From Ignavibacteria bacterium RIFOXYC2_FULL_35_21 (GTDB lineage: Bacteria; Bacteroidota; Ignavibacteria; Kapaibacteriales; UBA2268), in assembly GCA_001804705.1 (NCBI GenBank), contig MHAY01000091.1:1-64000 (forward strand): 64,000 bases of DNA, read 5' to 3'. A program made the position numbers and the translations under genes. Each line of letters begins with the position of its first letter. The first letter of the stretch is position 1. This document shows positions 1-64,000 of the stretch, in pieces. The notes beneath the pieces were generated by a model. That model did not search any database. It was not told the origin of the DNA and saw only the letters and a list, made by a program, of their open reading frames with translations.

Positions 1-48
1 CCCATACTCTAACTTACAAAAAGTTGGCGGCAAAGCCAAGTGGTCATA

Positions 49-76
49 CCACCGCCATAGGCGGTGGATTTCTTTG
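49..76. terminator. Hairpin, possible terminator of an upstream gene
   Basis: A perfect 8-bp GC-rich stem (CCACCGCC, loop ATA, GGCGGTGG) at 49-67 is followed by the T-rich stretch TTTCTTT. It could end a plus-strand gene lying left of the window. The T-run is interrupted, so termination is inferred. Bases 1-48 show no recognisable gene. Confidence 0.4.
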
Positions 77-88
77 ATTAAAAAATGA

Positions 89-1507
<1,419 letters not shown>

Positions 1508-1613
1508 GAAATTTTCAATTTAAAATTTTAAATTTAAAATGAATTTTTAATGATTCAATTTTAAATTTATAAACAGAAAATTAATAAATTTTATTATCAA
1601 TTTCTTAAGATAT

Positions 1614-2285
1614 TTGAAGAAAATAATAATAGCAATAGACGGGCCTGCAGGTTCGGGTAAATCTACGACAGCAAGGCTGGCAGCCGAAAGATTAGGATAC
1701 ATATATATTGACACAGGTGCTATGTACCGCGCTGTTACACTTGCCTGGTTAAAACAAAATGAAGTATTCTCCGAAGATGTGATTTGTAATCTTCTCGATA
1801 ATATAAAGATCGAGCTAAAACAATCAGAATATGGACAGAGGACCTACCTGAATGGAGAGGATGTAAGCGATGAAATCCGCTCGATAGAAGTAACGAAGAA
1901 TGTCAGCCCAGTGAGTGCAATTGGATGTGTCAGGGAAAAGCTGGTTGATATGCAGAGAGAGCTTGGGAGGAATGGCGGAGTTGTTATGGATGGACGTGAT
2001 ATTGGTACTGTTGTTTTTCCAAATGCAGATTTGAAAATATTTCTGATTGCTTCTGTTGATGCACGTGCCATGCGAAGAACGCTTGAATTAAAGGGTAAGG
2101 GAACTTTTGAATCTGTCGAAGAGATTAAAAAACAGATTATTGAAAGAGACCTATATGACAGTTCACGCGACATCAGTCCTTTGAAACAAGCTGAGGATGC
2201 TATTGAAATTGATACATCTAACCTGACAATAGAGGTTCAGACAGAAAAGGTTGTTGGGTTTGCACTGGAAATTTTATCAAAGTAA
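1614..2285 (+). CDS. cmk: Cytidylate kinase (CMP/dCMP kinase)
   Basis: This 223-residue NMP kinase phosphorylates CMP and dCMP in pyrimidine nucleotide synthesis. The P-loop GPAGSGKST lies at residues 9-17 and is followed by the typical YIDTGAMYRAV segment and the DGRDIGTVVFP nucleotide-binding block. It is full length for bacterial Cmk. The reading frame opens at a TTG start codon; no ATG lies at a sensible position, and the protein aligns from this first residue. There is only a weak Shine-Dalgarno sequence (TTAAGA). It stands alone, about 110 bases after the tyrosine phenol-lyase gene. Confidence 0.93.
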   Translation: MKKIIIAIDGPAGSGKSTTARLAAERLGYIYIDTGAMYRAVTLAWLKQNEVFSEDVICNLLDNIKIELKQSEYGQRTYLNGEDVSDEIRSIEVTKNVSPVSAIGCVREKLVDMQRELGRNGGVVMDGRDIGTVVFPNADLKIFLIASVDARAMRRTLELKGKGTFESVEEIKKQIIERDLYDSSRDISPLKQAEDAIEIDTSNLTIEVQTEKVVGFALEILSK

Positions 2286-2343
2286 ATATTCTTATAAACA
2301 AAATTAGTAAACTTATCATACTTTTAGAATTGAAGAACAAGAA

Positions 2344-2374
2344 AACCCCCTTAATCCCCCTTTGAAAAAGGGGG
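2344..2374. repeat. GC-hairpin dispersed repeat, copy A
   Basis: Two CCCCC blocks separated by TTAAT are followed by TTTGA and an AAAAAGGGGG arm, so the second C-block can pair with the G-block. Related copies lie at 27458-27494, 58525-58564, 63171-63190 (partial) and 63224-63256. Confidence 0.8.
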
Positions 2375-2530
2375 CAATTATACAATGTATCCTAAATAAG
2401 ATTCTTTTCAGAGATTATCACGAATTTGATTCGGTTCTCAGAAAGTCATTAAAATTGTATATTATTTTACTAATTCAAAAACATAATAACTTTTATTTTA
2501 AACAAATTTTTTCTATTTTGAAATTCAGAT

Positions 2531-2575
2531 GAAAGCTGTTCCTTAAATCATTACATCTGGAACATCTTTTTTTTT
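2531..2575 (+). terminator. Hairpin plus T-run in permease leader (possible attenuator)
   Basis: The left arm AAAGCTGTTCC (2532-2542) pairs with GGAACATCTTT (2559-2569) with one mismatch, and nine T residues follow. It lies about 45 bases before the permease ATG. It could end transcription coming from cmk or attenuate the permease gene. The structure is seen; the function is inferred. Confidence 0.4.
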
Positions 2576-2621
2576 AATATCCAATAAATCAGGAATGGGT
2601 TAACATTAAGCAGGTATTAAT

Positions 2622-4238
2622 ATGTTCATGAGTCCGGTATTATTAATAGGTTTAGTAATAATCATCATATTAGCTTATCCAATAATCAAATTAAGACACC
2701 AAATCTTTAAAAGAAAATCCGTAGAAATATTTCAAGAAGAGATGAAAACAAGTCAATTAAGGCGTGTCCTGGGTAAATGGTCATTGACAAGCCTGGGAAT
2801 TGGAGCTATCATTGGTGCAGGGATTTTTGTTATGACAGGGATAGGAGCGAGGGAATATGCAGGACCTGCTTTGGCATTATCATTCGTTTTTGCAGGTATA
2901 GGATGTGCACTTGCGGCGTTATGCTATGCAGAATTTGCATCATTTCTACCTGTAGAAGGTTCGGCGTATGCATACTCTTATGCTACTATGGGTGAATTTT
3001 TTGCATGGATTATCGGTTGGGACTTAATACTTGAATATGCAATGGCATCAGGTGCTGTGGCTGTCGGATGGTCGGGTTATATGGGAAAATTTTTGAACTT
3101 ATTCGATATAAAATTTCCATTCTGGCTGATGCACGATTTTTTTTCTGCAAGGCAGGCACTATCGGATTCGGTATCCAATCCTACCGTTATGACAGAACTT
3201 CAAAACCACTTCACACAAATATCTATGCCGACAATAGCCGGAATACCTTTTGCAATTAACCTGCCTGCTTTTCTTATTGTATGGTTTGTTACAATGATTC
3301 TAATCAAAGGTATTAAAGAAGCCGCCAGCACTAATGTTATAATGGTCGCTATAAAAGTTTCGGTAGTTGTTTTTATTATTATTGTTGGTGCCCAGTATAT
3401 TAACACAGCAAACTGGGACCCGTTCATACCCGCAAGGGCATCTATTATGGGACCACTTGGGGATACTCATATGGCTTATGGATTACTTGGCATAGTATCG
3501 GGTGCTGCTTATATATTCTTCGCATACATAGGATTCGATACTGTTTCCACGCATGCCGGGGAATCTATTAATCCAAAAAAGGATATTCCATTTGGAATCA
3601 TCACGTCTTTAATTGTTTGCACAATACTTTACATTCTTGTATCACTTGTTTTGACAGGTATGGTAAACTACAAGCAGGTTGATATAAATGCACCATTAGC
3701 ATCGGCATTTTCATCAGTCGGTTTGAAGTATGCTGTATTCATTATTTCAGTTGCTGCAATAGCAGGTATCACATCAGTATTGATTGTTATGCTTCTCGGA
3801 CAATCACGTGTATTTTTTGCAATGTCGAAGGACGGATTGTTACCAAAAAATTTCTTCGGAAAATTGCACACAAAATTCAGAACACCATATAAAGCGAACT
3901 TACTCACCGGAACAGTAGTATCACTTGTTGCGGCTATGACACCAATACATATCATTGCAGAATTGGTGAACATTGGTACCCTTCTTGCGTTTGTTATGGT
4001 CTGCGGTTCTGTATGGATAATGAGGTACAGAGAACCTCTTAGGGAAAGAGCTTTCAGGACACCATTGATAAATGTTGTCGCACCTCTCGGCATGCTCTTC
4101 AATTTCGGAATGATGCTTTCACTCGGAGCACATAACTGGGAGCGGCTTCTGTTCTGGCTTGCAATAGGTATGGCGATTTATTTCTTCTATGGAAGAAAGC
4201 ATAGCGTTATGTATAAGCTGGGAAATGGAGGGAAGTGA
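2622..4238 (+). CDS. APC-family amino acid permease (cationic amino acid transporter type)
   Basis: A 538-residue polytopic membrane protein of the amino acid-polyamine-organocation superfamily. The signature GAIIGAGIFVMTG in the first core helix is followed by about eleven further hydrophobic helices. The LPVEGSAYAYSYATMGEFFAW segment groups it with the CAT/YhdG-like branch, which takes up basic or neutral amino acids. An extra hydrophobic helix (residues about 5-25) precedes the core. The ATG has AGGT about 9 bases upstream; a second in-frame ATG lies two codons later. It is monocistronic, and the next genes run the other way. The substrate cannot be fixed from sequence; supply of tyrosine to the lyase upstream would be a guess. 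Confidence 0.88.
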   Translation: MFMSPVLLIGLVIIIILAYPIIKLRHQIFKRKSVEIFQEEMKTSQLRRVLGKWSLTSLGIGAIIGAGIFVMTGIGAREYAGPALALSFVFAGIGCALAALCYAEFASFLPVEGSAYAYSYATMGEFFAWIIGWDLILEYAMASGAVAVGWSGYMGKFLNLFDIKFPFWLMHDFFSARQALSDSVSNPTVMTELQNHFTQISMPTIAGIPFAINLPAFLIVWFVTMILIKGIKEAASTNVIMVAIKVSVVVFIIIVGAQYINTANWDPFIPARASIMGPLGDTHMAYGLLGIVSGAAYIFFAYIGFDTVSTHAGESINPKKDIPFGIITSLIVCTILYILVSLVLTGMVNYKQVDINAPLASAFSSVGLKYAVFIISVAAIAGITSVLIVMLLGQSRVFFAMSKDGLLPKNFFGKLHTKFRTPYKANLLTGTVVSLVAAMTPIHIIAELVNIGTLLAFVMVCGSVWIMRYREPLRERAFRTPLINVVAPLGMLFNFGMMLSLGAHNWERLLFWLAIGMAIYFFYGRKHSVMYKLGNGGK

Positions 4239-4263
4239 TTTTTTCTTTGTTTTGAATATCAAA

Positions 4264-4452
4264 TTATTTTGCAGATGGTATTTCTAAGTCCTTGCAGATT
4301 TTTTTTACAAGATAATCAAAGATTTCATTGTGCCTTGGCACTGATGATACTTTCTTATTTGTTCTATTTACATAAATGGTGTGATTACCTCCCTCTCGAA
4401 GAAACTGGCAACCATTAACTTCGAGATGCCTGATTAGGTCTCTCCTTTTCAT
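4264..4452 (-). CDS. hicA: HicA-family mRNA interferase toxin
   Basis: This 62-residue basic protein has the short double-stranded-RNA-binding fold of HicA toxins. The pattern MKRRDLIRHLEVNGC, then REGGNHTIYVN with the catalytic His, then the P-R-H-N motif, is typical of the family. HicA cleaves mRNA when it is not held by HicB. The gene follows hicB by three bases on the same strand, giving the order antitoxin then toxin. Length matches active members and no key residue is missing. Confidence 0.88.
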   Translation of the reverse strand: MKRRDLIRHLEVNGCQFLREGGNHTIYVNRTNKKVSSVPRHNEIFDYLVKKICKDLEIPSAK

Positions 4453-4455
4453 AAT

Positions 4456-4677
4456 TCATACTAAGGCAAGGTTATATGATTCCCTGACAGAATCATCAGT
4501 TAATTCTTCTTCAGCAAGCATTCTGTTTGCCTCTAGTACTAATTGAATAGCTTCTTCAAGATTGGTGCGGGCTTCTTCGATAGTTGCACCCTGTGTGTTT
4601 GCTCCAGGAAGTTCTTCGACATAAGCGACATAACCACCGGGAACTTTAGTAAAGACAGCTGTTAATGCTATATTCAT
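4456..4677 (-). CDS. hicB: HicB-family antitoxin (short form)
   Basis: A 73-residue protein with the HicB fold: the beta-strand segment GGYVAYVEELPGANTQGATIEEARTNL and a helix. It should bind and neutralise the HicA toxin encoded immediately downstream. It ends soon after the core fold and has no helix-turn-helix or ribbon-helix-helix tail, so it probably cannot autoregulate as longer HicB proteins do. An ATG start is used. The pair sits in a patch of small accessory genes. Confidence 0.87.
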   Translation of the reverse strand: MNIALTAVFTKVPGGYVAYVEELPGANTQGATIEEARTNLEEAIQLVLEANRMLAEEELTDDSVRESYNLALV

Positions 4678-4756
4678 AAAATACCTTTCATCATTTTATT
4701 TGAAGTTAAAACGAATTTATGAAAGAATTAGCTTTTAGAATTCATTATTTTATCAA

Positions 4757-4855
4757 TCACCCATCCTGAATGATACCATGAACATTGCCATCAGGGTCTT
4801 TGAAATAGGCAACCTTGCCGACATTCGGTATTTCGAAATGAACTATTCGTCCCAT
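4757..4855 (-). pseudogene. VOC (glyoxalase) family gene with large internal deletion
   Basis: This 32-codon frame reads MGRIVHFEIPNVGKVAYFKD and then PDGNVHGIIQDG before TGA. The first nine residues match the usual N-terminus of small VOC-fold proteins. The remainder matches their C-terminal strand with the F-K-D-P-D-G-N motif. About 80 residues between the two are missing, so the gene looks gutted by an in-frame deletion. An intact AAGGAG ribosome-binding site (4863-4868) still precedes the ATG. Confidence 0.72.
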
Positions 4856-4889
4856 ATATAAACTCCTTAGATTATTTGCGAAAAATGAA

Positions 4890-5060
4890 TCAGACCTCAC
4901 CTTTTCTCAATTTCTCTCTTATTTTTTTTGTTTTATCATCCATGACTAATTCATTGAAGCGGTTGATTTCATCCAGCCATTTAAACTTTTGTTCGATGGA
5001 GAGTTTCATATACTCCCTTATTTTATCATCTTCGAGATAATATTTGAAACCATTACTCAT
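4890..5060 (-). CDS. Small charged protein paired with nucleotidyltransferase
   Basis: This 56-residue reading frame starts at an ATG that overlaps the last 8 bases of the nucleotidyltransferase gene, so the two are translationally coupled. The sequence is rich in Lys and Glu and contains EYMKLSIEQKFKWLDEINRF, a pattern I associate with small proteins next to AbiEii-like nucleotidyltransferases. No function is assigned. It may be the partner in a toxin-antitoxin-like pair. Confidence 0.6.
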   Translation of the reverse strand: MSNGFKYYLEDDKIREYMKLSIEQKFKWLDEINRFNELVMDDKTKKIREKLRKGEV

Positions 5061-5556
5061 TGTCATCTTCCAGTATTTGTCTGACCTTTTTTAACATTTC
5101 AACATCACTTAAATCCTGTTCTCTTCCTGAATATTCTTTTAATTCGATTAAATCATCAATTGAAGAAAGATAAATATTAAATCCATTAACTTTTTTTACT
5201 ACTTTATTTTCAAATGCGAGCTCAAAATTCAAATTATGTGAAATCACAATATCAATGACTTTATAATTATCCATTTGGTGATAAAAACTGAATGCTTGCA
5301 TATTTCTATTTTCAATCCACTCCTTAACGACATCCGGTTCGGCTAAGTCTTCCGGATTAACCGGCAGTCTTGGCTTATATGACAATGCTGTGAGAATCTC
5401 GATTAACTTCAAAATATTATCTTTATCATTTGAAATAACAATATCAATGTCCTGAGTAACACGAGGGACACCGTGTAAATTGACTGCCAAGCCGCCAACA
5501 ATCAGATACCTGATGTCATTTTTATAGAATTCTTCTAGTATGTCAAGGTAGAACAT
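5053..5556 (-). CDS. Nucleotidyltransferase-fold protein (AbiEii/DUF6036-like)
   Basis: A 167-residue protein of the DNA polymerase beta-like nucleotidyltransferase superfamily. Residues about 20-42 carry the GG motif followed by D-I-D (YLIVGGLAVNLHGVPRVTQDIDIV), and a third acidic position probably lies in VIDIVIS. Family members act as toxins that modify tRNA or as accessory enzymes. It overlaps a 56-residue gene downstream by 8 bases, the usual arrangement of a two-gene module. Which of the two would be the toxin cannot be told. Confidence 0.75.
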   Translation of the reverse strand: MFYLDILEEFYKNDIRYLIVGGLAVNLHGVPRVTQDIDIVISNDKDNILKLIEILTALSYKPRLPVNPEDLAEPDVVKEWIENRNMQAFSFYHQMDNYKVIDIVISHNLNFELAFENKVVKKVNGFNIYLSSIDDLIELKEYSGREQDLSDVEMLKKVRQILEDDNE

Positions 5557-5634
5557 TTGTACCCGGATTAGATTATTTAAACAAATTAAATTTAATAAAA
5601 TTTAGGATTAATATAAACAATTCAAATTTAAAAT

Positions 5635-6180
5635 TTATTTATTCTCAACTTCCTTCAACAATATTATCAATTTTACAAAATAATTGGCAAGAGACACAAG
5701 CAATGCGGCAAGTGCTATGTACAATCCATAGACAGAGAAAAATTCAATTCTGAAAATAATACAAATCATAACGATTGCAAGTATATTTACAGATATTTTT
5801 CCAATGAAATCCGAATAAATAACATATCCCAGCTTCTTTGAGAGATAAAGCCCTCCGAGTAATATCATAATATCTCTCGACAAAACAGTGAGTAAAAACC
5901 ATAAAGGGATTAAACCTTTGATGAGCATTACAATGGCAACTGCACCAATTAATACTTTATCGGCAACGGGGTCAATGATTTTTCCAAATTCGGTTATCTC
6001 ATCACGCTTCCTTGCAACAAATCCATCAAGAAAATCAGTTAGCATTGCAATGATACCTAAAATTAGAAACCCCGCATAATTATCACGCAGTAAAAGCCAG
6101 CATACCGGTACAGTAAGGACTAGTCTAAGGAAACTAAGTGAATTGGATATATTTAAGAATTTATTTTTATACATTTTCAT
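5635..6180 (-). CDS. pgsA: CDP-alcohol phosphatidyltransferase, probable PgsA
   Basis: A polytopic membrane enzyme of about 181 residues. The full catalytic signature D-G-x2-A-R-x8-G-x3-D-x3-D is present (DGFVARKRDEITEFGKIIDP, then VAD). It most likely makes phosphatidylglycerophosphate from CDP-diacylglycerol and glycerol 3-phosphate. The start is set at 6180 (MKMYKNKF), where family similarity begins; it overlaps the end of the symporter gene by 14 bases. An upstream extension into the symporter gene is open but does not look like this family. Related CDP-alcohol transferases cannot be fully excluded. Confidence 0.85.
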   Translation of the reverse strand: MKMYKNKFLNISNSLSFLRLVLTVPVCWLLLRDNYAGFLILGIIAMLTDFLDGFVARKRDEITEFGKIIDPVADKVLIGAVAIVMLIKGLIPLWFLLTVLSRDIMILLGGLYLSKKLGYVIYSDFIGKISVNILAIVMICIIFRIEFFSVYGLYIALAALLVSLANYFVKLIILLKEVENK

Positions 6181-7585
6181 CTGCCTTTCTGACAAGCAGT
6201 AAAGCAAGAACAAGTGAAATTGAAATTCCTGCGAGCATAGGTTCAATCTCCCAAAACAGTTTTCCCATGAGCGTAAATTTTTCAGTAAATAATCTTCCAA
6301 AAGTCCAAATTAAAGAAATTCCTGAGGATATGAGCATGATTATTAATGCACCATTTTTTGTAAGATAATATCTTTTAAAAAAGCTTAGTGTTAGTGGAAT
6401 GAGCAAGCCCGGAACCGCTATTGAAGCAGTTCTATAAATCAACTGCAAAGCCGATGGGAGTATGATTGCCATTACAATACTTATTATTGCTGTAATTACT
6501 AACCCAATCCTGATTAAAGATTTTGCTGAGTTTTGATAATTATTTGTTTTAGTCCTGAATTTTTTCAAAATGTCATTACCAATTGTTACTGCACTTATGA
6601 AAGCATAGCTGTCGAGAGTTGACATTACGACAGCAAGAAGAGTTGTAACGAAAAATCCCTTCCAGAAAATGGGAAGAACCATGTCGGCAAGTGTAGTATA
6701 AGCATTCAGGGGACTAATTGAAGGAAATATAGCTCTTGAATACAAGCCTGTCAGAAGTGTTAAAGTGTCAAACAACACCCAGAATGCTATGGAAATCAAA
6801 ATACCTTTTTTTGCAGTTTCAGGTGATTTTGAAGCGGCACACCTTTGGTGAAAGCTGGGGTCAACAAATGCCTGAAATGCGATTATGAACCAGGACAAAA
6901 TTATTTGCCATGAATAACCACCGGATAAAGTCATGTGTTTTGCAGGTAATTGAGCGGCAAGCTGAAAAGGTGAGCCATAAGAATATATTGAAAAAATCAG
7001 AAGGACAGCAAAGCCGACATACATAATTATAAATTGTGCTGAGTTTGTTAATACATCAGCACGGAAGCCACCAGTATATAAATATGCAAGAGAAAGGACA
7101 GCACCGAGCATAATACAGAGCCAAAGGTCCCAGCCAGTGAATAACTGAATGATTAAACCAACCATGAGTGTATATGCGGCAGGTATTGTGATAATCAGAA
7201 CAATAAAAGAAGATATAAATCCAGCAGACTTGCCATATTTTATTTCAAATTGTTCGGGAATGGTTTTAATATCCGACTGCCTGATTTTTTTTGCGATGAA
7301 TAATGCAAATAGAAAGGCAGAAATATAATAAGGAAGTCCGAAGCATACCCATGCAACAACTCCGCTTGAATAGACAAATTCTCCGATTCCGAAAATGTTT
7401 CCATACCAGGTTGCAACGAGTGTGGCAACGAAGAAAGGAAGCGTTACTCCCCTTCCTGCTAATATAAATTCAATGTCGGAAGAAGCAGATTTTGATTTTT
7501 TCTTAGAGCTTAAATAGAAGCCGACAAATAAAATCAGCAGGAAATAAGTAATTACGACGAGTATATCGAGCCAATGAAAAGTCAT
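6167..7585 (-). CDS. Sodium:solute symporter (SSS family)
   Basis: A 472-residue membrane protein with the SSS-family layout of about 13 helices. It begins WLDILVVITYFLLILFVGFY and continues with the FILAGRGVTLPFFVATLVAT segment, the family's N-terminal landmark. The substrate could be a sugar, sialic-acid-type compound, proline or pantothenate; the sequence does not say. Its start is six bases downstream of the epimerase stop and its end overlaps pgsA, so it is co-transcribed with the polysaccharide cluster. That hints at a sugar-related substrate, but this is inference only. Confidence 0.87.
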   Translation of the reverse strand: MTFHWLDILVVITYFLLILFVGFYLSSKKKSKSASSDIEFILAGRGVTLPFFVATLVATWYGNIFGIGEFVYSSGVVAWVCFGLPYYISAFLFALFIAKKIRQSDIKTIPEQFEIKYGKSAGFISSFIVLIITIPAAYTLMVGLIIQLFTGWDLWLCIMLGAVLSLAYLYTGGFRADVLTNSAQFIIMYVGFAVLLIFSIYSYGSPFQLAAQLPAKHMTLSGGYSWQIILSWFIIAFQAFVDPSFHQRCAASKSPETAKKGILISIAFWVLFDTLTLLTGLYSRAIFPSISPLNAYTTLADMVLPIFWKGFFVTTLLAVVMSTLDSYAFISAVTIGNDILKKFRTKTNNYQNSAKSLIRIGLVITAIISIVMAIILPSALQLIYRTASIAVPGLLIPLTLSFFKRYYLTKNGALIIMLISSGISLIWTFGRLFTEKFTLMGKLFWEIEPMLAGISISLVLALLLVRKADENV

Positions 7586-7591
7586 GCTTTA

Positions 7592-8515
7592 TCATCTTAA
7601 ATTCTTTTTGAAATAATCAACTGTTTTGCTTAAACCTTCGTTGAAAAGTACATCAGGTTTCCAACCATGTTCTTTATAGATTTTACCTGAAGTACAGACA
7701 CTGCGTCTCTGCTCACCGGCTTTAGCTTCACCATGAATTTCCTTACAATCGGATTTAGTCAATTCTTTGAGAGTTCTGAAAATGAAATTTACATCATGTT
7801 CAATACCAGTGGCAACATTATAAATGCCAGAAACATTTTCATTCAATGCCAACAGATTTGCTTTCACAACATCTGCAACATAGACATAATCCCTTGTGTT
7901 CAAGCCATCGCCGTTAATAATCGGCTGGCTACCGGAAATCATTTTATTAATGAATATTGCAACGACACCTGCTTCGCCGTGAGGATTCTGTTTCGGCCCG
8001 TAAACATTGACATATCTAAGTGCGACATGGTCAATACCATACACTTCTTTATAATAGAAAAGATATTTTTCATTAGCAAGTTTTGCAATACCATAAGGTG
8101 AGCAAGGCCGTGTGGGATGGTTTTCATCGGCAGGAAAATAATCCTGTTCACCATAAACTGCACCACCGGTTGATGCAAATATTATTTTCTTTACACCATG
8201 ATTTTTTGCAGATTCATACAAGTTCAGACTACCAAGAATGTTTGTAGCAGCATCGAATCCCGGATTGTCAACAGAAAAGCGAACATCCATCTGAGCGGCA
8301 TGATGATTTATTATATCAAACTTTTCTTTTTTGAAAAGCTCGTCAACCTTCTCATCATTAATGTCCATTTCAATAAGAGTAGCTTTAGGATTTACATTTT
8401 CCCTGCGTCCAGTTGAAAAATTATCAATGATAAAAACATCAAGACCTGCATTAATGTAAGCATCAACAATATGTGATGCAATAAATCCCGCACCTCCCGT
8501 TACAAGTATTTTCAT
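7592..8515 (-). CDS. NAD-dependent sugar epimerase (GalE-like)
   Basis: A 307-residue extended short-chain dehydrogenase/reductase acting on nucleotide sugars. The Rossmann motif GGAGFIASH is at residues 7-15, the Ser of the catalytic triad is in FASTGGAVYGE, and the Tyr/Lys pair is in SPYGIAK. The overall pattern is closest to UDP-glucose 4-epimerases. It stands in the polysaccharide cluster between the fucosyltransferase and a symporter, fitting supply of a UDP-sugar donor. The third glycine of the usual GGxGxxG is Ala here, a common variation. Confidence 0.85.
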   Translation of the reverse strand: MKILVTGGAGFIASHIVDAYINAGLDVFIIDNFSTGRRENVNPKATLIEMDINDEKVDELFKKEKFDIINHHAAQMDVRFSVDNPGFDAATNILGSLNLYESAKNHGVKKIIFASTGGAVYGEQDYFPADENHPTRPCSPYGIAKLANEKYLFYYKEVYGIDHVALRYVNVYGPKQNPHGEAGVVAIFINKMISGSQPIINGDGLNTRDYVYVADVVKANLLALNENVSGIYNVATGIEHDVNFIFRTLKELTKSDCKEIHGEAKAGEQRRSVCTSGKIYKEHGWKPDVLFNEGLSKTVDYFKKNLR

Positions 8516-8551
8516 AACATTAATTCAAAATTTAAAATTCATAATATAAAA

Positions 8552-9430
8552 TTATAAAATAATCCAATCCTCAGGATATAAATCCTTAGTATCAGCTTTA
8601 TATTCATTGAACCACTTTTGGGGTGCAATAACAATTTTATTTTCATTTCTGCATAACCAAGCACCCCACCAGGAAAAAGAACTGTTTGCAATAATGTGGT
8701 GCCGGCACAAGCTCAAAAGACGCATGTCTTCAAAATCATTTTGACCTGAATTGTGATTAACAAAACTAATCGGAAAAGAAGTTCTGAGATTAGTTTTTGC
8801 CCAATCAGGCTCATCTGAAAAAATAAAGAAATGAGGCTCTTCAAGATGTTTTGAGATATAATTGATTGCATTTATATAATACTCGATTCCGCAGACACCA
8901 TGAGTGAGATGTGTAATTTTATTTGTAACATAATCACCACGCCTAATATGAATACTTACTGAGTTGGACGATAAAATTTTCACGGATATTTCATTATTCA
9001 AACCTTCCAGCGGTTCTTTGAATGATAAATCATTTAGAATTATTGATTTGATGTCTTTGAAATATTTTTCACTTTGCCAGTAGCCGTTAATATAGATATT
9101 AGAAGGCAGGTTGAAAAATCCTTCATCATAATGAAAATGATGCTCGTAATAAATTTTTCTTCTTTTCAGAGGTAATAATCTACCAATTCTTTCACGAAGG
9201 AGCATTAAAGATTTTGATTTATTTTTCCCTATGAATTTTGAAATTTCTTCGTCTGAAGCAATATCGGCATTTATATTAAAATGGTTTAGAGAAAACCAGC
9301 GATTAGTATAGAATTGAAAATCACTGATGTCCAGTTTCAATTCAACGCCACGATGCTCGGCAAGAGCTTTACCTGCCGCATACTGAAACATCTGGTTTCC
9401 AATCCCGCCGATAAGTTTAGTAATTATCAT
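8552..9430 (-). CDS. Alpha-1,2-fucosyltransferase, GT11 family
   Basis: A 292-residue glycosyltransferase that should move L-fucose from GDP-fucose to a galactose-type acceptor in a surface glycan. GT11 hallmarks are all present: GGIGNQMFQYAAGKALA at the N-terminus, the donor-binding HIRRGDY motif in the middle, and SFSWWGAWL near the C-terminus. It begins one base after the upstream methyltransferase stops. The same operon encodes Gmd and Fcl, which make its donor, so the pathway is complete within the cluster. The linkage is inferred from the family. Confidence 0.92.
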   Translation of the reverse strand: MIITKLIGGIGNQMFQYAAGKALAEHRGVELKLDISDFQFYTNRWFSLNHFNINADIASDEEISKFIGKNKSKSLMLLRERIGRLLPLKRRKIYYEHHFHYDEGFFNLPSNIYINGYWQSEKYFKDIKSIILNDLSFKEPLEGLNNEISVKILSSNSVSIHIRRGDYVTNKITHLTHGVCGIEYYINAINYISKHLEEPHFFIFSDEPDWAKTNLRTSFPISFVNHNSGQNDFEDMRLLSLCRHHIIANSSFSWWGAWLCRNENKIVIAPQKWFNEYKADTKDLYPEDWIIL

Positions 9431-10186
9431 TTATTTCTTTTTTGCTAAAATATGATAGCCATAACACAATAATTCATCCGAGCCGTTATCTTTTCTACTT
9501 AATCTACCCAACAAAATCAATAATAATTTTATTAATAATCTGCTGAAAATAAGATTTTTTCCTGAATATTTTTTAGCTATCTCGGGGACACGCCTTAATT
9601 CCTGAGATATATACTCAAAGTAATTTCCATTTGTTTTAATTTCTAATATCTCAATATTATTTTCACTTAGGTGTTTCTCATAAAAATATTTATTGAATCC
9701 TGTCGAAAAATGATATGGTGCAAAGTGAGTAAGACTGTTGAATGGTGCAGTTAATATCAGTGTACCACCACTTTTTAATAGTCTTGAAAACTCTTTTATT
9801 GCCGGTACAGGCTCCGGAATATGTTCCAGGACTTCAACACAGAGGATTGCATCAACAGAATCATTATCCAATGGAATTAAGGTAATATCACTTATAATAT
9901 CAATTTTCGATTGGTCCCAGCTACCCATTTGCAATCCTGAGCCATCGCCGCTTCCGTCATATTGGGCAAAATCCTGAGAGATGTATTTGAGATGTCCGCA
10001 ATACTTTTTATATCTCAGTTCACCGGCACCTGCATCCAGGAGCGTTAAACCATGGGATAGTTTTTTGAGTTGATTCATGACCCAGTTTTCTCTATTCTCA
10101 TCATTTTGTCTTCCGACTTTGCCTCTTGCAAAGATGTTTTTGTAAAGCCAGATTACAATGCTATTTCTTTTTAGTTTTTCTTTCAT
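9431..10186 (-). CDS. Class I SAM-dependent methyltransferase
   Basis: A 251-residue Rossmann-type methyltransferase. Motif I is LLDAGAGEL near residue 45. The later motifs are DAILCVEVLEHIPEP (post-motif II) and LLKSGGTLILTAPF (motif III), as in the Methyltransf_11 family. The acceptor is unknown; the position between a glycosyltransferase and the GT11 gene suggests methylation of a sugar or glycan. It overlaps the upstream glycosyltransferase gene by 4 bases (10183-10186), indicating coupled translation. Confidence 0.82.
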   Translation of the reverse strand: MKEKLKRNSIVIWLYKNIFARGKVGRQNDENRENWVMNQLKKLSHGLTLLDAGAGELRYKKYCGHLKYISQDFAQYDGSGDGSGLQMGSWDQSKIDIISDITLIPLDNDSVDAILCVEVLEHIPEPVPAIKEFSRLLKSGGTLILTAPFNSLTHFAPYHFSTGFNKYFYEKHLSENNIEILEIKTNGNYFEYISQELRRVPEIAKKYSGKNLIFSRLLIKLLLILLGRLSRKDNGSDELLCYGYHILAKKK

Positions 10187-11328
10187 TTTTTACTTAAGTT
10201 TGAAAACAAATCATCAAAAGCTTTACCATACTGGCTCCATGGGCGTTCTTCATTTCTTAATTCAGCGGCTTTAACCAGCATATCATATTTTTCATTTGCT
10301 AAATTAAGTGCATAATTAATTGCATTTTCCAAGCCATCATTTTTATCTTCAATAAAAATTACAGCTTCCTTTGCCATTTTAATTGAGGCTCCATAATTAC
10401 GTACGATTACCGGAATGTGGTAGCTGATTGCAGTCCTGACAACAGCAGAGGTCATGTACTCGTGTGCATCATTGATTACATAGTCCGAAGCACAGAAAAT
10501 ATTTCTCAACTTTTCATTCGGTAAGAGTTCATCAAATATCTTAATATTCTCGCTTTTTGCAGGAACATATTTTCCTACACCTACACCTGCAACAATAAGA
10601 CAATCATTTTCTTTTGCAATGTTATTGAAACATTTGACAACATCAGCAGGGTTCCTGTTTTTACGAGCAGTACCTATATAAGAAATAATTTTTAAATCTT
10701 TTTTTAATGATAATATTTCACGAGCTTCATTTTTGGGTATTCTGCCCCCATGAAATTTCGTATAATCTCCGAGAAATGTAATTGTATAAGGTTTTTCGGA
10801 TGAGTAAATATTCTTAACCAACTGTACAGATGATTCTTCCTGAGTCAGAAAAGCTGTGGATAATTCAAAGATTTTTTTCTTTAAGTATGCATCGCACTCT
10901 GAAAGACCCGGCTCATTAAAACTATGAGAAACAAGTTCATGAATTTGATTAAACACTCTTATTTTTGAATCTGCTAATTTACAGCTCCACTCATCAATCA
11001 TGAGCTTAACAGAATCTGTAATGCTATTTGCTATACTTTTCCGAATTGATAAAGGAATTATCCGTGATAGACGAGAAGTTAAAATTCTCCCCGGCGGGTG
11101 ACGGTTAATAAAAAAAGTTGTTAAAGTTTCTGACCAGTGAATAATAATTGCATCTGGACCCATGTTCTTAAGTAAATCAGTATTGAAAATATCATCGGCA
11201 TTCAAACCAATGACATTCCAACCTGCCTGCTTCAGCGAGCCTGCCCATGTCGAAAGCAATGGGTGCATCACCGTACTCCATTCGTCTTTCAGATAAGGAT
11301 TGGGAAATACTGCTACTGTTTTGGCCAT
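10183..11328 (-). CDS. Putative glycosyltransferase (GT-B fold)
   Basis: A 381-residue protein. The C-terminal half (from about KIISYIGTARKNRNP) resembles the donor-binding domain of GT-B glycosyltransferases: a long loop, then CLIVAGVGVGK, IFDELLPNEKLRNIFCASDYVIN, and a late acidic stretch. The N-terminal half carries an IIIHWSETL segment. I cannot place it in a numbered GT family. Context supports a role in building the same fucose-containing glycan: it lies between a Gmd-like dehydratase and a methyltransferase, in the same direction and tightly spaced. Confidence 0.65.
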   Translation of the reverse strand: MAKTVAVFPNPYLKDEWSTVMHPLLSTWAGSLKQAGWNVIGLNADDIFNTDLLKNMGPDAIIIHWSETLTTFFINRHPPGRILTSRLSRIIPLSIRKSIANSITDSVKLMIDEWSCKLADSKIRVFNQIHELVSHSFNEPGLSECDAYLKKKIFELSTAFLTQEESSVQLVKNIYSSEKPYTITFLGDYTKFHGGRIPKNEAREILSLKKDLKIISYIGTARKNRNPADVVKCFNNIAKENDCLIVAGVGVGKYVPAKSENIKIFDELLPNEKLRNIFCASDYVINDAHEYMTSAVVRTAISYHIPVIVRNYGASIKMAKEAVIFIEDKNDGLENAINYALNLANEKYDMLVKAAELRNEERPWSQYGKAFDDLFSNLSKK

Positions 11329-11338
11329 ATAATTCTCG

Positions 11339-12304
11339 TTATGAATAGTTTTTCAATTCTTCTTCTATCAATAAATCAAGAATCTGAAAAAAGCTTTTAT
11401 CATATTTCCATCCGAGCTTTTGTACTGCTTTGGTATTATCTCCGTATATGTCCTGAATATCAGTCGGGCGATACAAATTATAATCCAATTCGAGCTTGCT
11501 CATTGGAATTGAAAATTTATTAAATACATATTCAATTATTTCTCTCAATGAAATTGACTTCCCCGAACAAACGACATAATCATCAGGCTGATTCATCTGA
11601 AGCATTAGCCACATTGCTTCTACATAATCGGGAGAATAGCCGAAATCCCGCTTTATGTCTATATTGCCGACTTTCAAGGTTTTTCTTTTATTGTTTGTAA
11701 TTTCGATACTGCTTGTAATAACTTTCTTCACAAAATAATTTTTAGTCCTGAGATATGATTCATGATTGAACAGAATACCGCACCATGCCTTGATTCCATA
11801 TGATTCCCTGTAATTCACGGTTATCCAATGTGCAGATGCTTTCGATACTGCATAAGGACTGAGTGGGTGTATTCTGCTTTCCTCATTAATAGGCAAATCT
11901 TCGACTTTACCGTACATCTCGCTTGTCGAAGCCTGGTAAAATTTAATATTTTTATCAACAATTTTAATACTTTCCAGTAAGTTTAAGACAGAAACAATAT
12001 TAAAGGAGATAGTGCCAATCGGTTGTTCAAATGATTTACCAACAGAACTTTGTGCGGCGAGATTGTAAACTTCTGACGGCTGATATTTTTGAAGTACGTG
12101 AATAACGTTAGACAAATCAGTAAGGTCACAGACATCAAGCTGAATTTGAGAATCAATTCCAAGATACTTCATATTTTTGGTTGATGATTCTGATAAGCCT
12201 CTCGTCAACCCGATAACCTCATAACCTTTTTCGAGTAACAACCTACTCAGATAAGAGCCGTCCTGCCCTGTTATTCCTGTTATTAACGCTTTTTTTGAAC
12301 TCAT
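11339..12304 (-). CDS. GDP-mannose 4,6-dehydratase-like protein (second copy)
   Basis: A 321-residue extended SDR with the Gmd pattern: [20 protein letters not shown] at the cofactor site, the Ser of the catalytic triad in YQASTSEMYG, and the Tyr/Lys pair in SPYAVSK. It is shorter and clearly diverged from the canonical Gmd encoded at 14399-15553. The pair may give GDP-4-keto-6-deoxymannose for two end products (fucose and, for example, rhamnose or another deoxysugar), or this copy may act on another nucleotide sugar. The start is set at ATG 12304; a TTG two codons upstream is the alternative. Confidence 0.82.
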   Translation of the reverse strand: MSSKKALITGITGQDGSYLSRLLLEKGYEVIGLTRGLSESSTKNMKYLGIDSQIQLDVCDLTDLSNVIHVLQKYQPSEVYNLAAQSSVGKSFEQPIGTISFNIVSVLNLLESIKIVDKNIKFYQASTSEMYGKVEDLPINEESRIHPLSPYAVSKASAHWITVNYRESYGIKAWCGILFNHESYLRTKNYFVKKVITSSIEITNNKRKTLKVGNIDIKRDFGYSPDYVEAMWLMLQMNQPDDYVVCSGKSISLREIIEYVFNKFSIPMSKLELDYNLYRPTDIQDIYGDNTKAVQKLGWKYDKSFFQILDLLIEEELKNYS

Positions 12305-12306
12305 AA

Positions 12307-12432
12307 TCAATTTTTTCTGAAAGCGAGAAAAATAAAATTATATTCTCTGTCATATGTTTCCCATCTAACTGATTTCTCAAATGTCTCAGTTTTCAACGGT
12401 GAACAAATATCTAAACCGCTTTTGAACGGCAA
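12307..12432 (-). pseudogene. C-terminal fragment of an unidentified gene (methyltransferase-like?)
   Basis: Between the GT2 gene and the second Gmd-like gene an open frame of 41 codons ends at TGA 12307-12309. It has no ATG, only a TTG at 12432, and reads FEKSVRWETYDREYNFIFL near its end. It resembles the C-terminal tail of sugar-cluster methyltransferases by general look only. It is probably what remains of a deleted gene. Confidence 0.35.
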
Positions 12433-12444
12433 TTTTGAAAATTA

Positions 12445-13329
12445 TTATTCCTTAGACTTACCATATAAAATAGAACGAATTTTATATTTAAATCGGACAT
12501 AGCCTGATTCCTTCCTGAAAAATTTTACAGTATCTGATTCATCAACAAATTCCTTTTCAATTAATGAAGACCTGTTTGCAGGTGAAAAATCCATATTTGG
12601 ATAAATAGCTTTCCATTTATTAATAAAGTTGGAATTATCGAAATCAAAGCTGTCTAGATTTTTTACTCTAATCTTGTTATTTGCGTGCATGTAATGTTCT
12701 ATGAAAGAATTTTCTGAAATCAATAATTGATAACCTGCATTATGAAGTTTAAATGATAAATCAACATCCCCGGCATAAAACATAAAATTATCCTCATCAA
12801 TGAAACCGACTTTTTCCAAAGCTTCTCTTAAAAACAAGCCATGATTGATATTGATTAATCCATAAAATTTAAAAATAAAATATTTATCAATTTCAGGCCA
12901 GTTCCTCCAATAAAAAGCAACGGCACCAGCCTTGATACCTTTACTCAATTCCTTTTCAAAAAAAGAATATCCGTTTTTAATTGCATCGGGAATAACAAGA
13001 CAATCGTCACTCAGCATACAGATATACTTTCCTTGAGCTGATTTAAATCCGAGATTCATAAAGTAACCCCAGGAGCGGCGTTCAATAGGCTGACCTTTCC
13101 AGGTTCCCCTGTTATGCTGAACAACCGTGATAATATCTTTCTGTTTTAAAAGCCAGTTTAGACTGCCATCATCAGAGCCGCCGTCAACAACGATAATTTC
13201 ATAAGGGAAATTTGCATCTTTCAATTCATTTCGGATTGATTGAACAGCATACTTCAAAAACTTCAACCTGTTGAAACTGCCAAGCACAATGCTTAATCCT
13301 GAGGTGTTCATCTTTTCGCGAACTGTCAT
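12445..13329 (-). CDS. Glycosyltransferase family 2
   Basis: A 294-residue GT-A-fold transferase. The N-terminus SIVLGSFNRLKFLKYAVQSI, the donor-site YEIIVVDGGSDDGS and the DXD-like metal site LSDDC (after GKYICM) are typical of GT2. It should add a sugar from a nucleotide donor to the growing polysaccharide on the cytoplasmic face. The start at ATG 13329 directly abuts the fcl stop codon; a second ATG six codons later is possible but has no better ribosome-binding site. Donor and acceptor are unknown. Confidence 0.86.
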   Translation of the reverse strand: MTVREKMNTSGLSIVLGSFNRLKFLKYAVQSIRNELKDANFPYEIIVVDGGSDDGSLNWLLKQKDIITVVQHNRGTWKGQPIERRSWGYFMNLGFKSAQGKYICMLSDDCLVIPDAIKNGYSFFEKELSKGIKAGAVAFYWRNWPEIDKYFIFKFYGLININHGLFLREALEKVGFIDEDNFMFYAGDVDLSFKLHNAGYQLLISENSFIEHYMHANNKIRVKNLDSFDFDNSNFINKWKAIYPNMDFSPANRSSLIEKEFVDESDTVKFFRKESGYVRFKYKIRSILYGKSKE

Positions 13330-14409
13330 TTATAAGCTCAATCCCAATTTTTGAAAATACTCATCAACTACCATCTTAATCCCGTCATTTAGTGTAATTT
13401 TTGGTTTCCAGCCGAGGCTGAACAAACGGTTTACATCAAGAAGTTTTTTTAGTGTTCCTTCAGGTTTATCTATATCAAAAAATATTTCACCTTTATAATC
13501 AACAATTTCTTTAATCATAAAAACTAAATCCCGAATTGTAATATCAACGCCAGTGCCTATGTTTATAAACTCTCCGATATCTTTGTAGGAATAATTCTCC
13601 ATTAAAAATGTGCAAGCTTCGGCCATGTCATCTACATGCAGAAATTCGCGATAAACATTACCACTACCCCACACTTTAATTCCCTCAGAAGTAATTCCAA
13701 TTTTATCGAGTGCTGAAATTATTGAATTTTCATCATCAAAATTTATACGTTTGTCAAATCCAAAACCAAATCTATTCTTTGAAATGTCTTTTTTAATCAA
13801 ATCAAATTTATTTTCAAGTAATAATTTTCCTAAAATCATTTTCCTGATAAGAGCAGGGAGAACGTGGGATGTTTCAAGATTATAATTATCATTTCTTCCA
13901 TACAAATTGGTCGGCATAACAGATATAAAATTTGTTCCGTATTGTTCATTATAAAACCTGCAGAGCTTGATAGCGGCTATTTTAGCAATGGCGTAAGGTT
14001 CATTTGTCGGTTCGAGAGTTCCTGTAAGCAAATATTCTTCTTTCATCGGTTGAGGAGCAAACTTAGGATAGATGCATGAAGAACCGAGATTGATGAGCTT
14101 TTTCACACCATATTTATATGCAGAATTAATTATGTTCGCAGAAATAAGAATGTTGTCATAAATAAACTCAGCTTTGTATGTATCATTAGCGACAATACCA
14201 CCAACCTTTGCAGCTGCATGAAATACATATTCAGGTTTGTGTTTCTGAAATAAACCTTCAACTAATTCCTGACGTCTGAGGTCGAGTTTTTCAACAGAAT
14301 AAAGTGTATAATTTGAATAACCCTTATCTTTCAGATTCCTGTGAATAGCAGAGCCAACAAGACCTGTATGGCCCGCAATATATATGTTCGATGAGAAATT
14401 ACCTTTCAT
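13330..14409 (-). CDS. fcl: GDP-L-fucose synthase
   Basis: A 359-residue SDR that performs the epimerase and reductase steps from GDP-4-keto-6-deoxymannose to GDP-L-fucose. [11 protein letters not shown] marks the cofactor site, [11 protein letters not shown] holds the catalytic Ser, and [14 protein letters not shown] carries Tyr and Lys. It is about 40 residues longer than E. coli WcaG because of an insert around [16 protein letters not shown], as I recall for Bacteroidetes members. The start ATG 14409 has an ideal GGAG nine bases upstream and overlaps the end of gmd by 11 bases; a TTG further up is rejected. Confidence 0.92.
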
Positions 14410-15553
14410 GTTCAGAAGCTCCAAAATTCAGAGTTTTGTGTTCTGTCCAGTTCAATCCTTTTTCTTTTACTGCTTTCATACCGCTTCCCTTTGGTTTCAA
14501 TCCATAAGAAAGCATATCCATATCCATCATCACTTCGACAAGTTCAGAAAATTTGACTTTGGGTTCCCAGCCAAGCTTTTTGCGTGCTTTTGAAATGTCT
14601 GCCTTCAAATAATCAACGTCAGTGGGCCTGAAATATCTTTTATCAATTCCGATTAATTCACTACCTGTCTTCAAAATATTTTTCCATTGTACATCAAAGT
14701 TTTTGATGAATCCTTTTTCATCAACACCTTTGCCAATCCACCCGATTTCAACTCCACAATAAGAAAATGCTTTTTCCAGAAAATCCCGGACAGAATGGCT
14801 CTCGCCCGTGCCGACAACATAATCATCAGCCTCATCCTGCTGGAGCATAATCCACATCATCTCGACATATTCGGGTGCAAATCCCCAGTCACGCTTTGAG
14901 TCAAGATAACCAAGGTATAACTTGTCATGTTTACCAGATAATATCCTGGATATTCCCCTTGTGATTTTGCGTGTAACGAAAGTTTCACCGCGTCTTGGTG
15001 ATTCATGATTAAATAATATGCCGTTGCATGAAAAGAGATTATAAGCATTTCTGTAATTGACAGTCATCCAATATGAATAAAGCTTGGCTATAGCATAGGG
15101 ACTTTGCGGATGGAAAGCTGTGTTCTCATTTTGCGGTGGTGGTGCAGAACCGAAAAGTTCTGAAGATGAAGCCTGGTAAAATTTCGTATTAATTCCGCTT
15201 CGCCTGACGGCTTCTAACAACCTGGTAGTTCCTAATCCTGTGATGTTTCCTGTGTACTCAGGCATATCAAATGAAACGCGAACATGGCTCTGAGCTCCAA
15301 GATGATAAATTTCATCGGGCTTAATATTATACATAAATTCAGTCAACAAGCCGGGGTCTGACAGGTCGCCATAATGAAGGTACATATTCACTTTGCGTTC
15401 ATGCGGGTCCTGGTAGATATGGTCAAGTCTTTGAGTATTGAAAGTGCTTGCCCGCCGGATTATTCCATGAACTACATATCCTTTCGAAAGGAGTAACTCG
15501 GCAAGATAAGAGCCATCCTGACCTGTTATTCCTGTAACCAAAGCTTTTTTCAT
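14399..15553 (-). CDS. gmd: GDP-mannose 4,6-dehydratase
   Basis: A 384-residue dehydratase giving GDP-4-keto-6-deoxy-D-mannose, the first committed step to GDP-L-fucose. It has [20 protein letters not shown] at the N-terminus, the [20 protein letters not shown] segment that is nearly invariant in Gmd, and the catalytic [10 protein letters not shown] and SPYAIAK blocks. Full length. Its 3' end overlaps fcl, the next enzyme of the pathway, so the two are made together. It starts 23 bases after the upstream methyltransferase gene ends. Confidence 0.95.
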
Positions 15554-15576
15554 TTATCACCTGTTCGGATTAATTT

Positions 15577-16320
15577 TCACTTTTTCAAAAATGTAACAAG
15601 AAGATAAACACCGCCATCCATAATCTTAGCATTTACTTCTGCTCTACTTTCAAACTCTTTATTGATATTTATATTCAATTTTGAATTACTAATATAAAAA
15701 TTTCCGCCTACTTCATAAAAATTCCATTGATGCAATCCGCTGTAATTATGCTTTTTGCCTTCATTTATGCTGTGATATAGAACAACATAAGAGCCTTTCT
15801 TAACAACAGTGAGCATCTGTTCCATAGCTCTAAGTGGATTAAAGCAATGGTCGAGGCTGTTAATCGCATGGACAATATCAAAAGAATTTTCCTCAAACTG
15901 CCCGGTTAATCTTTCAGCAAAGCCAACCTGTGTACGAACAGGAGGATTAATGTTATTCTTATTCAATAATTCATTATACTTTTCTGCTAAAGGGTCAACA
16001 GATGTAATCTCAATTTCTTTGCCATTCCATTTTTTACCAAGCATAGTTACGGGTCCGGCTCCGACATCTAAAATTTTAATATTTGTATCATGAGTAACTT
16101 TTAATAAATTTTTTATATAATCCTGAATTTCCGAATCGGGATTGCAGAATAAATTAACATCAAGATTCTTGATGAAATTTTCCTGATAGTAAAGTTCACT
16201 TTTTTTTCCAATTCCCCAAATAAATTTATGAACACCTGAATCTGTTCCGGCTTTTTTTGAAAATAATTTCAAAATAAGTCTGTTAAAAGCACCATTTAAT
16301 ATTTCAAATAATCTTTTCAC
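15577..16320 (-). CDS. Class I SAM-dependent methyltransferase
   Basis: A 247-residue protein with methyltransferase motif I IKILDVGAGPVTMLG near residue 80, an acidic strand end (ITSVDPLA), and NSFDIVHAINSLDHCFNP followed by a G-S-Y-V-V-L motif. Sequence outside the core is not recognised. It is the first gene of the polysaccharide run in transcription order, starting four bases after the HEPN gene ends. It probably methylates a sugar or lipid intermediate, but that is inferred from position alone. Confidence 0.78.
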   Translation of the reverse strand: MKRLFEILNGAFNRLILKLFSKKAGTDSGVHKFIWGIGKKSELYYQENFIKNLDVNLFCNPDSEIQDYIKNLLKVTHDTNIKILDVGAGPVTMLGKKWNGKEIEITSVDPLAEKYNELLNKNNINPPVRTQVGFAERLTGQFEENSFDIVHAINSLDHCFNPLRAMEQMLTVVKKGSYVVLYHSINEGKKHNYSGLHQWNFYEVGGNFYISNSKLNININKEFESRAEVNAKIMDGGVYLLVTFLKK

Positions 16321-16324
16321 AATT

Positions 16325-16729
16325 TCACATTTCTTTTTTTAGATTTTCGTAAACAACAGTCATTGCATTAATGTATTCGGGAATAATCTGATGGTAAATC
16401 TTTAATGCAATTTCATCGTTGTAAATATGTACAATTTCATTTTTCAATTTTACCATTTCAATAAAATCCTGCTCGTATCGCTCAGGTATTAGCTCGTTTT
16501 GATATGCCGCTTTTATACAATCCATCGGAGAGTTACATTCAATTCCTTTAATTTCTGACAAGTACAATTTTAATACTTTCCACATAGTTTCGAATGTATA
16601 TTCAAAGCGTTTGGAAGCCACTTCAATGAGAATATTTAATTCTAAATTTAGTGATAATAAATTTTGAAATTTTTTTAAAGCTTTTTCAAAGATTGCTAAT
16701 CTTTTCAGATATTTTTCGGAGAATGTCAT
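16325..16729 (-). CDS. HEPN-type nucleotidyltransferase-binding protein (HI0074 family)
   Basis: A 134-residue all-helical protein of the HI0074/NTase-substrate-binding family. The helix carrying the K-N-x3-H-x-Y motif (LKNEIVHIYNDE) is the HEPN active-site helix, with Lys in place of the usual Arg. In HEPN/MNT pairs the HEPN protein is an RNase toxin that the MNT partner inactivates by nucleotide transfer. Its start overlaps the MNT gene's stop by 4 bases, the standard arrangement. All expected residues except the Arg to Lys change are present. Confidence 0.8.
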   Translation of the reverse strand: MTFSEKYLKRLAIFEKALKKFQNLLSLNLELNILIEVASKRFEYTFETMWKVLKLYLSEIKGIECNSPMDCIKAAYQNELIPERYEQDFIEMVKLKNEIVHIYNDEIALKIYHQIIPEYINAMTVVYENLKKEM

Positions 16730-17034
16730 AATCGAGCTTCCTTTAAAGCAAAATTTTTAAAATCCTCATCTACTCTATTAAAATCAACGACATCAATCTT
16801 CAGTAAAGTTTCAACATTGTTATTCACTTCTTCAACAATATTATTATAGGCATCAGACGGTATTTCACCCTCTTCAGATATTAATCCGATGTCAATATCA
16901 GAATATTTGCCATTTTTGTTTTCGGCACGTGAACCAAAAAGATAAACAGTTGTTTTACTTTTATCCAAATGCCTGAAAATGATATTCAAAATTTGATTTC
17001 TTATCAAATCGAACTTAGAGTTTTGATTATTCAT
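16726..17034 (-). CDS. MNT-type nucleotidyltransferase (HEPN partner)
   Basis: A minimal nucleotidyltransferase of about 102 residues. TTVYLFGSRAENKNGKYSDI continues DIG, giving the GS...D-x-D catalytic pattern. A third acidic residue is in KIDVVDF. It should modify the HEPN toxin encoded downstream and so act as antitoxin. The start is placed at ATG 17034 (MNNQNSKF) because family similarity begins there; an ATG-type start up to 17088 would add 18 hydrophobic residues. No strong ribosome-binding site separates the two options. Confidence 0.78.
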   Translation of the reverse strand: MNNQNSKFDLIRNQILNIIFRHLDKSKTTVYLFGSRAENKNGKYSDIDIGLISEEGEIPSDAYNNIVEEVNNNVETLLKIDVVDFNRVDEDFKNFALKEARL

Positions 17035-17112
17035 TGAACTTGATTTAATTAGAAAATCATTTATATTTAATATCGTCAAAATTAACAATTTTTATTTACT
17101 GAAAGGGAAAAA

Positions 17113-17514
17113 ATGTCTTTTAAGCCAATTTTCGATAAATACAGAACGATTGCAGTTTACGGAATGTCAACGAATCCGGCAAAGCCTTCAAATGAAGTTC
17201 CTGCACTTCTCGAATCTGCGGGATATACTATTATTCCAATAAATCCTATGGCTCAGGAAATTGAAGGGAAAAAGTCATATCCTAAAATTGCAGATATACC
17301 CGGTAAAATTGAAATATTAAATGTTTTCAGGCCCTCTGAGCAAGCTCTGGATGTTGTTAAAGAAGCCGTCGAGAGAAAAAAGGAAAAAGGAGATATTGAT
17401 GTGATTTGGCTCCAGGAAGGCATTATCAGTGATGAAGCAAAAAAACTTGCTGAGGAAAATGGCATCGAGTTTGTTCAGGACAGGTGTATGAAGAAAGAAT
17501 ATCAGAATTTGTAA
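17113..17514 (+). CDS. CoA-binding protein (YccU family)
   Basis: A 133-residue Rossmann-like protein of the CoA_binding_2 family. It begins with a short helix and YRTIAVYGMSTNPAKPSNEVP, which forms the CoA site, and ends with GIEFVQDRCMKKEY, as in YccU-like proteins. These bind CoA; their cellular role is not established. AAAGGG lies about 9 bases before the ATG. It is divergent from the HEPN/MNT pair and stands alone before a repeat element. Confidence 0.85.
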   Translation: MSFKPIFDKYRTIAVYGMSTNPAKPSNEVPALLESAGYTIIPINPMAQEIEGKKSYPKIADIPGKIEILNVFRPSEQALDVVKEAVERKKEKGDIDVIWLQEGIISDEAKKLAEENGIEFVQDRCMKKEYQNL

Positions 17515-17555
17515 AATATTATTTTATTTAATTCCTGATTTTTAAGAAGAAAAAA

Positions 17556-17689
17556 TGAATAGAAACTACTTTCAAGTAGTGGAATATAAAATAGCTTCCA
17601 CTTTAGGGATTTATCCCATAACAAATAAGTGACTAAAGTCGGGAAGTGGTAGAAATGAAGCCCCACTATCTAAAGATAGTGGCTATTCA
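17556..17689 (+). repeat. Inverted-repeat element, copy 1 (about 133 bp, MITE/REP-like)
   Basis: The element starts TGAATAG and ends CTATTCA. Next to each end is a small hairpin: ACTACT-TTCA-AGTAGT at 17565-17580 and CCACTATC-TAAA-GATAGTGG at 17663-17682. The centre contains GGGATTTATCC and AATAAGTGACTAAAGTC. A copy in the opposite orientation lies at 39614-39745. It has no coding capacity. Confidence 0.75.
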
Positions 17690-17739
17690 ATGATAAAATA
17701 AAATAAATTTTTTCTCATAATTTTCTTATAAAATATGAT

Positions 17740-18006
17740 ATGAAAATATTAATTAAAAAATTGACGGGAGAAGAAATCCAAAAACAGGGAATCAGGGAAT
17801 GGCCTATCTGGACAAAGGAAGTATCATCCTTCGATTGGTTTTATGACACACAGGAAATGTGCCTATTCCTTGAAGGGAAAGTTAAAGTAAATACTGATTT
17901 TGAGGAAGTTGAAATCGGCATGGGAGACTTTGTTACTTTTCCCCAGGGCTTGAAATGCGTCTGGAATGTGATTGAACCTGTACGCAAGCATTATCATTTT
18001 GATTAA
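17740..18006 (+). CDS. Small cupin-fold protein (DUF861-like)
   Basis: This 88-residue single-domain cupin resembles the Cupin_3/DUF861 group. The conserved order is W-x-K-E near residue 30, CLFLEGKVKVNTDFEEVEIG in the first motif, then GDFVTFPQGLKCVWNV in the second. Such proteins bind a metal or small ligand; no reaction is assigned. An ATG start is used. It is followed at 31 bases by the rel gene and may be co-transcribed with it. Confidence 0.83.
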   Translation: MKILIKKLTGEEIQKQGIREWPIWTKEVSSFDWFYDTQEMCLFLEGKVKVNTDFEEVEIGMGDFVTFPQGLKCVWNVIEPVRKHYHFD

Positions 18007-18037
18007 CCTTTTAATTGAAAGGATAAAAAAAATAAAA

Positions 18038-20296
18038 ATGAAAATCTGGCCCTTAAAGAAAAAATCAGGTTTATTCGTTAAAGATTTCAAACTTGGAGTT
18101 GACCCCAAAGCCGACCTCGAGTTTTTGCTTATGAATTGCAGAAATCAATACAAGTCATTTGATGAAGCACTCATTACCAAGGCATTCAACTGGTGCTATG
18201 ACACTCATAAAAATAAAATCCGTAAGTCAGGCAAACCATTTTATATACACCCTGTTTCGGTTGCTTTAATCGTAGTAAAAGAAATGCCTTTGGATGACAT
18301 TGCCGTTGTCTGTGCATTACTTCATAATGTTGTTGATGAAGGTAATTTATACGGCATAAAAGACATTCAAAATGAGTTCGGTGCTACTGTTGCAGAGATT
18401 ATCGAGCATATTATAAAAATCAAATATATCGAAGGACGCCAGATAGAGCATCTCGAAAATTATAGGAAGCTATTACTTGCTTTGTTCAAGGATGTCAGAA
18501 TCATACTCATTAAAATAGCCGACAGGCTCGACAATATGCGTTCTATTGAATTTCTCGAGGAGGAGAAACAAAAGAAAATGTCAGAAGAAACCCTTGAGAT
18601 TTATTCTGCATTTGCCCATAGGTTCGGATTAGGCTCTTTGAAATGGGAATTAGAGGATTTGGCTTTCAAAGTTCTGAATAAAGAAGCTTATGATGATATA
18701 AGTAATGCACTGAAGTTGAGAAGGGGGGACAGGGAAGATTTTATAGGGAATTTTACGAAACCAATTAGAAATAATCTTGCAAAAGATGAACTACTTAAAA
18801 GAAAAAATATAAAATTTGATATAATCGGCAGACCTAAACACATTTTCTCAATTTATACCAAAATGAAAGCCCGCGGATTGCCGATAAGTGAGTTATTCGA
18901 CTTATTTGCAATTCGAATTATTCTCGATACTGATGACAGTTCATACTGCTTTATTGTGTATGGAATAATCTCCGATATATACAAACCTGTTCCGGGAACT
19001 TTTAAGGATTATATTTCAAGTCCAAAGCAAAACGGCTACCAGTCCTTGCATACTGCCGTACTCGATACCAGCGGAAAACCTGTCGAAATTCAGATTCGCA
19101 CAAAAAAAATGGACGAGATTGCAGAAAAAGGTGTCGCATCCCATTTCAATTACAAAAGAGATTTCCTCCCTGCACAGTCTGTTCTGGATGACAGAAACAT
19201 CGAAGAGTGGATGGGATTGGTCAGAAATGTTTTTGAATATGCAGGCGATGAAACTCCCGAAGAGCTAATTGACAGCGTTAGAAAAAATCTGTTTAGCGAT
19301 GAGATTTTTGTATTCACTCCAACTTATGAATTCAGGAAATTTCCAAAAGATGCAACACCTCTCGATTTTGCTTTTGCAATTCACAGCGAGATTGGATTCC
19401 ATTGCATTGGTGCTAAGGTTAACGGTAAAGTAGTCCCTTTGGATTACAAGCTTCAGAGCGGTGATGTAATTGAGATACTTACTTCTAAGAACCAAAAACC
19501 AAAAAAGGATTGGTTAAAATGTGTTGTTACTCAAAGGGCAAGGAATAATATTCACAAATACCTCAAGGATGAAAAAAAGAGAGCCGAAGAGCGTGGTATG
19601 TCAATCTGGAAGGGCATTGTGAACAGGTATAATATTAAAGAAACTGAAGAATTCATTTATGAAATGTTGAGTAAATTGAAGTTTGATACGATGAAGAATT
19701 TCTTCCAGTCACTCGGCTCGACAAGCTTCGATGTATCCGTTGTTTATGAGTTCCTTGCAGACAAAAAAATTAATTTGTCACTGAATCATATTAACGGGGA
19801 AGATTTGCTCCCAGATAAAGACACTCCCCAGATGAAAGATGCACAGGACAGTATCGGTATAAAAATAAAGAATGCCTCGATTAATGTATCGTATGCAGGA
19901 TGCTGTCATCCACTGCCGGGAGATGCAATAATAGGGCATATCAAGGAAGGAAAAGAAATCATCGTCCATCGAAAAAACTGCCGGCATGTCAAACACATGA
20001 TCGAAACTCATCAACAAATATTATTTGATATGGATTGGTCTAATCTCATTCACAAGGATTTCACAATTAAAATCAGAATAGTCGCAGAGGAAAAGCCGGA
20101 AATTCTGAATATGATTACTTCAAAAATTCTTTCGCTCAAAAAAGTGAATTTCAGGGGTCTGAATATAAACAGCATTGATGAGGGATTGGAAGGCATTATA
20201 ACTGCTAACGTACACAGCATAGAAGATATGACTACATTGTTCGAAAGACTTCGTCAGTTGAATGGGATTAAATCTGTGGAGAGGTATAATGAGTAA
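18038..20296 (+). CDS. rel: RelA/SpoT-family (p)ppGpp synthetase with degraded hydrolase motif
   Basis: A 752-residue long RSH protein: HD domain (residues about 40-190), synthetase (about 250-375), TGS, zinc-finger-like and ACT domains. The synthetase looks intact: GRPKHIFSIYTKM, Asp287 in FDLFAIRII, TFKDYISSPKQNGYQSLHT, and Glu349 in VEIQIRT. In the hydrolase domain His71 and Asp162 are kept. The HD pair is His96-Asn97, and the adjoining E-D of the family is D-E (residues 100-101). Hydrolysis is therefore probably weak or lost. A CC-containing zinc motif (YAGCCHPLPGD) is near residue 640. The start at ATG 18038 has AAAGGA upstream; a longer frame from 17972 would overlap the cupin gene. Confidence 0.9.
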   Translation: MKIWPLKKKSGLFVKDFKLGVDPKADLEFLLMNCRNQYKSFDEALITKAFNWCYDTHKNKIRKSGKPFYIHPVSVALIVVKEMPLDDIAVVCALLHNVVDEGNLYGIKDIQNEFGATVAEIIEHIIKIKYIEGRQIEHLENYRKLLLALFKDVRIILIKIADRLDNMRSIEFLEEEKQKKMSEETLEIYSAFAHRFGLGSLKWELEDLAFKVLNKEAYDDISNALKLRRGDREDFIGNFTKPIRNNLAKDELLKRKNIKFDIIGRPKHIFSIYTKMKARGLPISELFDLFAIRIILDTDDSSYCFIVYGIISDIYKPVPGTFKDYISSPKQNGYQSLHTAVLDTSGKPVEIQIRTKKMDEIAEKGVASHFNYKRDFLPAQSVLDDRNIEEWMGLVRNVFEYAGDETPEELIDSVRKNLFSDEIFVFTPTYEFRKFPKDATPLDFAFAIHSEIGFHCIGAKVNGKVVPLDYKLQSGDVIEILTSKNQKPKKDWLKCVVTQRARNNIHKYLKDEKKRAEERGMSIWKGIVNRYNIKETEEFIYEMLSKLKFDTMKNFFQSLGSTSFDVSVVYEFLADKKINLSLNHINGEDLLPDKDTPQMKDAQDSIGIKIKNASINVSYAGCCHPLPGDAIIGHIKEGKEIIVHRKNCRHVKHMIETHQQILFDMDWSNLIHKDFTIKIRIVAEEKPEILNMITSKILSLKKVNFRGLNINSIDEGLEGIITANVHSIEDMTTLFERLRQLNGIKSVERYNE

Positions 20297-20323
20297 ACTC
20301 TCAACACTGTTGAGAGTTTTTTT
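20296..20323 (+). terminator. Rho-independent terminator of rel
   Basis: AACTCTCAA (20296-20304) pairs perfectly with TTGAGAGTT (20310-20318) around a 5-base loop, followed by further T residues. It overlaps the stop codon of rel. A partial copy of the same hairpin occurs at 21405-21427 without a T-run. Confidence 0.85.
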
Positions 20324-20324
20324 A

Positions 20325-20370
20325 TTGCTTTTATCATTTCTTGTTTGTAGATTTAGAATAACCGAATTGC
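20325..20370 (+). repeat. 46-bp direct repeat, left copy
   Basis: By hand count, 40 of 46 bases match 23214-23259 in the same orientation (both begin TTGCTTTTATCATTTCT). The two copies bracket about 2.84 kb that holds the RelE-like gene, its partner and the GH130 gene. Confidence 0.7.
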
Positions 20371-20371
20371 A

Positions 20372-20794
20372 TTATATAAGAATAGCTGAGATATTATTTA
20401 TATCCAATTCCGACAAAGTATCATTTTCAAGCTCATCTGCATAATATTCAAGTAAATACCTTCTTTCATTTGTGGTCAAATCAACCTTAGATAGTTTACC
20501 TCTTTTTGAATAAATTTCACATAAAGTAACAGATTCTTTATTTGTATCAATTATCATATATAATCTAAATCCATCCCGTTTTGATAAATGACGGCATGAA
20601 TTACTTATTCTTCTTTTCACAAGAAAAATTGGAGATTCGGATATTATAATTGTAGAACTAATTAAAATTTCTTCATAGGTTTTAGAATTAAAATCAGAGG
20701 CAATATCTGAAGCACAACTTGAACAATGTCCTTTGTCTTTTTTTATTAAATTCTTTAGGCTTTTTCTAAAATTATCAATATAATAAAATATCAT
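20372..20794 (-). CDS. RelE-like protein, candidate toxin of a toxin-antitoxin pair
   Basis: A 140-residue protein not recognised with certainty. Residues about 60-110 (RRISNSCRHLSKRDGFRLYM, then IIDTNKESVTLCEIYSKRGK) resemble the late strands of RelE/ParE-superfamily toxins, where FRLxY-xxD-xxxxVxLxEIYxKG is common. The N-terminal third (C-S-S-C near residue 24) is unlike them. It overlaps the upstream partner by 4 bases, as toxin-antitoxin genes often do. Its stop codon lies directly beside a 46-bp direct repeat, suggesting arrival by transfer. Confidence 0.45.
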   Translation of the reverse strand: MIFYYIDNFRKSLKNLIKKDKGHCSSCASDIASDFNSKTYEEILISSTIIISESPIFLVKRRISNSCRHLSKRDGFRLYMIIDTNKESVTLCEIYSKRGKLSKVDLTTNERRYLLEYYADELENDTLSELDINNISAILI

Positions 20795-21234
20795 TTAGAC
20801 AATTCTTTTATTCTTTTTATCAATTTAAGAGCTTTTTTATCACTAGGATATGTATTTAATCTATAATCTAAATCTTCGATGATTTCTTTTAAATTGTCTA
20901 ATTCATCGTTAAATTCATCAATAGAATTTTTTAAAGCAGATTTTAACGAAGGATTTTTTTTAAAATTATTTATGAAATCCAAGCTTATTTTGTAAGTTTT
21001 TTTCAAGTTTTCAAAAATTTCTATTTTGGAATTATCAATATCATTAGAATATTCTAATAAAATATTATTTAATTCACTTAATGAATTTGTCAGAATATCA
21101 ATTTGAACTTTACATTCATTGATAAAATCAAGATATTTATTGATTGTATCTTCGTTATCAAACTTATTTTTTTCTCTGATAAATTTATCAGACGATTTTC
21201 CAATTTTATCATTTATGTTTATAGATGTACTCAT
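20791..21234 (-). CDS. Coiled-coil protein, candidate antitoxin
   Basis: This 147-residue protein has no recognised domain. It is very rich in Asn, Asp, Lys, Ile and Leu, with heptad-like leucines through residues about 25-140 (for example IDILTNSLSELNNILLEYSN), so a long helical or coiled-coil structure is likely. It is the first gene of a two-gene unit and overlaps the RelE-like gene by 4 bases. No DNA-binding motif is visible. The role as antitoxin is inferred from arrangement alone. Confidence 0.45.
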   Translation of the reverse strand: MSTSININDKIGKSSDKFIREKNKFDNEDTINKYLDFINECKVQIDILTNSLSELNNILLEYSNDIDNSKIEIFENLKKTYKISLDFINNFKKNPSLKSALKNSIDEFNDELDNLKEIIEDLDYRLNTYPSDKKALKLIKRIKELSK

Positions 21235-21593
21235 TCAAGACCTTTATTATACATATATTTTCTGAAATACTATTAATAAATTCAAATCTAAAATATTATG
21301 ACGATTACTACAAATAATACTTTTACTTTTCCTGTCAAAGTAAAGCTATTTCTTTTGTGATTCTTCAAATAGTATTAAAATGCCTTGATTTATCAATATT
21401 ATCCAAAACTCTCAACACTGTCGAGAGAATTACACCCAAATTCTGAAAATTCTTTAGTGATATTGAGATTATAAAATTAACTAAGGCAGGGGAATTTATT
21501 TTCCATGCCGAATTATTTTTCGAAAAATTGTGCTTATTTTTAGTGAATATATTATATTTGCAAATTAAATTTTAGAATAAAAAATAGAGAACT
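21235..21593. other. Intergenic region between divergent genes
   Basis: This gap between the candidate antitoxin gene and the GH130 gene holds no gene. It contains a partial copy of the rel terminator hairpin (21405-21427) and a promoter-like site for the GH130 gene (21528-21560). Confidence 0.6.
21528..21560 (+). promoter_or_regulatory. Bacteroidota-type promoter upstream of GH130 gene
   Basis: TTG at 21528-21530 and TATATTTG (TAnnTTTG) at 21553-21560, 22 bases apart, fit the -33/-7 pattern of Bacteroidota primary sigma factors. The ATG follows 33 bases downstream. Confidence 0.5.
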
Positions 21594-23066
21594 ATGCAAG
21601 TTACTGTAACCAGAAAGGATAGTAAATTTCTCCCTGACCCCAGCAGGGTAATAGCCCGTTTTCTTTATAGTAATGACGAAAGAAGTGCAGATATAATCCG
21701 AAAGGTATTGGCTATGTCTGAAAGTGAGGTAAATACAGCATTAAGCCAGGTGCTGAGAGGTTTTTCCATACGTCATAGAAATATTTCAAAAATATTTGAG
21801 ATGCATTATAATAAATTGAATAACCTGTTTAAAGAAATGGATATAAACCAGGAGAACCTTGATCTATCCAGAAAAGCACTTATCGGCTCGTATTTTACAA
21901 TGGAATATTCCATTGAATCGGCAGCTTTTTTTAATCCATCCATCGTAGAAGATCCGGATCAGTCGGAATTAATGCCGGATGAAAAAAGAGTGATTTTTAG
22001 TTTCAGGGCAACCGGCGAAGGGCATATTTCTTCCATTGTTTTTCGTTCAGCTATTATTGATAAGAATAATAATCTGATTATTGAACCTGTCGGCAAAATG
22101 CTGGCAGAAGCAGAGATAATCAAAAGGTATATTTACTATAAAAAATCCTTTATAAAGAAGTTGGATGAAATGCGTGGTTTCGATAATGAAATTTCTCCTG
22201 ACTTTGTATTAGAAAAATTGGCTGACAATTTTACATATGGTGAATTGAAAAGGTTAATTGAAGAAATAAGAAAAACGCATCAGCTTTCGACTATTGAAGA
22301 ATTAATCATTAATCGAATGATGTGGCTGGCAAAATCTCACTACGAACTTGAATTTTCACTTGATTCTGCAATTTCTGAGAGAGTTATTTTTCCAACCTCC
22401 GAAACCGAAAGAAATGGCATTGAAGATGCTCGCTTTGTTAAATTCACAGACGATAACGGCGAAGTAACTTACTATGCTACCTATACTGCTTATGATGGCA
22501 TAACCATATTACCGAAATTACTTGAAACCAAAAATTTCTATCATTTCAAAGTATTACCCATTAATGGTGAAATAGCCCGGAACAAAGGAATGGCATTGTT
22601 CCCCAGAAAGTTCAACGGTAAATATGCCATGCTGTGCAGACCGGATGGAGTAAACAATTATATAGCTTATTCGGATAATATCAATATCTGGCGGGAAGCC
22701 AAACTCATTCAGAAACCAAAATATCCATGGGAACTGATACAGGTTGGAAATTGCGGCTCACCTGTCGAGACGGAAGAAGGCTGGCTAGTTATTACACACG
22801 GAGTAGGTCCCATGAGGGAATACGTTTTAGGAGCATCCTTGTATGAACTGGATAATCCTGAAAAAGAAATAGGTAGGCTGAAGACGCCTTTGCTGGCTCC
22901 CAATGATGAAGAAAGGGAAGGATATGTGCCCAATGTCGTTTACTCCTGCGGTTCTATTGTCCACAATGGCAACCTGATTATTCCTTATGCCAAGTCAGAC
23001 TTTTCTTCAACTTATGCCTGCATTAATTTAAGAGAACTCTTAGATGAACTTAAGAACTCAAGGTAG
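21594..23066 (+). CDS. Glycoside hydrolase family 130-like protein (glycosidase/phosphorylase)
   Basis: A 490-residue protein. The first about 120 residues are a helical extension starting VTRKDSKFLPDPSRVIARF, as in the long GH130-like proteins of Bacteroidota. The C-terminal five-bladed propeller carries the GIEDARFVKF block with the catalytic-site Asp, then NKGMALFPRKFNGKYAMLCR, then VGNCGSPVETEEGWLVITHG. GH130 enzymes split beta-mannosides, usually by phosphorolysis. The absence of a signal peptide indicates a cytoplasmic enzyme. It has its own promoter-like site. The exact substrate is unknown. Confidence 0.85.
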   Translation: MQVTVTRKDSKFLPDPSRVIARFLYSNDERSADIIRKVLAMSESEVNTALSQVLRGFSIRHRNISKIFEMHYNKLNNLFKEMDINQENLDLSRKALIGSYFTMEYSIESAAFFNPSIVEDPDQSELMPDEKRVIFSFRATGEGHISSIVFRSAIIDKNNNLIIEPVGKMLAEAEIIKRYIYYKKSFIKKLDEMRGFDNEISPDFVLEKLADNFTYGELKRLIEEIRKTHQLSTIEELIINRMMWLAKSHYELEFSLDSAISERVIFPTSETERNGIEDARFVKFTDDNGEVTYYATYTAYDGITILPKLLETKNFYHFKVLPINGEIARNKGMALFPRKFNGKYAMLCRPDGVNNYIAYSDNINIWREAKLIQKPKYPWELIQVGNCGSPVETEEGWLVITHGVGPMREYVLGASLYELDNPEKEIGRLKTPLLAPNDEEREGYVPNVVYSCGSIVHNGNLIIPYAKSDFSSTYACINLRELLDELKNSR

Positions 23067-23119
23067 CAAGAGCGGCAGTAAAATATTTGCTTAAAAAACT
23101 GATTCACAATTTAGACTAT

Positions 23120-23207
23120 TAGGCTTTTAGGTTGTTAGGCTGTTAGGTTGATAGGTTGAAAGGCTAAAAGGCTAATAGCCTAAAAGTCTAACAGTCTAAT
23201 AGCTGAA
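23120..23207. repeat. 8-bp-period repeat that folds back on itself
   Basis: Eleven consecutive 8-base units are visible. The first units follow TAGGYTnn (taggcttt, taggttgt, taggctgt, taggttga twice). The later ones follow the complementary form nAGnCTAA (tagcctaa, aagtctaa, cagtctaa). The array is therefore both tandem and inverted and can form a long imperfect hairpin after the GH130 gene. Confidence 0.75.
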
Positions 23208-23213
23208 TATTTG

Positions 23214-23259
23214 TTGCTTTTATCATTTCTCATTCGTAGATTAAGCAAAACCGAATTGC
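23214..23259 (+). repeat. 46-bp direct repeat, right copy
   Basis: Matches 20325-20370 at 40 of 46 bases by hand count. See the left copy for the segment enclosed. Confidence 0.7.
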
Positions 23260-23306
23260 TATATAAAAGATAATAATTGAATATATATAAATTTACTTAG
23301 TGTTTT

Positions 23307-24044
23307 ATGAAACGTATCATTTTTTTATTATTACTATTTTTTAGTTGCAATTTTGCATTTGGACAAGGAGAAATGCTAGCAAATGCGCTTGAACCGGGGA
23401 TAATGCATCCTATTATAATAGGAGTGTTAGGAGGTATCAATTTACCTTTATCGCCTTCAGAATTAGTTAATAAACCGACAACGGCTACACAATATGTACA
23501 GCAATCGCTGTTAAACGGGCTCAATGGTCTGGGATTTCAATCTACTTACAATTTTGGTATTGTTGCGAAATATACTTTATCCAAAAAATTTCTTTTGGGT
23601 GCAAATATCGAATACTCCGGGTGGAAAAGTATTAACTCCTGCAATTGTAATGATACAATTGGCAAAAGCGAAAACAAATTGACATTGTTCCATTTTGGCT
23701 TTTTTTTACAGTATTTTATATATAAAAATCTCTATGCTGTTCCCGAAATTAGTTTCAATATATTGGGAGCAAGAGTAACTGAAAACTCGGTACGTGGAAA
23801 TCTTGACTTTTCGAAAAGCTATCCCAGAATCGGTGCCGGGCTTGGCTTGGGTTATGAGATTCCGCTAACAAATAAATTTACTTTTGATTTATCGGCAAAG
23901 AGACAATTCCTTAATTTGTTGCTCAATAAAGAAAACCACAATACAAATTCAGAATCGGAATCTTTAATTAATTCAAAAAATGAAACAAAAGAGGCAACGC
24001 TCTTTATTCTTTCTTTTAACATAGGAATATTATTTACTTTATAA
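23307..24044 (+). CDS. Outer membrane beta-barrel protein (porin-like family)
   Basis: A 245-residue secreted protein with a clear signal peptide (MKRIIFLLLLFFSCNFAFGQ, cleavage after about residue 19). It then shows alternating strands with GIVAKYTLSKKFLLGANIEY, ENKLTLFHFGFFLQYFIYKN and a final FILSFNIGILFTL. The pattern fits the small 8-stranded barrels (PorT/OMP_b-brl type) common in Bacteroidota. The ligand is unknown. It lies 20 bases before a lipoprotein gene and may share its transcript. Confidence 0.7.
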   Translation: MKRIIFLLLLFFSCNFAFGQGEMLANALEPGIMHPIIIGVLGGINLPLSPSELVNKPTTATQYVQQSLLNGLNGLGFQSTYNFGIVAKYTLSKKFLLGANIEYSGWKSINSCNCNDTIGKSENKLTLFHFGFFLQYFIYKNLYAVPEISFNILGARVTENSVRGNLDFSKSYPRIGAGLGLGYEIPLTNKFTFDLSAKRQFLNLLLNKENHNTNSESESLINSKNETKEATLFILSFNIGILFTL

Positions 24045-24064
24045 TTTTCATGCAGGTGAAAAAT

Positions 24065-24736
24065 ATGAAAAAAATAAATTTATCACTTATTATAATTTTT
24101 GCTTTCATTTTTATTAAATGCACTGTTAATAATGATAATATTTTAATAGATGGGAGTATAGTACCGAATGAAACTGTTAAAATTTGTAATCAGGTATGGA
24201 TGACAAAAAATCTCGATGTTGACCACTATCGCAATGGTGATTCGATAACAGAAGTAAGAGATTCGATATTATGGGGAAATTTAACTACAGGTGCTTGGTG
24301 TTATTACAACAACGACCCTGCAATGGGAGCAATTTATGGAAAGCTATACAATTGGTTTGCTGTAAATGACCCACGTGGTTTGGCACCCGAAGGATGGCAT
24401 ATTCCGAGCGAAGAAGAATGGATGGAATTAGAAAATTGCTTAGGTGGTTCAGATATAGCAGGTGGTAAAATGAAAGCGATATGCACTAATTATTGGCAAA
24501 GTCCAAACGAAGGAGCAACAAACGAGAGTGGCTTTTACGCCCTACCGGGTGGTTACCGCTCATACTATGATAATGGAATGTTCTACGAGGTTGGTTTGGA
24601 CGGTCACTGGTGGTCTTCGACCGAGGCTTCTACATATACCGCATGGTACTGGGAAGTGACCTACCGTGACGCTACTATTGGTAGATTCGATCTAAATAAG
24701 GTGAATGGGTTTTCAGTTCGTTGCATCAAGGATTAA
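24065..24736 (+). CDS. Lipoprotein with FISUMP domain
   Basis: A 223-residue lipoprotein: the signal peptide MKKINLSLIIIFAFIFIKC ends at lipobox Cys19. Residues about 45-223 form a FISUMP domain (Fibrobacter succinogenes major paralogous domain): ICNQVWMTKNLDVDHYRNGD, YGKLYNWFAVNDPRGLAPEG, WHIPSEEEW, SGFYALPGGYRS, and the closing WWSSTEAS and GFSVRCIKD. Such proteins sit on the cell surface; their function is unknown. The start is at ATG 24065 because AGGTGA lies 8 bases upstream; a shorter-spaced ATG at 24050 is less likely. Confidence 0.83.
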   Translation: MKKINLSLIIIFAFIFIKCTVNNDNILIDGSIVPNETVKICNQVWMTKNLDVDHYRNGDSITEVRDSILWGNLTTGAWCYYNNDPAMGAIYGKLYNWFAVNDPRGLAPEGWHIPSEEEWMELENCLGGSDIAGGKMKAICTNYWQSPNEGATNESGFYALPGGYRSYYDNGMFYEVGLDGHWWSSTEASTYTAWYWEVTYRDATIGRFDLNKVNGFSVRCIKD

Positions 24737-24744
24737 TTAAGGAG

Positions 24745-24882
24745 GTGGTGAAATACTTAGATAGTTCTGAAACTAGTAAATCAACTTATATATGTGATAA
24801 TAAGGGAAATAAGATTGAGGAGGTGTGGTATAATAACTTGAATAAACCTTCTCATAAATTTGAATATTTATATTCAAAATAA
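24745..24882 (+). pseudogene. C-terminal fragment of a YD/RHS-like repeat protein
   Basis: A 45-codon frame beginning GTG GTG next to AAGGAGG ends in TAA. Its sequence DNKGNKIEEVWYNNLNKPSH, ending FEYLYSK, looks like one or two units of the Y-D-x-x-G-N repeats found in RHS-like or wall-associated proteins. Only the last units remain. The Shine-Dalgarno sequence touches the start codon, so translation is doubtful. Confidence 0.5.
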
Positions 24883-25001
24883 TAAATACTTTTTTAATTT
24901 AAAATTCGTCAGAAAAGATGATAATACTTATGTATCAAAAAAATATTTTTGTAAATTTCATAATAACTAAAATGGAAACATTTTTCTAAGGAGAATAAAT
25001 T

Positions 25002-25346
25002 ATGATACAAGATGGAATAATATATTTGAAACTAAGTAAAGAATTTTCTATAACTCCAGGTCCAAGAAAAAAGGAAGAGGGTAAATTTTCTGGAGAATTA
25101 TTTTTAAATTCATTACTAATTCCAAAATTCCAACAAGCATTGAAAGAAAATAATAAATTAGTTGTTGATTTGGATGGATCTGCTGGTTATGCATCTTCAT
25201 TTCTTGATGAAGCTTTTAGGGGATTATCAAGTAAATTTGGTAAGGATATTGTATTAAAAAATCTTGAAATCATCACAAATGAAGAACCATACTTGTATGA
25301 AGAAATTATATCCTATATAAAAGAATCATCATATGAATTTGCTTAA
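25002..25346 (+). CDS. STAS-like domain protein (DUF4325)
   Basis: A 114-residue protein. Residues 55-75 (LVVDLDGSAGYASSFLDEAF) match the core D-(x)-D-G-x-x-G-Y-x-S-S-F-L-x-E-A-F-G motif of DUF4325, a family related to anti-sigma-antagonist STAS domains. These proteins are thought to be switches; partner and signal are unknown. AAGGAG lies 8 bases before the ATG. The last 14 bases overlap the membrane-protein gene that follows, so the two form a coupled unit in an accessory region. Confidence 0.78.
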   Translation: MIQDGIIYLKLSKEFSITPGPRKKEEGKFSGELFLNSLLIPKFQQALKENNKLVVDLDGSAGYASSFLDEAFRGLSSKFGKDIVLKNLEIITNEEPYLYEEIISYIKESSYEFA

Positions 25347-25881
25347 ATATCTATTTTATTGGATTTTGGGGATTCTCTCATTCTTATTGTTTGATATATT
25401 ATATTTCAAAAAATTTGAATTTGATAATAAATTTAATATTGCTGATATACTTAATCTTTTTGTTACCTTAGCTGTAGGTTTTTTCATTGGGTCTATATTA
25501 AATAAACGAATAAGCGAAAAAAGAATTGAAAAAGATTTTTTAATAAAAAAATTCGATAACATCTCAGAACCTTTAGATAATATTTATCCATTATTGAGAG
25601 CTTCAATTGGTACTCCAATTGGATTCGGGATGCTGAATATTACAAACAATTTGCATATTTTTGGGTCTAAAATAAATAAAATAAAAAATATGTCCGAAAT
25701 TTCAAACTTGAATATTGATATCAAACCAATTAATGAACAAATTTCACAATTAAGGAGATTGCTTACATTAATACCTTTAAATTCTTCTTTTAGAATTGAT
25801 GTAATAAATGAATATAATAATATTTATGAATTAATTGAATTAGCTATTTATCGAATTATTGTTAAAATAAATAAAAAATGA
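25333..25881 (+). CDS. Membrane protein of unknown function, coupled to DUF4325
   Basis: A 182-residue protein. Two transmembrane helices lie at the N-terminus (residues about 4-24 and 38-58: YLFYWILGILSFLLFDILYF and LNLFVTLAVGFFIGSIL). A helical cytoplasmic part of about 120 residues rich in Asn, Ile and Lys follows. I do not recognise a family. Starting inside the DUF4325 gene suggests that the two proteins work together, the STAS-like protein perhaps docking on the cytoplasmic helices. That is inference. Confidence 0.6.
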   Translation: MNLLKYLFYWILGILSFLLFDILYFKKFEFDNKFNIADILNLFVTLAVGFFIGSILNKRISEKRIEKDFLIKKFDNISEPLDNIYPLLRASIGTPIGFGMLNITNNLHIFGSKINKIKNMSEISNLNIDIKPINEQISQLRRLLTLIPLNSSFRIDVINEYNNIYELIELAIYRIIVKINKK

Positions 25882-25984
25882 TTTGATTTTTTTTAACTGC
25901 CTCAATAGGGACTAACAAGATAATATTTTTTATAAGATATTGTTAATCGAATTTAAATTCTCTTATTTGTACCAATAATCACTT

Positions 25985-26012
25985 AAAAAAGCCTTGACTA
26001 CTCAAGGCTTTT
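25985..26012 (-). terminator. Terminator downstream of tRNA-like copy
   Basis: GCCTTGA (25991-25997), loop CTAC, TCAAGGC (26002-26008), flanked by A-runs and T-runs so that it works on both strands. A near-identical hairpin follows the other tRNA fragment at 27159-27184. Confidence 0.75.
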
Positions 26013-26025
26013 CTTTTATTCTTTG

Positions 26026-26100
26026 TAGCGGGGACAGGACTTGAACCTGTAACCTTCCCGATTAAGTATCGGGACTAGCTACCAATTGCTCCACCCCGCG
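26026..26100 (-). pseudogene. tRNA-fMet-like gene with altered anticodon arm (tRNA pseudogene)
   Basis: Read on the minus strand, both halves match the intact tRNA-fMet at 27323-27395 (acceptor CGCGGGG, identical T arm). The anticodon arm is replaced by TCCCGATACTTAATCGGGA, a 6-7 bp stem around ACTTA that is two bases longer than normal. It lacks U33 and any sensible anticodon. It is probably a decayed duplicate, though a tRNA-like RNA cannot be excluded. Confidence 0.7.
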
Positions 26101-26204
26101 GTATTTGGAAATTATTGGTTGTTTTAGATCGAGAAACATACCTCGTTTTAAAATGAAACATATATAAATTCGTTTCCAATTTTGATTTTTTTATTATTTT
26201 TATT

Positions 26205-26368
26205 ATCAACACTTCGGACATTTTTGTCATTCTGAACGGAGCGTAGCGGAGTGAAGAATCTATATCCTTTTTCTTATCAACAGCTTATAGATTCTTCGCT
26301 ACGCTCAGAATGACAATCTATAAGGTTTTTATTTTCAACTACTTAAAAAAAATGTCCGAAGTATTGAT
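26205..26368. repeat. Nested inverted-repeat element (about 164 bp)
   Basis: The outer arms at 26205-26225 (with ACTTCGGACATTTTT) and 26348-26368 (with AAAAATGTCCGAAGT) are complementary. Inside lies a second inverted pair: a GTCATTCTGAAC...GAAGAATCTATA block from 26226, answered by TATAGATTCTTCG...CAGAATGAC ending at 26314. It is non-coding and MITE-like. Confidence 0.75.
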
Positions 26369-26420
26369 TATTATATTTGTTGTTTATTAAAAATCATTCA
26401 TTTTTTTAAGATACTGAACT

Positions 26421-26645
26421 ATGGCAACATTGGAAATTTATAGAACTGATTTTTTATTTGCTAATATGAGCCTTATTACAGGTTTAGGTTCACCAATGAA
26501 TATTGCAGGTAATTATTATAATTATAATATATCCAAAACACCCAATGAAGCCGATGGATTAGCCATTGAGCAGGATTGGGGTGTAATAGGACAAGATATA
26601 GCAAAAGCTGTACAAAACTATGATGAATCGTTAAATGTCAAATAA
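26421..26645 (+). CDS. Small hypothetical protein upstream of DUF2335 gene
   Basis: A 74-residue protein without a known domain: MATLEIYRTDFLFANMSLIT, then a Tyr/Asn-rich middle, then DGLAIEQDWGVIGQDIAKAV. Composition is balanced and the frame is well kept. It overlaps the reconstructed start of the DUF2335 gene by 11 bases, implying a two-gene unit. Such pairs are known to me mainly from mobile or phage-derived regions. No function is assigned. Confidence 0.55.
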   Translation: MATLEIYRTDFLFANMSLITGLGSPMNIAGNYYNYNISKTPNEADGLAIEQDWGVIGQDIAKAVQNYDESLNVK

Positions 26646-27093
26646 AAACAGACAGATTCAAAAACCACATTAATCATCTCCTCAAGTACAAGACAATAAA
26701 CATATTGTTACTCAAGGAAGACAAGTTCAAATTATACAATCCGGACCTTTACCACCGGCAGATGAGTTGATAAAATATAATAATGCTTGTCCTGATGCTG
26801 CAGAGCGAATCATTAAAATGGCAGAACAGCAACAACAACATAGAACAGAATTAGAGAATAAAGTTATAACTCAACAAATAAAAGAAAGTCAGCGCGGGCA
26901 GATATTTGGATTTATTTTAGGTTTAATTGGATTATTAGGAAGTATAATTTTAATATATTCAGGTAAAGAGATAGGTGGTTCTATTTTGGGAGGAGGTAGT
27001 CTTACATTATTAGTATCATTATTTGTATTAGGTAAAAAAGCCCAAAAGAAAAGCTTAGAAGAAAAATCAAATAAAGATAATTCCGGACAATAA
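26635..27093 (+). pseudogene. DUF2335 membrane protein gene with in-frame stop
   Basis: From ATG 26635 the frame reads MSNKNRQIQKPH, meets TAA at 26671-26673, and then continues open to 27093. The downstream part carries the DUF2335 pattern: QSGPLPPADELIKYNNACPD, AAERIIKMAEQQQQHR and two helices near the C-terminus (IFGFILGLIGLLGSIILIYS, SILGGGSLTLLVSLFVLG). The conserved PLPP segment lies before the only later start (TTG at 26767), so that start would give a truncated protein. Either a nonsense mutation or a sequence error. Confidence 0.68.
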
Positions 27094-27158
27094 CATAATA
27101 TTTATACAAATCAATACGGTCAACTTCAGAATACCAATTTTTATAATCAATATCAAAA

Positions 27159-27184
27159 AAAAACCTTGACTTCTCAAGGCTTTT
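27159..27184 (-). terminator. Terminator after tRNA-fMet 3' fragment
   Basis: CCTTGA (27164-27169), loop CTTC, TCAAGG (27174-27179), with A-rich and T-rich flanks. It is homologous to the hairpin at 25985-26012, showing that the tRNA and its terminator were duplicated as a unit. Confidence 0.7.
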
Positions 27185-27193
27185 CAATTATAC

Positions 27194-27240
27194 TTTGTAG
27201 CGGGGACAGGACTTGAACCTGTAACCTTCGGGTTATGAGC
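27194..27240 (-). repeat. 47-bp copy of the tRNA-fMet 3' half (att-like)
   Basis: These 47 bases are identical to 27319-27365, 125 bases away. They cover the tRNA-fMet 3' end up to the anticodon loop. A duplicated tRNA 3' half is the usual footprint of site-specific integration. No integrase is visible nearby. Confidence 0.75.
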
Positions 27241-27322
27241 ACGGGTTTTATGGCTATAGATTCTGAACCAAGTTCAGAATGACAAACCACAATTCGTAAT
27301 TCGTAATTCATAATTGATTTTG

Positions 27323-27395
<73 letters not shown>

Positions 27396-27407
27396 GTATT
27401 TGGACTA

Positions 27408-27415
27408 CAAAATTA
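27408..27415 (-). promoter_or_regulatory. Possible -7 element of tRNA-fMet
   Basis: CAAAATTA on the plus strand is TAATTTTG on the minus strand, close to TAnnTTTG, and lies 12 bases upstream of the mature tRNA. No good -33 TTG is seen. The tRNA-like copy at 26026-26100 lacks this site. Confidence 0.3.
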
Positions 27416-27457
27416 CGAAATAATTGGGTATGGAAAAAATTGGTGGTTTTGATTTAA

Positions 27458-27532
27458 AAATCCCCCTGAATCCCCCTTTTTCAAAGGGGGAAAACACACC
27501 CCTGTCCTTCAGACTTCCCCTCTCAAGAGGGG
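27458..27532. repeat. GC-hairpin repeat copy B and adjacent CCCCTC hairpin
   Basis: 27458-27494 is a copy of the AATCCCCCTGAATCCCCC repeat with a TTTTTCAAAGGGGG arm. A second hairpin CCCCTC-TCAA-GAGGGG follows at 27517-27532. Both lie between the tRNA gene and the end of the PorV-like gene and could act as terminators for the latter. Confidence 0.7.
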
Positions 27533-27542
27533 ATAATAATTG

Positions 27543-28607
27543 TTAAAATTCGAGATTGAGGGATATGTGATGGGCAAGACGGCTTGAGGATATATAATCG
27601 GCTGAAATTGAGTAATCGAAACTTATCTTGAAAGGTAAACCCAAGTCTTCTTCACGTGGCTTAAGCGAAACACCTGCACCCCATACTGTCATTGGGAAAA
27701 GTTTGTATTCGTTCATATCATCACCGGCAAGTGCTATACCGCCGCGAAAAGCAAGAACTTCATGAACTGCGGCTTCAATTCCGAGAACAATATTCGGAGC
27801 ATTTTCATGCTGAGTTAATACTGCATCAAGACCAATTAAAACATATCTTGTAGCAGGTATGTAAATTTCCTCGATTTCGCCGCTGACAGTTGACCTTGAA
27901 GTATAGGACTCGTCATTCATCCCAAATTCCATTCCTATTCCGGTTCTTACTGTATAAGGCAGTATATTATATTCCTTTGAATCTGTATTCCATGTCATAA
28001 AACCGAGAACATTCTGAACTGAAGCGCCGAATGTAAACATATCCATTACGTTAAACTTTGTGCCTATGTCAACACCGAAGCCATTGGCTTTTGTGCCTGA
28101 GCCAATAAGTGCATCTGACAGATATTTCACACCTATGCCTACACTTGCAAATTCGATATTATAAGCTGCACCTCCTATAATAGCAAACTGCCAGTCTGTC
28201 AAATTACCAGTAGGAGTTCCGTTTACATCCCTTCCGACAAATGAACCTGTAGTAAAATTATTGATTGCCAAACCGATTCCAACATTCTCTGCAATGCTTT
28301 GTCCATAAGCAAGTGAAGAATGAGTCCTTCCAAATTCAAGAAATGAGTATGAAGAGTTGAATGTTGGATTTTCGGACAATGTGCTTAATCCCGCAGGGTT
28401 ATAGAAAAGGCAGGATGGCTCGTTTGCAATAGCCGAATAAGCTCCAGCCATTGCAAGCGGTCTTGCACCTACATCACGCAATAAATAGGATTGAGCATAT
28501 CCTCCGCCGGCAGGTTGTGAAAATAAATCAGAACAAAATATTAATGAGATACAAACAACCACAGCAGTTTTCATAAATAATTTGCTATATTTTTTTGAAC
28601 AACTCAT
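27543..28607 (-). CDS. PorV/PorQ-family outer membrane protein (T9SS-associated)
   Basis: A 354-residue protein with signal peptide (cleavage after about residue 31, FSQPAGG) followed by a 14-stranded FadL-like barrel. The segment DVGARPLAMAGAYSAIANEP then CLFYNPAGL is the hallmark of the PorV/PorQ (UPF0164) family, whose members act as shuttle proteins of the type IX secretion system. It starts at the base after the T9SS-tailed gene ends, linking it to secretion. An ATG 11 codons downstream is an alternative start. Confidence 0.83.
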   Translation of the reverse strand: MSCSKKYSKLFMKTAVVVCISLIFCSDLFSQPAGGGYAQSYLLRDVGARPLAMAGAYSAIANEPSCLFYNPAGLSTLSENPTFNSSYSFLEFGRTHSSLAYGQSIAENVGIGLAINNFTTGSFVGRDVNGTPTGNLTDWQFAIIGGAAYNIEFASVGIGVKYLSDALIGSGTKANGFGVDIGTKFNVMDMFTFGASVQNVLGFMTWNTDSKEYNILPYTVRTGIGMEFGMNDESYTSRSTVSGEIEEIYIPATRYVLIGLDAVLTQHENAPNIVLGIEAAVHEVLAFRGGIALAGDDMNEYKLFPMTVWGAGVSLKPREEDLGLPFKISFDYSISADYISSSRLAHHISLNLEF

Positions 28608-29132
28608 TTATCTCGAAATTACAAATTTTCCAACTATTCTGAATTTTTCGCTCTGGGCAACACACAAATATAATCCGTTCGGGAGTTTGCCTTTTGGAAT
28701 TTCATAGTCTCTGGCACACTCTTCAGGCTTAGGTATTCCTTTAAATAAATCCAGCACTTTTTTACCAAGCATATTATAAACTATGATTTCAATTTCTTTA
28801 TCATACAATTTGTTATCACTATCAAGCAAAGTAAGACAAATAAGGATACGTTCCCCATCCATGCTTTCCCTTATGCTAATGCTGTATTTTCCTCCTGTCG
28901 AGTCAGCTTCAATTTTTTTCTGGACAGCAGGTTTTTTCTTATCAGAATTTACAATTTCTGTGCCACTATATTCCGTTGAGTTAAGAAAAATTAAATTGTG
29001 AATACCCGAATACCTGTGAGCAAAAATATAATCATAACTGTTATCATTCACCTGGGAATAAGAATGGGTTGCCAGTGTAATGAACATTAGCATTGTTAAG
29101 GCAAATAAAAAAAGTATGATTTTTGTCGGCAT
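28608..29132 (-). CDS. Secreted protein with T9SS-type C-terminal domain
   Basis: A 174-residue protein: N-terminal signal peptide (about residues 1-27), a linker rich in Lys and Ser, and a C-terminal domain. That domain carries IIVYNMLGKKVLDLF, later LPNGLYLCVAQSEKF and the terminal KFVISR, the usual layout of a type A sorting domain. Almost the whole mature protein is this domain, so it may be a remnant or a small adaptor. It is directly followed by a PorV-like gene. The lack of any passenger domain is odd. Confidence 0.68.
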   Translation of the reverse strand: MPTKIILFLFALTMLMFITLATHSYSQVNDNSYDYIFAHRYSGIHNLIFLNSTEYSGTEIVNSDKKKPAVQKKIEADSTGGKYSISIRESMDGERILICLTLLDSDNKLYDKEIEIIVYNMLGKKVLDLFKGIPKPEECARDYEIPKGKLPNGLYLCVAQSEKFRIVGKFVISR

Positions 29133-29213
29133 ATAATAATTATTATCTAATTCAAATTTTATCTAATTGAGAAGCAAAACAATGAAAAAAATTGTAAAAC
29201 CATACTTTATAAT

Positions 29214-30800
29214 TTAATCCTCATGAGCAATTTCCTTAGCAAACTTATCGGCAAGCTGGGAAATCATCTCCTTGCTGTCATCAACCTTAGGTTCACCTGC
29301 CTGATTATTTTCCTTTAAAATCCCAAGGCTTTTTGCCACTTCTTTAAGTTTTGATAAATCAGTTTGAATCTCAGAATCTTCGGATTTACCCGTATCTTTC
29401 TCTTTCAGTTTCTGCTGTTCATCAAGCAGGTGCAAAGCCAGCTCAAGTTTTGCAGTTAGCTTAATATCTTCTGATGAATCGGGTAATTTCCCCCTGTCAG
29501 CCAGTAAAATATCTTTTTTAGCAGGTTCAAGTTTTTCAGCCAAATCATTTAATTTTTCTTCGAAAGTCTGTTCAAATTTACTTGGTTTCTTTTCTTCTGT
29601 TTTGATTGTTTTATCAACTTTAGTTATTTCTTCAGAAGCTCCAATTTTTTTATCAATCAAAGTCCCGGACTTCTGATAGGCTGAAACAGCCTTTCGTGCA
29701 ATCGCTGGGGGCTGTTTTGCTGTTGTGTAATCTTTTCTTGCTCCCGAAGGCTTTTTTCGTCTGACTTCAACTTGTTTTTTCCTCCACCTGAAATAGGCAA
29801 AAATGAGAAGGATAAAAATCACCACAAACAAAACAATGAAAACAAACAACAGCTTCGAAAAGCCCTCCGGAATGAAGGATTCGAGAATCTGAGTTATTGC
29901 ATCCTTTTTTGAATTATCTTTTGAATCGAATATTTTTTGGAATCTTTTATTATCGGTACTATCTTTCTTTACAGAATCCTGTTTTGCAAGAATGGCAGAC
30001 GAATCCTGAGTTAACAGGAGGCTGAACTCTTTCAATAATGAATCAAAATTTTTATCGGCATCACTTAATTCAGGATTATCAGGAACAACAATTTCAGGGA
30101 ATGAGACTAATCCTGTTTGTTTATAGAATGTATCTGCTAAAATTGCAGCTTCACTCCTATAGCCATTCATTTTCATTATTTGCGATAATGCGGCATAAGC
30201 ATCGGGTATTTTAATTTGGAATTTATAAGATATTAATAGATTTTCTAATGCTGACTTTACTCTTCCCTGCTGAAGCCTTAAGAAACCAAGAAATACAGAT
30301 GCATCGGCATTACCTAAAGAAACAGATTTTTCAAAGCTTTTTTCTGCTGAGCTTACAATATTGGCTTCCAGTGCAAGCAAGCCTGTTCTGTATTCATCTT
30401 CGGCGGGTGCAAGCTGGTCCCATCTGAATACTTCGACCATCACAGCACGTGAATAAATCAGCGGAGCGGCTGTATAACCCCGTTTGTCTTTCAAAATAAC
30501 ACTTATCTCAAGATTTTTCTTGAAACTCTGAACATAAACATCAGAGATTATACCTGTTCCGTGTTTTTCACGTGATGAATCGGTTACCAAAGCATCCCTC
30601 AACATGATAACAACTTTTTGTTTATCATCAGAAAGTTTAGTTGCATAATTCTGGGGTAATTCAGAGCAGTAGAAAGTTGCACGGTTCAAAGGATTAATTA
30701 CAACCCGCTGAATATTTATTTGACTGTAAATTGATTGCCCCCCAAAAGCAATAGCAATTGAAACAAATAAAATGAATAATATTTTCCTAAGTGATTTCAT
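29214..30800 (-). CDS. TPR-containing single-pass membrane protein in flagellar operon
   Basis: A 528-residue protein from ATG 30800. It has a signal peptide (residues 1-27), a beta-rich domain (about 28-130) reminiscent of AMIN-like modules, TPR-like helices (about 137-230), and one transmembrane helix (about 317-338). A long charged cytoplasmic tail contains probable coiled coil. The layout, with extracytoplasmic repeats, one helix and a charged tail, resembles FimV-type scaffolds, but no family is assigned. It follows fliA in the same direction. The frame is open upstream to 30863, but that start would overlap fliA and spoil the signal peptide. Confidence 0.62.
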   Translation of the reverse strand: MKSLRKILFILFVSIAIAFGGQSIYSQINIQRVVINPLNRATFYCSELPQNYATKLSDDKQKVVIMLRDALVTDSSREKHGTGIISDVYVQSFKKNLEISVILKDKRGYTAAPLIYSRAVMVEVFRWDQLAPAEDEYRTGLLALEANIVSSAEKSFEKSVSLGNADASVFLGFLRLQQGRVKSALENLLISYKFQIKIPDAYAALSQIMKMNGYRSEAAILADTFYKQTGLVSFPEIVVPDNPELSDADKNFDSLLKEFSLLLTQDSSAILAKQDSVKKDSTDNKRFQKIFDSKDNSKKDAITQILESFIPEGFSKLLFVFIVLFVVIFILLIFAYFRWRKKQVEVRRKKPSGARKDYTTAKQPPAIARKAVSAYQKSGTLIDKKIGASEEITKVDKTIKTEEKKPSKFEQTFEEKLNDLAEKLEPAKKDILLADRGKLPDSSEDIKLTAKLELALHLLDEQQKLKEKDTGKSEDSEIQTDLSKLKEVAKSLGILKENNQAGEPKVDDSKEMISQLADKFAKEIAHED

Positions 30801-30849
30801 AAACGGCAAATTCCAAAAAATCGGGCAGACGGTCAAATGATTTTCTGCA

Positions 30850-31626
30850 TTATGCCCTGTCAAATTCGATAATTTTCAATTTCAAATCTCCCAGCACCTG
30901 GCTGTGAATCTGGCAAACCCTGCTCTCAGAGACATTTAATACATTGCCTATTTCTTTGAAAGTCATATTTTCGTAATAATATAAAGTCATTACAAGCCTT
31001 TTTTTCTGAGCAAGTTTTTGGAGGTAATTAATAAGAAAAGAGAGACGTTCCTCATTTTCCATAATGACTTGTATATTGTCCTGATTCACATCGGCAATTT
31101 CTTCAATGTAGCTCCTATCATCTTCGTCCAAAACAGCCTGGCTGACCTCAGTCATAGTTTTAGAGGCTTTAGCGGCGGCGGCGGCGGCAAGATAAGATTT
31201 ATATTCATCATGCGTTACATTTAGTTTTTTCCTGATTTCTTCGGATGAAACCTCCCTGCCTTCCTTTTTCCTAAGTGAATCGCCTGCCTGCATGAAATCC
31301 TGTGCTTTTTTCCTTGCAGTTCTCGAAAGCCAGTCGAGCCTTCTCAATTCATCCTGAATAATTCCTTTGATTCGAGGAATAGCATAAGATTCAAACTTAA
31401 CACCGCGGCTCAATTCAAATCTTTCGATTGACTCATGAAGCCCGAGGATTCCAATATTAATGAAATCCTCCTCATCGAGTATTGAATTGTTCGGGAGATT
31501 AATTAGCTGGAGGACATACTTTACAAGCCAAATATAATGCATTATAAGTTGATGTTTGACTTTGAGCGATTTAGTCCTGCTAAACTCTTCCCACAATTTA
31601 TTCAAATTGATTTCTTCTGCCGCCAT
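30850..31626 (-). CDS. fliA: RNA polymerase sigma factor FliA (sigma-28)
   Basis: A 258-residue sigma-70-family factor of the FliA/WhiG group, which directs late flagellar genes. Region 2 is seen in HYIWLVKYVLQLINLPNNS and GILGLHESIERF with YAIPRIKGIIQDELR. Region 3 follows, and region 4 includes LYYYENMTFKEIGNVLNVSE. A run of six Ala in region 3 comes from a GGC repeat. It belongs to an operon with flhF, flhG and a membrane-protein gene, the classic flagellar regulatory order. Confidence 0.92.
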   Translation of the reverse strand: MAAEEINLNKLWEEFSRTKSLKVKHQLIMHYIWLVKYVLQLINLPNNSILDEEDFINIGILGLHESIERFELSRGVKFESYAIPRIKGIIQDELRRLDWLSRTARKKAQDFMQAGDSLRKKEGREVSSEEIRKKLNVTHDEYKSYLAAAAAAKASKTMTEVSQAVLDEDDRSYIEEIADVNQDNIQVIMENEERLSFLINYLQKLAQKKRLVMTLYYYENMTFKEIGNVLNVSESRVCQIHSQVLGDLKLKIIEFDRA

Positions 31627-31659
31627 ATTAAATTAATTCAAAACAGATCAATAAAATGA

Positions 31660-32238
31660 TTACTCAGCATTAAGCCCCTCATCAATTATATTTTGAGTAA
31701 TGAAATCATTCCCAGTATTTCCCTGACTGGCAGGTTGAGGAGTAACACCGGCATTTCCGACGACCGGAGGTGGTTCCCTGAATGGCCTCTCATCGCGATA
31801 ACCGCCGCTGAGCTGGCTGTCGAGCCTTGCTTCCTCTTCTGCCCTTTTAAGGTCATCCTGCCGTTTCTGCTCTCTGTCTGCTCTGATTGCTTCACGCAGT
31901 TTTTCTTTTTTAGCAGCGGACACAAGGAATAAAACGAGCATCATTAATGCACCAAACCCGATGTATGATGCTGAGAAAACGATAAATGCAATCAAAAGAG
32001 ATTCTCCCAAATCCTGTGACTGTCCAAAATACTTGTATATGAAAAAGACAAGTCCGACTACCAGACAGGCTTTGAAAAGGAACTTAAACGGAAATTCGAT
32101 TATCGAATGTATCCGCTTCATTTCTTTTTGTTCCCTTTTCTTACGCTTCTGGACACGTTCTTTATATTTTTTCTCAAAATCTTTTTTCTTATCGTCCCCG
32201 CCTTTTGCGGGCTTGCCTTTGGCTTCATCTTTTGCCAT
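31660..32238 (-). CDS. Membrane protein with two helices and charged ends, in flagellar operon
   Basis: A 192-residue protein of unknown function. A Lys-rich N-terminus (about 45 residues) precedes two transmembrane helices (IEFPFKFLFKACLVVGLVFF and LLIAFIVFSASYIGFGALMM). A Glu/Arg coiled coil (EKLREAIRADREQKRQDDLK) and a Pro-rich tail follow. GGTGA six bases before ATG 32238 supports this start over a GTG at 32250. Its place between flhG and fliA suggests a role at the cell pole or basal body, but this is inference. Confidence 0.6.
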   Translation of the reverse strand: MAKDEAKGKPAKGGDDKKKDFEKKYKERVQKRKKREQKEMKRIHSIIEFPFKFLFKACLVVGLVFFIYKYFGQSQDLGESLLIAFIVFSASYIGFGALMMLVLFLVSAAKKEKLREAIRADREQKRQDDLKRAEEEARLDSQLSGGYRDERPFREPPPVVGNAGVTPQPASQGNTGNDFITQNIIDEGLNAE

Positions 32239-32296
32239 TTTAATCACCACATTTTATTTTACTTAATATATTTCAATTATTTCTTATTTAAAAGGA

Positions 32297-33115
32297 TTAT
32301 TTAACATTTTGAAATACTCCACAATAATCTTTAATTTTCCCGGATAACACTTTTAATGAAACAGCAGCTTCGGATTCATCATTTGTGAGCATATAAAGTT
32401 CCTGGTTGAGTATTGACTGCTTTACTGCCCTGTCATAAGGTATAAAGCCAATAACATCAAGGTTTATATTCAGGAATTTCTTCGCCGCCAGGTTTAGCTT
32501 GGTTGTTATATCATCGGCATCATCGCCATCTATCACATTATTTACGAGCAGATGTATCTTTGCTTTATCAATGAAACCCAAAAGAATTTTCACCAATCCA
32601 TAGGCATCAAGAAGGGAAGTTGGTTCATCGGTTACTACAACACAAATCATGTCTGCGATATTACAGCATTGAAACATATCCTCGGTGTCCGAGGCAGGTG
32701 TATCAATTATGATAACATCAAACTTCGTTGACTGCAGAATATCAATATAAACATCGAGTATTTCCGATGATTTAAGAACGTGATTTTTTCCGGTTGCAAA
32801 ATGGTCGGCAAGAATAAATAAATTATCGGTGATTCCAAAGATAGCAGATTCAACCTTCATCCTGCCGGAATAAACTTCTTTTAACCTCACAGGAGGCTCT
32901 ACGCCAAACAGAATATGCTGATTAGGATAATGCAAGTTTGCATCCCATACCAGAACGGATAAGGATTGCTTTGATAAAGCATAAGCCAGGTTAGCCGCAC
33001 AAAAACTTTTTCCAACTCCACCCTTGCCACTGCAAACAGTGATTACATATGGCATTTTGAGCTGCTCTTTAAATTCTTCTTCGAGCTTATGATTATTTTG
33101 AACATCCGTTTTCAT
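32297..33115 (-). CDS. flhG: MinD-like ATPase FlhG (flagellar number regulator)
   Basis: A 272-residue ParA/MinD-type ATPase. The deviant Walker A KGGVGKS is at residues 31-37, Walker A' is VLVWDANLHYPNQH, and Walker B is VIIIDTPASD. Downstream of flhF it is expected to control placement and number of flagella by stimulating FlhF GTPase. A short N-terminal stretch with the E-E-E-F-K-E pattern precedes the ATPase core. It is spaced 30 bases from flhF. Length and motifs are complete. Confidence 0.9.
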   Translation of the reverse strand: MKTDVQNNHKLEEEFKEQLKMPYVITVCSGKGGVGKSFCAANLAYALSKQSLSVLVWDANLHYPNQHILFGVEPPVRLKEVYSGRMKVESAIFGITDNLFILADHFATGKNHVLKSSEILDVYIDILQSTKFDVIIIDTPASDTEDMFQCCNIADMICVVVTDEPTSLLDAYGLVKILLGFIDKAKIHLLVNNVIDGDDADDITTKLNLAAKKFLNINLDVIGFIPYDRAVKQSILNQELYMLTNDESEAAVSLKVLSGKIKDYCGVFQNVK

Positions 33116-33145
33116 ATTTTAAGAATTTATCTGTGTTCCTCTGAT

Positions 33146-34303
33146 TTATTTATAAAATTTGTCAAATAATTCATCGGGTAATAATGCCTTGCTTATTGCT
33201 TTCCTGCTTGCTGGTTCAATGTCCTCGGGAATTTTCTGTCCGTTAGTCAAATATGAAATTGGTATAGGATTATCTTTCAAAGCCATTACAATTTCTCCTA
33301 TTGAAGGAGCCTCATCTAACTTTGTCAGGATTAGAGAATCGGGATTCAGAGCACTAAATTCGGATATTGACTTTGAAAATGATGAGCCGCTCATTGTTGC
33401 ACTTTGAACAAGATAGATATTTTCAGGTTCACATTCTCTTAACATCATAGCTGTATTTTCCAATCCCGAATTATTCAATGGGCTATATCCTGCAGTGTCA
33501 ATAAAAATAAAATCCCTGTTCTTCTCTTTTTCTATTATATTTTTTAATTCATCACCGGTGTTAACAGTGATGTAAGATATGGAACCAATTGATGCAAGAG
33601 ACTGCAATTGTTCTACACCGCCAACTTTATGAGAATCAGCCGATATAATAAGAATATCAGATTTCAATAATAGTTTGCTGACTAGGGCAAGTTTTATCAG
33701 GCAGGTAGTTTTTCCACTACCAGTTGGACCGACAAAAGCAGAGACCACTCTTTTATTTTTGCCTTTTACGGGTTCTTTGATTAAAATATGTTCAGTAGCA
33801 AGAATTCGAGACTCAGTCAATGCTTCTTCAAATGAGTTAATATTAGCTCTTGCAGAAAGTGTAGAAGCAATCTTCAATGAAAATTCCTCGGATAATTCCG
33901 ATTTTCTCAAACATAAGTAAATGTCCTTAAATATATCATTCAAAACACTGCTATGAATGTACTTGACACTGTCTGATATTTCTGAAACCATTGATTTAAT
34001 CGAATTCAATTCATCATAAATTTGAGTTGTGGCTCTCATAAATTTATTTTCTCCTCTTTCAATTGCAAATTTAGAAACTAATGGTACTTCAGATAATTTT
34101 TGATTAGTTTTTTTTGTTGGTTTTTTAATTGATTTTAAAGGTGAATCGTCAATAGCGGCTACTATTTCTACAGCAGCTATTCCTTCGCCATCAGGCTTTT
34201 TTATGGTTCTGCTTGAAAGAATGACAGCATCTTCACCAAGCTCCTGAAGAATTTTAGCCTTACCCTCTTTCAGATTACGTGATATAAATTTTTTTATTCT
34301 CAT
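33146..34303 (-). CDS. flhF: Flagellar biosynthesis GTPase FlhF
   Basis: A 385-residue SRP-type GTPase. The B domain starts MRIKKFISRNLKEGKAKILQ, identical in layout to other FlhF proteins. It is followed by the N domain and the G domain, with P-loop FVGPTGSGKTT, the DTAGYSPL motif and the LTKLDEA specificity motif. It recruits the flagellar apparatus to its site at the membrane together with FlhG. It is the first gene of the minus-strand flagellar regulatory operon; the region upstream is AT-rich and divergent to a symporter gene. Confidence 0.93.
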   Translation of the reverse strand: MRIKKFISRNLKEGKAKILQELGEDAVILSSRTIKKPDGEGIAAVEIVAAIDDSPLKSIKKPTKKTNQKLSEVPLVSKFAIERGENKFMRATTQIYDELNSIKSMVSEISDSVKYIHSSVLNDIFKDIYLCLRKSELSEEFSLKIASTLSARANINSFEEALTESRILATEHILIKEPVKGKNKRVVSAFVGPTGSGKTTCLIKLALVSKLLLKSDILIISADSHKVGGVEQLQSLASIGSISYITVNTGDELKNIIEKEKNRDFIFIDTAGYSPLNNSGLENTAMMLRECEPENIYLVQSATMSGSSFSKSISEFSALNPDSLILTKLDEAPSIGEIVMALKDNPIPISYLTNGQKIPEDIEPASRKAISKALLPDELFDKFYK

Positions 34304-34560
34304 CTTAACTCAATGATTTATCATATAAATAATAAAAATATATTCCTATTTTAGAATATAATTTAATGCAATATATTAATAACTTTATAATAGTAGTAAA
34401 AATTATGCCAATAAGCATTAGTAGAGTATTTGAAGATAACATAATTTGAGAAAAAATTTATAATTTCAGTGGTTTCCAAATTAAAATATCTATTAAAATT
34501 AATTTTATTAAATTGCTAAATTATCAATTAAAAAAAATTAACAAATAATATGGTTTTTGT

Positions 34561-36039
34561 ATGACAATTTACATAATCGTTCTTTTGGCATATCTGACAG
34601 GACTTACTATTTTTAATTTTTATAAAGCAAAAAGCGTTAAAACCCAGGATGACATGATGGTTGCCGGAAGAAGCCTCGGAGTAACCAAAATGGTGTTCAC
34701 TCTTGTCTGCACATGGATTGGTTCGGGCACATTCATTGCCGGAGCCGAATTCGCTTACAGGGCAGGATGGAGTTCGCTTTGGATGCCCGCAGGAGCATGG
34801 GTAGGAATATTTATTATTTACTTCCTTGCAGGAAAAATCCGCACATTCGGACAATACACCATCGGCGATATACTCGAGGTAAGATACGGTAGGTTTGCAA
34901 GGCTATTCGGTGCAATTGCACTTGTCATTGCATTTACAACGATAGTATCATACCAATTCAGAGCGGGCGGTTATATTTTGAATGTCATAACAGACGGTGC
35001 AGTGAGTGTAGCTTTGGGACAGTCTATTGCCGCAGCAGTTGTCATACTTTTCACTGCCATTGGAGGAATGATTGCCGTAGCACATACGGATTTACCTAAT
35101 GGAATCATTATCGTTCTTGCCTGTATAATTTCAGTGCCATTTGTAATAATAGGTGTAGGAGGTTTAGATGCTCCCGCAAATGTTCTTCCACCTTCACATT
35201 TTGAGATGTTCTCATCTGAATTTGGAAAGTACCCGATGCTGAAAGGATTGTCGTATTTTCTTGCCACTGGCTTGTTACTTCTTGGTGTTCAGAGCATGTA
35301 TCAAAAGTTTTATAGTGCAAAAACACCTGCAGATGCAAAAAAAGCAGTTGCTCTTTGGATTATAGGTACAATAGTAGTTGAAACAGTCGTAGTTGCCATC
35401 GCAATATATGCTTCAGTAAAATTCTGGAATACACCGAATTTCGACCCTGCATCAATAGTGTTACAAGCAGCAATGAATCTTGTTCCCAAACCGGTAGGGA
35501 TACTTTTACTCGCAGCAGCAGTGGTTGTTGTAATTTCAACAGGAATGAACTATTTGCTAAGCCCTTCGACAAATATTATCAGAGATGTGTACCAGACATT
35601 TATTAATCCCCAGGCTGATGCAAAAAAGATGGTTGCTTTGCAGAAAATATTCATTGTAATACTTGGTTTAACGGCATTTCTAATGATATTCATACCGACA
35701 TATTTTAATTTAAAAATATCTGTACTTAAATACGCTTACTTTGCATATACAATTTACGGCGTTGCCATTACACCCGCACTGATAGCAGCACTTACATGGA
35801 AAAGAGCTACAAAAGCCGGCGGACTTACGAGCATTCTATCAGGTGCATTAATGGTCATACTGTTAGACTTAGTAATCCCTAATATTTTTCCAAATGTCAT
35901 GATAGGTGATGACCCATGGGGAATACCAAGTATATATCCTGCTGCTATTGTATCAATCGGGACTCTATTTATTGTTAGTTTTATGACCCCGAAGCCGGAT
36001 AACGAAACTTTAATTAAGTTATTTCCCGAGAAAGCATGA
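34561..36039 (+). CDS. Sodium:solute symporter (SSS family)
   Basis: A 492-residue polytopic protein with about 13 helices. The N-terminal block DDMMVAGRSLGVTKMVFTLV followed by CTWIGSGTFIAGAEFAY is the SSS landmark of the first helices. It differs clearly from the symporter at 6167-7585. It is followed in the same direction by peptidase T and an OPT transporter, so it may bring in amino acids or small peptides. The substrate is not determined by sequence. Confidence 0.88.
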   Translation: MTIYIIVLLAYLTGLTIFNFYKAKSVKTQDDMMVAGRSLGVTKMVFTLVCTWIGSGTFIAGAEFAYRAGWSSLWMPAGAWVGIFIIYFLAGKIRTFGQYTIGDILEVRYGRFARLFGAIALVIAFTTIVSYQFRAGGYILNVITDGAVSVALGQSIAAAVVILFTAIGGMIAVAHTDLPNGIIIVLACIISVPFVIIGVGGLDAPANVLPPSHFEMFSSEFGKYPMLKGLSYFLATGLLLLGVQSMYQKFYSAKTPADAKKAVALWIIGTIVVETVVVAIAIYASVKFWNTPNFDPASIVLQAAMNLVPKPVGILLLAAAVVVVISTGMNYLLSPSTNIIRDVYQTFINPQADAKKMVALQKIFIVILGLTAFLMIFIPTYFNLKISVLKYAYFAYTIYGVAITPALIAALTWKRATKAGGLTSILSGALMVILLDLVIPNIFPNVMIGDDPWGIPSIYPAAIVSIGTLFIVSFMTPKPDNETLIKLFPEKA

Positions 36040-36096
36040 TAATAATATTTTTTAATTATAATTATAATATTGAATTAAAATCATAAGGAAAAAATA

Positions 36097-37347
36097 ATGG
36101 AAAAAGCATTAGACAGATTATTGAGATATGTGAAGATTGACACTCAATCAAAAGAAGGTGCAGAAACAACTCCAAGCACTGAAAAGCAGTTCAATCTTGC
36201 CAAATTACTTGTAAAGGAACTTAAAGCAATCGGCGTAAAGGATGTATCAATTGACGAGCATTGTTACGTTTATGCTTCAATACCAGCAAATGTTCCCAAA
36301 ACACATCCTGCTTATGGCAAAGTTCCTGCTATCGGATTTGCGGCTCACGTTGACACTTCGCCTGATGTTACTGGGGAAAATGTTAAACCTCAAGTTATTG
36401 AAAATTACCAGGGTGGGGATATTATTTTACCGGGTGATGAAAATGTTGTAATACTTGAATCTGAAAATAAAGGTTTAGCCGAATGCATTGGACATACAAT
36501 CGTTACTACAGACGGCACAACCTTGCTGGGTTCCGATGACAAATCCGGTATTGCCGCAATTATGTTAATGGCAGAAACATTGATGAACAATAAAGATATT
36601 TTGCATGGAGATGTTAAAATAGCATTCACACCCGACGAGGAAATCGGCTATGGAACGAAATACTTCGACTTATCAAAATTCGGTGCAAAATATGCTTATA
36701 CACTCGATGGTGAACTTCCCGGGGAGTTGAATAAAGAAACTTTCAGTGCAAATTCCGCAATAGTTCACATTACAGGAAGAGATATACATCCCGGAACTGC
36801 AAAAGATATTATGGTAAATTCAATCAGGGCGGCGGCGGATATTATTGCCAAAACTCCAAAAGATATGGCTCCGGAAACGACAGAAGGCTATCAGCCTTAC
36901 ATTCATCCCCACATACTTGAGGGAACGGTTGGTAAATCAACTATTAAATTTTTATTCAGAGACTTTGATACAAATGGATTAGATGTTCAAAAGAAAATGC
37001 TTGAGAACATTATCAAGACAGTTCAGCCAATACATCCCAAAACAAAGATTGAACTGGAAATTATAGAAATGTACAGAAACATGAGAGAAAAGTTGGATGA
37101 AAATCCTCTCGTTTTGGAATGTCTTTGGGAAGCCGCAGAAAAAGCAGGAGCCAAACCATACTGGAAGCCAATACGGGGCGGAACTGACGGTTCAAGGCTT
37201 ACGGAGATGGGTTTGCCAACTCCCAACATATTCAATGGAGGGCAGAACTTCCACAGTAAGACTGAATGGGTATCAATAAATGCTCTCAACTTGGCAGTTG
37301 ATACAGTAATAAACCTGATTCAAATTTGGGTTGAAAAGAATAAGTAA
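36097..37347 (+). CDS. pepT: Peptidase T (tripeptide aminopeptidase)
   Basis: A 416-residue M20B zinc peptidase that removes the N-terminal residue of tripeptides in the cytoplasm. Metal ligands and catalytic residues are recognisable: FAAHVDTSPDV (His, Asp), LLGSDDKSGIAA (bridging Asp), FTPDEEIGYG (Glu pair), TLDGELPGE, and the late FHSKTEW with a zinc His. Length is close to E. coli PepT (about 408). AAGGA lies 11 bases before the ATG. The OPT transporter downstream suggests that imported oligopeptides are its substrates. Confidence 0.94.
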   Translation: MEKALDRLLRYVKIDTQSKEGAETTPSTEKQFNLAKLLVKELKAIGVKDVSIDEHCYVYASIPANVPKTHPAYGKVPAIGFAAHVDTSPDVTGENVKPQVIENYQGGDIILPGDENVVILESENKGLAECIGHTIVTTDGTTLLGSDDKSGIAAIMLMAETLMNNKDILHGDVKIAFTPDEEIGYGTKYFDLSKFGAKYAYTLDGELPGELNKETFSANSAIVHITGRDIHPGTAKDIMVNSIRAAADIIAKTPKDMAPETTEGYQPYIHPHILEGTVGKSTIKFLFRDFDTNGLDVQKKMLENIIKTVQPIHPKTKIELEIIEMYRNMREKLDENPLVLECLWEAAEKAGAKPYWKPIRGGTDGSRLTEMGLPTPNIFNGGQNFHSKTEWVSINALNLAVDTVINLIQIWVEKNK

Positions 37348-37364
37348 ATATTTTGCAACACATA

Positions 37365-37395
37365 TTGATAATTTGTGTTATTAAAAATAAATTTG
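37365..37395 (+). promoter_or_regulatory. Bacteroidota-type promoter of OPT transporter gene
   Basis: TTG at 37365-37367, 20 bases, then TAAATTTG at 37388-37395. This is a good match to the TTG-N19-23-TAnnTTTG pattern, with the transporter ATG 29 bases further on. It implies independent expression from pepT. Confidence 0.5.
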
Positions 37396-37423
37396 AACGA
37401 ATTAAAAAAAATCAGGAGAATAA

Positions 37424-39433
37424 ATGGAACAGACAAGCTCAACAAGTAATTTACCTGAAAATGCATATCGTGAATTGAAACCCGGCGAAGTTTACAGGCC
37501 TGTAATGTCGCCTGAATACAAGTTCCCCGAAGTAACCCGCTGGTCGGTCTTCTGGGGATTAATAATGGCAGTCTTGTTTTCGGCTGCTTCTGCTTATTCC
37601 GGCTTAAAAATCGGACAGGTGATGGAAGCAGCAATACCAATATCAATATTGGCAGTAGGCATATCTTCTGCTTTCAAACGTAGAAAGGCACTCGGGCAAA
37701 ACGTAATAATCCAGTCAATCGGAGCAAGCTCGGGGGTCATTGTAGCAGGTGCCATATTTACAATTCCTGCACTTTATATATTGAATTTAAATGTTAGTTT
37801 TTTTCATGTTTTCCTGTCATCGCTTCTCGGAGGATTTCTTGGTATTCTCTTCCTGATACCATTCAGAAAGTATTTTGTCAGAGATATGCACGGAAAATTC
37901 CCGTTTCCCGAAGCAACTGCTACGACTGAAATACTAATGACAGGTGAAACAGGCGGCAAACAAGCAAGCGTACTAATCATAAGCGGTTTGTTAGGTGGTG
38001 TTTATGATTTCATTATAACATCAATAGGATTTTGGACAGAAACAATAACCTCAAGAATAATTCCTGCCGGTGAGGCAGTAGCAGATAAAATCAAACTTGT
38101 ATTCAAGCTTGACACACTCTCGATGATACTCGGTTTAGGGTACATCGTAGGGCTTAAATATGCAACAATAATCTGTGCAGGTTCATTCCTGTCATGGTTT
38201 GTGTTTGTGCCTCTTATAAATGAATTTGGAAATATAATAGCAGGTGTAGGCGGAACAAACTTCTTCGCAGGGATGAGAGCCGAAGATATTTTCAGCACTT
38301 ATGTCCGTCATATCGGAATCGGCGGTATTGCAATGGCAGGCATTATCGGCATACTCAAATCATCGAAAATAATCGGCGGGGCTTTTTCATTAGCATACAA
38401 AGAAATTTTTCATTCCAAGAAATCAGAAGATGAAATCGAACACAGAACACAAAAGGATTTAAAAATTACTTATAATGTATTTTTCATTCTATTAACCGTC
38501 ATTGCAATATTTATTTTTTTAATGGCTGGTGTTCATCTTTCAGTAAGCAATGCAATTATTGCTTTGTTAACCGTAACAATAATAGCATTCCTTTTCACAA
38601 CAGTTGCGGCTAATGCTATAGCAATAGTAGGAACAAATCCAGTTTCGGGAATGACACTGATGACACTGATACTGTCATCTATCATCCTGACAAAAGTCGG
38701 ATTAACAGGAGAAAAAGGGATGGTCAGCGCCTTGATAATTGGTGGAATTGTATGTACAGCCCTTTCTATGGCAGGTGGTTTCATTACCGACCTGAAAATA
38801 GGTTACTGGCTTGGCTCGACACCCGTTAAACAGCAATCATGGAAGTTCCTCGGAACATTTGTATCTGCGGCTTCAGTTGGTGCTGTAATTTTATTATTAA
38901 ATCAAACATACGGGTTTGGCCCCTCAAGTCCTAATCCGCTTGCCGCACCTCAGGCAAATGCTATGGCGGCAGTCATAGAACCTTTGATGTCTGCGGAAGC
39001 CCAGGTGCACTGGACTTTATATCTTGTCGGAGCAGTTATAGCCATTTTATTGAATGCCCTTAAGATTTCTCCACTTGCTTTTGCACTTGGAATGTATTTG
39101 CCACTGGAACTAAATACACCTTTGCTTGTCGGAGGATTGGTTGCTTATTTCGTCAAGTCCCGTTCTAAAGACGAAGGATTGAACAATGCGAGATTCCAAA
39201 GAGGAACCTTGATTGCATCAGGCTTTATAGCCGGTGGAGCATTATTCGGTGTTTTCGGAGCTATAATGAAATATGTATTTGGTATTTACAAAGTGCCTGA
39301 TGTTTTTGAATATTATAAAAGTGGATGGCTGAAAACCGATGGGGCAATGTGGCTTTCGCTTGGCATGTTTATATTGATTATTGTTTATATGGCCTGGGAT
39401 TCAATGAGGGCGAAACCTGAAAATAATTCTTAG
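37424..39433 (+). CDS. OPT-family oligopeptide transporter
   Basis: A 669-residue membrane protein with about 16 helices. The N-terminal block YRPVMSPEYKFPEVTRWSVF followed by SAASAYSGLKIGQVMEAAIP is characteristic of prokaryotic OPT transporters, which bring in di- to tetrapeptides or metal chelates using the proton gradient. Internal GTNPVSGMTLMTL and the C-terminal LPLELNTPLLVGGLV are also typical. GGAG lies 8 bases before the ATG. It forms a functional unit with pepT upstream. Confidence 0.9.
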   Translation: MEQTSSTSNLPENAYRELKPGEVYRPVMSPEYKFPEVTRWSVFWGLIMAVLFSAASAYSGLKIGQVMEAAIPISILAVGISSAFKRRKALGQNVIIQSIGASSGVIVAGAIFTIPALYILNLNVSFFHVFLSSLLGGFLGILFLIPFRKYFVRDMHGKFPFPEATATTEILMTGETGGKQASVLIISGLLGGVYDFIITSIGFWTETITSRIIPAGEAVADKIKLVFKLDTLSMILGLGYIVGLKYATIICAGSFLSWFVFVPLINEFGNIIAGVGGTNFFAGMRAEDIFSTYVRHIGIGGIAMAGIIGILKSSKIIGGAFSLAYKEIFHSKKSEDEIEHRTQKDLKITYNVFFILLTVIAIFIFLMAGVHLSVSNAIIALLTVTIIAFLFTTVAANAIAIVGTNPVSGMTLMTLILSSIILTKVGLTGEKGMVSALIIGGIVCTALSMAGGFITDLKIGYWLGSTPVKQQSWKFLGTFVSAASVGAVILLLNQTYGFGPSSPNPLAAPQANAMAAVIEPLMSAEAQVHWTLYLVGAVIAILLNALKISPLAFALGMYLPLELNTPLLVGGLVAYFVKSRSKDEGLNNARFQRGTLIASGFIAGGALFGVFGAIMKYVFGIYKVPDVFEYYKSGWLKTDGAMWLSLGMFILIIVYMAWDSMRAKPENNS

Positions 39434-39613
39434 AAAGATAAATTGGGGTTAGGATTTTATTTCCATTTTAACTTATGTTAAAATTAGTTCTATAAAAATA
39501 TTGTGATATAATATTATAATATCATTACCTAAATGAATTGTCACATTGAGTCCATGGCCACAGCCGAAGCGATGGTAAAACAAAAATATGACAAATTATA
39601 ATCGTTCTTTATT

Positions 39614-39745
39614 TGAATAGCCATTATCTTCAGATAGTGGAATTTTAATTCTACCAGATTCTGACTTTAGTCACTTATTTTAAGTGGATAAATCCCGATT
39701 TGTGGTGATTAACCATCACCACTACTTAAAAGTAGTGGCTATTCA
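39614..39745 (-). repeat. Inverted-repeat element, copy 2 (about 132 bp)
   Basis: It begins TGAATAG and ends CTATTCA. Read on the minus strand, it aligns along its whole length with 17556-17689, sharing GGGATTTATCC, AATAAGTGACTAAAGTC and both end hairpins (CCACTACTT...AAGTAGTGG, CCACTATCT...AGATAGTGG). The stems keep complementary changes between the copies. Confidence 0.75.
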
Positions 39746-39777
39746 TTTTAAATATAATAAACCATTTTTATAATGTG

Positions 39778-39847
39778 TCATTAACAGCGTAGTCGAAATG
39801 TACAATAACAATGTACCGCTCTTTCTTCGACTACTCTCAGACTGACA
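39778..39847. repeat. Palindromic block of the GTCATTCTGA...GAAGAATC type
   Basis: The left part GTAGTCGAAA is answered by TTTCTTCGACTAC about 40 bases on, with GTACAATAACAATGTAC inside. The outer bases GTCATTAAC and AGACTGACA also roughly pair. It is related in layout to 26226-26314. Confidence 0.5.
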
Positions 39848-39963
39848 TCCGTAAGATTTAATTAGGAAAAGATATGAGTTGATTAATTTTCATTAAAAAT
39901 GAAATTATTCGTTAATCTTCTTATAGTATTATATAATTACAAAATCAAAAAAAATACCGGTTA

Positions 39964-41040
39964 ATGAAAGAAGGAACCAAAACATTTTTGAGATTCACAA
40001 TCTCGATAATAATTATAATTGCGTCTTTATATTATGCAGTTAAAGATATTAATTTCAGAGAGCTCCTGAGGATAATTATAAGCGCCGACTACTTCTGGAT
40101 AATTCTTTCCGTACCGGTAATAACACTATCCCACTGGGTCCGTGCAATGCGATGGAAAACAATGCTCGAACCTGCTCTGAAGAAGAAATCATCATCGGTC
40201 TGGAATCTTTTTTCTGCTGTAATGATTGGTTATGCAGCTAACTGTGTGCTTCCGCGTGGAGGAGAATTTTTAAGGCCATATATTTATGCCCGCAGAGAAA
40301 AAATATCCTTTTCAACTACATTTGCTACAATAATTGTCGAAAGGTTTATTGATGTAATAACACTTGTTCTTTTATTCTGTGTTGTGTTTCTATTTTTAAG
40401 CGAAAAAGTGATTCAGGCACTTCCGAATCTCGAGCCTAACTATGTTATAGTACCTGTTGCTATTATTTTATGTGTTCTTATTTTATCTTTCTATCCCCCA
40501 TTTATCAGAATCGTTCTGAAAATAATTATCAAGCCAATTTCAATTAAACTTTTTGATAAATTGAATGAAGCCTTTGAAAAATTTCTAAAAGGCTTTGCAA
40601 TCATCAGAAATCCATCTCAATACTTGAGGTTAATTATTGAGTCGCTGGGAATCTGGTTTCTCTACACTGTACCAATGTTTCTGATGTTCTTTTCATTCGA
40701 TTTCCAATCGAAATTCAATTTAGGGTTCGATGATGCTACTGTTTTAATAATAATATCCGGAATCGGTGCTACCATAGCTCCCACACCGGGTGCAATCGGA
40801 GTATATCACGTTTTAATCCAAAATGCAATGGTTCAACTTTATGGAATAAGTTCTGAAGAAGCACTCGCTTATGCCACACTCACACACGCTATAAACTATC
40901 TCGTTCAGGTCGGAATAGGAGGACTATTCTTCTTCAGGGAAAATATTAAAAAACTTCCTCCGAGGAAAGAATTTTCAAAGGAGCTTGAAGCAGGACCAAT
41001 AGATACTAATAATGAAATCCAAACCCATAACCTTAACTGA
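39964..41040 (+). CDS. Flippase-like membrane protein (UPF0104/LPG synthase TM domain family)
   Basis: A 358-residue protein with about 8-9 helices and the family's signature residues: LSHWVRAMRWKTML in the second helix region, MIGYAANCVLPRGGEFLRPY in the middle, and APTPGAIGVYHVLIQ near the C-terminus. Related domains are found in lysyl-phosphatidylglycerol synthases and in archaeal and bacterial lipid flippase candidates. The biochemical role here is unknown. It ends two bases before the rlmI gene starts and is probably co-transcribed with it. Confidence 0.82.
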   Translation: MKEGTKTFLRFTISIIIIIASLYYAVKDINFRELLRIIISADYFWIILSVPVITLSHWVRAMRWKTMLEPALKKKSSSVWNLFSAVMIGYAANCVLPRGGEFLRPYIYARREKISFSTTFATIIVERFIDVITLVLLFCVVFLFLSEKVIQALPNLEPNYVIVPVAIILCVLILSFYPPFIRIVLKIIIKPISIKLFDKLNEAFEKFLKGFAIIRNPSQYLRLIIESLGIWFLYTVPMFLMFFSFDFQSKFNLGFDDATVLIIISGIGATIAPTPGAIGVYHVLIQNAMVQLYGISSEEALAYATLTHAINYLVQVGIGGLFFFRENIKKLPPRKEFSKELEAGPIDTNNEIQTHNLN

Positions 41041-41042
41041 TT

Positions 41043-42206
41043 ATGGAAAAGCTATTCATAAAACGTAATCACGACAAACGTATAAAAGCGGGTCATCTCT
41101 GGATTTTCAGCAATGAACTTGAGACAATACCTGATTTGTCATCGGGTTCTGTTGTTGAAGTTTATACATCTAACAATACAAACCTTGGACTTGGATTTTA
41201 CAATCCTAATAGCTTAATAGCTGTACGTCTATTAAAAACTTATTCGACTGTTAATTCTGATTTTTTTCTTGATAGGTTCATCAAAGCATACGAATTAAGA
41301 AAAAGATTAGGCAAAACTGAAATGTGCAGATTGGTTTTCGGTGAATCAGACTTACTTCCGGGACTTATTGTTGATAAATACAGTTATTATCTATCAACAC
41401 AGATATTATCTGCCGGAATGGAAAAGTTTATAGATGTAATAATCGAGGCATTACTCAAAATTCTTCCCGAAACAAAAGGGATAATTGCAAAAAATAATTC
41501 AAAGCTGAGAGTATTGGAAGGCCTTCCACTTGAAGAAAAAGTTTTATTTGGAGACATACCTGATGAAATAATAACAATCGAAAATGGAATTAAACTTACA
41601 ATTTCACTTAAGCATAGTCAGAAGACAGGGTATTTCCTCGACCAAACAGAGAACAGGAAGTTCGTTAAGTCCATTTCAAAAGGATTAAATGTCCTCGATT
41701 GTTATTGCAACCAGGGTGGCTTTGCCCTACATTCAGCTAAAGGTGGAGCAAAGGAAATAGTTTGTATTGATTCTTCAAACACAGCATTGGCTCAGGCAAA
41801 ACGCAATGCTGAAATAAACAATTTCACCAATATTGATTTCATTGAATCTGATGTACCTGAATTTTTAAACAAAGAAATATCAAGAGATTCCAAATGGGAT
41901 TTAATTATACTCGACCCTCCTTCATTTGCTAAAAGTAAAAAAGATGTAAGAAACGCATCAAAAGGTTATGCTAAAATTAACAGACTTGCATTGCAGTTAT
42001 TGTCTGATGGCGGCTTCCTTGCAACATCAAGCTGTTCACAACATATAACTGAAGAAACCTTCTACGATATAATTTTCAGGGAAGCTGTTAAACTAAACAT
42101 ACAATTACGACTTATTAATAGAGGTTCACAGGCTCCCGACCATCCTATTTTAGCATCAATGCCCGAAACAAAATACCTTAAATTTTTTGTATTTCAGAAA
42201 ATATAA
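41043..42206 (+). CDS. rlmI: 23S rRNA (cytosine-C5) methyltransferase RlmI
   Basis: A 387-residue enzyme with an N-terminal PUA domain (KRIKAGHLWIFSNEL) and a C-terminal Rossmann methyltransferase. Motif I is NVLDCYCNQGGFALHSA, the substrate motif is LIILDPPSFAKSKKD, and the catalytic Cys lies in ATSSCSQH. By family it makes m5C1962 in 23S rRNA. The frame begins immediately after the stop of the preceding membrane-protein gene. All family motifs are intact; other RlmI-like specificities cannot be excluded. Confidence 0.88.
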   Translation: MEKLFIKRNHDKRIKAGHLWIFSNELETIPDLSSGSVVEVYTSNNTNLGLGFYNPNSLIAVRLLKTYSTVNSDFFLDRFIKAYELRKRLGKTEMCRLVFGESDLLPGLIVDKYSYYLSTQILSAGMEKFIDVIIEALLKILPETKGIIAKNNSKLRVLEGLPLEEKVLFGDIPDEIITIENGIKLTISLKHSQKTGYFLDQTENRKFVKSISKGLNVLDCYCNQGGFALHSAKGGAKEIVCIDSSNTALAQAKRNAEINNFTNIDFIESDVPEFLNKEISRDSKWDLIILDPPSFAKSKKDVRNASKGYAKINRLALQLLSDGGFLATSSCSQHITEETFYDIIFREAVKLNIQLRLINRGSQAPDHPILASMPETKYLKFFVFQKI

Positions 42207-42216
42207 TTATAGAATC

Positions 42217-43227
42217 TCAATCCAACTTCACAATTTTTTTATGGAAAATTTCTTTCCCAATTCTTATTTCCATGAAATAGACACCTGATTGATATTTAGA
42301 TATATCTACCATTGCATCAGAATTATCCGAAGAAAAATGAATTGTATTCTCATAAATCACATTTCCTTTTAAATCCAAGATTTTAATAAAAGCCGGATTA
42401 TTCGTTGTTGTATTTATTTTCAGATTTACTAAATCAAATGTAGGATTAGGGTATATATTTATTAAGTCACTTTCATTAAAGACTAATTCATTAACACCTG
42501 TATTTTGATATGTTACATAATCATAGCATTGCCTGAAATCATCAATAATCTCTTGGGAATTGAAGTAATCATTATCAACATGCTCTACACCAGGTTTGAT
42601 TAAATATAATAAAGCCGCACCACTGTCTTGTATATTTGTCATAAGTAAATTAACTGCAGAATAATTGAAATCTTTGTCTCCAAGAATTGTAGCCATTCTG
42701 ATATTCATTATGTTGCTCCACATTATTGAATCAAACTGGCTCTTTCCGATTGCTGGTGCAAGTCCAATTATCCCATTGAACATTGTAGGATTCCATAAAC
42801 CTAATTGATATGCAATTCCACCACCCCATGAATATCCCATTGATATCATCTTAGTTGTATCAACATTATATGTTGTTCTAACATAGTTATATGTTTCACT
42901 GGTTAAATTTAAAAGGTAAGACCATTCTTTCCCATTTAAATTATTCGCATCAGGACATGCTAAAATTGCATTTACTCTTTGAGCGAGCAAAATTTTAATA
43001 ATATAACGCATGTTTTGACCGTTATCACCTGCTCCATGCCATGCAAGTAAAAACGGGTACGTACTTTTTGAGTCATAATCAATTGGAACCCAGAATGATA
43101 TTGTACTTATTGTTCCTCTGTCGTCATATTGCATATTAAAATCTCCTGTTTGAGGCTGTGATAGAAGTGATTCACCCGAAATCGCAAGAAATAATAATGA
43201 CAAAAAGAGTGTAATTATTTTTTTCAT
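42217..43227 (-). CDS. Secreted esterase-like hydrolase with T9SS sorting domain
   Basis: A 336-residue protein with a signal peptide (about residues 1-24), an alpha/beta hydrolase domain of the LpqC/PHB-depolymerase-like kind, and a C-terminal type A sorting domain. The nucleophile Ser is in MGYSWGGGIAYQLG; Asp and His are probably in TILGDKDFNY and GVEHVDND. The tail begins INIYPNPTFDLVNLKI and ends GVYFMEIRIGKEIFHKKIVKLD. It is expected to leave the cell by T9SS and stay on or near the surface. The substrate is unknown. Confidence 0.82.
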   Translation of the reverse strand: MKKIITLFLSLLFLAISGESLLSQPQTGDFNMQYDDRGTISTISFWVPIDYDSKSTYPFLLAWHGAGDNGQNMRYIIKILLAQRVNAILACPDANNLNGKEWSYLLNLTSETYNYVRTTYNVDTTKMISMGYSWGGGIAYQLGLWNPTMFNGIIGLAPAIGKSQFDSIMWSNIMNIRMATILGDKDFNYSAVNLLMTNIQDSGAALLYLIKPGVEHVDNDYFNSQEIIDDFRQCYDYVTYQNTGVNELVFNESDLINIYPNPTFDLVNLKINTTTNNPAFIKILDLKGNVIYENTIHFSSDNSDAMVDISKYQSGVYFMEIRIGKEIFHKKIVKLD

Positions 43228-43309
43228 TTTGTTTACTCCCTAACATTATAAAAAATCATTATAATATAAAAGTAAATTTAATAAAAAATAAAATTAAAAC
43301 ACAAGATAT

Positions 43310-44929
43310 TCAAACATAATTGCCGGGTAATTTGGGTTCTACCATTATCACCTGCTCTTTGCTTATGACTACTGAGCCAGGGTCTGCTCCTTTGGGTTTA
43401 TGGACATACTTTTTTTGTGTATAAGCAACAGGAACAAATTTCCCTTTTCTTGCCTGGGAATAATATGCAGTTATTTCGGCGGCTTTCTGAAGTATAAGCT
43501 TTGGTGGTTTTTCTTCCTTTGATTTCATTCTCAATACACAATGTGAACCACCGGCACCGCGAGCATGGAGCCATATATCATTCGGTTTGGCAAAGTGCAT
43601 TGTAAGTTCATCGTTGTTTGCGGCATTTTTTCCAACATATAATATATAACCTTCACCAAGCTCAAAACTCCTGAATTTTTCTTCTTTTGTTTGCAACTCA
43701 TCCATAGTTGTTTTTAATATATTTTTATACTCACTTTTAATATTTTCAATTTCTTTAATATTTTCACATAATTCCAATTTATCTAATGCAGAATTAATTG
43801 TCTTCAATTTCGATTGTATCAATGGGATTCTTTTCAGTCTTACCTTTTCATCTTCTCTTGAATCTTTTATTTTCTGAAAATATGAATCAATATTTTCCCT
43901 GATTGTGAGTTTTGCATTCAAAGGAACAATAATTTCAGAGCCATCCCAAAGAGTAACATTAATCGAATTACCAACTCTCTCTTTCATATTTTTCAAAGTC
44001 TGAAGCGATTCAGCCCATAATTTATATTTTTCTATTCTTTCAGTGATTTTTTCAGAATCTTCAAGCTGTTCAAGGCTCTTTAGCATCTTTGACTTCTGTT
44101 TATCAAGTATTGTTTTGATTTTCTTGAACTCAGAAGAAAATGATGTTTGCCTGAATGTAGAAATTATTCTATCTTTGATTGCATCACTTATTGAATTATA
44201 TTTTCTAAAAACAATTGGAAAGGTTTTTAATGGAATAAGTGAAAGAAGCCTCTCCTCCTCTGCATTATCGAGAATATAATATTCTTTTGTTTTCAGACAT
44301 TCATTCTTCATATTTAAAGCATGTGATTGAAGTTCATCAATACTTATTTTAAGTTCTTCAAGTTTTGATGAAGGATTCATTTTTAATCTCAAACAAAGCT
44401 CTTCAGCATAATATTTACCTAATAATAAATTACAATCGGAGAGAGCTTTCAGAACTGTTGAATCAGGTTGAAAATTATCAATGCCTTTTAATTCGGATTT
44501 ATGAATTTGAAGGCTTTTATTGAGAAGGTTCTTTTTGTTTTTGAAAGAATCAATAATGGTTCCTTTTGAATCGGTTATAACAATGTTGCTTTTGGCTCCT
44601 CCGAAGAGAATTATGTTCATTACATAATGAGCAAAGGTTATTTGAATAATACGCTCATTCTCAACAATGCTGATTTTACTAATTTCCTGATTATTTAGAA
44701 ATTCAAAAACATTAATAGTGTTCTTTCTTGCCCTTGAATAATCTTTTCTCAAATACAAACCACTAAGCTTTGGGCCACCTGAATAGCAGAGATAATTTTC
44801 TTCATCAGCCTTGCAAAGCACCAATACAAGTGAGTTCTTCTCCTGTGTAAAACACTCAGCCAGCCTGAATCCATTCAGGGACTGAAGTTCTTCAACAAGC
44901 TTCGTTAATGTGTAATAATGGCGTATCAT
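43310..44929 (-). CDS. rqcH: Rqc2-like ribosome quality control protein RqcH (NFACT family)
   Basis: A 539-residue NFACT protein: N-terminal NFACT-N domain (IRHYYTLTKLVEELQSLNGF to about residue 130), a central coiled coil (about 265-420), and the C-terminal NFACT-R domain with DIWLHARGAGGSHCVLR. Family members bind stalled 50S subunits carrying peptidyl-tRNA and add alanine tails to mark nascent chains for degradation. It starts 22 bases past the terminator of yicC, so it has its own start of transcription or depends on read-through. Older names call it fibronectin-binding protein. Confidence 0.88.
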   Translation of the reverse strand: MIRHYYTLTKLVEELQSLNGFRLAECFTQEKNSLVLVLCKADEENYLCYSGGPKLSGLYLRKDYSRARKNTINVFEFLNNQEISKISIVENERIIQITFAHYVMNIILFGGAKSNIVITDSKGTIIDSFKNKKNLLNKSLQIHKSELKGIDNFQPDSTVLKALSDCNLLLGKYYAEELCLRLKMNPSSKLEELKISIDELQSHALNMKNECLKTKEYYILDNAEEERLLSLIPLKTFPIVFRKYNSISDAIKDRIISTFRQTSFSSEFKKIKTILDKQKSKMLKSLEQLEDSEKITERIEKYKLWAESLQTLKNMKERVGNSINVTLWDGSEIIVPLNAKLTIRENIDSYFQKIKDSREDEKVRLKRIPLIQSKLKTINSALDKLELCENIKEIENIKSEYKNILKTTMDELQTKEEKFRSFELGEGYILYVGKNAANNDELTMHFAKPNDIWLHARGAGGSHCVLRMKSKEEKPPKLILQKAAEITAYYSQARKGKFVPVAYTQKKYVHKPKGADPGSVVISKEQVIMVEPKLPGNYV

Positions 44930-44945
44930 TGTTCATTAAATTAAA

Positions 44946-44971
44946 TAAAAAAGCCGTAATAAATACGGCTT
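44946..44971 (-). terminator. Rho-independent terminator of yicC
   Basis: Read on the minus strand, AAGCCGTA, a 5-base loop and TACGGCTT form a perfect 8-bp stem (44951-44971) followed by T-rich sequence. It sits 27 bases after the yicC stop codon. Confidence 0.85.
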
Positions 44972-44997
44972 GCATAGAAACATATTTTCGTTTCATT

Positions 44998-45873
44998 CTA
45001 TTCGATATTCTGGATTTGTTCCCTGATTCGTTCCAAATCTTCCTTGGTTTCGACCACCAAATGGGCAATTTCAGTATCATTTGCCTTTGAGCCGATTGTG
45101 TTTACTTCCCTGTTCATTTCCTGGATAAGAAAATTCAGTTTTCTTCCAATAGGTTCATTCGATTTCAGTGTTTCATAGAAAAATTTAATATGTGAACGTA
45201 AGCGAACACATTCTTCTGATATATCTAATTTATCGGCGAGAAGAACAAGTTCCATCTGAATACGATGCTCATCAATCTCATCGCTTTCGAATAGTTTTGC
45301 AACCCTCTGCCTTAGCCTCTCGCGTTCATCAGGAATTTTCTTTAATCCAAGCTTTTCGACTTTATCAACAACAACTGAAATATTTTTTATTCTCCTCAGT
45401 ACATCTTTAATAATTTGCTGGCCTTCGTTGAGTCTCATTCGGTCAAGGTATTTCAGGGCATTTGAAATTGTTTTTTTTGCAATTCTCCATTCAAGTTCTG
45501 AATTATCGCCATTTTCTTTAGTATAAAAATTAGCCGCAAATGTAAGTAATTCATTAAACCTTACAGGCTCCTGTACATTCAATTTTTTCTTTAGTCTTTT
45601 TAATGCTTTAAAGTATTCAACAGCAGCTTCTTCATTAATAAGATTTTGTTTTAATGCTAAATTAGTTTCGATATTGATAGAGATAAAAATATTCCCGCGT
45701 GAAATGGAAGATTTGAGCATTTCACGGATTTCAAATTCTTTGTGAGAGAGAGACCTTGGGATTTTGCAGCTAACTTCAAGGTATCTGCCATTTAAGGATT
45801 TCAATTCCACAGCAAGGTTAACTCCATTTTCTTTTGTTTCAGTCTTGCTGAAACCTGTCATACTTTTAATCAT
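44998..45873 (-). CDS. yicC: YicC/YloC family endoribonuclease
   Basis: A 291-residue protein with the standard YicC start MIKSMTGFSKTETKENG, then VAVELKSLNGRYLEV-like sequence, and the highly conserved C-terminus REVNTIGSKANDTEIAHLVV followed by ETKEDLERIREQIQNIE. E. coli YicC is an endoribonuclease that affects small-RNA stability. Length is normal. A promoter-like site lies 38 bases upstream and a strong terminator follows, so it is a single-gene unit. Confidence 0.92.
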   Translation of the reverse strand: MIKSMTGFSKTETKENGVNLAVELKSLNGRYLEVSCKIPRSLSHKEFEIREMLKSSISRGNIFISINIETNLALKQNLINEEAAVEYFKALKRLKKKLNVQEPVRFNELLTFAANFYTKENGDNSELEWRIAKKTISNALKYLDRMRLNEGQQIIKDVLRRIKNISVVVDKVEKLGLKKIPDERERLRQRVAKLFESDEIDEHRIQMELVLLADKLDISEECVRLRSHIKFFYETLKSNEPIGRKLNFLIQEMNREVNTIGSKANDTEIAHLVVETKEDLERIREQIQNIE

Positions 45874-45910
45874 AAAACCTGATATTATAAATGTAATAAA
45901 ATTCAGAGTG

Positions 45911-45943
45911 CAAATTTAAGAAATATATCTGTCTAAATGTCAA
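45911..45943 (-). promoter_or_regulatory. Bacteroidota-type promoter of yicC
   Basis: On the minus strand TTG (45941-45943), 22 bases, and TAAATTTG (45911-45918) match the Bacteroidota -33/-7 pattern. The yicC start codon follows 38 bases downstream. The -33 part overlaps the end of the upstream gene. Confidence 0.5.
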
Positions 45944-46478
45944 TCTGGCTTCTGTACATTTTAACATAACGAATGTAATTTTCTACTCCGAAGGATATTT
46001 TTCCAATCTCATCTTCTGTCAAATCTCTAATAATTTTTGCAGGAACACCTGCGGCAAGTGTGCCTTCAGGTACAGTAAATCCCTCCCTAATCACAGCACC
46101 TGCGGCGACAATCGAATTAGAATTAATCACACTTCCATCGAGAACTCTGGCTCCCATTCCAATCATGCAGTGGCCGTGTATTGTTGCTCCGTGCAATGTA
46201 ACAGAGTGGGCAACAAGCACATCGTTACCAACAACGAGAGGGAAATAATCGTTGGTAACATGAAGCATTGACAAGTCTTGAATGTTAGTTCTGCAGCCGA
46301 TTCTGATATAGTGAACGTCTCCTCTGATTACGGTGTTATACCATACTGAACTGTCTTCGCCGATTTCAACATCACCAACGATTTTCACTCCTTCGCATGT
46401 AAACACAGAAGGATGAATTTTCGGTGTAATACCATTAAAGGTTATTATACTTGCATTATTTCCGGTTTCTAATTTCAT
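45933..46478 (-). CDS. Gamma-class carbonic anhydrase family protein
   Basis: A 181-residue left-handed beta-helix protein of the YrdA/PaaY/CaiE type. Hexapeptide turns are clear (for example IGEDSSVWYNTVIRGDVHYI). The three zinc-binding histidines are in SMLHVTND and in VAHSVTLHGATIHGHCMIG. It may be a carbonic anhydrase or a thioesterase-like homologue; many family members have no measured activity. It starts with KLETGNNASIITFNG before the helix begins. Not clearly in an operon with yicC, which has its own promoter-like site. Confidence 0.88.
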   Translation of the reverse strand: MKLETGNNASIITFNGITPKIHPSVFTCEGVKIVGDVEIGEDSSVWYNTVIRGDVHYIRIGCRTNIQDLSMLHVTNDYFPLVVGNDVLVAHSVTLHGATIHGHCMIGMGARVLDGSVINSNSIVAAGAVIREGFTVPEGTLAAGVPAKIIRDLTEDEIGKISFGVENYIRYVKMYRSQIDI

Positions 46479-46597
46479 AATTTCTCAGATTTTAATTTAT
46501 TTGAATTTAAAAGGCAAATGTCAGGAGTAACTCCTGACATAGTTTAATCTATATTTATATTCTATCCTTTCTCTTAAAATAATTATAGAATCAATTT

Positions 46598-47830
46598 TTA
46601 CCATGGAAGAAATTTATCAAAAGGAGGTGCATCAATACTTACCAAACATAATTCTTCAGCACCGGAAAATATTATTAGAGGGCTTGATGTTACTGCCGGT
46701 TGTAAATAAAGCAGGGGCATATTTTCCATGCTGACAACTTCATATAAAGTTCCATCCTTCTTAGTAAAGTACACTCCAACAGCATTTTTATCACTCACAA
46801 CAAAAGCAATATATTTTTTACTTATCATTGGAGCAGATGGAATAATAACTTCAAAATATTTTTTCCATACCAACTTCCCATCGGGAGAAAAGCAGAATAC
46901 CCCGCTCATTGCTTCACCAATTCCGGAATTATATCCTGTAATATAAACTCTGCCATCTTTATCCACTGATATAAAGCGGGCAAAAAGCAAAATTTCTTTT
47001 TCCCAAAGCATTTTCCCTTTTTCATCTAAAGAGTATATCGAAGAAATTTTTTGTTCGCCAGATTCGGTTATCCCGAATAAGTAAATCTTGTTATTAAAAA
47101 CAACCGGTGATTTTATGAATCTTGTATTCTCAAATCCTTTTTTCCAAACAACTTTTCCTTCCGGAGACAAGCACAACAATGTGTCAGTTGCACCAAACTC
47201 ATCATTGGTTAATGTAATATAAAGATTTCCTTTTTCATCAGCCGCAAATGTTTTTGTTGGGGATAGATTTGCAGAATATATCCATTTTATACTACCATCA
47301 AAACCAACTTTAACTATCTTTCCATTGCTGACAGCAGTAACAACACCATTATCCTGGGCAAGCAAATCGGAAAAAATATCAAATCTCCCGACAGAGTCAA
47401 TAACTTTCTTCTTCCAGTTCAGAACCCCGTCTTTAGAAATGGAATAAAGTTTTCCAGCAGAACTTATAAAATAAATATTCATATTGGCATCTGCTGCAAG
47501 GGATGCAGAAGGAAGCTCCGTTGAATCAAGTTTGAATGGCCATCTGACTTGTTTCTGTGATATTAATAAAATATTCCCTTTAACCGTTGAAATAATTATA
47601 TCGGAATTTGGTAAAACCAAAGGAGCTGATATTGCTCCACTTGAATCCCTGAATTCTATTTTATCAATGACAGGGTATTTATAATAGAATGAGCCGAAAT
47701 CTTCGAATGAATTTGCTCGTCCTGACCCTCCGTATATATTCACAGGTTTTCCTTCACCCGAATCTGTGCCGCAGGAATTCAGCAGAATTGTTAATGAAAC
47801 TATAAATAATAAAATGATAAATTTTGCCAT
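46598..47830 (-). CDS. Lipoprotein with PQQ-like beta-propeller
   Basis: A 410-residue lipoprotein from ATG 47830. The signal peptide MAKFIILLFIVSLTILLNSC has its lipobox Cys at residue 20. The rest is made of repeated blades with the pattern G-x-L-x-W-K-K (for example GVLNWKKKV, GKVVWKKGF, GKMLWEKEI, GKLVWKKYF), typical of PQQ-like propellers that lack the cofactor. It is probably a surface or periplasmic scaffold. The frame is open for seven codons upstream but these would disrupt the signal peptide. Function unknown. Confidence 0.78.
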   Translation of the reverse strand: MAKFIILLFIVSLTILLNSCGTDSGEGKPVNIYGGSGRANSFEDFGSFYYKYPVIDKIEFRDSSGAISAPLVLPNSDIIISTVKGNILLISQKQVRWPFKLDSTELPSASLAADANMNIYFISSAGKLYSISKDGVLNWKKKVIDSVGRFDIFSDLLAQDNGVVTAVSNGKIVKVGFDGSIKWIYSANLSPTKTFAADEKGNLYITLTNDEFGATDTLLCLSPEGKVVWKKGFENTRFIKSPVVFNNKIYLFGITESGEQKISSIYSLDEKGKMLWEKEILLFARFISVDKDGRVYITGYNSGIGEAMSGVFCFSPDGKLVWKKYFEVIIPSAPMISKKYIAFVVSDKNAVGVYFTKKDGTLYEVVSMENMPLLYLQPAVTSSPLIIFSGAEELCLVSIDAPPFDKFLPW

Positions 47831-47962
47831 TTCAAATACAATGTAAATCAAAAAAACAATTTAGCTAAATTATACTCTTACAATTTAATCAAAGTCACAA
47901 TATCATAAAATCATTTCAAAGTCAAATTGCATGATTTGTTTTCTTAAATTTGCCTTTTCAAA

Positions 47963-48736
47963 ATGAGAAAAATTTATATCATATTATTTTTATTCTTACT
48001 TTTTTTCCAAAACAACGGTAACCTTTTGGGAGATGATTTATATTTATCGAAACTGAAAACATTGAAAAACGAAATTGATGACAACTATTACACATTCGAT
48101 ATTCAAAAACTCAAACGAATCTTAAATAAAAGTTATAATATCACAAAGTCCTCAGGCGGAGACTGGCATCCTCACTATTATTCGGGTTTATTGCATTATT
48201 TACTCGGGAAAATATATTATCAGATTGACAGGGATATTGCATATAATCATTTCGATAAATCTCTGGATTATTTATTTAAAGCAAATGATAAATTTCAATC
48301 TGCCGAAGTGATGTCCTTAATCTCAGCGGCGTATGGAAAGAAATCAGCATTGTCGCCTGTTGCTTCAATTTATTATGGTATTAAAGCAAAAAAATACATC
48401 GAGGATGCTTATGAATTAGAGAAGGATAACCCTAAACTATTACTCGTTGCTGCGACTCATTTGATGCATACACCCGAGTCATTCGGTGGAAGCAAAACAA
48501 AAGCCCGTACTTTACTCTTAAAATGTCTTGAGCTAAATAAAAACAAGGTTGAGAAAGATGAATATCTTATAAATTGGGCTGAAGATGCAGAGATTTGTGC
48601 ATATTTGGGCCAGTTAGAAGTATTAAATGAAAATAAAGATAAAGCATGGACATATATTCAGAAAGCATTGAAGTTTGAACCTGAATATGGGTTTGTGCTT
48701 AAGGATTTAATCCCTCAATATGAAAAAATAAAATGA
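47963..48736 (+). CDS. Secreted TPR-like protein
   Basis: A 257-residue protein with a signal peptide (residues 1-23, MRKIYIILFLFLLFFQNNGN). Helical pairs with TPR character follow (YHYYSGLLHYLLGKIYYQ-like, FDKSLDYLFKANDKF, ICAYLGQLEVLNENKDKAW). The segment DNPKLLLVAATHLMHTPESFGG followed by S-K-T-K-A resembles periplasmic proteins of the TRAP T-component/DctP-accessory type. TAAATTTG lies ten bases upstream of the ATG, so the leader would be very short. No partner is visible; neighbours run the other way. Confidence 0.65.
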   Translation: MRKIYIILFLFLLFFQNNGNLLGDDLYLSKLKTLKNEIDDNYYTFDIQKLKRILNKSYNITKSSGGDWHPHYYSGLLHYLLGKIYYQIDRDIAYNHFDKSLDYLFKANDKFQSAEVMSLISAAYGKKSALSPVASIYYGIKAKKYIEDAYELEKDNPKLLLVAATHLMHTPESFGGSKTKARTLLLKCLELNKNKVEKDEYLINWAEDAEICAYLGQLEVLNENKDKAWTYIQKALKFEPEYGFVLKDLIPQYEKIK

Positions 48737-48741
48737 TAAAC

Positions 48742-49809
48742 TCAGAAACTTATCAGAGCCTTTGGCAGAAGCATCCTTATTTTTTCCTTTTCAGCATCAG
48801 AAAAGTAATTTTGATTTATATAAAGCTTTTTTAAATTTTTCAACTTTGCAATTGTTTCCGGAAGGCTCGATAGTTCATTCCTCGTGAAATCAATTCCTTC
48901 AAGCATGTTCAAATCACCTATTGTCGGAGGTATTATTTTAAGTTTATTGAATGGTGCGGTCAGAATATGCAGGCTGTCCAATCCGCCAATGCTTTCGGGC
49001 AAAGTAACCAAATCGCAATTATATAAACCAAGGTCTCTAAGAAATTTCAATTCACCGATTTTTTCCGGAAAAATCGTAAGGTGATTATAGCTTAAATCAA
49101 GCTTCTCCAGTTTCTTGAGAACAATTATACTATCGGGTATAATTGTTAATTTATTGTAAGACAAATCAAGTACTACAAGGTTAGTCAATTGAAAAATATC
49201 CGGTGGGAACTCAGGTATTTTATTAATATTCAAATACAATTCCCTTAAAGATTTCATCTTATCCAAATTCTTCGGTACAGAAGTAAGTTCGTTTTTATGA
49301 AAATCCAAAACTTTGATGTTTGGCAAATCGCAAATTGACTCAGGAAGATTAGTAATAACATTGTGGAAAGCATAAAACCTCTGAAGATTTTTCAATTCAC
49401 CAAAGTTTGCAGGTAATGACTTCAATTTATTTCTATATATAAAAACCTCTTTTAAATTAGTTAATTCAACAAAACTGTTGGGTAAAGAAGTCAATTGATT
49501 ATTATAGATGTATAAAACTTCAAGATTCTTGAGTTCACCGAAATTAGCAGGTAATACCTTTAACTCATTATGACTGAGGTCAAGCCTTTTTAGATTTTTG
49601 AAGCTTGTTATTGTTGGAGGCAATGATTTCAGCCTGCCTTTCGACAAATTCAAAAATTCTACCTGCAAAGGTTCTTGTAAGGCTGTAGCGAGGTCTTTGT
49701 ATTCTTTCAATGATTTATCAGTTTCAATTCTCGGTGAAAGTTCCTGAGCTTGAATTGATGATAATACGAAATAAAAAACCAAAGCTATATTAGTCAACTT
49801 AAATATCAT
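48742..49809 (-). CDS. Secreted leucine-rich repeat protein 1
   Basis: A 355-residue protein from ATG 49809, chosen for AGGGGG 11 bases upstream and a signal peptide (MIFKLTNIALVFYFVLSSIQ, cleavage near residue 22). It then has about eleven 23-residue repeats of the form L-x-x-L-x-L-x-x-N-x-L-x-x-L-P, for example LKRLDLSHNELKVLPANFGE. It ends with an amphipathic stretch EKIRMLLPKALISF. It is a solenoid binding protein of the periplasm or cell surface. It lies in tandem with two paralogues; no T9SS tail is seen. Confidence 0.88.
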   Translation of the reverse strand: MIFKLTNIALVFYFVLSSIQAQELSPRIETDKSLKEYKDLATALQEPLQVEFLNLSKGRLKSLPPTITSFKNLKRLDLSHNELKVLPANFGELKNLEVLYIYNNQLTSLPNSFVELTNLKEVFIYRNKLKSLPANFGELKNLQRFYAFHNVITNLPESICDLPNIKVLDFHKNELTSVPKNLDKMKSLRELYLNINKIPEFPPDIFQLTNLVVLDLSYNKLTIIPDSIIVLKKLEKLDLSYNHLTIFPEKIGELKFLRDLGLYNCDLVTLPESIGGLDSLHILTAPFNKLKIIPPTIGDLNMLEGIDFTRNELSSLPETIAKLKNLKKLYINQNYFSDAEKEKIRMLLPKALISF

Positions 49810-50030
49810 TTTCGATTTCCCCCTGATGCTGTTTATCATACTATCCTGTATAAATGCTTAATCCTAAAACAATACATGAAAATAATTCAAAATAAAGATT
49901 TTTCCAAATTTTACTCTTATTTTTTATTATATATACCAATTGAAAATAATTAATTATTAATATATTATCAATAATCGTGCCTTATGAATAAAATTAATAA
50001 TTGATAGTATTTAGTGAGGAAATTGTGTCC

Positions 50031-51173
50031 TTACCAGCTAATTTTAACTTTAGGTATAAGTTTGGTAATCCTTATTTTTTCGGACATAGAGAATGGATTC
50101 GAACTCAGAAACATTTTTTTTAGATTTATGCAGCCGGCCAGTGTTTCTGGCAGGGTTGTCAGTTCATTTTTTGACAAGTCAATTCCTTCAAGTATTTTAA
50201 GATTACCTATAGAAGCAGGTATTGACTTGATTTTATTAAATGGAGCAACTAATGTGCTTAGGCTGTCCAATCCGCCGATGCTTTCAGGCAATGTCTCAAG
50301 ATTGCAGTTGTACATTACCAATTCCCTAAGCTTTTTAAGATTTCCAATCCTATCGGGGAGTTTTGTTATATGATTATAGCTAATGTCCAATTTCTCGAGA
50401 CTATTTAGCTTATCAATACTATCAGGCAAAACTAATATTTGATTATAAGATAAATCGAGAACCCTGAGTTTATTAAATACCTGAACCTCATATTCAAAGG
50501 TGGTAAGTTTATTAACATGTAAAAACAATTCTTCAAGATTTACCAAATGGTCAAGCCTGTTGGGAAGACTGCTAAGATTATTATTGTGAAAATCCAGTAC
50601 CTTGAGTTTAACAAGTTCACACACACTTTCGGGTATTTTCGAAATCTTATTGTTAAACACATATAGCTTCTGCAAAGAAGTTATTTCACCAATCCTTTCA
50701 GGAATTTCAGTCAATTTGTTATTATATGCAAACAAATTTCTAAGCTTTTTAAGTTTTACAACACAATCCGGTATCCTTTTTATCTGATTATTATTGATAT
50801 ATAATTCTTCCAGATTTTCGAGCTGTGATAAATTTTCAGGTATTTGATTAATTTGATTGTGCCCTAAATCAAGTGACTTCAGAGTCTTAACGTCCAGAAT
50901 CAGCACTGGTATTTCAGTTAGTTTGTTATAGCTTATATCAATTTTTTCAAGGTATTTGAAATCCCTTACACTGACGGGAAAAGTTTTTAAGTTTTGATTG
51001 GATAATTTCAGGACTTTAACATCTAAAGGATTTTTTATAGCATCTTCAACTTTGAAATAAACACCCGGCTGTACCGAGTCCTTTGACCTAACCTCCTGGC
51101 ACAAAGCAGTATCATTAGTATATAATACTAAATATGCAGAAATTATGATAACAATGAAAACTTTAGTACTCAT
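50031..51173 (-). CDS. Secreted leucine-rich repeat protein 2
   Basis: A 380-residue paralogue of the flanking genes. The signal peptide MSTKVFIVIIISAYLVLYTN is followed by a short linker (VRSKDSVQPGVYFKVEDAIK) and about twelve 23-residue repeats such as LKSLDLGHNQINQIPENLSQ. The C-terminus EKIRITKLIPKVKISW matches those of the other two proteins. The segment ESIGGLDSLSTLVAPFNKIK is nearly the same as in paralogue 1, marking a recent common origin. TAAATTTG about 60 bases upstream on the minus strand could be its -7 element. Confidence 0.88.
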   Translation of the reverse strand: MSTKVFIVIIISAYLVLYTNDTALCQEVRSKDSVQPGVYFKVEDAIKNPLDVKVLKLSNQNLKTFPVSVRDFKYLEKIDISYNKLTEIPVLILDVKTLKSLDLGHNQINQIPENLSQLENLEELYINNNQIKRIPDCVVKLKKLRNLFAYNNKLTEIPERIGEITSLQKLYVFNNKISKIPESVCELVKLKVLDFHNNNLSSLPNRLDHLVNLEELFLHVNKLTTFEYEVQVFNKLRVLDLSYNQILVLPDSIDKLNSLEKLDISYNHITKLPDRIGNLKKLRELVMYNCNLETLPESIGGLDSLSTLVAPFNKIKSIPASIGNLKILEGIDLSKNELTTLPETLAGCINLKKMFLSSNPFSMSEKIRITKLIPKVKISW

Positions 51174-51335
51174 TGTCCGATGATTATAAATTTATAAAAC
51201 ATAATTCATGATAATAGCAATCATTATTCGTACCAAATTTACAAAAAATAATTTCCGATTTTATAAATATTGGGATTGAAAATTTAGAAGAAGTAATCAG
51301 ATTAAATGATAAGGTTTTAAATATGAAATGTCATA

Positions 51336-52346
51336 TCACCAGAAAATTTGAGTTTTAGGTAATGTACTCTTTATTTTATTTTTTTCCGAATTTTCGAAAT
51401 TGTTCATCGTGAGAGTAATAAATTTTAAATTAATTAGATTACTCATAGTCTCAGGCAGGCTTTTTATATCACTCATAGATAAATCAAGGATTTTTAATCC
51501 GGTTAGTTTACCGATGCTTTCAGGCAGTTTGCCAATCCTGTTATATCCGATATTAAGACTTTCCAGATTAATCAGGTCCCCAATATCCTGAGGAAAATTT
51601 GTAATGTTGCAGTTATATAAAGCAAGTTCTTTCAGGTATTTCAAACCCGATAAACTCGATGGGAAGGACATCATGGTATTATAGCACATATCAAGTTTCT
51701 CAAGGTTAGTTAAATTATTTATTTTTTCCGAAAGGGTATTTATATCATTATAAGATAAATCCAGAATTTTGAGACTGCTTATATTATAAATTCCATTAGG
51801 TATTTTTTTAATTTTATTAATATTAAGATACAGTTCTTCTAATTTTGATAAATTTTGAATTTCCGGCGGAATCTCTTCAAATTGGTTTTTATAAGCTGCC
51901 AATGTATTTAATTCATGTAGATTTCCAATTGAAGCCGGTAAATGCTTAATCTTGTTTCTGAAAATATATAATTTACTTAATTTGCTTAATTGACCTATTT
52001 TCTCAGGTAAAGATACCAATTCATTATTGCTGGCATCAAATCTTTCGAGATTAGTCAATTCGCAGATTTCATCAGGTAAAACAGTTAATTTATTGTAACT
52101 CAGGTTAAGGTATCTTAAATTCTTTAGTTCTTTGATTGAAGCGGGCAGGATTTTTAGATTTTGTTTTGATAAGTCAAGTGAATAAACATTATCAGGATTT
52201 TTTATTGCTTCTTGTAGATTTTTATAAACATTAACCCCATTGAGCAAATCAAAAGGCTTGACATTTTCCATAGCAAAAGATGAGAGTCCTGAAATAATCA
52301 GAATGAAAGCTAATGAAATTTTTGAAAATAAAGTTAACATAAACAA
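51336..52346 (-). CDS. Secreted leucine-rich repeat protein 3
   Basis: The third, most diverged paralogue, 336 residues. The signal peptide MFMLTLFSKISLAFILIISG is followed by about eleven LRR units (LRYLNLSYNKLTVLPDEICE, LSKLYIFRNKIKHLPASIGN and so on), and it ends EKNKIKSTLPKTQIFW, like the others. It was probably produced by tandem duplication. No catalytic domain is present. It probably recognises a polysaccharide or protein ligand outside the cell; this is inferred from the fold. Confidence 0.87.
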   Translation of the reverse strand: MFMLTLFSKISLAFILIISGLSSFAMENVKPFDLLNGVNVYKNLQEAIKNPDNVYSLDLSKQNLKILPASIKELKNLRYLNLSYNKLTVLPDEICELTNLERFDASNNELVSLPEKIGQLSKLSKLYIFRNKIKHLPASIGNLHELNTLAAYKNQFEEIPPEIQNLSKLEELYLNINKIKKIPNGIYNISSLKILDLSYNDINTLSEKINNLTNLEKLDMCYNTMMSFPSSLSGLKYLKELALYNCNITNFPQDIGDLINLESLNIGYNRIGKLPESIGKLTGLKILDLSMSDIKSLPETMSNLINLKFITLTMNNFENSEKNKIKSTLPKTQIFW

Positions 52347-52415
52347 ATTTTAATTTTAGAATCGTCTAACTTTATAACGTTAAATTAACTGATTTATTTT
52401 AAATATCAAAATGAT

Positions 52416-53615
52416 TTATCCGTAAACAAAGATTTTACCAAGAATCGGTTCGGCTTTTGAAATGGTCTTGATTTTTTCGATGGCATCAAAGTTGAGTTCG
52501 GTTCCCGGAGTTAATATTTTATGTCCTGACTCAGTAACAACTTTTCTCGAGAGTGTCATTCCTTCAAGCAAATCGGCTTTATCGACAGCCTTTTCATTAG
52601 TTTTCAACTTCCCTTCGCCTGTTTCAGCATAGAATTGTTCAAGAAGAACAACGACTTTCATATCATATAACCTTTTGATTTCACTTTCAAGAGTTTCATA
52701 AGCGTTTGAGAAAGTTCCTCCGGATTGGTTTAATAATTCCTGAAAATCGAGAATTACGCGTAAAATTCTTGAGCCAATTGGTATCTTCCATCCCTGCAAT
52801 TTATCAGGGATACCGCTTCCGTCATAATTTTCATAAATGTGTTCAAGAATTTCAGAAATTTTTTCAAATCCTTTAATATTAGATAAAAGACTATTTATAA
52901 AAAACGGATAGCTTTCCATAGCAGAATTGGAAACCATCCCTTTCCTCATAATAGGGTCTGATAACATTTTATCATTCAGGAAAAATTTTCCAATAAGACA
53001 TATCCCCGAAGCAAAATCAATATTGTTTAAAATCATCGGGTCGGTTTCTCCAATTTCTCTTGCAATCCACATTGAAGCCCTGTTGATTAACTTTACTGTC
53101 TTTTCCTGCTGTGGCATCCTTGAGGATTGAAATTTTTGTAAAAGACTTAGCGTTTCCTGGAAATGCTTATTTATTTCAAGATTTAATTCATTGATTTTAT
53201 TTTCATAAAGCTTTTTCGTGGCTTGTAATCTTAGGACATGAGTTGCAGTTTTTATCCTTCCGATTAGGTCTTCAATTGTAAAGGGCTTGAATAATAATTC
53301 GTCAGCACCCGATTGCAGAGCCTTAAAATTCAGTTCTTTATCGCCTGATGTACTGAGTAAAATGCAAAATGTCGGATGTTCACGTTTATCGGTTTTTATT
53401 TTCTTGAAGATTTGAGTCCCGCTGACACCCGCAAGATAGGCATCGGCTAAAACGACAGAAGGAGTTCTTATCTTATTAACGATAGACCAGCCTTCAATTC
53501 CTTCATTGGCAAAATGAATTGATGAGTTCGGGAAAAATTTAACAATAAAGTTTTTTAACTTTTCAACATCCGACTCTTCGCTGTCAAGTATTATAAATGA
53601 TATTTTATGTTCCAT
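52416..53615 (-). CDS. Response regulator with degenerate HD-GYP domain
   Basis: A 399-residue protein with an N-terminal receiver domain and a C-terminal HD-GYP-like domain, followed by an extra 50-residue tail. The receiver has its phospho-Asp in SVVLADAYLAGVSG and the conserved Lys in LLFKPF. In the HD-GYP part the metal-binding LHDIGK motif reads ICLIGK, the HHE motif reads HIYEN, and GYP reads GIP. It is therefore unlikely to hydrolyse cyclic di-GMP and may bind it or a partner instead. The gene stands alone upstream of the LRR cluster. Confidence 0.8.
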   Translation of the reverse strand: MEHKISFIILDSEESDVEKLKNFIVKFFPNSSIHFANEGIEGWSIVNKIRTPSVVLADAYLAGVSGTQIFKKIKTDKREHPTFCILLSTSGDKELNFKALQSGADELLFKPFTIEDLIGRIKTATHVLRLQATKKLYENKINELNLEINKHFQETLSLLQKFQSSRMPQQEKTVKLINRASMWIAREIGETDPMILNNIDFASGICLIGKFFLNDKMLSDPIMRKGMVSNSAMESYPFFINSLLSNIKGFEKISEILEHIYENYDGSGIPDKLQGWKIPIGSRILRVILDFQELLNQSGGTFSNAYETLESEIKRLYDMKVVVLLEQFYAETGEGKLKTNEKAVDKADLLEGMTLSRKVVTESGHKILTPGTELNFDAIEKIKTISKAEPILGKIFVYG

Positions 53616-53719
53616 TAAATTATTGAATATAGTTTATTGCAATTTTATAAAATATCAAACACTATATTAAATAGTCATAATGCAAATTATTAAAATAAAA
53701 ATATTATATCAACAATCTT

Positions 53720-54985
53720 TTATAATTTAATGATTTTAAAGTAAGAAGATGTTGAATTTAATATTAATTGGACATAATAAAAACCAGCATTAAGATGTTT
53801 AATGTCTAACCCAATTGAACCACCATATTGCAATGATTGATTAAAGTCTTTTTCTAAAATTTTGTTCCCCAATAAATCAAATAATAATACTTTTAATTTG
53901 GGATAATTTAAATCCTTATTTATTCTGATATTCAAAATATCTTTCACAGGGTTTGGGTATAAAAATATACTTTGATTGTTGTCGTTGTCATCTACTCCTG
54001 TATAGTCAGGAGGCGGTGTATCAGTTAATTTATCCAATTGCCTCAAAGAAACATATTCAATAAATTCAAGCCTTTTTGCCGCACGATAACAGCTATCAAC
54101 ATTAGCCGGAATTTGGGCATAGTCAACTGTGAAAATAGGTTTGCCTGCATTTTGGAAATAGCTTAGGTTAGTTATATATTCAAGTGTTAACCCTGCATCC
54201 TCAGGTATATCCCCCAATTGTCCCAGAGGGTCGGCATCACCATCGAACCAGATATTCTCCTGTGCTACGGCATCAATAATATTAAAGTATTTTTGAGATA
54301 AGCTGTCCGGTTCCCAATTCTCATTATATATAATTGCAGTAGCATTTTGAGGTATAACTAAAAAACCCGGCTTTTTTGTTCTGCAATATTGAGCGATTTC
54401 TTCAATAAACTTAATCATTTCATTTCTTGAGTTCAGCCCATCTGCTGATGCTACATTCATAACAGGTTCAAATTCGAAAGCTTCTACCCAATCAAGATAA
54501 ATACCATCATAACCGTCAGCCAGTATCATATCAATCATAGAAGTATCGGAACCGAACATTAAGTTTTTCCATTCCTGCCTCCAATACTTGACGGGAAAAT
54601 TGCCATCCCACCCATCCGGGTCATTAGCGACAATCCAATCAGGATTACCAACTCTCCAATCCTGCTTCCAGTAATAACGGTAATCTTCTACCTCTCCTAT
54701 GTCAATATAGCAGACAACGATTTTATTTTCACCATTCCAGCCTTTGCTGTTTTTAAGTTGGGTGATGTCCGCTGCATTGTCATAATTTTCCTTCCCGACA
54801 ACAGTTCTCGGATTATCAATTACAATAAGCTCGTATTTTGAATCTACAAGATTTTGTATGCTGTTGTTTTCATCCTGTGATTGAATCTGATATGCCCAAA
54901 ACTTTACTTTGTTTAGTGATTGACAAAAGATGTTTGAATTGAAAAGAAATATCATACCCAAAGCATAAAGTAGTAACTTTTTCAT
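53720..54985 (-). CDS. GH114-family glycosidase with T9SS sorting domain
   Basis: A 421-residue secreted enzyme. The signal peptide MKKLLLYALGMIFLFNSNIFC is supported by GGAG eight bases before ATG 54985. Residues about 25-320 match the endo-alpha-1,4-polygalactosaminidase/GH114 (TM1410-like) barrel: VVCYIDIGEVEDYRYYW, FPVKYWRQEWKNLMF, DGIYLDWVEAFE, and QNATAIIYN. The probable catalytic Asp residues are in the first and third. The C-terminus IFLYPNPVKDILNIRI through YFKIIKL is a type A sorting domain. A role in cutting galactosamine-containing exopolysaccharide is inferred. Confidence 0.83.
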   Translation of the reverse strand: MKKLLLYALGMIFLFNSNIFCQSLNKVKFWAYQIQSQDENNSIQNLVDSKYELIVIDNPRTVVGKENYDNAADITQLKNSKGWNGENKIVVCYIDIGEVEDYRYYWKQDWRVGNPDWIVANDPDGWDGNFPVKYWRQEWKNLMFGSDTSMIDMILADGYDGIYLDWVEAFEFEPVMNVASADGLNSRNEMIKFIEEIAQYCRTKKPGFLVIPQNATAIIYNENWEPDSLSQKYFNIIDAVAQENIWFDGDADPLGQLGDIPEDAGLTLEYITNLSYFQNAGKPIFTVDYAQIPANVDSCYRAAKRLEFIEYVSLRQLDKLTDTPPPDYTGVDDNDNNQSIFLYPNPVKDILNIRINKDLNYPKLKVLLFDLLGNKILEKDFNQSLQYGGSIGLDIKHLNAGFYYVQLILNSTSSYFKIIKL

Positions 54986-55132
54986 AAATTCTCCGTCAAT
55001 TATAATAATAAGATTTATTTTTAAAATACAATTTCTATTTAAAAGTTTTGAAATCAAAGAGAAAATTACAAAATTTCAAGTAATTGTAAAATATAATGAA
55101 ACTTCTGAAAAAATGAAATATTATGATAGATT

Positions 55133-55201
55133 GTCATTCCTGCGAAAGCAGGAATCCAGTTCTGGAGCAACATTATGGATACCCGCTTTCGCGGGTATGA
55201 C
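55133..55201. repeat. Palindromic GTCATTCC element
   Basis: GTCATTCCTGCGAAAGCAGG at the left is mirrored by ACCCGCTTTCGCGGGTATGAC at the right. Each arm holds its own small hairpin (55139-55152 and 55181-55196), and the two arms pair imperfectly across GGAATCCA/TGGATACC. The surrounding gene-free stretch 54986-55362 otherwise shows only AT-rich DNA. Confidence 0.7.
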
Positions 55202-55362
55202 ATATAGAGAATATTTTTCAGATGTTTCATAATGTTATTAAGTTATATTTGAAATTCATATTTTTAGTAAATCACAGTTTTAAGTAATAGGGGTGTATTA
55301 TATTCACATTTTCTGTAAATATAGTTCAAAAAGTAATTATAATATTATCAAATTTAACACTA

Positions 55363-56796
55363 GTGCTGATTTTAACTGCATGTCCGACTATTGTAGTCAA
55401 TCAGCTTGAAAAGATGATACCTCAGGATTCAATACTAAACAAAGGATACAAACCTCTTTACCTAAGGACAACAATACCTATCGGAAAATTGATGAATAAG
55501 AAAGATTCGGTTAATTTTCAGGATTCAATAAAGAAATTAACCCCTATCATCAAACTTGAATTGCAGGAAATTGATTCTAAAGAATATCCCGAAAAAATTG
55601 AATTAAGAGCATCCGTTTATGATACTACAGGTTTGTATATTACAGGACTTGCCCCACCCTACTTTTCATTAAGCGGGTATTATCGCGATTATTGGAACAA
55701 ATTGACAGACTCGTGCAAAGAAAATAAAAATGATATTAAGGAATTTGAAGTTACCGAAATAAGAGAAAGCACGAGCGAACCTTATGCAATATGCTTCGTA
55801 CTCGACCACTCACCCTCGATGGGTGGCCAAAGAGCCGAGAGACTGCAACAGGCAGTAAAACTGGTTTGCAGTGCAATTAAAAAAGGAGATTATGTTTCTG
55901 TCGTTAAATTTTCCTCAAAAATGACAATCGAAGTTCCACTTTCTAATAATAAGGAAGAATACCGAAGTAAAATTAAAACCGACGGATTAAAAGGTAATTA
56001 TGGTAATGGTACCGCAATGTACGAAGGTGTTATGACAGGAATAAAAGAAGTTCAAAAAGCAGAAAATAACTATAAGAAAATAATAATTTTATTCAGCGAT
56101 GGCGGGGATAACCGTTGGAAAGGCAAGACAGATCCTGTATTTAAATCGGCAAAGGATAACGGCGTTAAAATCTATACAATTGCATATGGCTTGACCGAAG
56201 AAGAACCTCTCAGAAAATTATCGGAATTTACAGGAGGCAGGTTTTTCAGGATTTATTCGAGCAAAGAATTTCCTTATGTTTTCAAGAGCATCTATTTCAC
56301 ACTTAATAATTATTATAAAATTACATATAAGCCCCCGGAATGTGCAGGCCTGCATAAAGTAAGGGTTCATCTTAACCTCAAAGAATTGACCGGGCAGGAA
56401 TTGTTTTCTGACGGAACTTATGATAAATCCATATTTACAAATCTTGACCCAATAGGAACAATAACTTTGGTCAACATAGAGTTCGATTTCGGAAAATCAA
56501 CAATTAAGCCTGAATCAATGACTTTGATTGAACAAATGGCAAGTGAATTGAAGGAACATGAAGCCATAAAAGTAAAAATTTCGGGCCACACAGATGATGT
56601 CGGTACCGATGAATTTAATATGAATTTGTCATTGGAGAGGGCAAAATCTGTTAAGGCTGAATTGGTCAAGTATGGTATATCTCCAAAGAGACTTACTATT
56701 GAAGGGCTGGGTGAATCGAGGCCTCTTGTTGCTAACGACAGCGAAGAAAACAGAAGAAAGAACCGCAGAACCGAATTAACAATTATTGAGAGATAA
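55363..56796 (+). CDS. VWA-OmpA lipoprotein
   Basis: A protein of at least 477 residues. Lipobox LTAC is at the extreme N-terminus, then a beta domain, a von Willebrand A domain with a complete MIDAS (DHSPSMGG, the Thr in GNGTAMYEG, FSDGGDN), and a C-terminal OmpA domain that binds peptidoglycan (ISGHTDDVGTDEFNMNLSLE, RRKNRRTELTI). The GTG at 55363 leaves only six residues before the lipobox Cys. In the same frame upstream sits VIIILSNLTLVL, a proper signal peptide, but no ATG/GTG/TTG precedes it, so the true start is uncertain. First gene of a three-gene operon. Confidence 0.82.
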   Translation: MLILTACPTIVVNQLEKMIPQDSILNKGYKPLYLRTTIPIGKLMNKKDSVNFQDSIKKLTPIIKLELQEIDSKEYPEKIELRASVYDTTGLYITGLAPPYFSLSGYYRDYWNKLTDSCKENKNDIKEFEVTEIRESTSEPYAICFVLDHSPSMGGQRAERLQQAVKLVCSAIKKGDYVSVVKFSSKMTIEVPLSNNKEEYRSKIKTDGLKGNYGNGTAMYEGVMTGIKEVQKAENNYKKIIILFSDGGDNRWKGKTDPVFKSAKDNGVKIYTIAYGLTEEEPLRKLSEFTGGRFFRIYSSKEFPYVFKSIYFTLNNYYKITYKPPECAGLHKVRVHLNLKELTGQELFSDGTYDKSIFTNLDPIGTITLVNIEFDFGKSTIKPESMTLIEQMASELKEHEAIKVKISGHTDDVGTDEFNMNLSLERAKSVKAELVKYGISPKRLTIEGLGESRPLVANDSEENRRKNRRTELTIIER

Positions 56797-57539
56797 TGAT
56801 GTTAAAATCTATTACTTTAATATTTTTCTTCGTATTGGCAATAACACATTATTCGCAGTCTCAAATTAAAGCAGATACCTCAAGAGGAGAAGTCGGGGAT
56901 GAGATTTTAATTAATATAATCATTCCTGATTCAATCACTGCAACTGGAATAAATAGTTTAAATGGAAAAATTTTAATAACTAATCCGACTGTATTTTACC
57001 CTGATTCAATCAGCAATGCAAGTGATTATTTTTTAATAAAGGATGATGTATTTAATAACAATGATAATGTATGGAATTTTGAAATTGAATTTGAAAAAGG
57101 CTTGGATTCTAGCGGGGAAATTAATATCCATTTATATGGTGAAGCTCTTGCAGGTACGGATTCCATTTGTATATTAAAATTCAGAAATGTAAAATTAAAT
57201 GACATTGATATAAATGATTTTGATGCGGTTGTTATTACGCATACAAGCGGGACACCACTACCTTATATTAGATTTGCCAAGTTGGTAAATTACTACTCAA
57301 ATAATGAAGAAAGCTTTCCTTCGATATGGCATTACTTGATTGACAAACCTTCGATTGTTGAATTTTATTTAATTGATGTAAGAGGAAAAGAGACTTTCCT
57401 TGTCAATCTCGGAGAACAATCAGAAGGGATTCATGAATATATTTTTACACTTGAAATGGGATTTTCATCAGGATTATACTTGATGAAATTAAAAACTAAT
57501 ACAGGTGAATCGGTAGTTCCATTTATTATATCTAAATGA
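56796..57539 (+). CDS. Secreted protein with cohesin-like and T9SS-like domains
   Basis: A 247-residue protein. The signal peptide MMLKSITLIFFFVLAITHYS is followed by a cohesin-like beta sandwich (ADTSRGEVGDEILINIIIPD through ICILKFRNVKLND). The C-terminal region VEFYLIDVRGKETFLVNLGE through SGLYLMKLKTNTGES, ending PFIISK, resembles a type A sorting domain. Its start overlaps the stop of the VWA-OmpA gene and its end overlaps the next gene by 4 bases, so the three are translationally coupled. Function unknown, probably a surface scaffold. Confidence 0.68.
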   Translation: MMLKSITLIFFFVLAITHYSQSQIKADTSRGEVGDEILINIIIPDSITATGINSLNGKILITNPTVFYPDSISNASDYFLIKDDVFNNNDNVWNFEIEFEKGLDSSGEINIHLYGEALAGTDSICILKFRNVKLNDIDINDFDAVVITHTSGTPLPYIRFAKLVNYYSNNEESFPSIWHYLIDKPSIVEFYLIDVRGKETFLVNLGEQSEGIHEYIFTLEMGFSSGLYLMKLKTNTGESVVPFIISK

Positions 57540-58519
57540 AATGTATGAATCAAAAACTGATTTTCATATTATTAATCATTTTCTTATTTACTAATTCTTG
57601 TTTAGTATATGCTCAGGAAGATTTACCACCTGATTCTACAATAAACCTGGAAGAATTAAATCCCGACGAATTTGTTTATACTCCTGATTATGAAATCAAA
57701 GCTTCTTATGGTTGGTTCCCTGTCCCCGTTGATAATTATTTTAATTTATCATTAGAATGGATGGGGGGAGATATTTCTGACCTTGCCTCGTGGATAAGTC
57801 CGTCAGGATTTGTTAAAACAAAATTTCCTTACACGGGGAACAATCCTCTTTCAGGCGATGAAAGAGAAATCATGCGCGCAAATGAAAATTTAGAGGTAGA
57901 GGATGAAGAATATCCTGAAACCGATAATTTGGGCATTGGATTTCATGCTATATTCAATATTAAATTACCATTAATATTTCGGATTCATACAACACTATCA
58001 TTCAACGAAGGAATGCTCTTTTCACTTGATGAAACAAAGAGCTATCTGAATTATAATGGCAATAAAAATCCTTTCAAAGAAGCAAGCATTGTCTATCAGG
58101 ATGAAATCATGTTGAACGCAGGGATTGATTGCCTCATACCTTTTTATGGGGCATTTGCAAAGCTTGAAGTTCCGATACAAACTTATTATTACCTGTCATT
58201 CGGTATAAATTTCGGATATACAATTTCAAGTCTTACGACACAATACTCACAAATCGTGGATGCAAAAGATTTTCTCAGGTATAATAACGGGCAGGACACA
58301 GTTCATTTAATAACAGAAAGAACACTTAGCGATTTGAATTATTCCCGCTATCATGCGAACATTGGATTAGGATTTGAATTTGATATTGCAAGGATTGGTT
58401 TTGGTATGGAATTTTATGTTTCAGTGCCACTCAATTCGGTTGTTAAGGATGCACTTTGGAAACAGTACGTCTATGGATTGAAAACGAATATCAATTTCAT
58501 GGGATTATTTGATTTGTAA
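57536..58519 (+). CDS. Secreted beta-rich protein, probable outer-membrane barrel
   Basis: A 327-residue protein with a signal peptide (residues about 5-27, LIFILLIIFLFTNSCLVYAQ). An acidic linker follows, then alternating strands ending FEFDIARIGFGMEFYVSVPL and GLKTNINFMGLFDL. The terminal Leu after a hydrophobic strand fits an outer-membrane barrel. The family is not recognised. It starts inside the last four bases of the cohesin-like gene (ATGA overlap) and closes the operon with the VWA-OmpA lipoprotein. Confidence 0.62.
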   Translation: MKCMNQKLIFILLIIFLFTNSCLVYAQEDLPPDSTINLEELNPDEFVYTPDYEIKASYGWFPVPVDNYFNLSLEWMGGDISDLASWISPSGFVKTKFPYTGNNPLSGDEREIMRANENLEVEDEEYPETDNLGIGFHAIFNIKLPLIFRIHTTLSFNEGMLFSLDETKSYLNYNGNKNPFKEASIVYQDEIMLNAGIDCLIPFYGAFAKLEVPIQTYYYLSFGINFGYTISSLTTQYSQIVDAKDFLRYNNGQDTVHLITERTLSDLNYSRYHANIGLGFEFDIARIGFGMEFYVSVPLNSVVKDALWKQYVYGLKTNINFMGLFDL

Positions 58520-58524
58520 AAAAA

Positions 58525-58564
58525 ATCCCCCTGAATCCCCCTGAATCCCCCTTTTGCAAAGGGG
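58525..58564. repeat. GC-hairpin dispersed repeat, copy C (with extra unit)
   Basis: This copy has three CCCCC blocks instead of two (ATCCCCCTGA repeated) before TTTTGCAAAGGGG. It lies seven bases after the stop of the barrel-protein gene and may act as its terminator. Confidence 0.75.
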
Positions 58565-58731
58565 AAAATTGGTTATATGAAGCCAAAAAGATGCAGATTT
58601 GTGCATCCGGAGCAGATTTGACACTGTTTTTATTTTTTCAATTTTGCATAAGGAAGAAAAGAAACATCAAGGGAACCATTTATGCCAAAGAACAATGGAC
58701 AAAAATAAGGTTAATAGGATGGTAGAACAAG

Positions 58732-58763
58732 AAAACCATTTTAAAAAATTTTAAAATGGTTTT
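58732..58763. terminator. Bidirectional AT-rich terminator of caspase operon
   Basis: AAAACCATTTTAA (58732-58744) and TTAAAATGGTTTT (58751-58763) are perfectly complementary, with A-tracts and T-tracts at both ends. It lies 39 bases past the stop of the caspase-like gene. Confidence 0.7.
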
Positions 58764-58801
58764 AAAAATAAAATAATTTCCTTATCAACTATGATATTTT
58801 T

Positions 58802-61528
58802 TTATTTTAATTTAAATGACCTCCAAAAAAATGGTTTCAATGGGATACTGGCATCTGTAGAGGGATTCTGTTCCATATAATGCAATTTATTCGCTTGTAG
58901 AGATACATTTTCTTTTATATAATCCGAAAGTTCACCATAATTAATATCACCTTTTGAATCCTTAATCTTTTTAAGCAAGTAATAAGTAAATAAACCGTGT
59001 TGTTTATCATCATAAGGTAATGCTTTTTGAGAACCACTTACTGCATTAAATACTATTATATTACCAAATAATGTATTTGGCTTGGGTTGTACTCTCACAC
59101 CTCTTGAAGCAATTAAACCTTTACTAAAACAAGCGTCAATAAATGCAGTAACTCTTATTGGCGAGTTCTCTGTTAGATCCTTATATAATTGAGATAATTG
59201 AATGCCATCATAAATATTAGCTTCACTTACATCAATTGGCAAAATGTAACTCTCATTATTATTTGTAAAATCAGGTGCACCATGACCTACATAATAAAAT
59301 AATAATTTTACTTCTTCATCTTGTTTATACAATGGAATATTTGAAAAATTTCTAATTTCTTGCTTCATCTTAGTACTAATTTCATTTCTTAATAAACTTA
59401 TATTTTCTACCGGAATACCTAATGTATTAATACAATATTTTCGAAATAGTTCAGCATCTTTAATAGCATATGTTACGTTATCTTCGGTGCTTAAATTTTT
59501 TTGATGGATGGTATAATCTTCATTACCTATTATGAGTGCATAAGTATTCGTTTGCTTAATGTTTGTTAAAGGAATCTCAGTATCAATATCTGATTCTTTT
59601 GGTGTTTCTGGGTAAGGTATAAGAGTAGGACCTACTGTAACAGATTCACTAGGTTTTATATTTAATGAGCTAACATCCCAAATATTCAAAAAGTCATCAA
59701 ACTCAGCTGCTAAATATTTACCATTAGGGCTGAACCTAATTTTTTTAATATTTCCATCCCCTTTAAAAGAAATAATTTTTTTATTATTTGTCAAGTTAAA
59801 AATGATAATTTCATTACCGCGTACCTTAACACGTCCGTCTAAAGAAGAGATAACAAGATATTTACCATCAGGGCTTATATCAATTGAAGTATTATTTTCA
59901 TATTCAGTTTTAATAACATTAACTATTTGTTGATTTGATATTCTCCATAAATTAATCTCATTTGAATAATTTGAACTGTTTATAATGAAATTACCATCTG
60001 GAGTAAACTTTACATCGCTCGGATAATTAGATGATTTAAATGTTCTATAAACGTTTAAATTAGGTAAATCAAGTAATTTTATATCTTTATCACAAGCCAA
60101 TACGATATGATTTGTTACTGAATTTATATCAATATTATAAACACTACTTTTAATATTACTATTAATTAATTGTCCATTTTCAATATCCTTAATGTAAAAT
60201 CCATTCTTAAAACCAACATTTATATATTTCCCATTATTTGAACATGAAATGACATTTATTTTATCCCACCATGATTCAAAACTAATAATTTGGTTTATGA
60301 AAGAAGCTTTATTAGCATCCCATCTATTTAAAATATGTCGTTTGGTTGCACTATAAATAGATTTACCATCAGAACTAAAACATACAGCTATTGGACTATA
60401 AGTAGTTTCAAAAAGTGTATATAATATTTCACCATTTGTTATATTCCACAACTTAATAGTTTTATCTTCTGAACTAGTAACAATATATTTACTATCTGGG
60501 CTAATATCAAAAGAGGTCAATTCGGGTTGATTTAATATTCTTGGATTTTGAAATATATTCACATTTATATTATTATCATCATCAGTTTTGTTTTTATTTT
60601 TTTCAGATATTTGCTCATCTTTTTCTTTAAAAAGTTGCCCATAAGCCCCATATTTACCATCTTTATAGTAATATTTAAATTGGATTGCAGACCATCTTTC
60701 ATTTGTTAAAATAATTTTTCCGTTATTCAAACATTTATCTTTACCATATTCAATTAATTCTTCTAATTCTGCTGACACATCAGATTGTTTAATTAATTTT
60801 AAATTACCACCACAGCGCAAGGTGGGATATGATATTGTTATTTGTTTTTCATTTATAATTTTTATTTCAATATCCCATTTACTATTATTATTGATTTGGG
60901 TTCCTGTACCTTTCCAAGTTCCACTATTATTTTCAATGAAATTAGCAGATGAAGATTTCCCAACTTTTGTAGGAGTGTTTTGATTTGTTGTGTTAACCAT
61001 AGTATTATTTAATTTTTGAGCATATATACTATTAACTTCGCAAATAGTTCTTTTATTTCCCATACTTTCCGAAATGTATCTTGGTTTACCATAATCAGAA
61101 CGTATATATTTCAAATTATTATCAACTACATTGAGCCAATCTATTTCATCGCCAGTTTTTACAATACCATCCCCATAAAAAATTAATTTAAATAAAATGG
61201 AAAATATTATTGATCCAGACATTCCAACTATCGAAGAAACTATAGGGGAGTTTTCCATCTGACCCTGGTCATTTTGCATTTTATACCACGGATTAAAATA
61301 ACTATAAGTTCCAATAGCTACTGTCATTCCTCCAAACAGTAGCCAACCAGTACCATTTAAATTATTTTCATATTTTGGATTTTTAAATTCTATACTATCA
61401 TTTTTTTCATATTTAGTATCATATAAAGGTTTATAAGTATAACAAGATAAAAAATTAAATAATAAGAAAATCAATATAAAATATGAAATATTTTTTATGA
61501 TTATATTGTTTGTAATAATCTTAAACAT
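58802..61528 (-). CDS. Lipoprotein with beta-propeller and caspase-like (C14) protease domains
   Basis: A 908-residue lipoprotein with lipobox LSC at Cys29. Two hydrophobic stretches follow (LLFGGMTVAIGTYSYF, IVSSIVGMSGSIIFSILFKL). A domain at about 205-305 has W-x-G...YPTLRCGGNLKL, a pattern known from several bacterial multidomain sensors. WD40-like blades occupy about 335-625 (FDISPDSKYIVTSSEDKTIK). The C-terminal caspase domain (about 650-900) has His749 in YYVGHGA and Cys800 in FIDACFSKG, so the catalytic dyad is intact. It is the last gene after LPP20 and DUF4384 proteins. Probably a surface or periplasmic protease switched by the propeller. Confidence 0.85.
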   Translation of the reverse strand: MFKIITNNIIIKNISYFILIFLLFNFLSCYTYKPLYDTKYEKNDSIEFKNPKYENNLNGTGWLLFGGMTVAIGTYSYFNPWYKMQNDQGQMENSPIVSSIVGMSGSIIFSILFKLIFYGDGIVKTGDEIDWLNVVDNNLKYIRSDYGKPRYISESMGNKRTICEVNSIYAQKLNNTMVNTTNQNTPTKVGKSSSANFIENNSGTWKGTGTQINNNSKWDIEIKIINEKQITISYPTLRCGGNLKLIKQSDVSAELEELIEYGKDKCLNNGKIILTNERWSAIQFKYYYKDGKYGAYGQLFKEKDEQISEKNKNKTDDDNNINVNIFQNPRILNQPELTSFDISPDSKYIVTSSEDKTIKLWNITNGEILYTLFETTYSPIAVCFSSDGKSIYSATKRHILNRWDANKASFINQIISFESWWDKINVISCSNNGKYINVGFKNGFYIKDIENGQLINSNIKSSVYNIDINSVTNHIVLACDKDIKLLDLPNLNVYRTFKSSNYPSDVKFTPDGNFIINSSNYSNEINLWRISNQQIVNVIKTEYENNTSIDISPDGKYLVISSLDGRVKVRGNEIIIFNLTNNKKIISFKGDGNIKKIRFSPNGKYLAAEFDDFLNIWDVSSLNIKPSESVTVGPTLIPYPETPKESDIDTEIPLTNIKQTNTYALIIGNEDYTIHQKNLSTEDNVTYAIKDAELFRKYCINTLGIPVENISLLRNEISTKMKQEIRNFSNIPLYKQDEEVKLLFYYVGHGAPDFTNNNESYILPIDVSEANIYDGIQLSQLYKDLTENSPIRVTAFIDACFSKGLIASRGVRVQPKPNTLFGNIIVFNAVSGSQKALPYDDKQHGLFTYYLLKKIKDSKGDINYGELSDYIKENVSLQANKLHYMEQNPSTDASIPLKPFFWRSFKLK

Positions 61529-61535
61529 AATGATT

Positions 61536-62369
61536 CTATTTCTTTATTATAAATTGAAAATATTTTACTTCTCTTTGATCTGGTGGAATTGAATAGATCC
61601 ATTTTAATATATTTTTTATATTAACATTTTCAATAAATGGTAAATATTGTTTAGTAAACACAATCACAATATAATTATTTTCATCTTCAGAAAGTACTTC
61701 TAAAGTATATCCTGTTTCATTTCTATTATTACCAATAAATTCCTTAACTGGGAAATTACATAATTGATTTTTTTTGAATAAATGTTCTTCTTCATCATTT
61801 AAAAATGTATCAATTTTATTTTGGAATGGATAAAGTAATATGCAATTTGAATCATTAAAATTAAAAATTTTTAGATAGCCATTTTGGGATGGTTCAATTG
61901 AAAAATTCAGAACGTCTCCATCTTGATATATCTTTTTAATTCCATCTACCTTAAAATTAAAAGAAGGGTCTTTTTTTGTATTATATTTGATAACTTTTGC
62001 ATCTATTTCAACTTCACAAATCCAATTATCATTTTTGTCAATATATTTAACTTCATTTACTACATCATAATCGAATATCGCTCCATTTATTTCAACAGTT
62101 GATATTTCATTAAAAATTTGATAAAAATTTTGGTCATCTTGATTGGTAATTAAAATACCTGATACCGAAATTTGCTCGGTTATTTTGGCTTTTCTTAGAG
62201 CTTCTTTTTCTGCTTCAATTATAGCTCTAGACTTAGCTTCTTCAGGTGATATGTTCTTTATCTCACAGAAACCTTTAACATTTTTTACTTCAATTATTTC
62301 TTTACATGGAATTTTAATAGAAGTAATCATAAAGAATAATAAAGAAATGATTATTCTTAATCTTACCAT
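61536..62369 (-). CDS. DUF4384 secreted protein
   Basis: A 277-residue protein with a signal peptide (about residues 1-22). Residues about 35-130 resemble LPP20-like beta-alpha domains (EEAKSRAIIEAEKEALRKAK). Residues about 140-260 fit DUF4384: FKVDGIKKIYQDGDVLNFSI followed by GYLKIFNFNDSNCILLYPF and QREVKYFQFII. DUF4384 domains are commonly fused or adjacent to caspase-like proteases in bacteria. Here it sits seven bases before the caspase gene, which supports a shared function, perhaps as substrate or regulator. Confidence 0.72.
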   Translation of the reverse strand: MVRLRIIISLLFFMITSIKIPCKEIIEVKNVKGFCEIKNISPEEAKSRAIIEAEKEALRKAKITEQISVSGILITNQDDQNFYQIFNEISTVEINGAIFDYDVVNEVKYIDKNDNWICEVEIDAKVIKYNTKKDPSFNFKVDGIKKIYQDGDVLNFSIEPSQNGYLKIFNFNDSNCILLYPFQNKIDTFLNDEEEHLFKKNQLCNFPVKEFIGNNRNETGYTLEVLSEDENNYIVIVFTKQYLPFIENVNIKNILKWIYSIPPDQREVKYFQFIIKK

Positions 62370-62387
62370 AAGAATACCTTTGAAAAT

Positions 62388-62954
62388 CTATTTTTCTAAT
62401 TTTTTTAATTCTTCATTAAATATTTTTTCAAATTGATTCATATCATAATCAATCCTAAGTCTTTGATTATTAGATATCTTATTATTGATTCCACTAAGTA
62501 TTGTATCTTTTGCAACCTCGATTGCAATCCAATATGTGTAGCTGCCATCTTTTTCTTTATATGTTTTTTCGCCAATTGTTTTAATGTCGACTAATTCTTG
62601 TTCAATGACCTCTCTTGATAACTCTTCAAATTTATTTTCATATTCTTGTTTATTGGCAATAGACCTTTGATTAGTATATTGATTATTCACTACTTTAATC
62701 AATGTGTTTATTTTCCCAGCTAATTCAGCTTTTGAATTTTGTAAAGCAATTTTTTTTGCAGTTGCAAGATCCGGACTTTTTCCAGAATGATGTGCTCTGA
62801 AATATTTTTCATCACTTTGATAAATCTTATCATTGAAAGGATTTTCAAACTCAATTGCTCCAGTAGTACCAGTATATGTTTTTGTTGAAGAGCAGGAATA
62901 AAATAAAAGTAATGAAAGTATAATAAGAGAACCGTTTAAATATTTGTTCTTCAT
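62388..62954 (-). CDS. LPP20-family lipoprotein
   Basis: A 188-residue lipoprotein: MKNKYLNGSLIILSLLLFYS with lipobox Cys21, then the LPP20 pattern ATAKKIALQNSKAELAGKIN and a terminal helix. LPP20 proteins are outer-membrane lipoproteins; the alpha-beta domain occurs in many Bacteroidota surface proteins. It is the first gene of the operon with the DUF4384 and caspase genes (18-base gap), and a promoter-like site lies about 63 bases upstream. The role is inferred to be anchoring or assembly of the unit. Confidence 0.75.
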   Translation of the reverse strand: MKNKYLNGSLIILSLLLFYSCSSTKTYTGTTGAIEFENPFNDKIYQSDEKYFRAHHSGKSPDLATAKKIALQNSKAELAGKINTLIKVVNNQYTNQRSIANKQEYENKFEELSREVIEQELVDIKTIGEKTYKEKDGSYTYWIAIEVAKDTILSGINNKISNNQRLRIDYDMNQFEKIFNEELKKLEK

Positions 62955-63016
62955 AAATCACCTTATTAAATTAATACAATTTTAAATTATTAATACCTAA
63001 TAGATGTTATATGTAT

Positions 63017-63047
63017 CAAAAATATTACTATATTTCCAAAAAAGCAA
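63017..63047 (-). promoter_or_regulatory. Bacteroidota-type promoter of LPP20-DUF4384-caspase operon
   Basis: On the minus strand TTG (63045-63047), 20 bases, then TATTTTTG (63017-63024), matching TTG-N20-TAnnTTTG. The leader to the LPP20 ATG would be about 57 bases. Confidence 0.45.
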
Positions 63048-63170
63048 GGAATTGTTTTATTTACACCTACCCAGCCCTTCCTCAAGGAAGGGAAATTGAT
63101 GTGGGTTAATGCTATGGATTCCGTATCATGTACGGAATAACAGGATATGGCTTTGTGTTAATCAAAAAAT

Positions 63171-63256
63171 TCCCCTGAATCCCCCTTTCAATCAATTACG
63201 AATTACGAATGAAAATTTAAAACAATCCCCCTGAATCCCCCTTTGATAAAGGGGGA
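63171..63256. repeat. GC-hairpin repeat copies D (partial) and E
   Basis: Copy D (63171-63190) has the two C-blocks but no G-arm. Copy E (63224-63256) is complete with CTTTGATAAAGGGGG. They are separated by an AT-rich stretch containing ATTACGAATTACGAAT. Confidence 0.75.
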
Positions 63257-63290
63257 AACAAGGGTAAATATAAAAAAAGATTTTTATTTA

Positions 63291-63638
63291 TTATTGTTTG
63301 AAGTAGGTTGTTCCATCCAGAACCACCTGCCACCTGCCTTCAAGTTCCTGAGGCGGCTGGTTTATTTTCAGAGTGGGTCCCAAGCCGATTGCTTTTATTG
63401 ATATCGAGTTCTTATCGGGAAATTCCACCGAACCACCGCTTATTGTAGTGTTTCCTACCTTTGCATTTCCTTCTCCATTGGCACGAATTACGATTGTATC
63501 CTGAGTCTCGGAAATCCAGGTTCCTACATATTCTTTCTTATCCTGTGGCAATGGTGTTTTCTTACCACAGCTTGTTACAGCCAAAGCAAGAGAACCAACG
63601 ATTAACGCAAAAACAAAAATAAACAAACCCTTACGCAT
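63291..63638 (-). CDS. Small lipoprotein of unknown function
   Basis: A 115-residue lipoprotein. The signal peptide MRKGLFIFVFALIVGSLALA leads to lipobox TSC at residue 24. The mature part is a small beta-sheet domain (YVGTWISETQDTIVIRANGE) of the lipocalin-like/META sort found in many Bacteroidota lipoproteins. GGAGG six bases before ATG 63638 fixes the start. It is not in an operon with its neighbours. Function unknown. Confidence 0.7.
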   Translation of the reverse strand: MRKGLFIFVFALIVGSLALAVTSCGKKTPLPQDKKEYVGTWISETQDTIVIRANGEGNAKVGNTTISGGSVEFPDKNSISIKAIGLGPTLKINQPPQELEGRWQVVLDGTTYFKQ

Positions 63639-63777
63639 AAAAACCTCCATTATGAAACAGAAATGTAATTGAAATTAAAAAATAAATCTCGGATTTCATA
63701 ACACAAAATAATTTGAGTTGAATTCAGTTATTAAATAAAGAAATGCGTAATAATTTAATATTTTACTAATAATACCT

Positions 63778-63785
63778 ATTTTTGC
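63778..63785 (+). promoter_or_regulatory. Possible -7 element of the DUF2723 gene
   Basis: TATTTTTG matches TAnnTTTG and lies 55 bases before the ATG at 63841. No TTG is found at the proper -33 spacing, so support is partial. Confidence 0.3.
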
Positions 63786-63840
63786 AACTTACATTTTAAT
63801 TGCAGAAAATAATAATTATTAAATAAACTGGATTAAACAA

Positions 63841-64000
63841 ATGAACCAAAAATATGTTTATCATGGCTTCGGTATAGTAGCTTTCCTAATCACATTAATT
63901 ACATTAATGATTACAGTTCAGCCTTCGGTTCCATTCTGGGATTGCGGTGAGTTTTCAGCAGCATCAATCTGGCAGCAGGTTCCTCACCCTCCGGGAGCGC
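63841..64000 (+). CDS. DUF2723 membrane glycosyltransferase (GT117-like), N-terminal part
   Basis: The open frame runs off the window after 53 codons. It starts MNQKYVYHGFGIVAFLITLI as a transmembrane helix and continues with SVPFWDCGEFSAASIWQQVP and HPPGA. W-D-C-G-E-F and H-P-P-G are the first-loop signature of DUF2723, polytopic GT-C-type proteins that move sugars to proteins outside the membrane in Bacteroidota. The Asp-Glu pair is in the expected place. The rest of the gene lies beyond the window. Confidence 0.85.
   Translation, partial: MNQKYVYHGFGIVAFLITLITLMITVQPSVPFWDCGEFSAASIWQQVPHPPGA

Follow-up and report, generated by a model that had tools for sequence, protein, structure and literature searches.

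Discussion of bacterial caspase homologues mainly centres on cell death or phage defence in the cytoplasm. The prokaryotic metacaspases and orthocaspases (PF00656) share with the largest protein of the locus described here, gene 3, a C14 p20-type domain, a His-Cys dyad, an Asp before the catalytic Cys and fusion to WD40 repeats, the last of which occur in 10.9% of prokaryotic metacaspases (PMC3501461). However, gene 3 appears to be anchored and is probably extracytoplasmic, its propeller is N-terminal, it carries a YPxLxCGG domain, and its operon partners are of the LPP20 and DUF4384 types. In cyanobacterial orthocaspases, DUF4384 and the caspase domain (with or without WD40) are found together, as in our operon, but in those proteins DUF4384 is an accessory domain on the caspase chain itself (PMC7475262), whereas here it belongs to a separate exported gene with a putative LPP20/FlgT-like N-terminus. 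The FlgP/FlgT and LPP20-type lipoproteins offer another comparison, since gene 1 falls in the LPP20 superfamily by way of its homologues and the N-terminus of gene 2 has a similar predicted fold; however, no flagellar context was seen at the operon. Finally, the clan CD proteases of the PorU/C25 type have in common with gene 3 the extracytoplasmic setting of a cysteine protease, known for PorU and predicted for gene 3, although gene 3 is of a different family and no type IX secretion (T9SS) cargo partner was found for it in the window, that is, the whole 64-kb stretch of DNA analysed. We found no description in the searchable literature of a linkage among LPP20, DUF4384, caspases, CHASE2 and T9SS.

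The operon, from a Bacteroidota genome, consists of three minus-strand genes placed head to tail with spacers of 18 bp (gene 1/2) and 7 bp (gene 2/3), confirming the tight spacing noted in the initial annotation. The gene order is identical in a congener, Bacteroidetes bacterium WY4.bin46 (contig JAKAKE010000045.1), where the spacers measure 17 and 4 bp. Because the flanking genes differ in the congener, the three genes can be treated as one unit. Its features are the following.

63017-63047, minus strand: promoter-like site of the Bacteroidota type, with TTG at 63047-63045, a 20-nt spacer and TATTTTTG at 63024-63017 (pattern match)
62388-62954, minus strand: gene 1, predicted 188-aa lipoprotein (Cys21) of the LPP20 superfamily (open reading frame; 86% protein identity to the congener; homologues match PF02169)
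61536-62369, minus strand: gene 2, predicted 277-aa exported protein with an N-terminal strand-helix-strand-strand unit (probably LPP20/FlgT-like) and a C-terminal DUF4384 domain (75% protein identity to the congener)
58802-61528, minus strand: gene 3, predicted 908-aa membrane-anchored propeller-caspase (open reading frame, Pfam, congener alignment; 56% protein identity)
61442-61528, minus strand: gene 3 residues 1-29, putative signal/anchor with the lipobox-like FLSC and Cys29 (lipobox imperfect in both species)
61175-61348, minus strand: gene 3 residues 61-118, a pair of additional hydrophobic stretches, possibly a hairpin (hydropathy, both species)
60614-60946, minus strand: gene 3 residues 195-305, YPxLxCGG domain, predicted all-beta, with conserved Cys239 and Cys266 as a possible disulfide
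59666-60526, minus strand: gene 3 residues 335-621, predicted WD40 beta-propeller of about seven blades (PF00400, many propeller models, PDB 2ymu)
58829-59542, minus strand: gene 3 residues 663-900, Peptidase_C14 (caspase) domain with the H749/C800 dyad and D798 two residues before the Cys
58733-58770, minus strand: A/T-rich inverted repeat beyond the 3' end of gene 3, where the transcript may end

A promoter-like site and a terminator had been noted for the operon. The promoter-like site lies 62 nt upstream of gene 1, a position that supports an otherwise weak match: the TTG-N20-TATTTTTG pattern occurs six times in the window, but 2.4 matches are expected by chance. A sigma-70 scan of the window was uninformative (41 matches against 38 expected). 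The inverted repeat folds with z=-2.6, but the hairpin at about 58733-58770 was not called by a standard terminator scan.

The assignment of gene 3 to the caspases is based on a match of PF00656 to residues 663-900 with 63 bits (E=3e-17; cut-off 21.4 bits). The intact His749/Cys800 dyad claimed at first was borne out: H749 (YYVGHGAPD), C800 (FIDACFSK) and D798 are invariant across both species despite 56% overall identity. When used alone, the caspase domain found no meaningful sequence match in the PDB. D798 occupies what we take to be the position of the acidic pocket residue in metacaspases that cut after Arg or Lys. From a single feature, the D798-x-C800 motif, we infer that the gene 3 caspase would likewise cleave after Arg or Lys. 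Upstream of it, WD40 repeats (PF00400), which would form the propeller, are matched with 80.7 bits (E=6e-23).

The side of the membrane on which this caspase would act depends on the N-terminal part of gene 3. The two hydrophobic segments that follow the signal/anchor were absent from the initial annotation. By hydropathy, the first (about residues 61-79) stands out clearly in the congener but only weakly in the window protein, and the second (residues 97-118) is strongly hydrophobic in both species. If both or neither of them span the membrane, then the caspase lies outside; if only one does, it lies inside. The number of spanning segments is thus the main structural uncertainty of gene 3. 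A cytoplasmic propeller and caspase behind an external N-terminal part, acting in stress response or cell death, would resemble the receptor topology proposed for some cyanobacterial orthocaspases (PMC7475262), and the weak first segment of the window protein is in line with it. We nevertheless regard this topology as unlikely, given that both segments are strong in the congener, that all relatives in the clade of the window protein look exported, and that the cysteine-pair domain is found elsewhere in a lipoprotein. In a tree of 100 caspase domains, the window protein belongs to a 14-member clade (98/87), and all 14 members start with a signal or lipobox-like segment. Together with the signal/anchor of gene 3 itself, this makes the envelope location proposed at the outset probably the best reading.

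Two of the proteins had been read as lipoproteins, for which genes 1 and 3 are the candidates. The Cys is kept in both, but the neighbouring residues deviate from the consensus [LVI][ASTVI][GAS]C: the lipobox is FYSC (Cys21) in gene 1, and in gene 3 it is FLSC in the window and ITDC in the congener.

The N-terminal 200 residues of gene 3 are divergent between the two species, whereas identity is 85% across its conserved YPxLxCGG domain and 69% across its conserved caspase domain. The YPxLxCGG domain was modelled as all-beta with low confidence (single-sequence, pLDDT 46). Outside the genus it has one match among 296 genomes, a 145-aa lipoprotein in which both cysteines are kept, and it had no match in the PDB or in plasmids. 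The conserved cysteine pair would suit an oxidising compartment.

The two partner genes could be classified mainly through their homologues. Gene 1 itself matched no Pfam family in a direct search, and not LPP20 (PF02169) even at E<=1. However, its two-sequence profile detected homologues in other families of the phylum with E-values down to 5e-40, and the aligned homologues from loci L154 and L155 score above the LPP20 cut-off, with that from L146 just under it. By this route, gene 1 is assigned to the LPP20 superfamily. Gene 2 itself matches DUF4384 (PF14326) with E=6e-5; its 23.4 bits fall short of the 27-bit cut-off, which its aligned homologues from L039 and L042 exceed with 41-45 bits. 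An AF2 model of gene 2, whose only reliable parts are at about residues 23-60 and 96-129, shows strand-helix-strand-strand with moderate confidence, and a PDB fold search with this model, confident in its N-terminal half only, gave no match at E<=0.001. The partial model suggests an N-terminus of the LPP20/FlgT type, and the link to FlgT in particular is one that we presume.

The exact trio is rare. Among 60 relatives besides the window genome, the complete trio was found in one, the congener, which is also the only one to hold gene 1 together with gene 2. A scan of genome contigs for gene 2 returned nothing beyond the congener contig, and the complete operon is therefore restricted to two congeneric genomes. 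The families, in contrast, are linked far more broadly. When C14 and DUF4384 were searched separately in 296 Bacteroidota genomes, at least 27 out of 50 DUF4384 loci had a C14 match within 6 kb, against 0.3 expected under uniform placement. This count is a lower bound, as the C14 matches listed leave out at least one genome, G114, whose caspase does match. The statement that DUF4384 and caspase-like domains often occur together is thus supported for Bacteroidota. The initial annotation had also named co-conservation of the three families as a check on its reading, and here the outcome is divided: the families co-occur across Bacteroidota, but the full trio does not extend past one relative. 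In comparison with that first reading, the conservation evidence is stronger for the families and weaker for the exact trio.

Its view that an exported caspase is uncommon, on the other hand, was overstated. A crude signal heuristic detected an export signal in 10 out of 12 family-level caspases of full length, and in a survey of 2012 transmembrane helices were already recorded for 15% of prokaryotic metacaspases, in most cases a single N-terminal helix that may be a signal peptide (PMC3501461). Exported caspases, as judged from these predicted signals, are ordinary in this lineage.

A search of the 296 genomes with the caspase domain only had its best matches outside the genus in G203, G326, G114 (two), G323 (two), G336 and G308; those in G326, G114 and G308 and one of the two in G323 are loci already found via gene 2. 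The tree also has a weakly supported nine-member subclade (91/69), seven members of which lie near DUF4384, a proportion to be read with the fact that the tree loci were selected partly via DUF4384 searches. The clusters at L107-L113 and L122 resemble the window operon in having an exported WD40-caspase beside a DUF4384 gene, but their caspases are outside the clade (98/96) of the window protein, and they include a CHASE2 cyclase that the window lacks. The clade with this support (98/96) has 17 rows and encloses the 14-member one, and the propeller-caspases of families f11 and f15 are not in it. The pairing of an exported propeller-caspase with a neighbouring DUF4384 gene therefore probably arose more than once.

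The dyad has been lost in five lipoprotein members of the 14-member clade, which show GYG or no clear His motif and no DxC, suggesting that the fold can serve without proteolysis. In addition, a CHASE2 membrane sensor is present at 13 exported caspase-DUF4384 loci; nine of these sensors have a guanylate cyclase domain, one has SpoIIE and two are CHASE2-only (all by Pfam), and one was recognised by a local profile. A fusion of metacaspase and CHASE2 is known in Trichodesmium (PMC2853523, PMC3501461). It might be argued from the dyad losses and from these cyclase or phosphatase neighbours that the caspase fold of gene 3 is a signalling adaptor, binding partners and modulating an envelope sensor and not a working protease, as pseudo-orthocaspases are documented (PMC6426788). 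However, with H749, C800 and D798 unchanged between two species whose proteins have only 56% identity, such a role is a serious alternative for the window protein, but an unlikely one. No CHASE2-like protein is encoded in the 64-kb window.

Other relatives have neighbours of a different kind. At seven loci (L039, L040, L042, L117, L124, L177 and L179), the exported caspase adjoins a 190-aa partner and a T9SS cargo protein whose pre-tail domain recurs from locus to locus, and at L041 a T9SS cargo is paired with a gene-2 homologue. The pre-tail domain has one or two strong copies per carrier genome, mostly at the loci just named; since its profile was built from seven of its eight strong matches, the adjacency of cargo and caspase is partly circular. 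These observations could mean that the exported caspase trims T9SS cargo in surface-protein maturation, a role like that of the C25 sortase PorU (PMC4560394, PMC4804311), for which the small number of pre-tail copies in each carrier genome also speaks. Against this, the pre-tail domain is absent from the window genome and its congeners, the 190-aa family has no member in the window, and the profile comes mainly from the same loci. We therefore give cargo trimming little credence for the window operon, and surface-protein maturation as first suggested has indirect support from the relatives' cargo neighbours, as signalling has from their CHASE2 neighbours, without either partner in the window. 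The pre-tail domain was also considered as the substrate domain of the operon, and was dropped because it is absent from the window genome. With no pre-tail domain in the genome and no homologue of CHASE2 or the 190-aa family in the window, the functions of relatives are not simply transferable.

A caspase system against phages or for abortive infection would be another conceivable role, for which one could cite a weak match of gene 3 to a generic caspase of PADLOC (E=7e-8) and the restricted distribution of the operon. However, no other defence gene was seen beside the operon, genes 1 and 2 have no PADLOC match, and both partner proteins look exported, so that we consider this role very improbable.

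We give just short of an even chance to the proposal that the operon encodes an envelope-anchored, basic-residue-specific caspase module, whose task would be to process a protein of the envelope or surface, or else to contribute to an envelope signal. According to this model, the N-terminal signal and the hydrophobic hairpin would hold gene 3 in the membrane, with the beta domain, the propeller and the protease in the periplasm, and the proteins of genes 1 and 2 might dock to gene 3 as its scaffold or regulator in the envelope. A change in the partner bound by the propeller might release the protease, which would cut after Arg or Lys in an exported partner protein, like metacaspase-type enzymes with an Asp two residues before the Cys. 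The output could be the processed envelope or surface protein, or a signal for a transmembrane sensor, comparable to what the CHASE2 and T9SS neighbours of relatives suggest. In favour of the model are the domains with their intact dyad, the gene order and spacing shared with the congener, the export signals throughout the 14-member clade, the DUF4384-caspase linkage, the loci found both by the caspase search and by gene 2, the CHASE2 sensors of relatives and the lipoprotein that matches the YPxLxCGG domain. Counting against it are the confinement of the trio to two congeneric genomes, the imperfect lipoboxes, the fact that neither CHASE2 nor a T9SS cargo accompanies the operon within the window, the absence of the pre-tail domain from the genome, the five dyad losses in the clade, and the cytoplasmic caspase that would result from a single spanning segment among the two further ones.

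More tentatively still, we speculate that Bacteroidota might possess widespread, undescribed extracytoplasmic caspase systems, in which caspases, LPP20, DUF4384, CHASE2 cyclases or phosphatases and T9SS cargo are combined in a modular way, and of which the window operon would be a propeller-bearing branch. If so, exported caspases would have a job different from those usually discussed, namely surface-protein processing or envelope signalling, and the envelope partners, the membrane cyclase sensor and the type IX cargo would make a short list of genetically testable candidate substrates and partners. Two further arrangements of the same parts were seen: at L114 an LPP20-DUF4384 fusion adjoins a TPR-caspase, and at L040 a single cluster brings together DUF4384, a pair of LPP20-like genes and a pair of exported caspases.

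The window genome (G000) encodes a second exported caspase, of 598 aa, which is retained in all four of the four genomes of the genus and whose C-terminal repeats look fascin-like.

Locus L001 (contig C69 of G000), 1339-3135: second exported caspase, 598 aa

Elsewhere in Bacteroidota, an exported caspase adjoins a 190-aa protein with a hydrophobic segment at its C-terminus and a T9SS cargo protein, and the cargo proteins share a pre-tail domain of ~250 aa (loci L039, L040, L042, L117, L124, L177, and L179). At L041, only cargo and DUF4384 are present. No description of this recurring cluster of caspase, 190-aa protein, and cargo was found in the literature searched. At two loci a gene adjoining exported caspases fuses DUF4384 to a papain-type protease.

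L116, 7083-8486: DUF4384-Peptidase_C1 fusion
L117, 7506-8870: DUF4384-Peptidase_C1 fusion

CHASE2 proteins also adjoin exported caspase and DUF4384 genes (L107-L113, L122, L114, L040, L116, L117, and L120), most of them carrying a guanylate cyclase and one SpoIIE.

Lipoprotein caspase relatives of about 570-595 aa (family f34; L168, L171, L172, L173, and L176) have lost the catalytic dyad, since the His motif GHG is replaced by GYG or is not clear and the Cys motif DxC is absent. Three neighbourhoods (L180-L182) are surrounded by central metabolic genes.

The YPxLxCGG domain also occurs outside the operon, alone, in a distant genome.

L186, 1432-1869: 145-aa lipoprotein consisting of one YPxLxCGG domain

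The window itself encodes three consecutive leucine-rich-repeat proteins (span 48742-52346) and a glycoside hydrolase that carries a T9SS sorting tail.

Window 48742-49839: leucine-rich-repeat protein
Window 50031-51173: leucine-rich-repeat protein
Window 51336-52346: leucine-rich-repeat protein
Window 53720-55057: GH114 glycoside hydrolase with T9SS sorting tail
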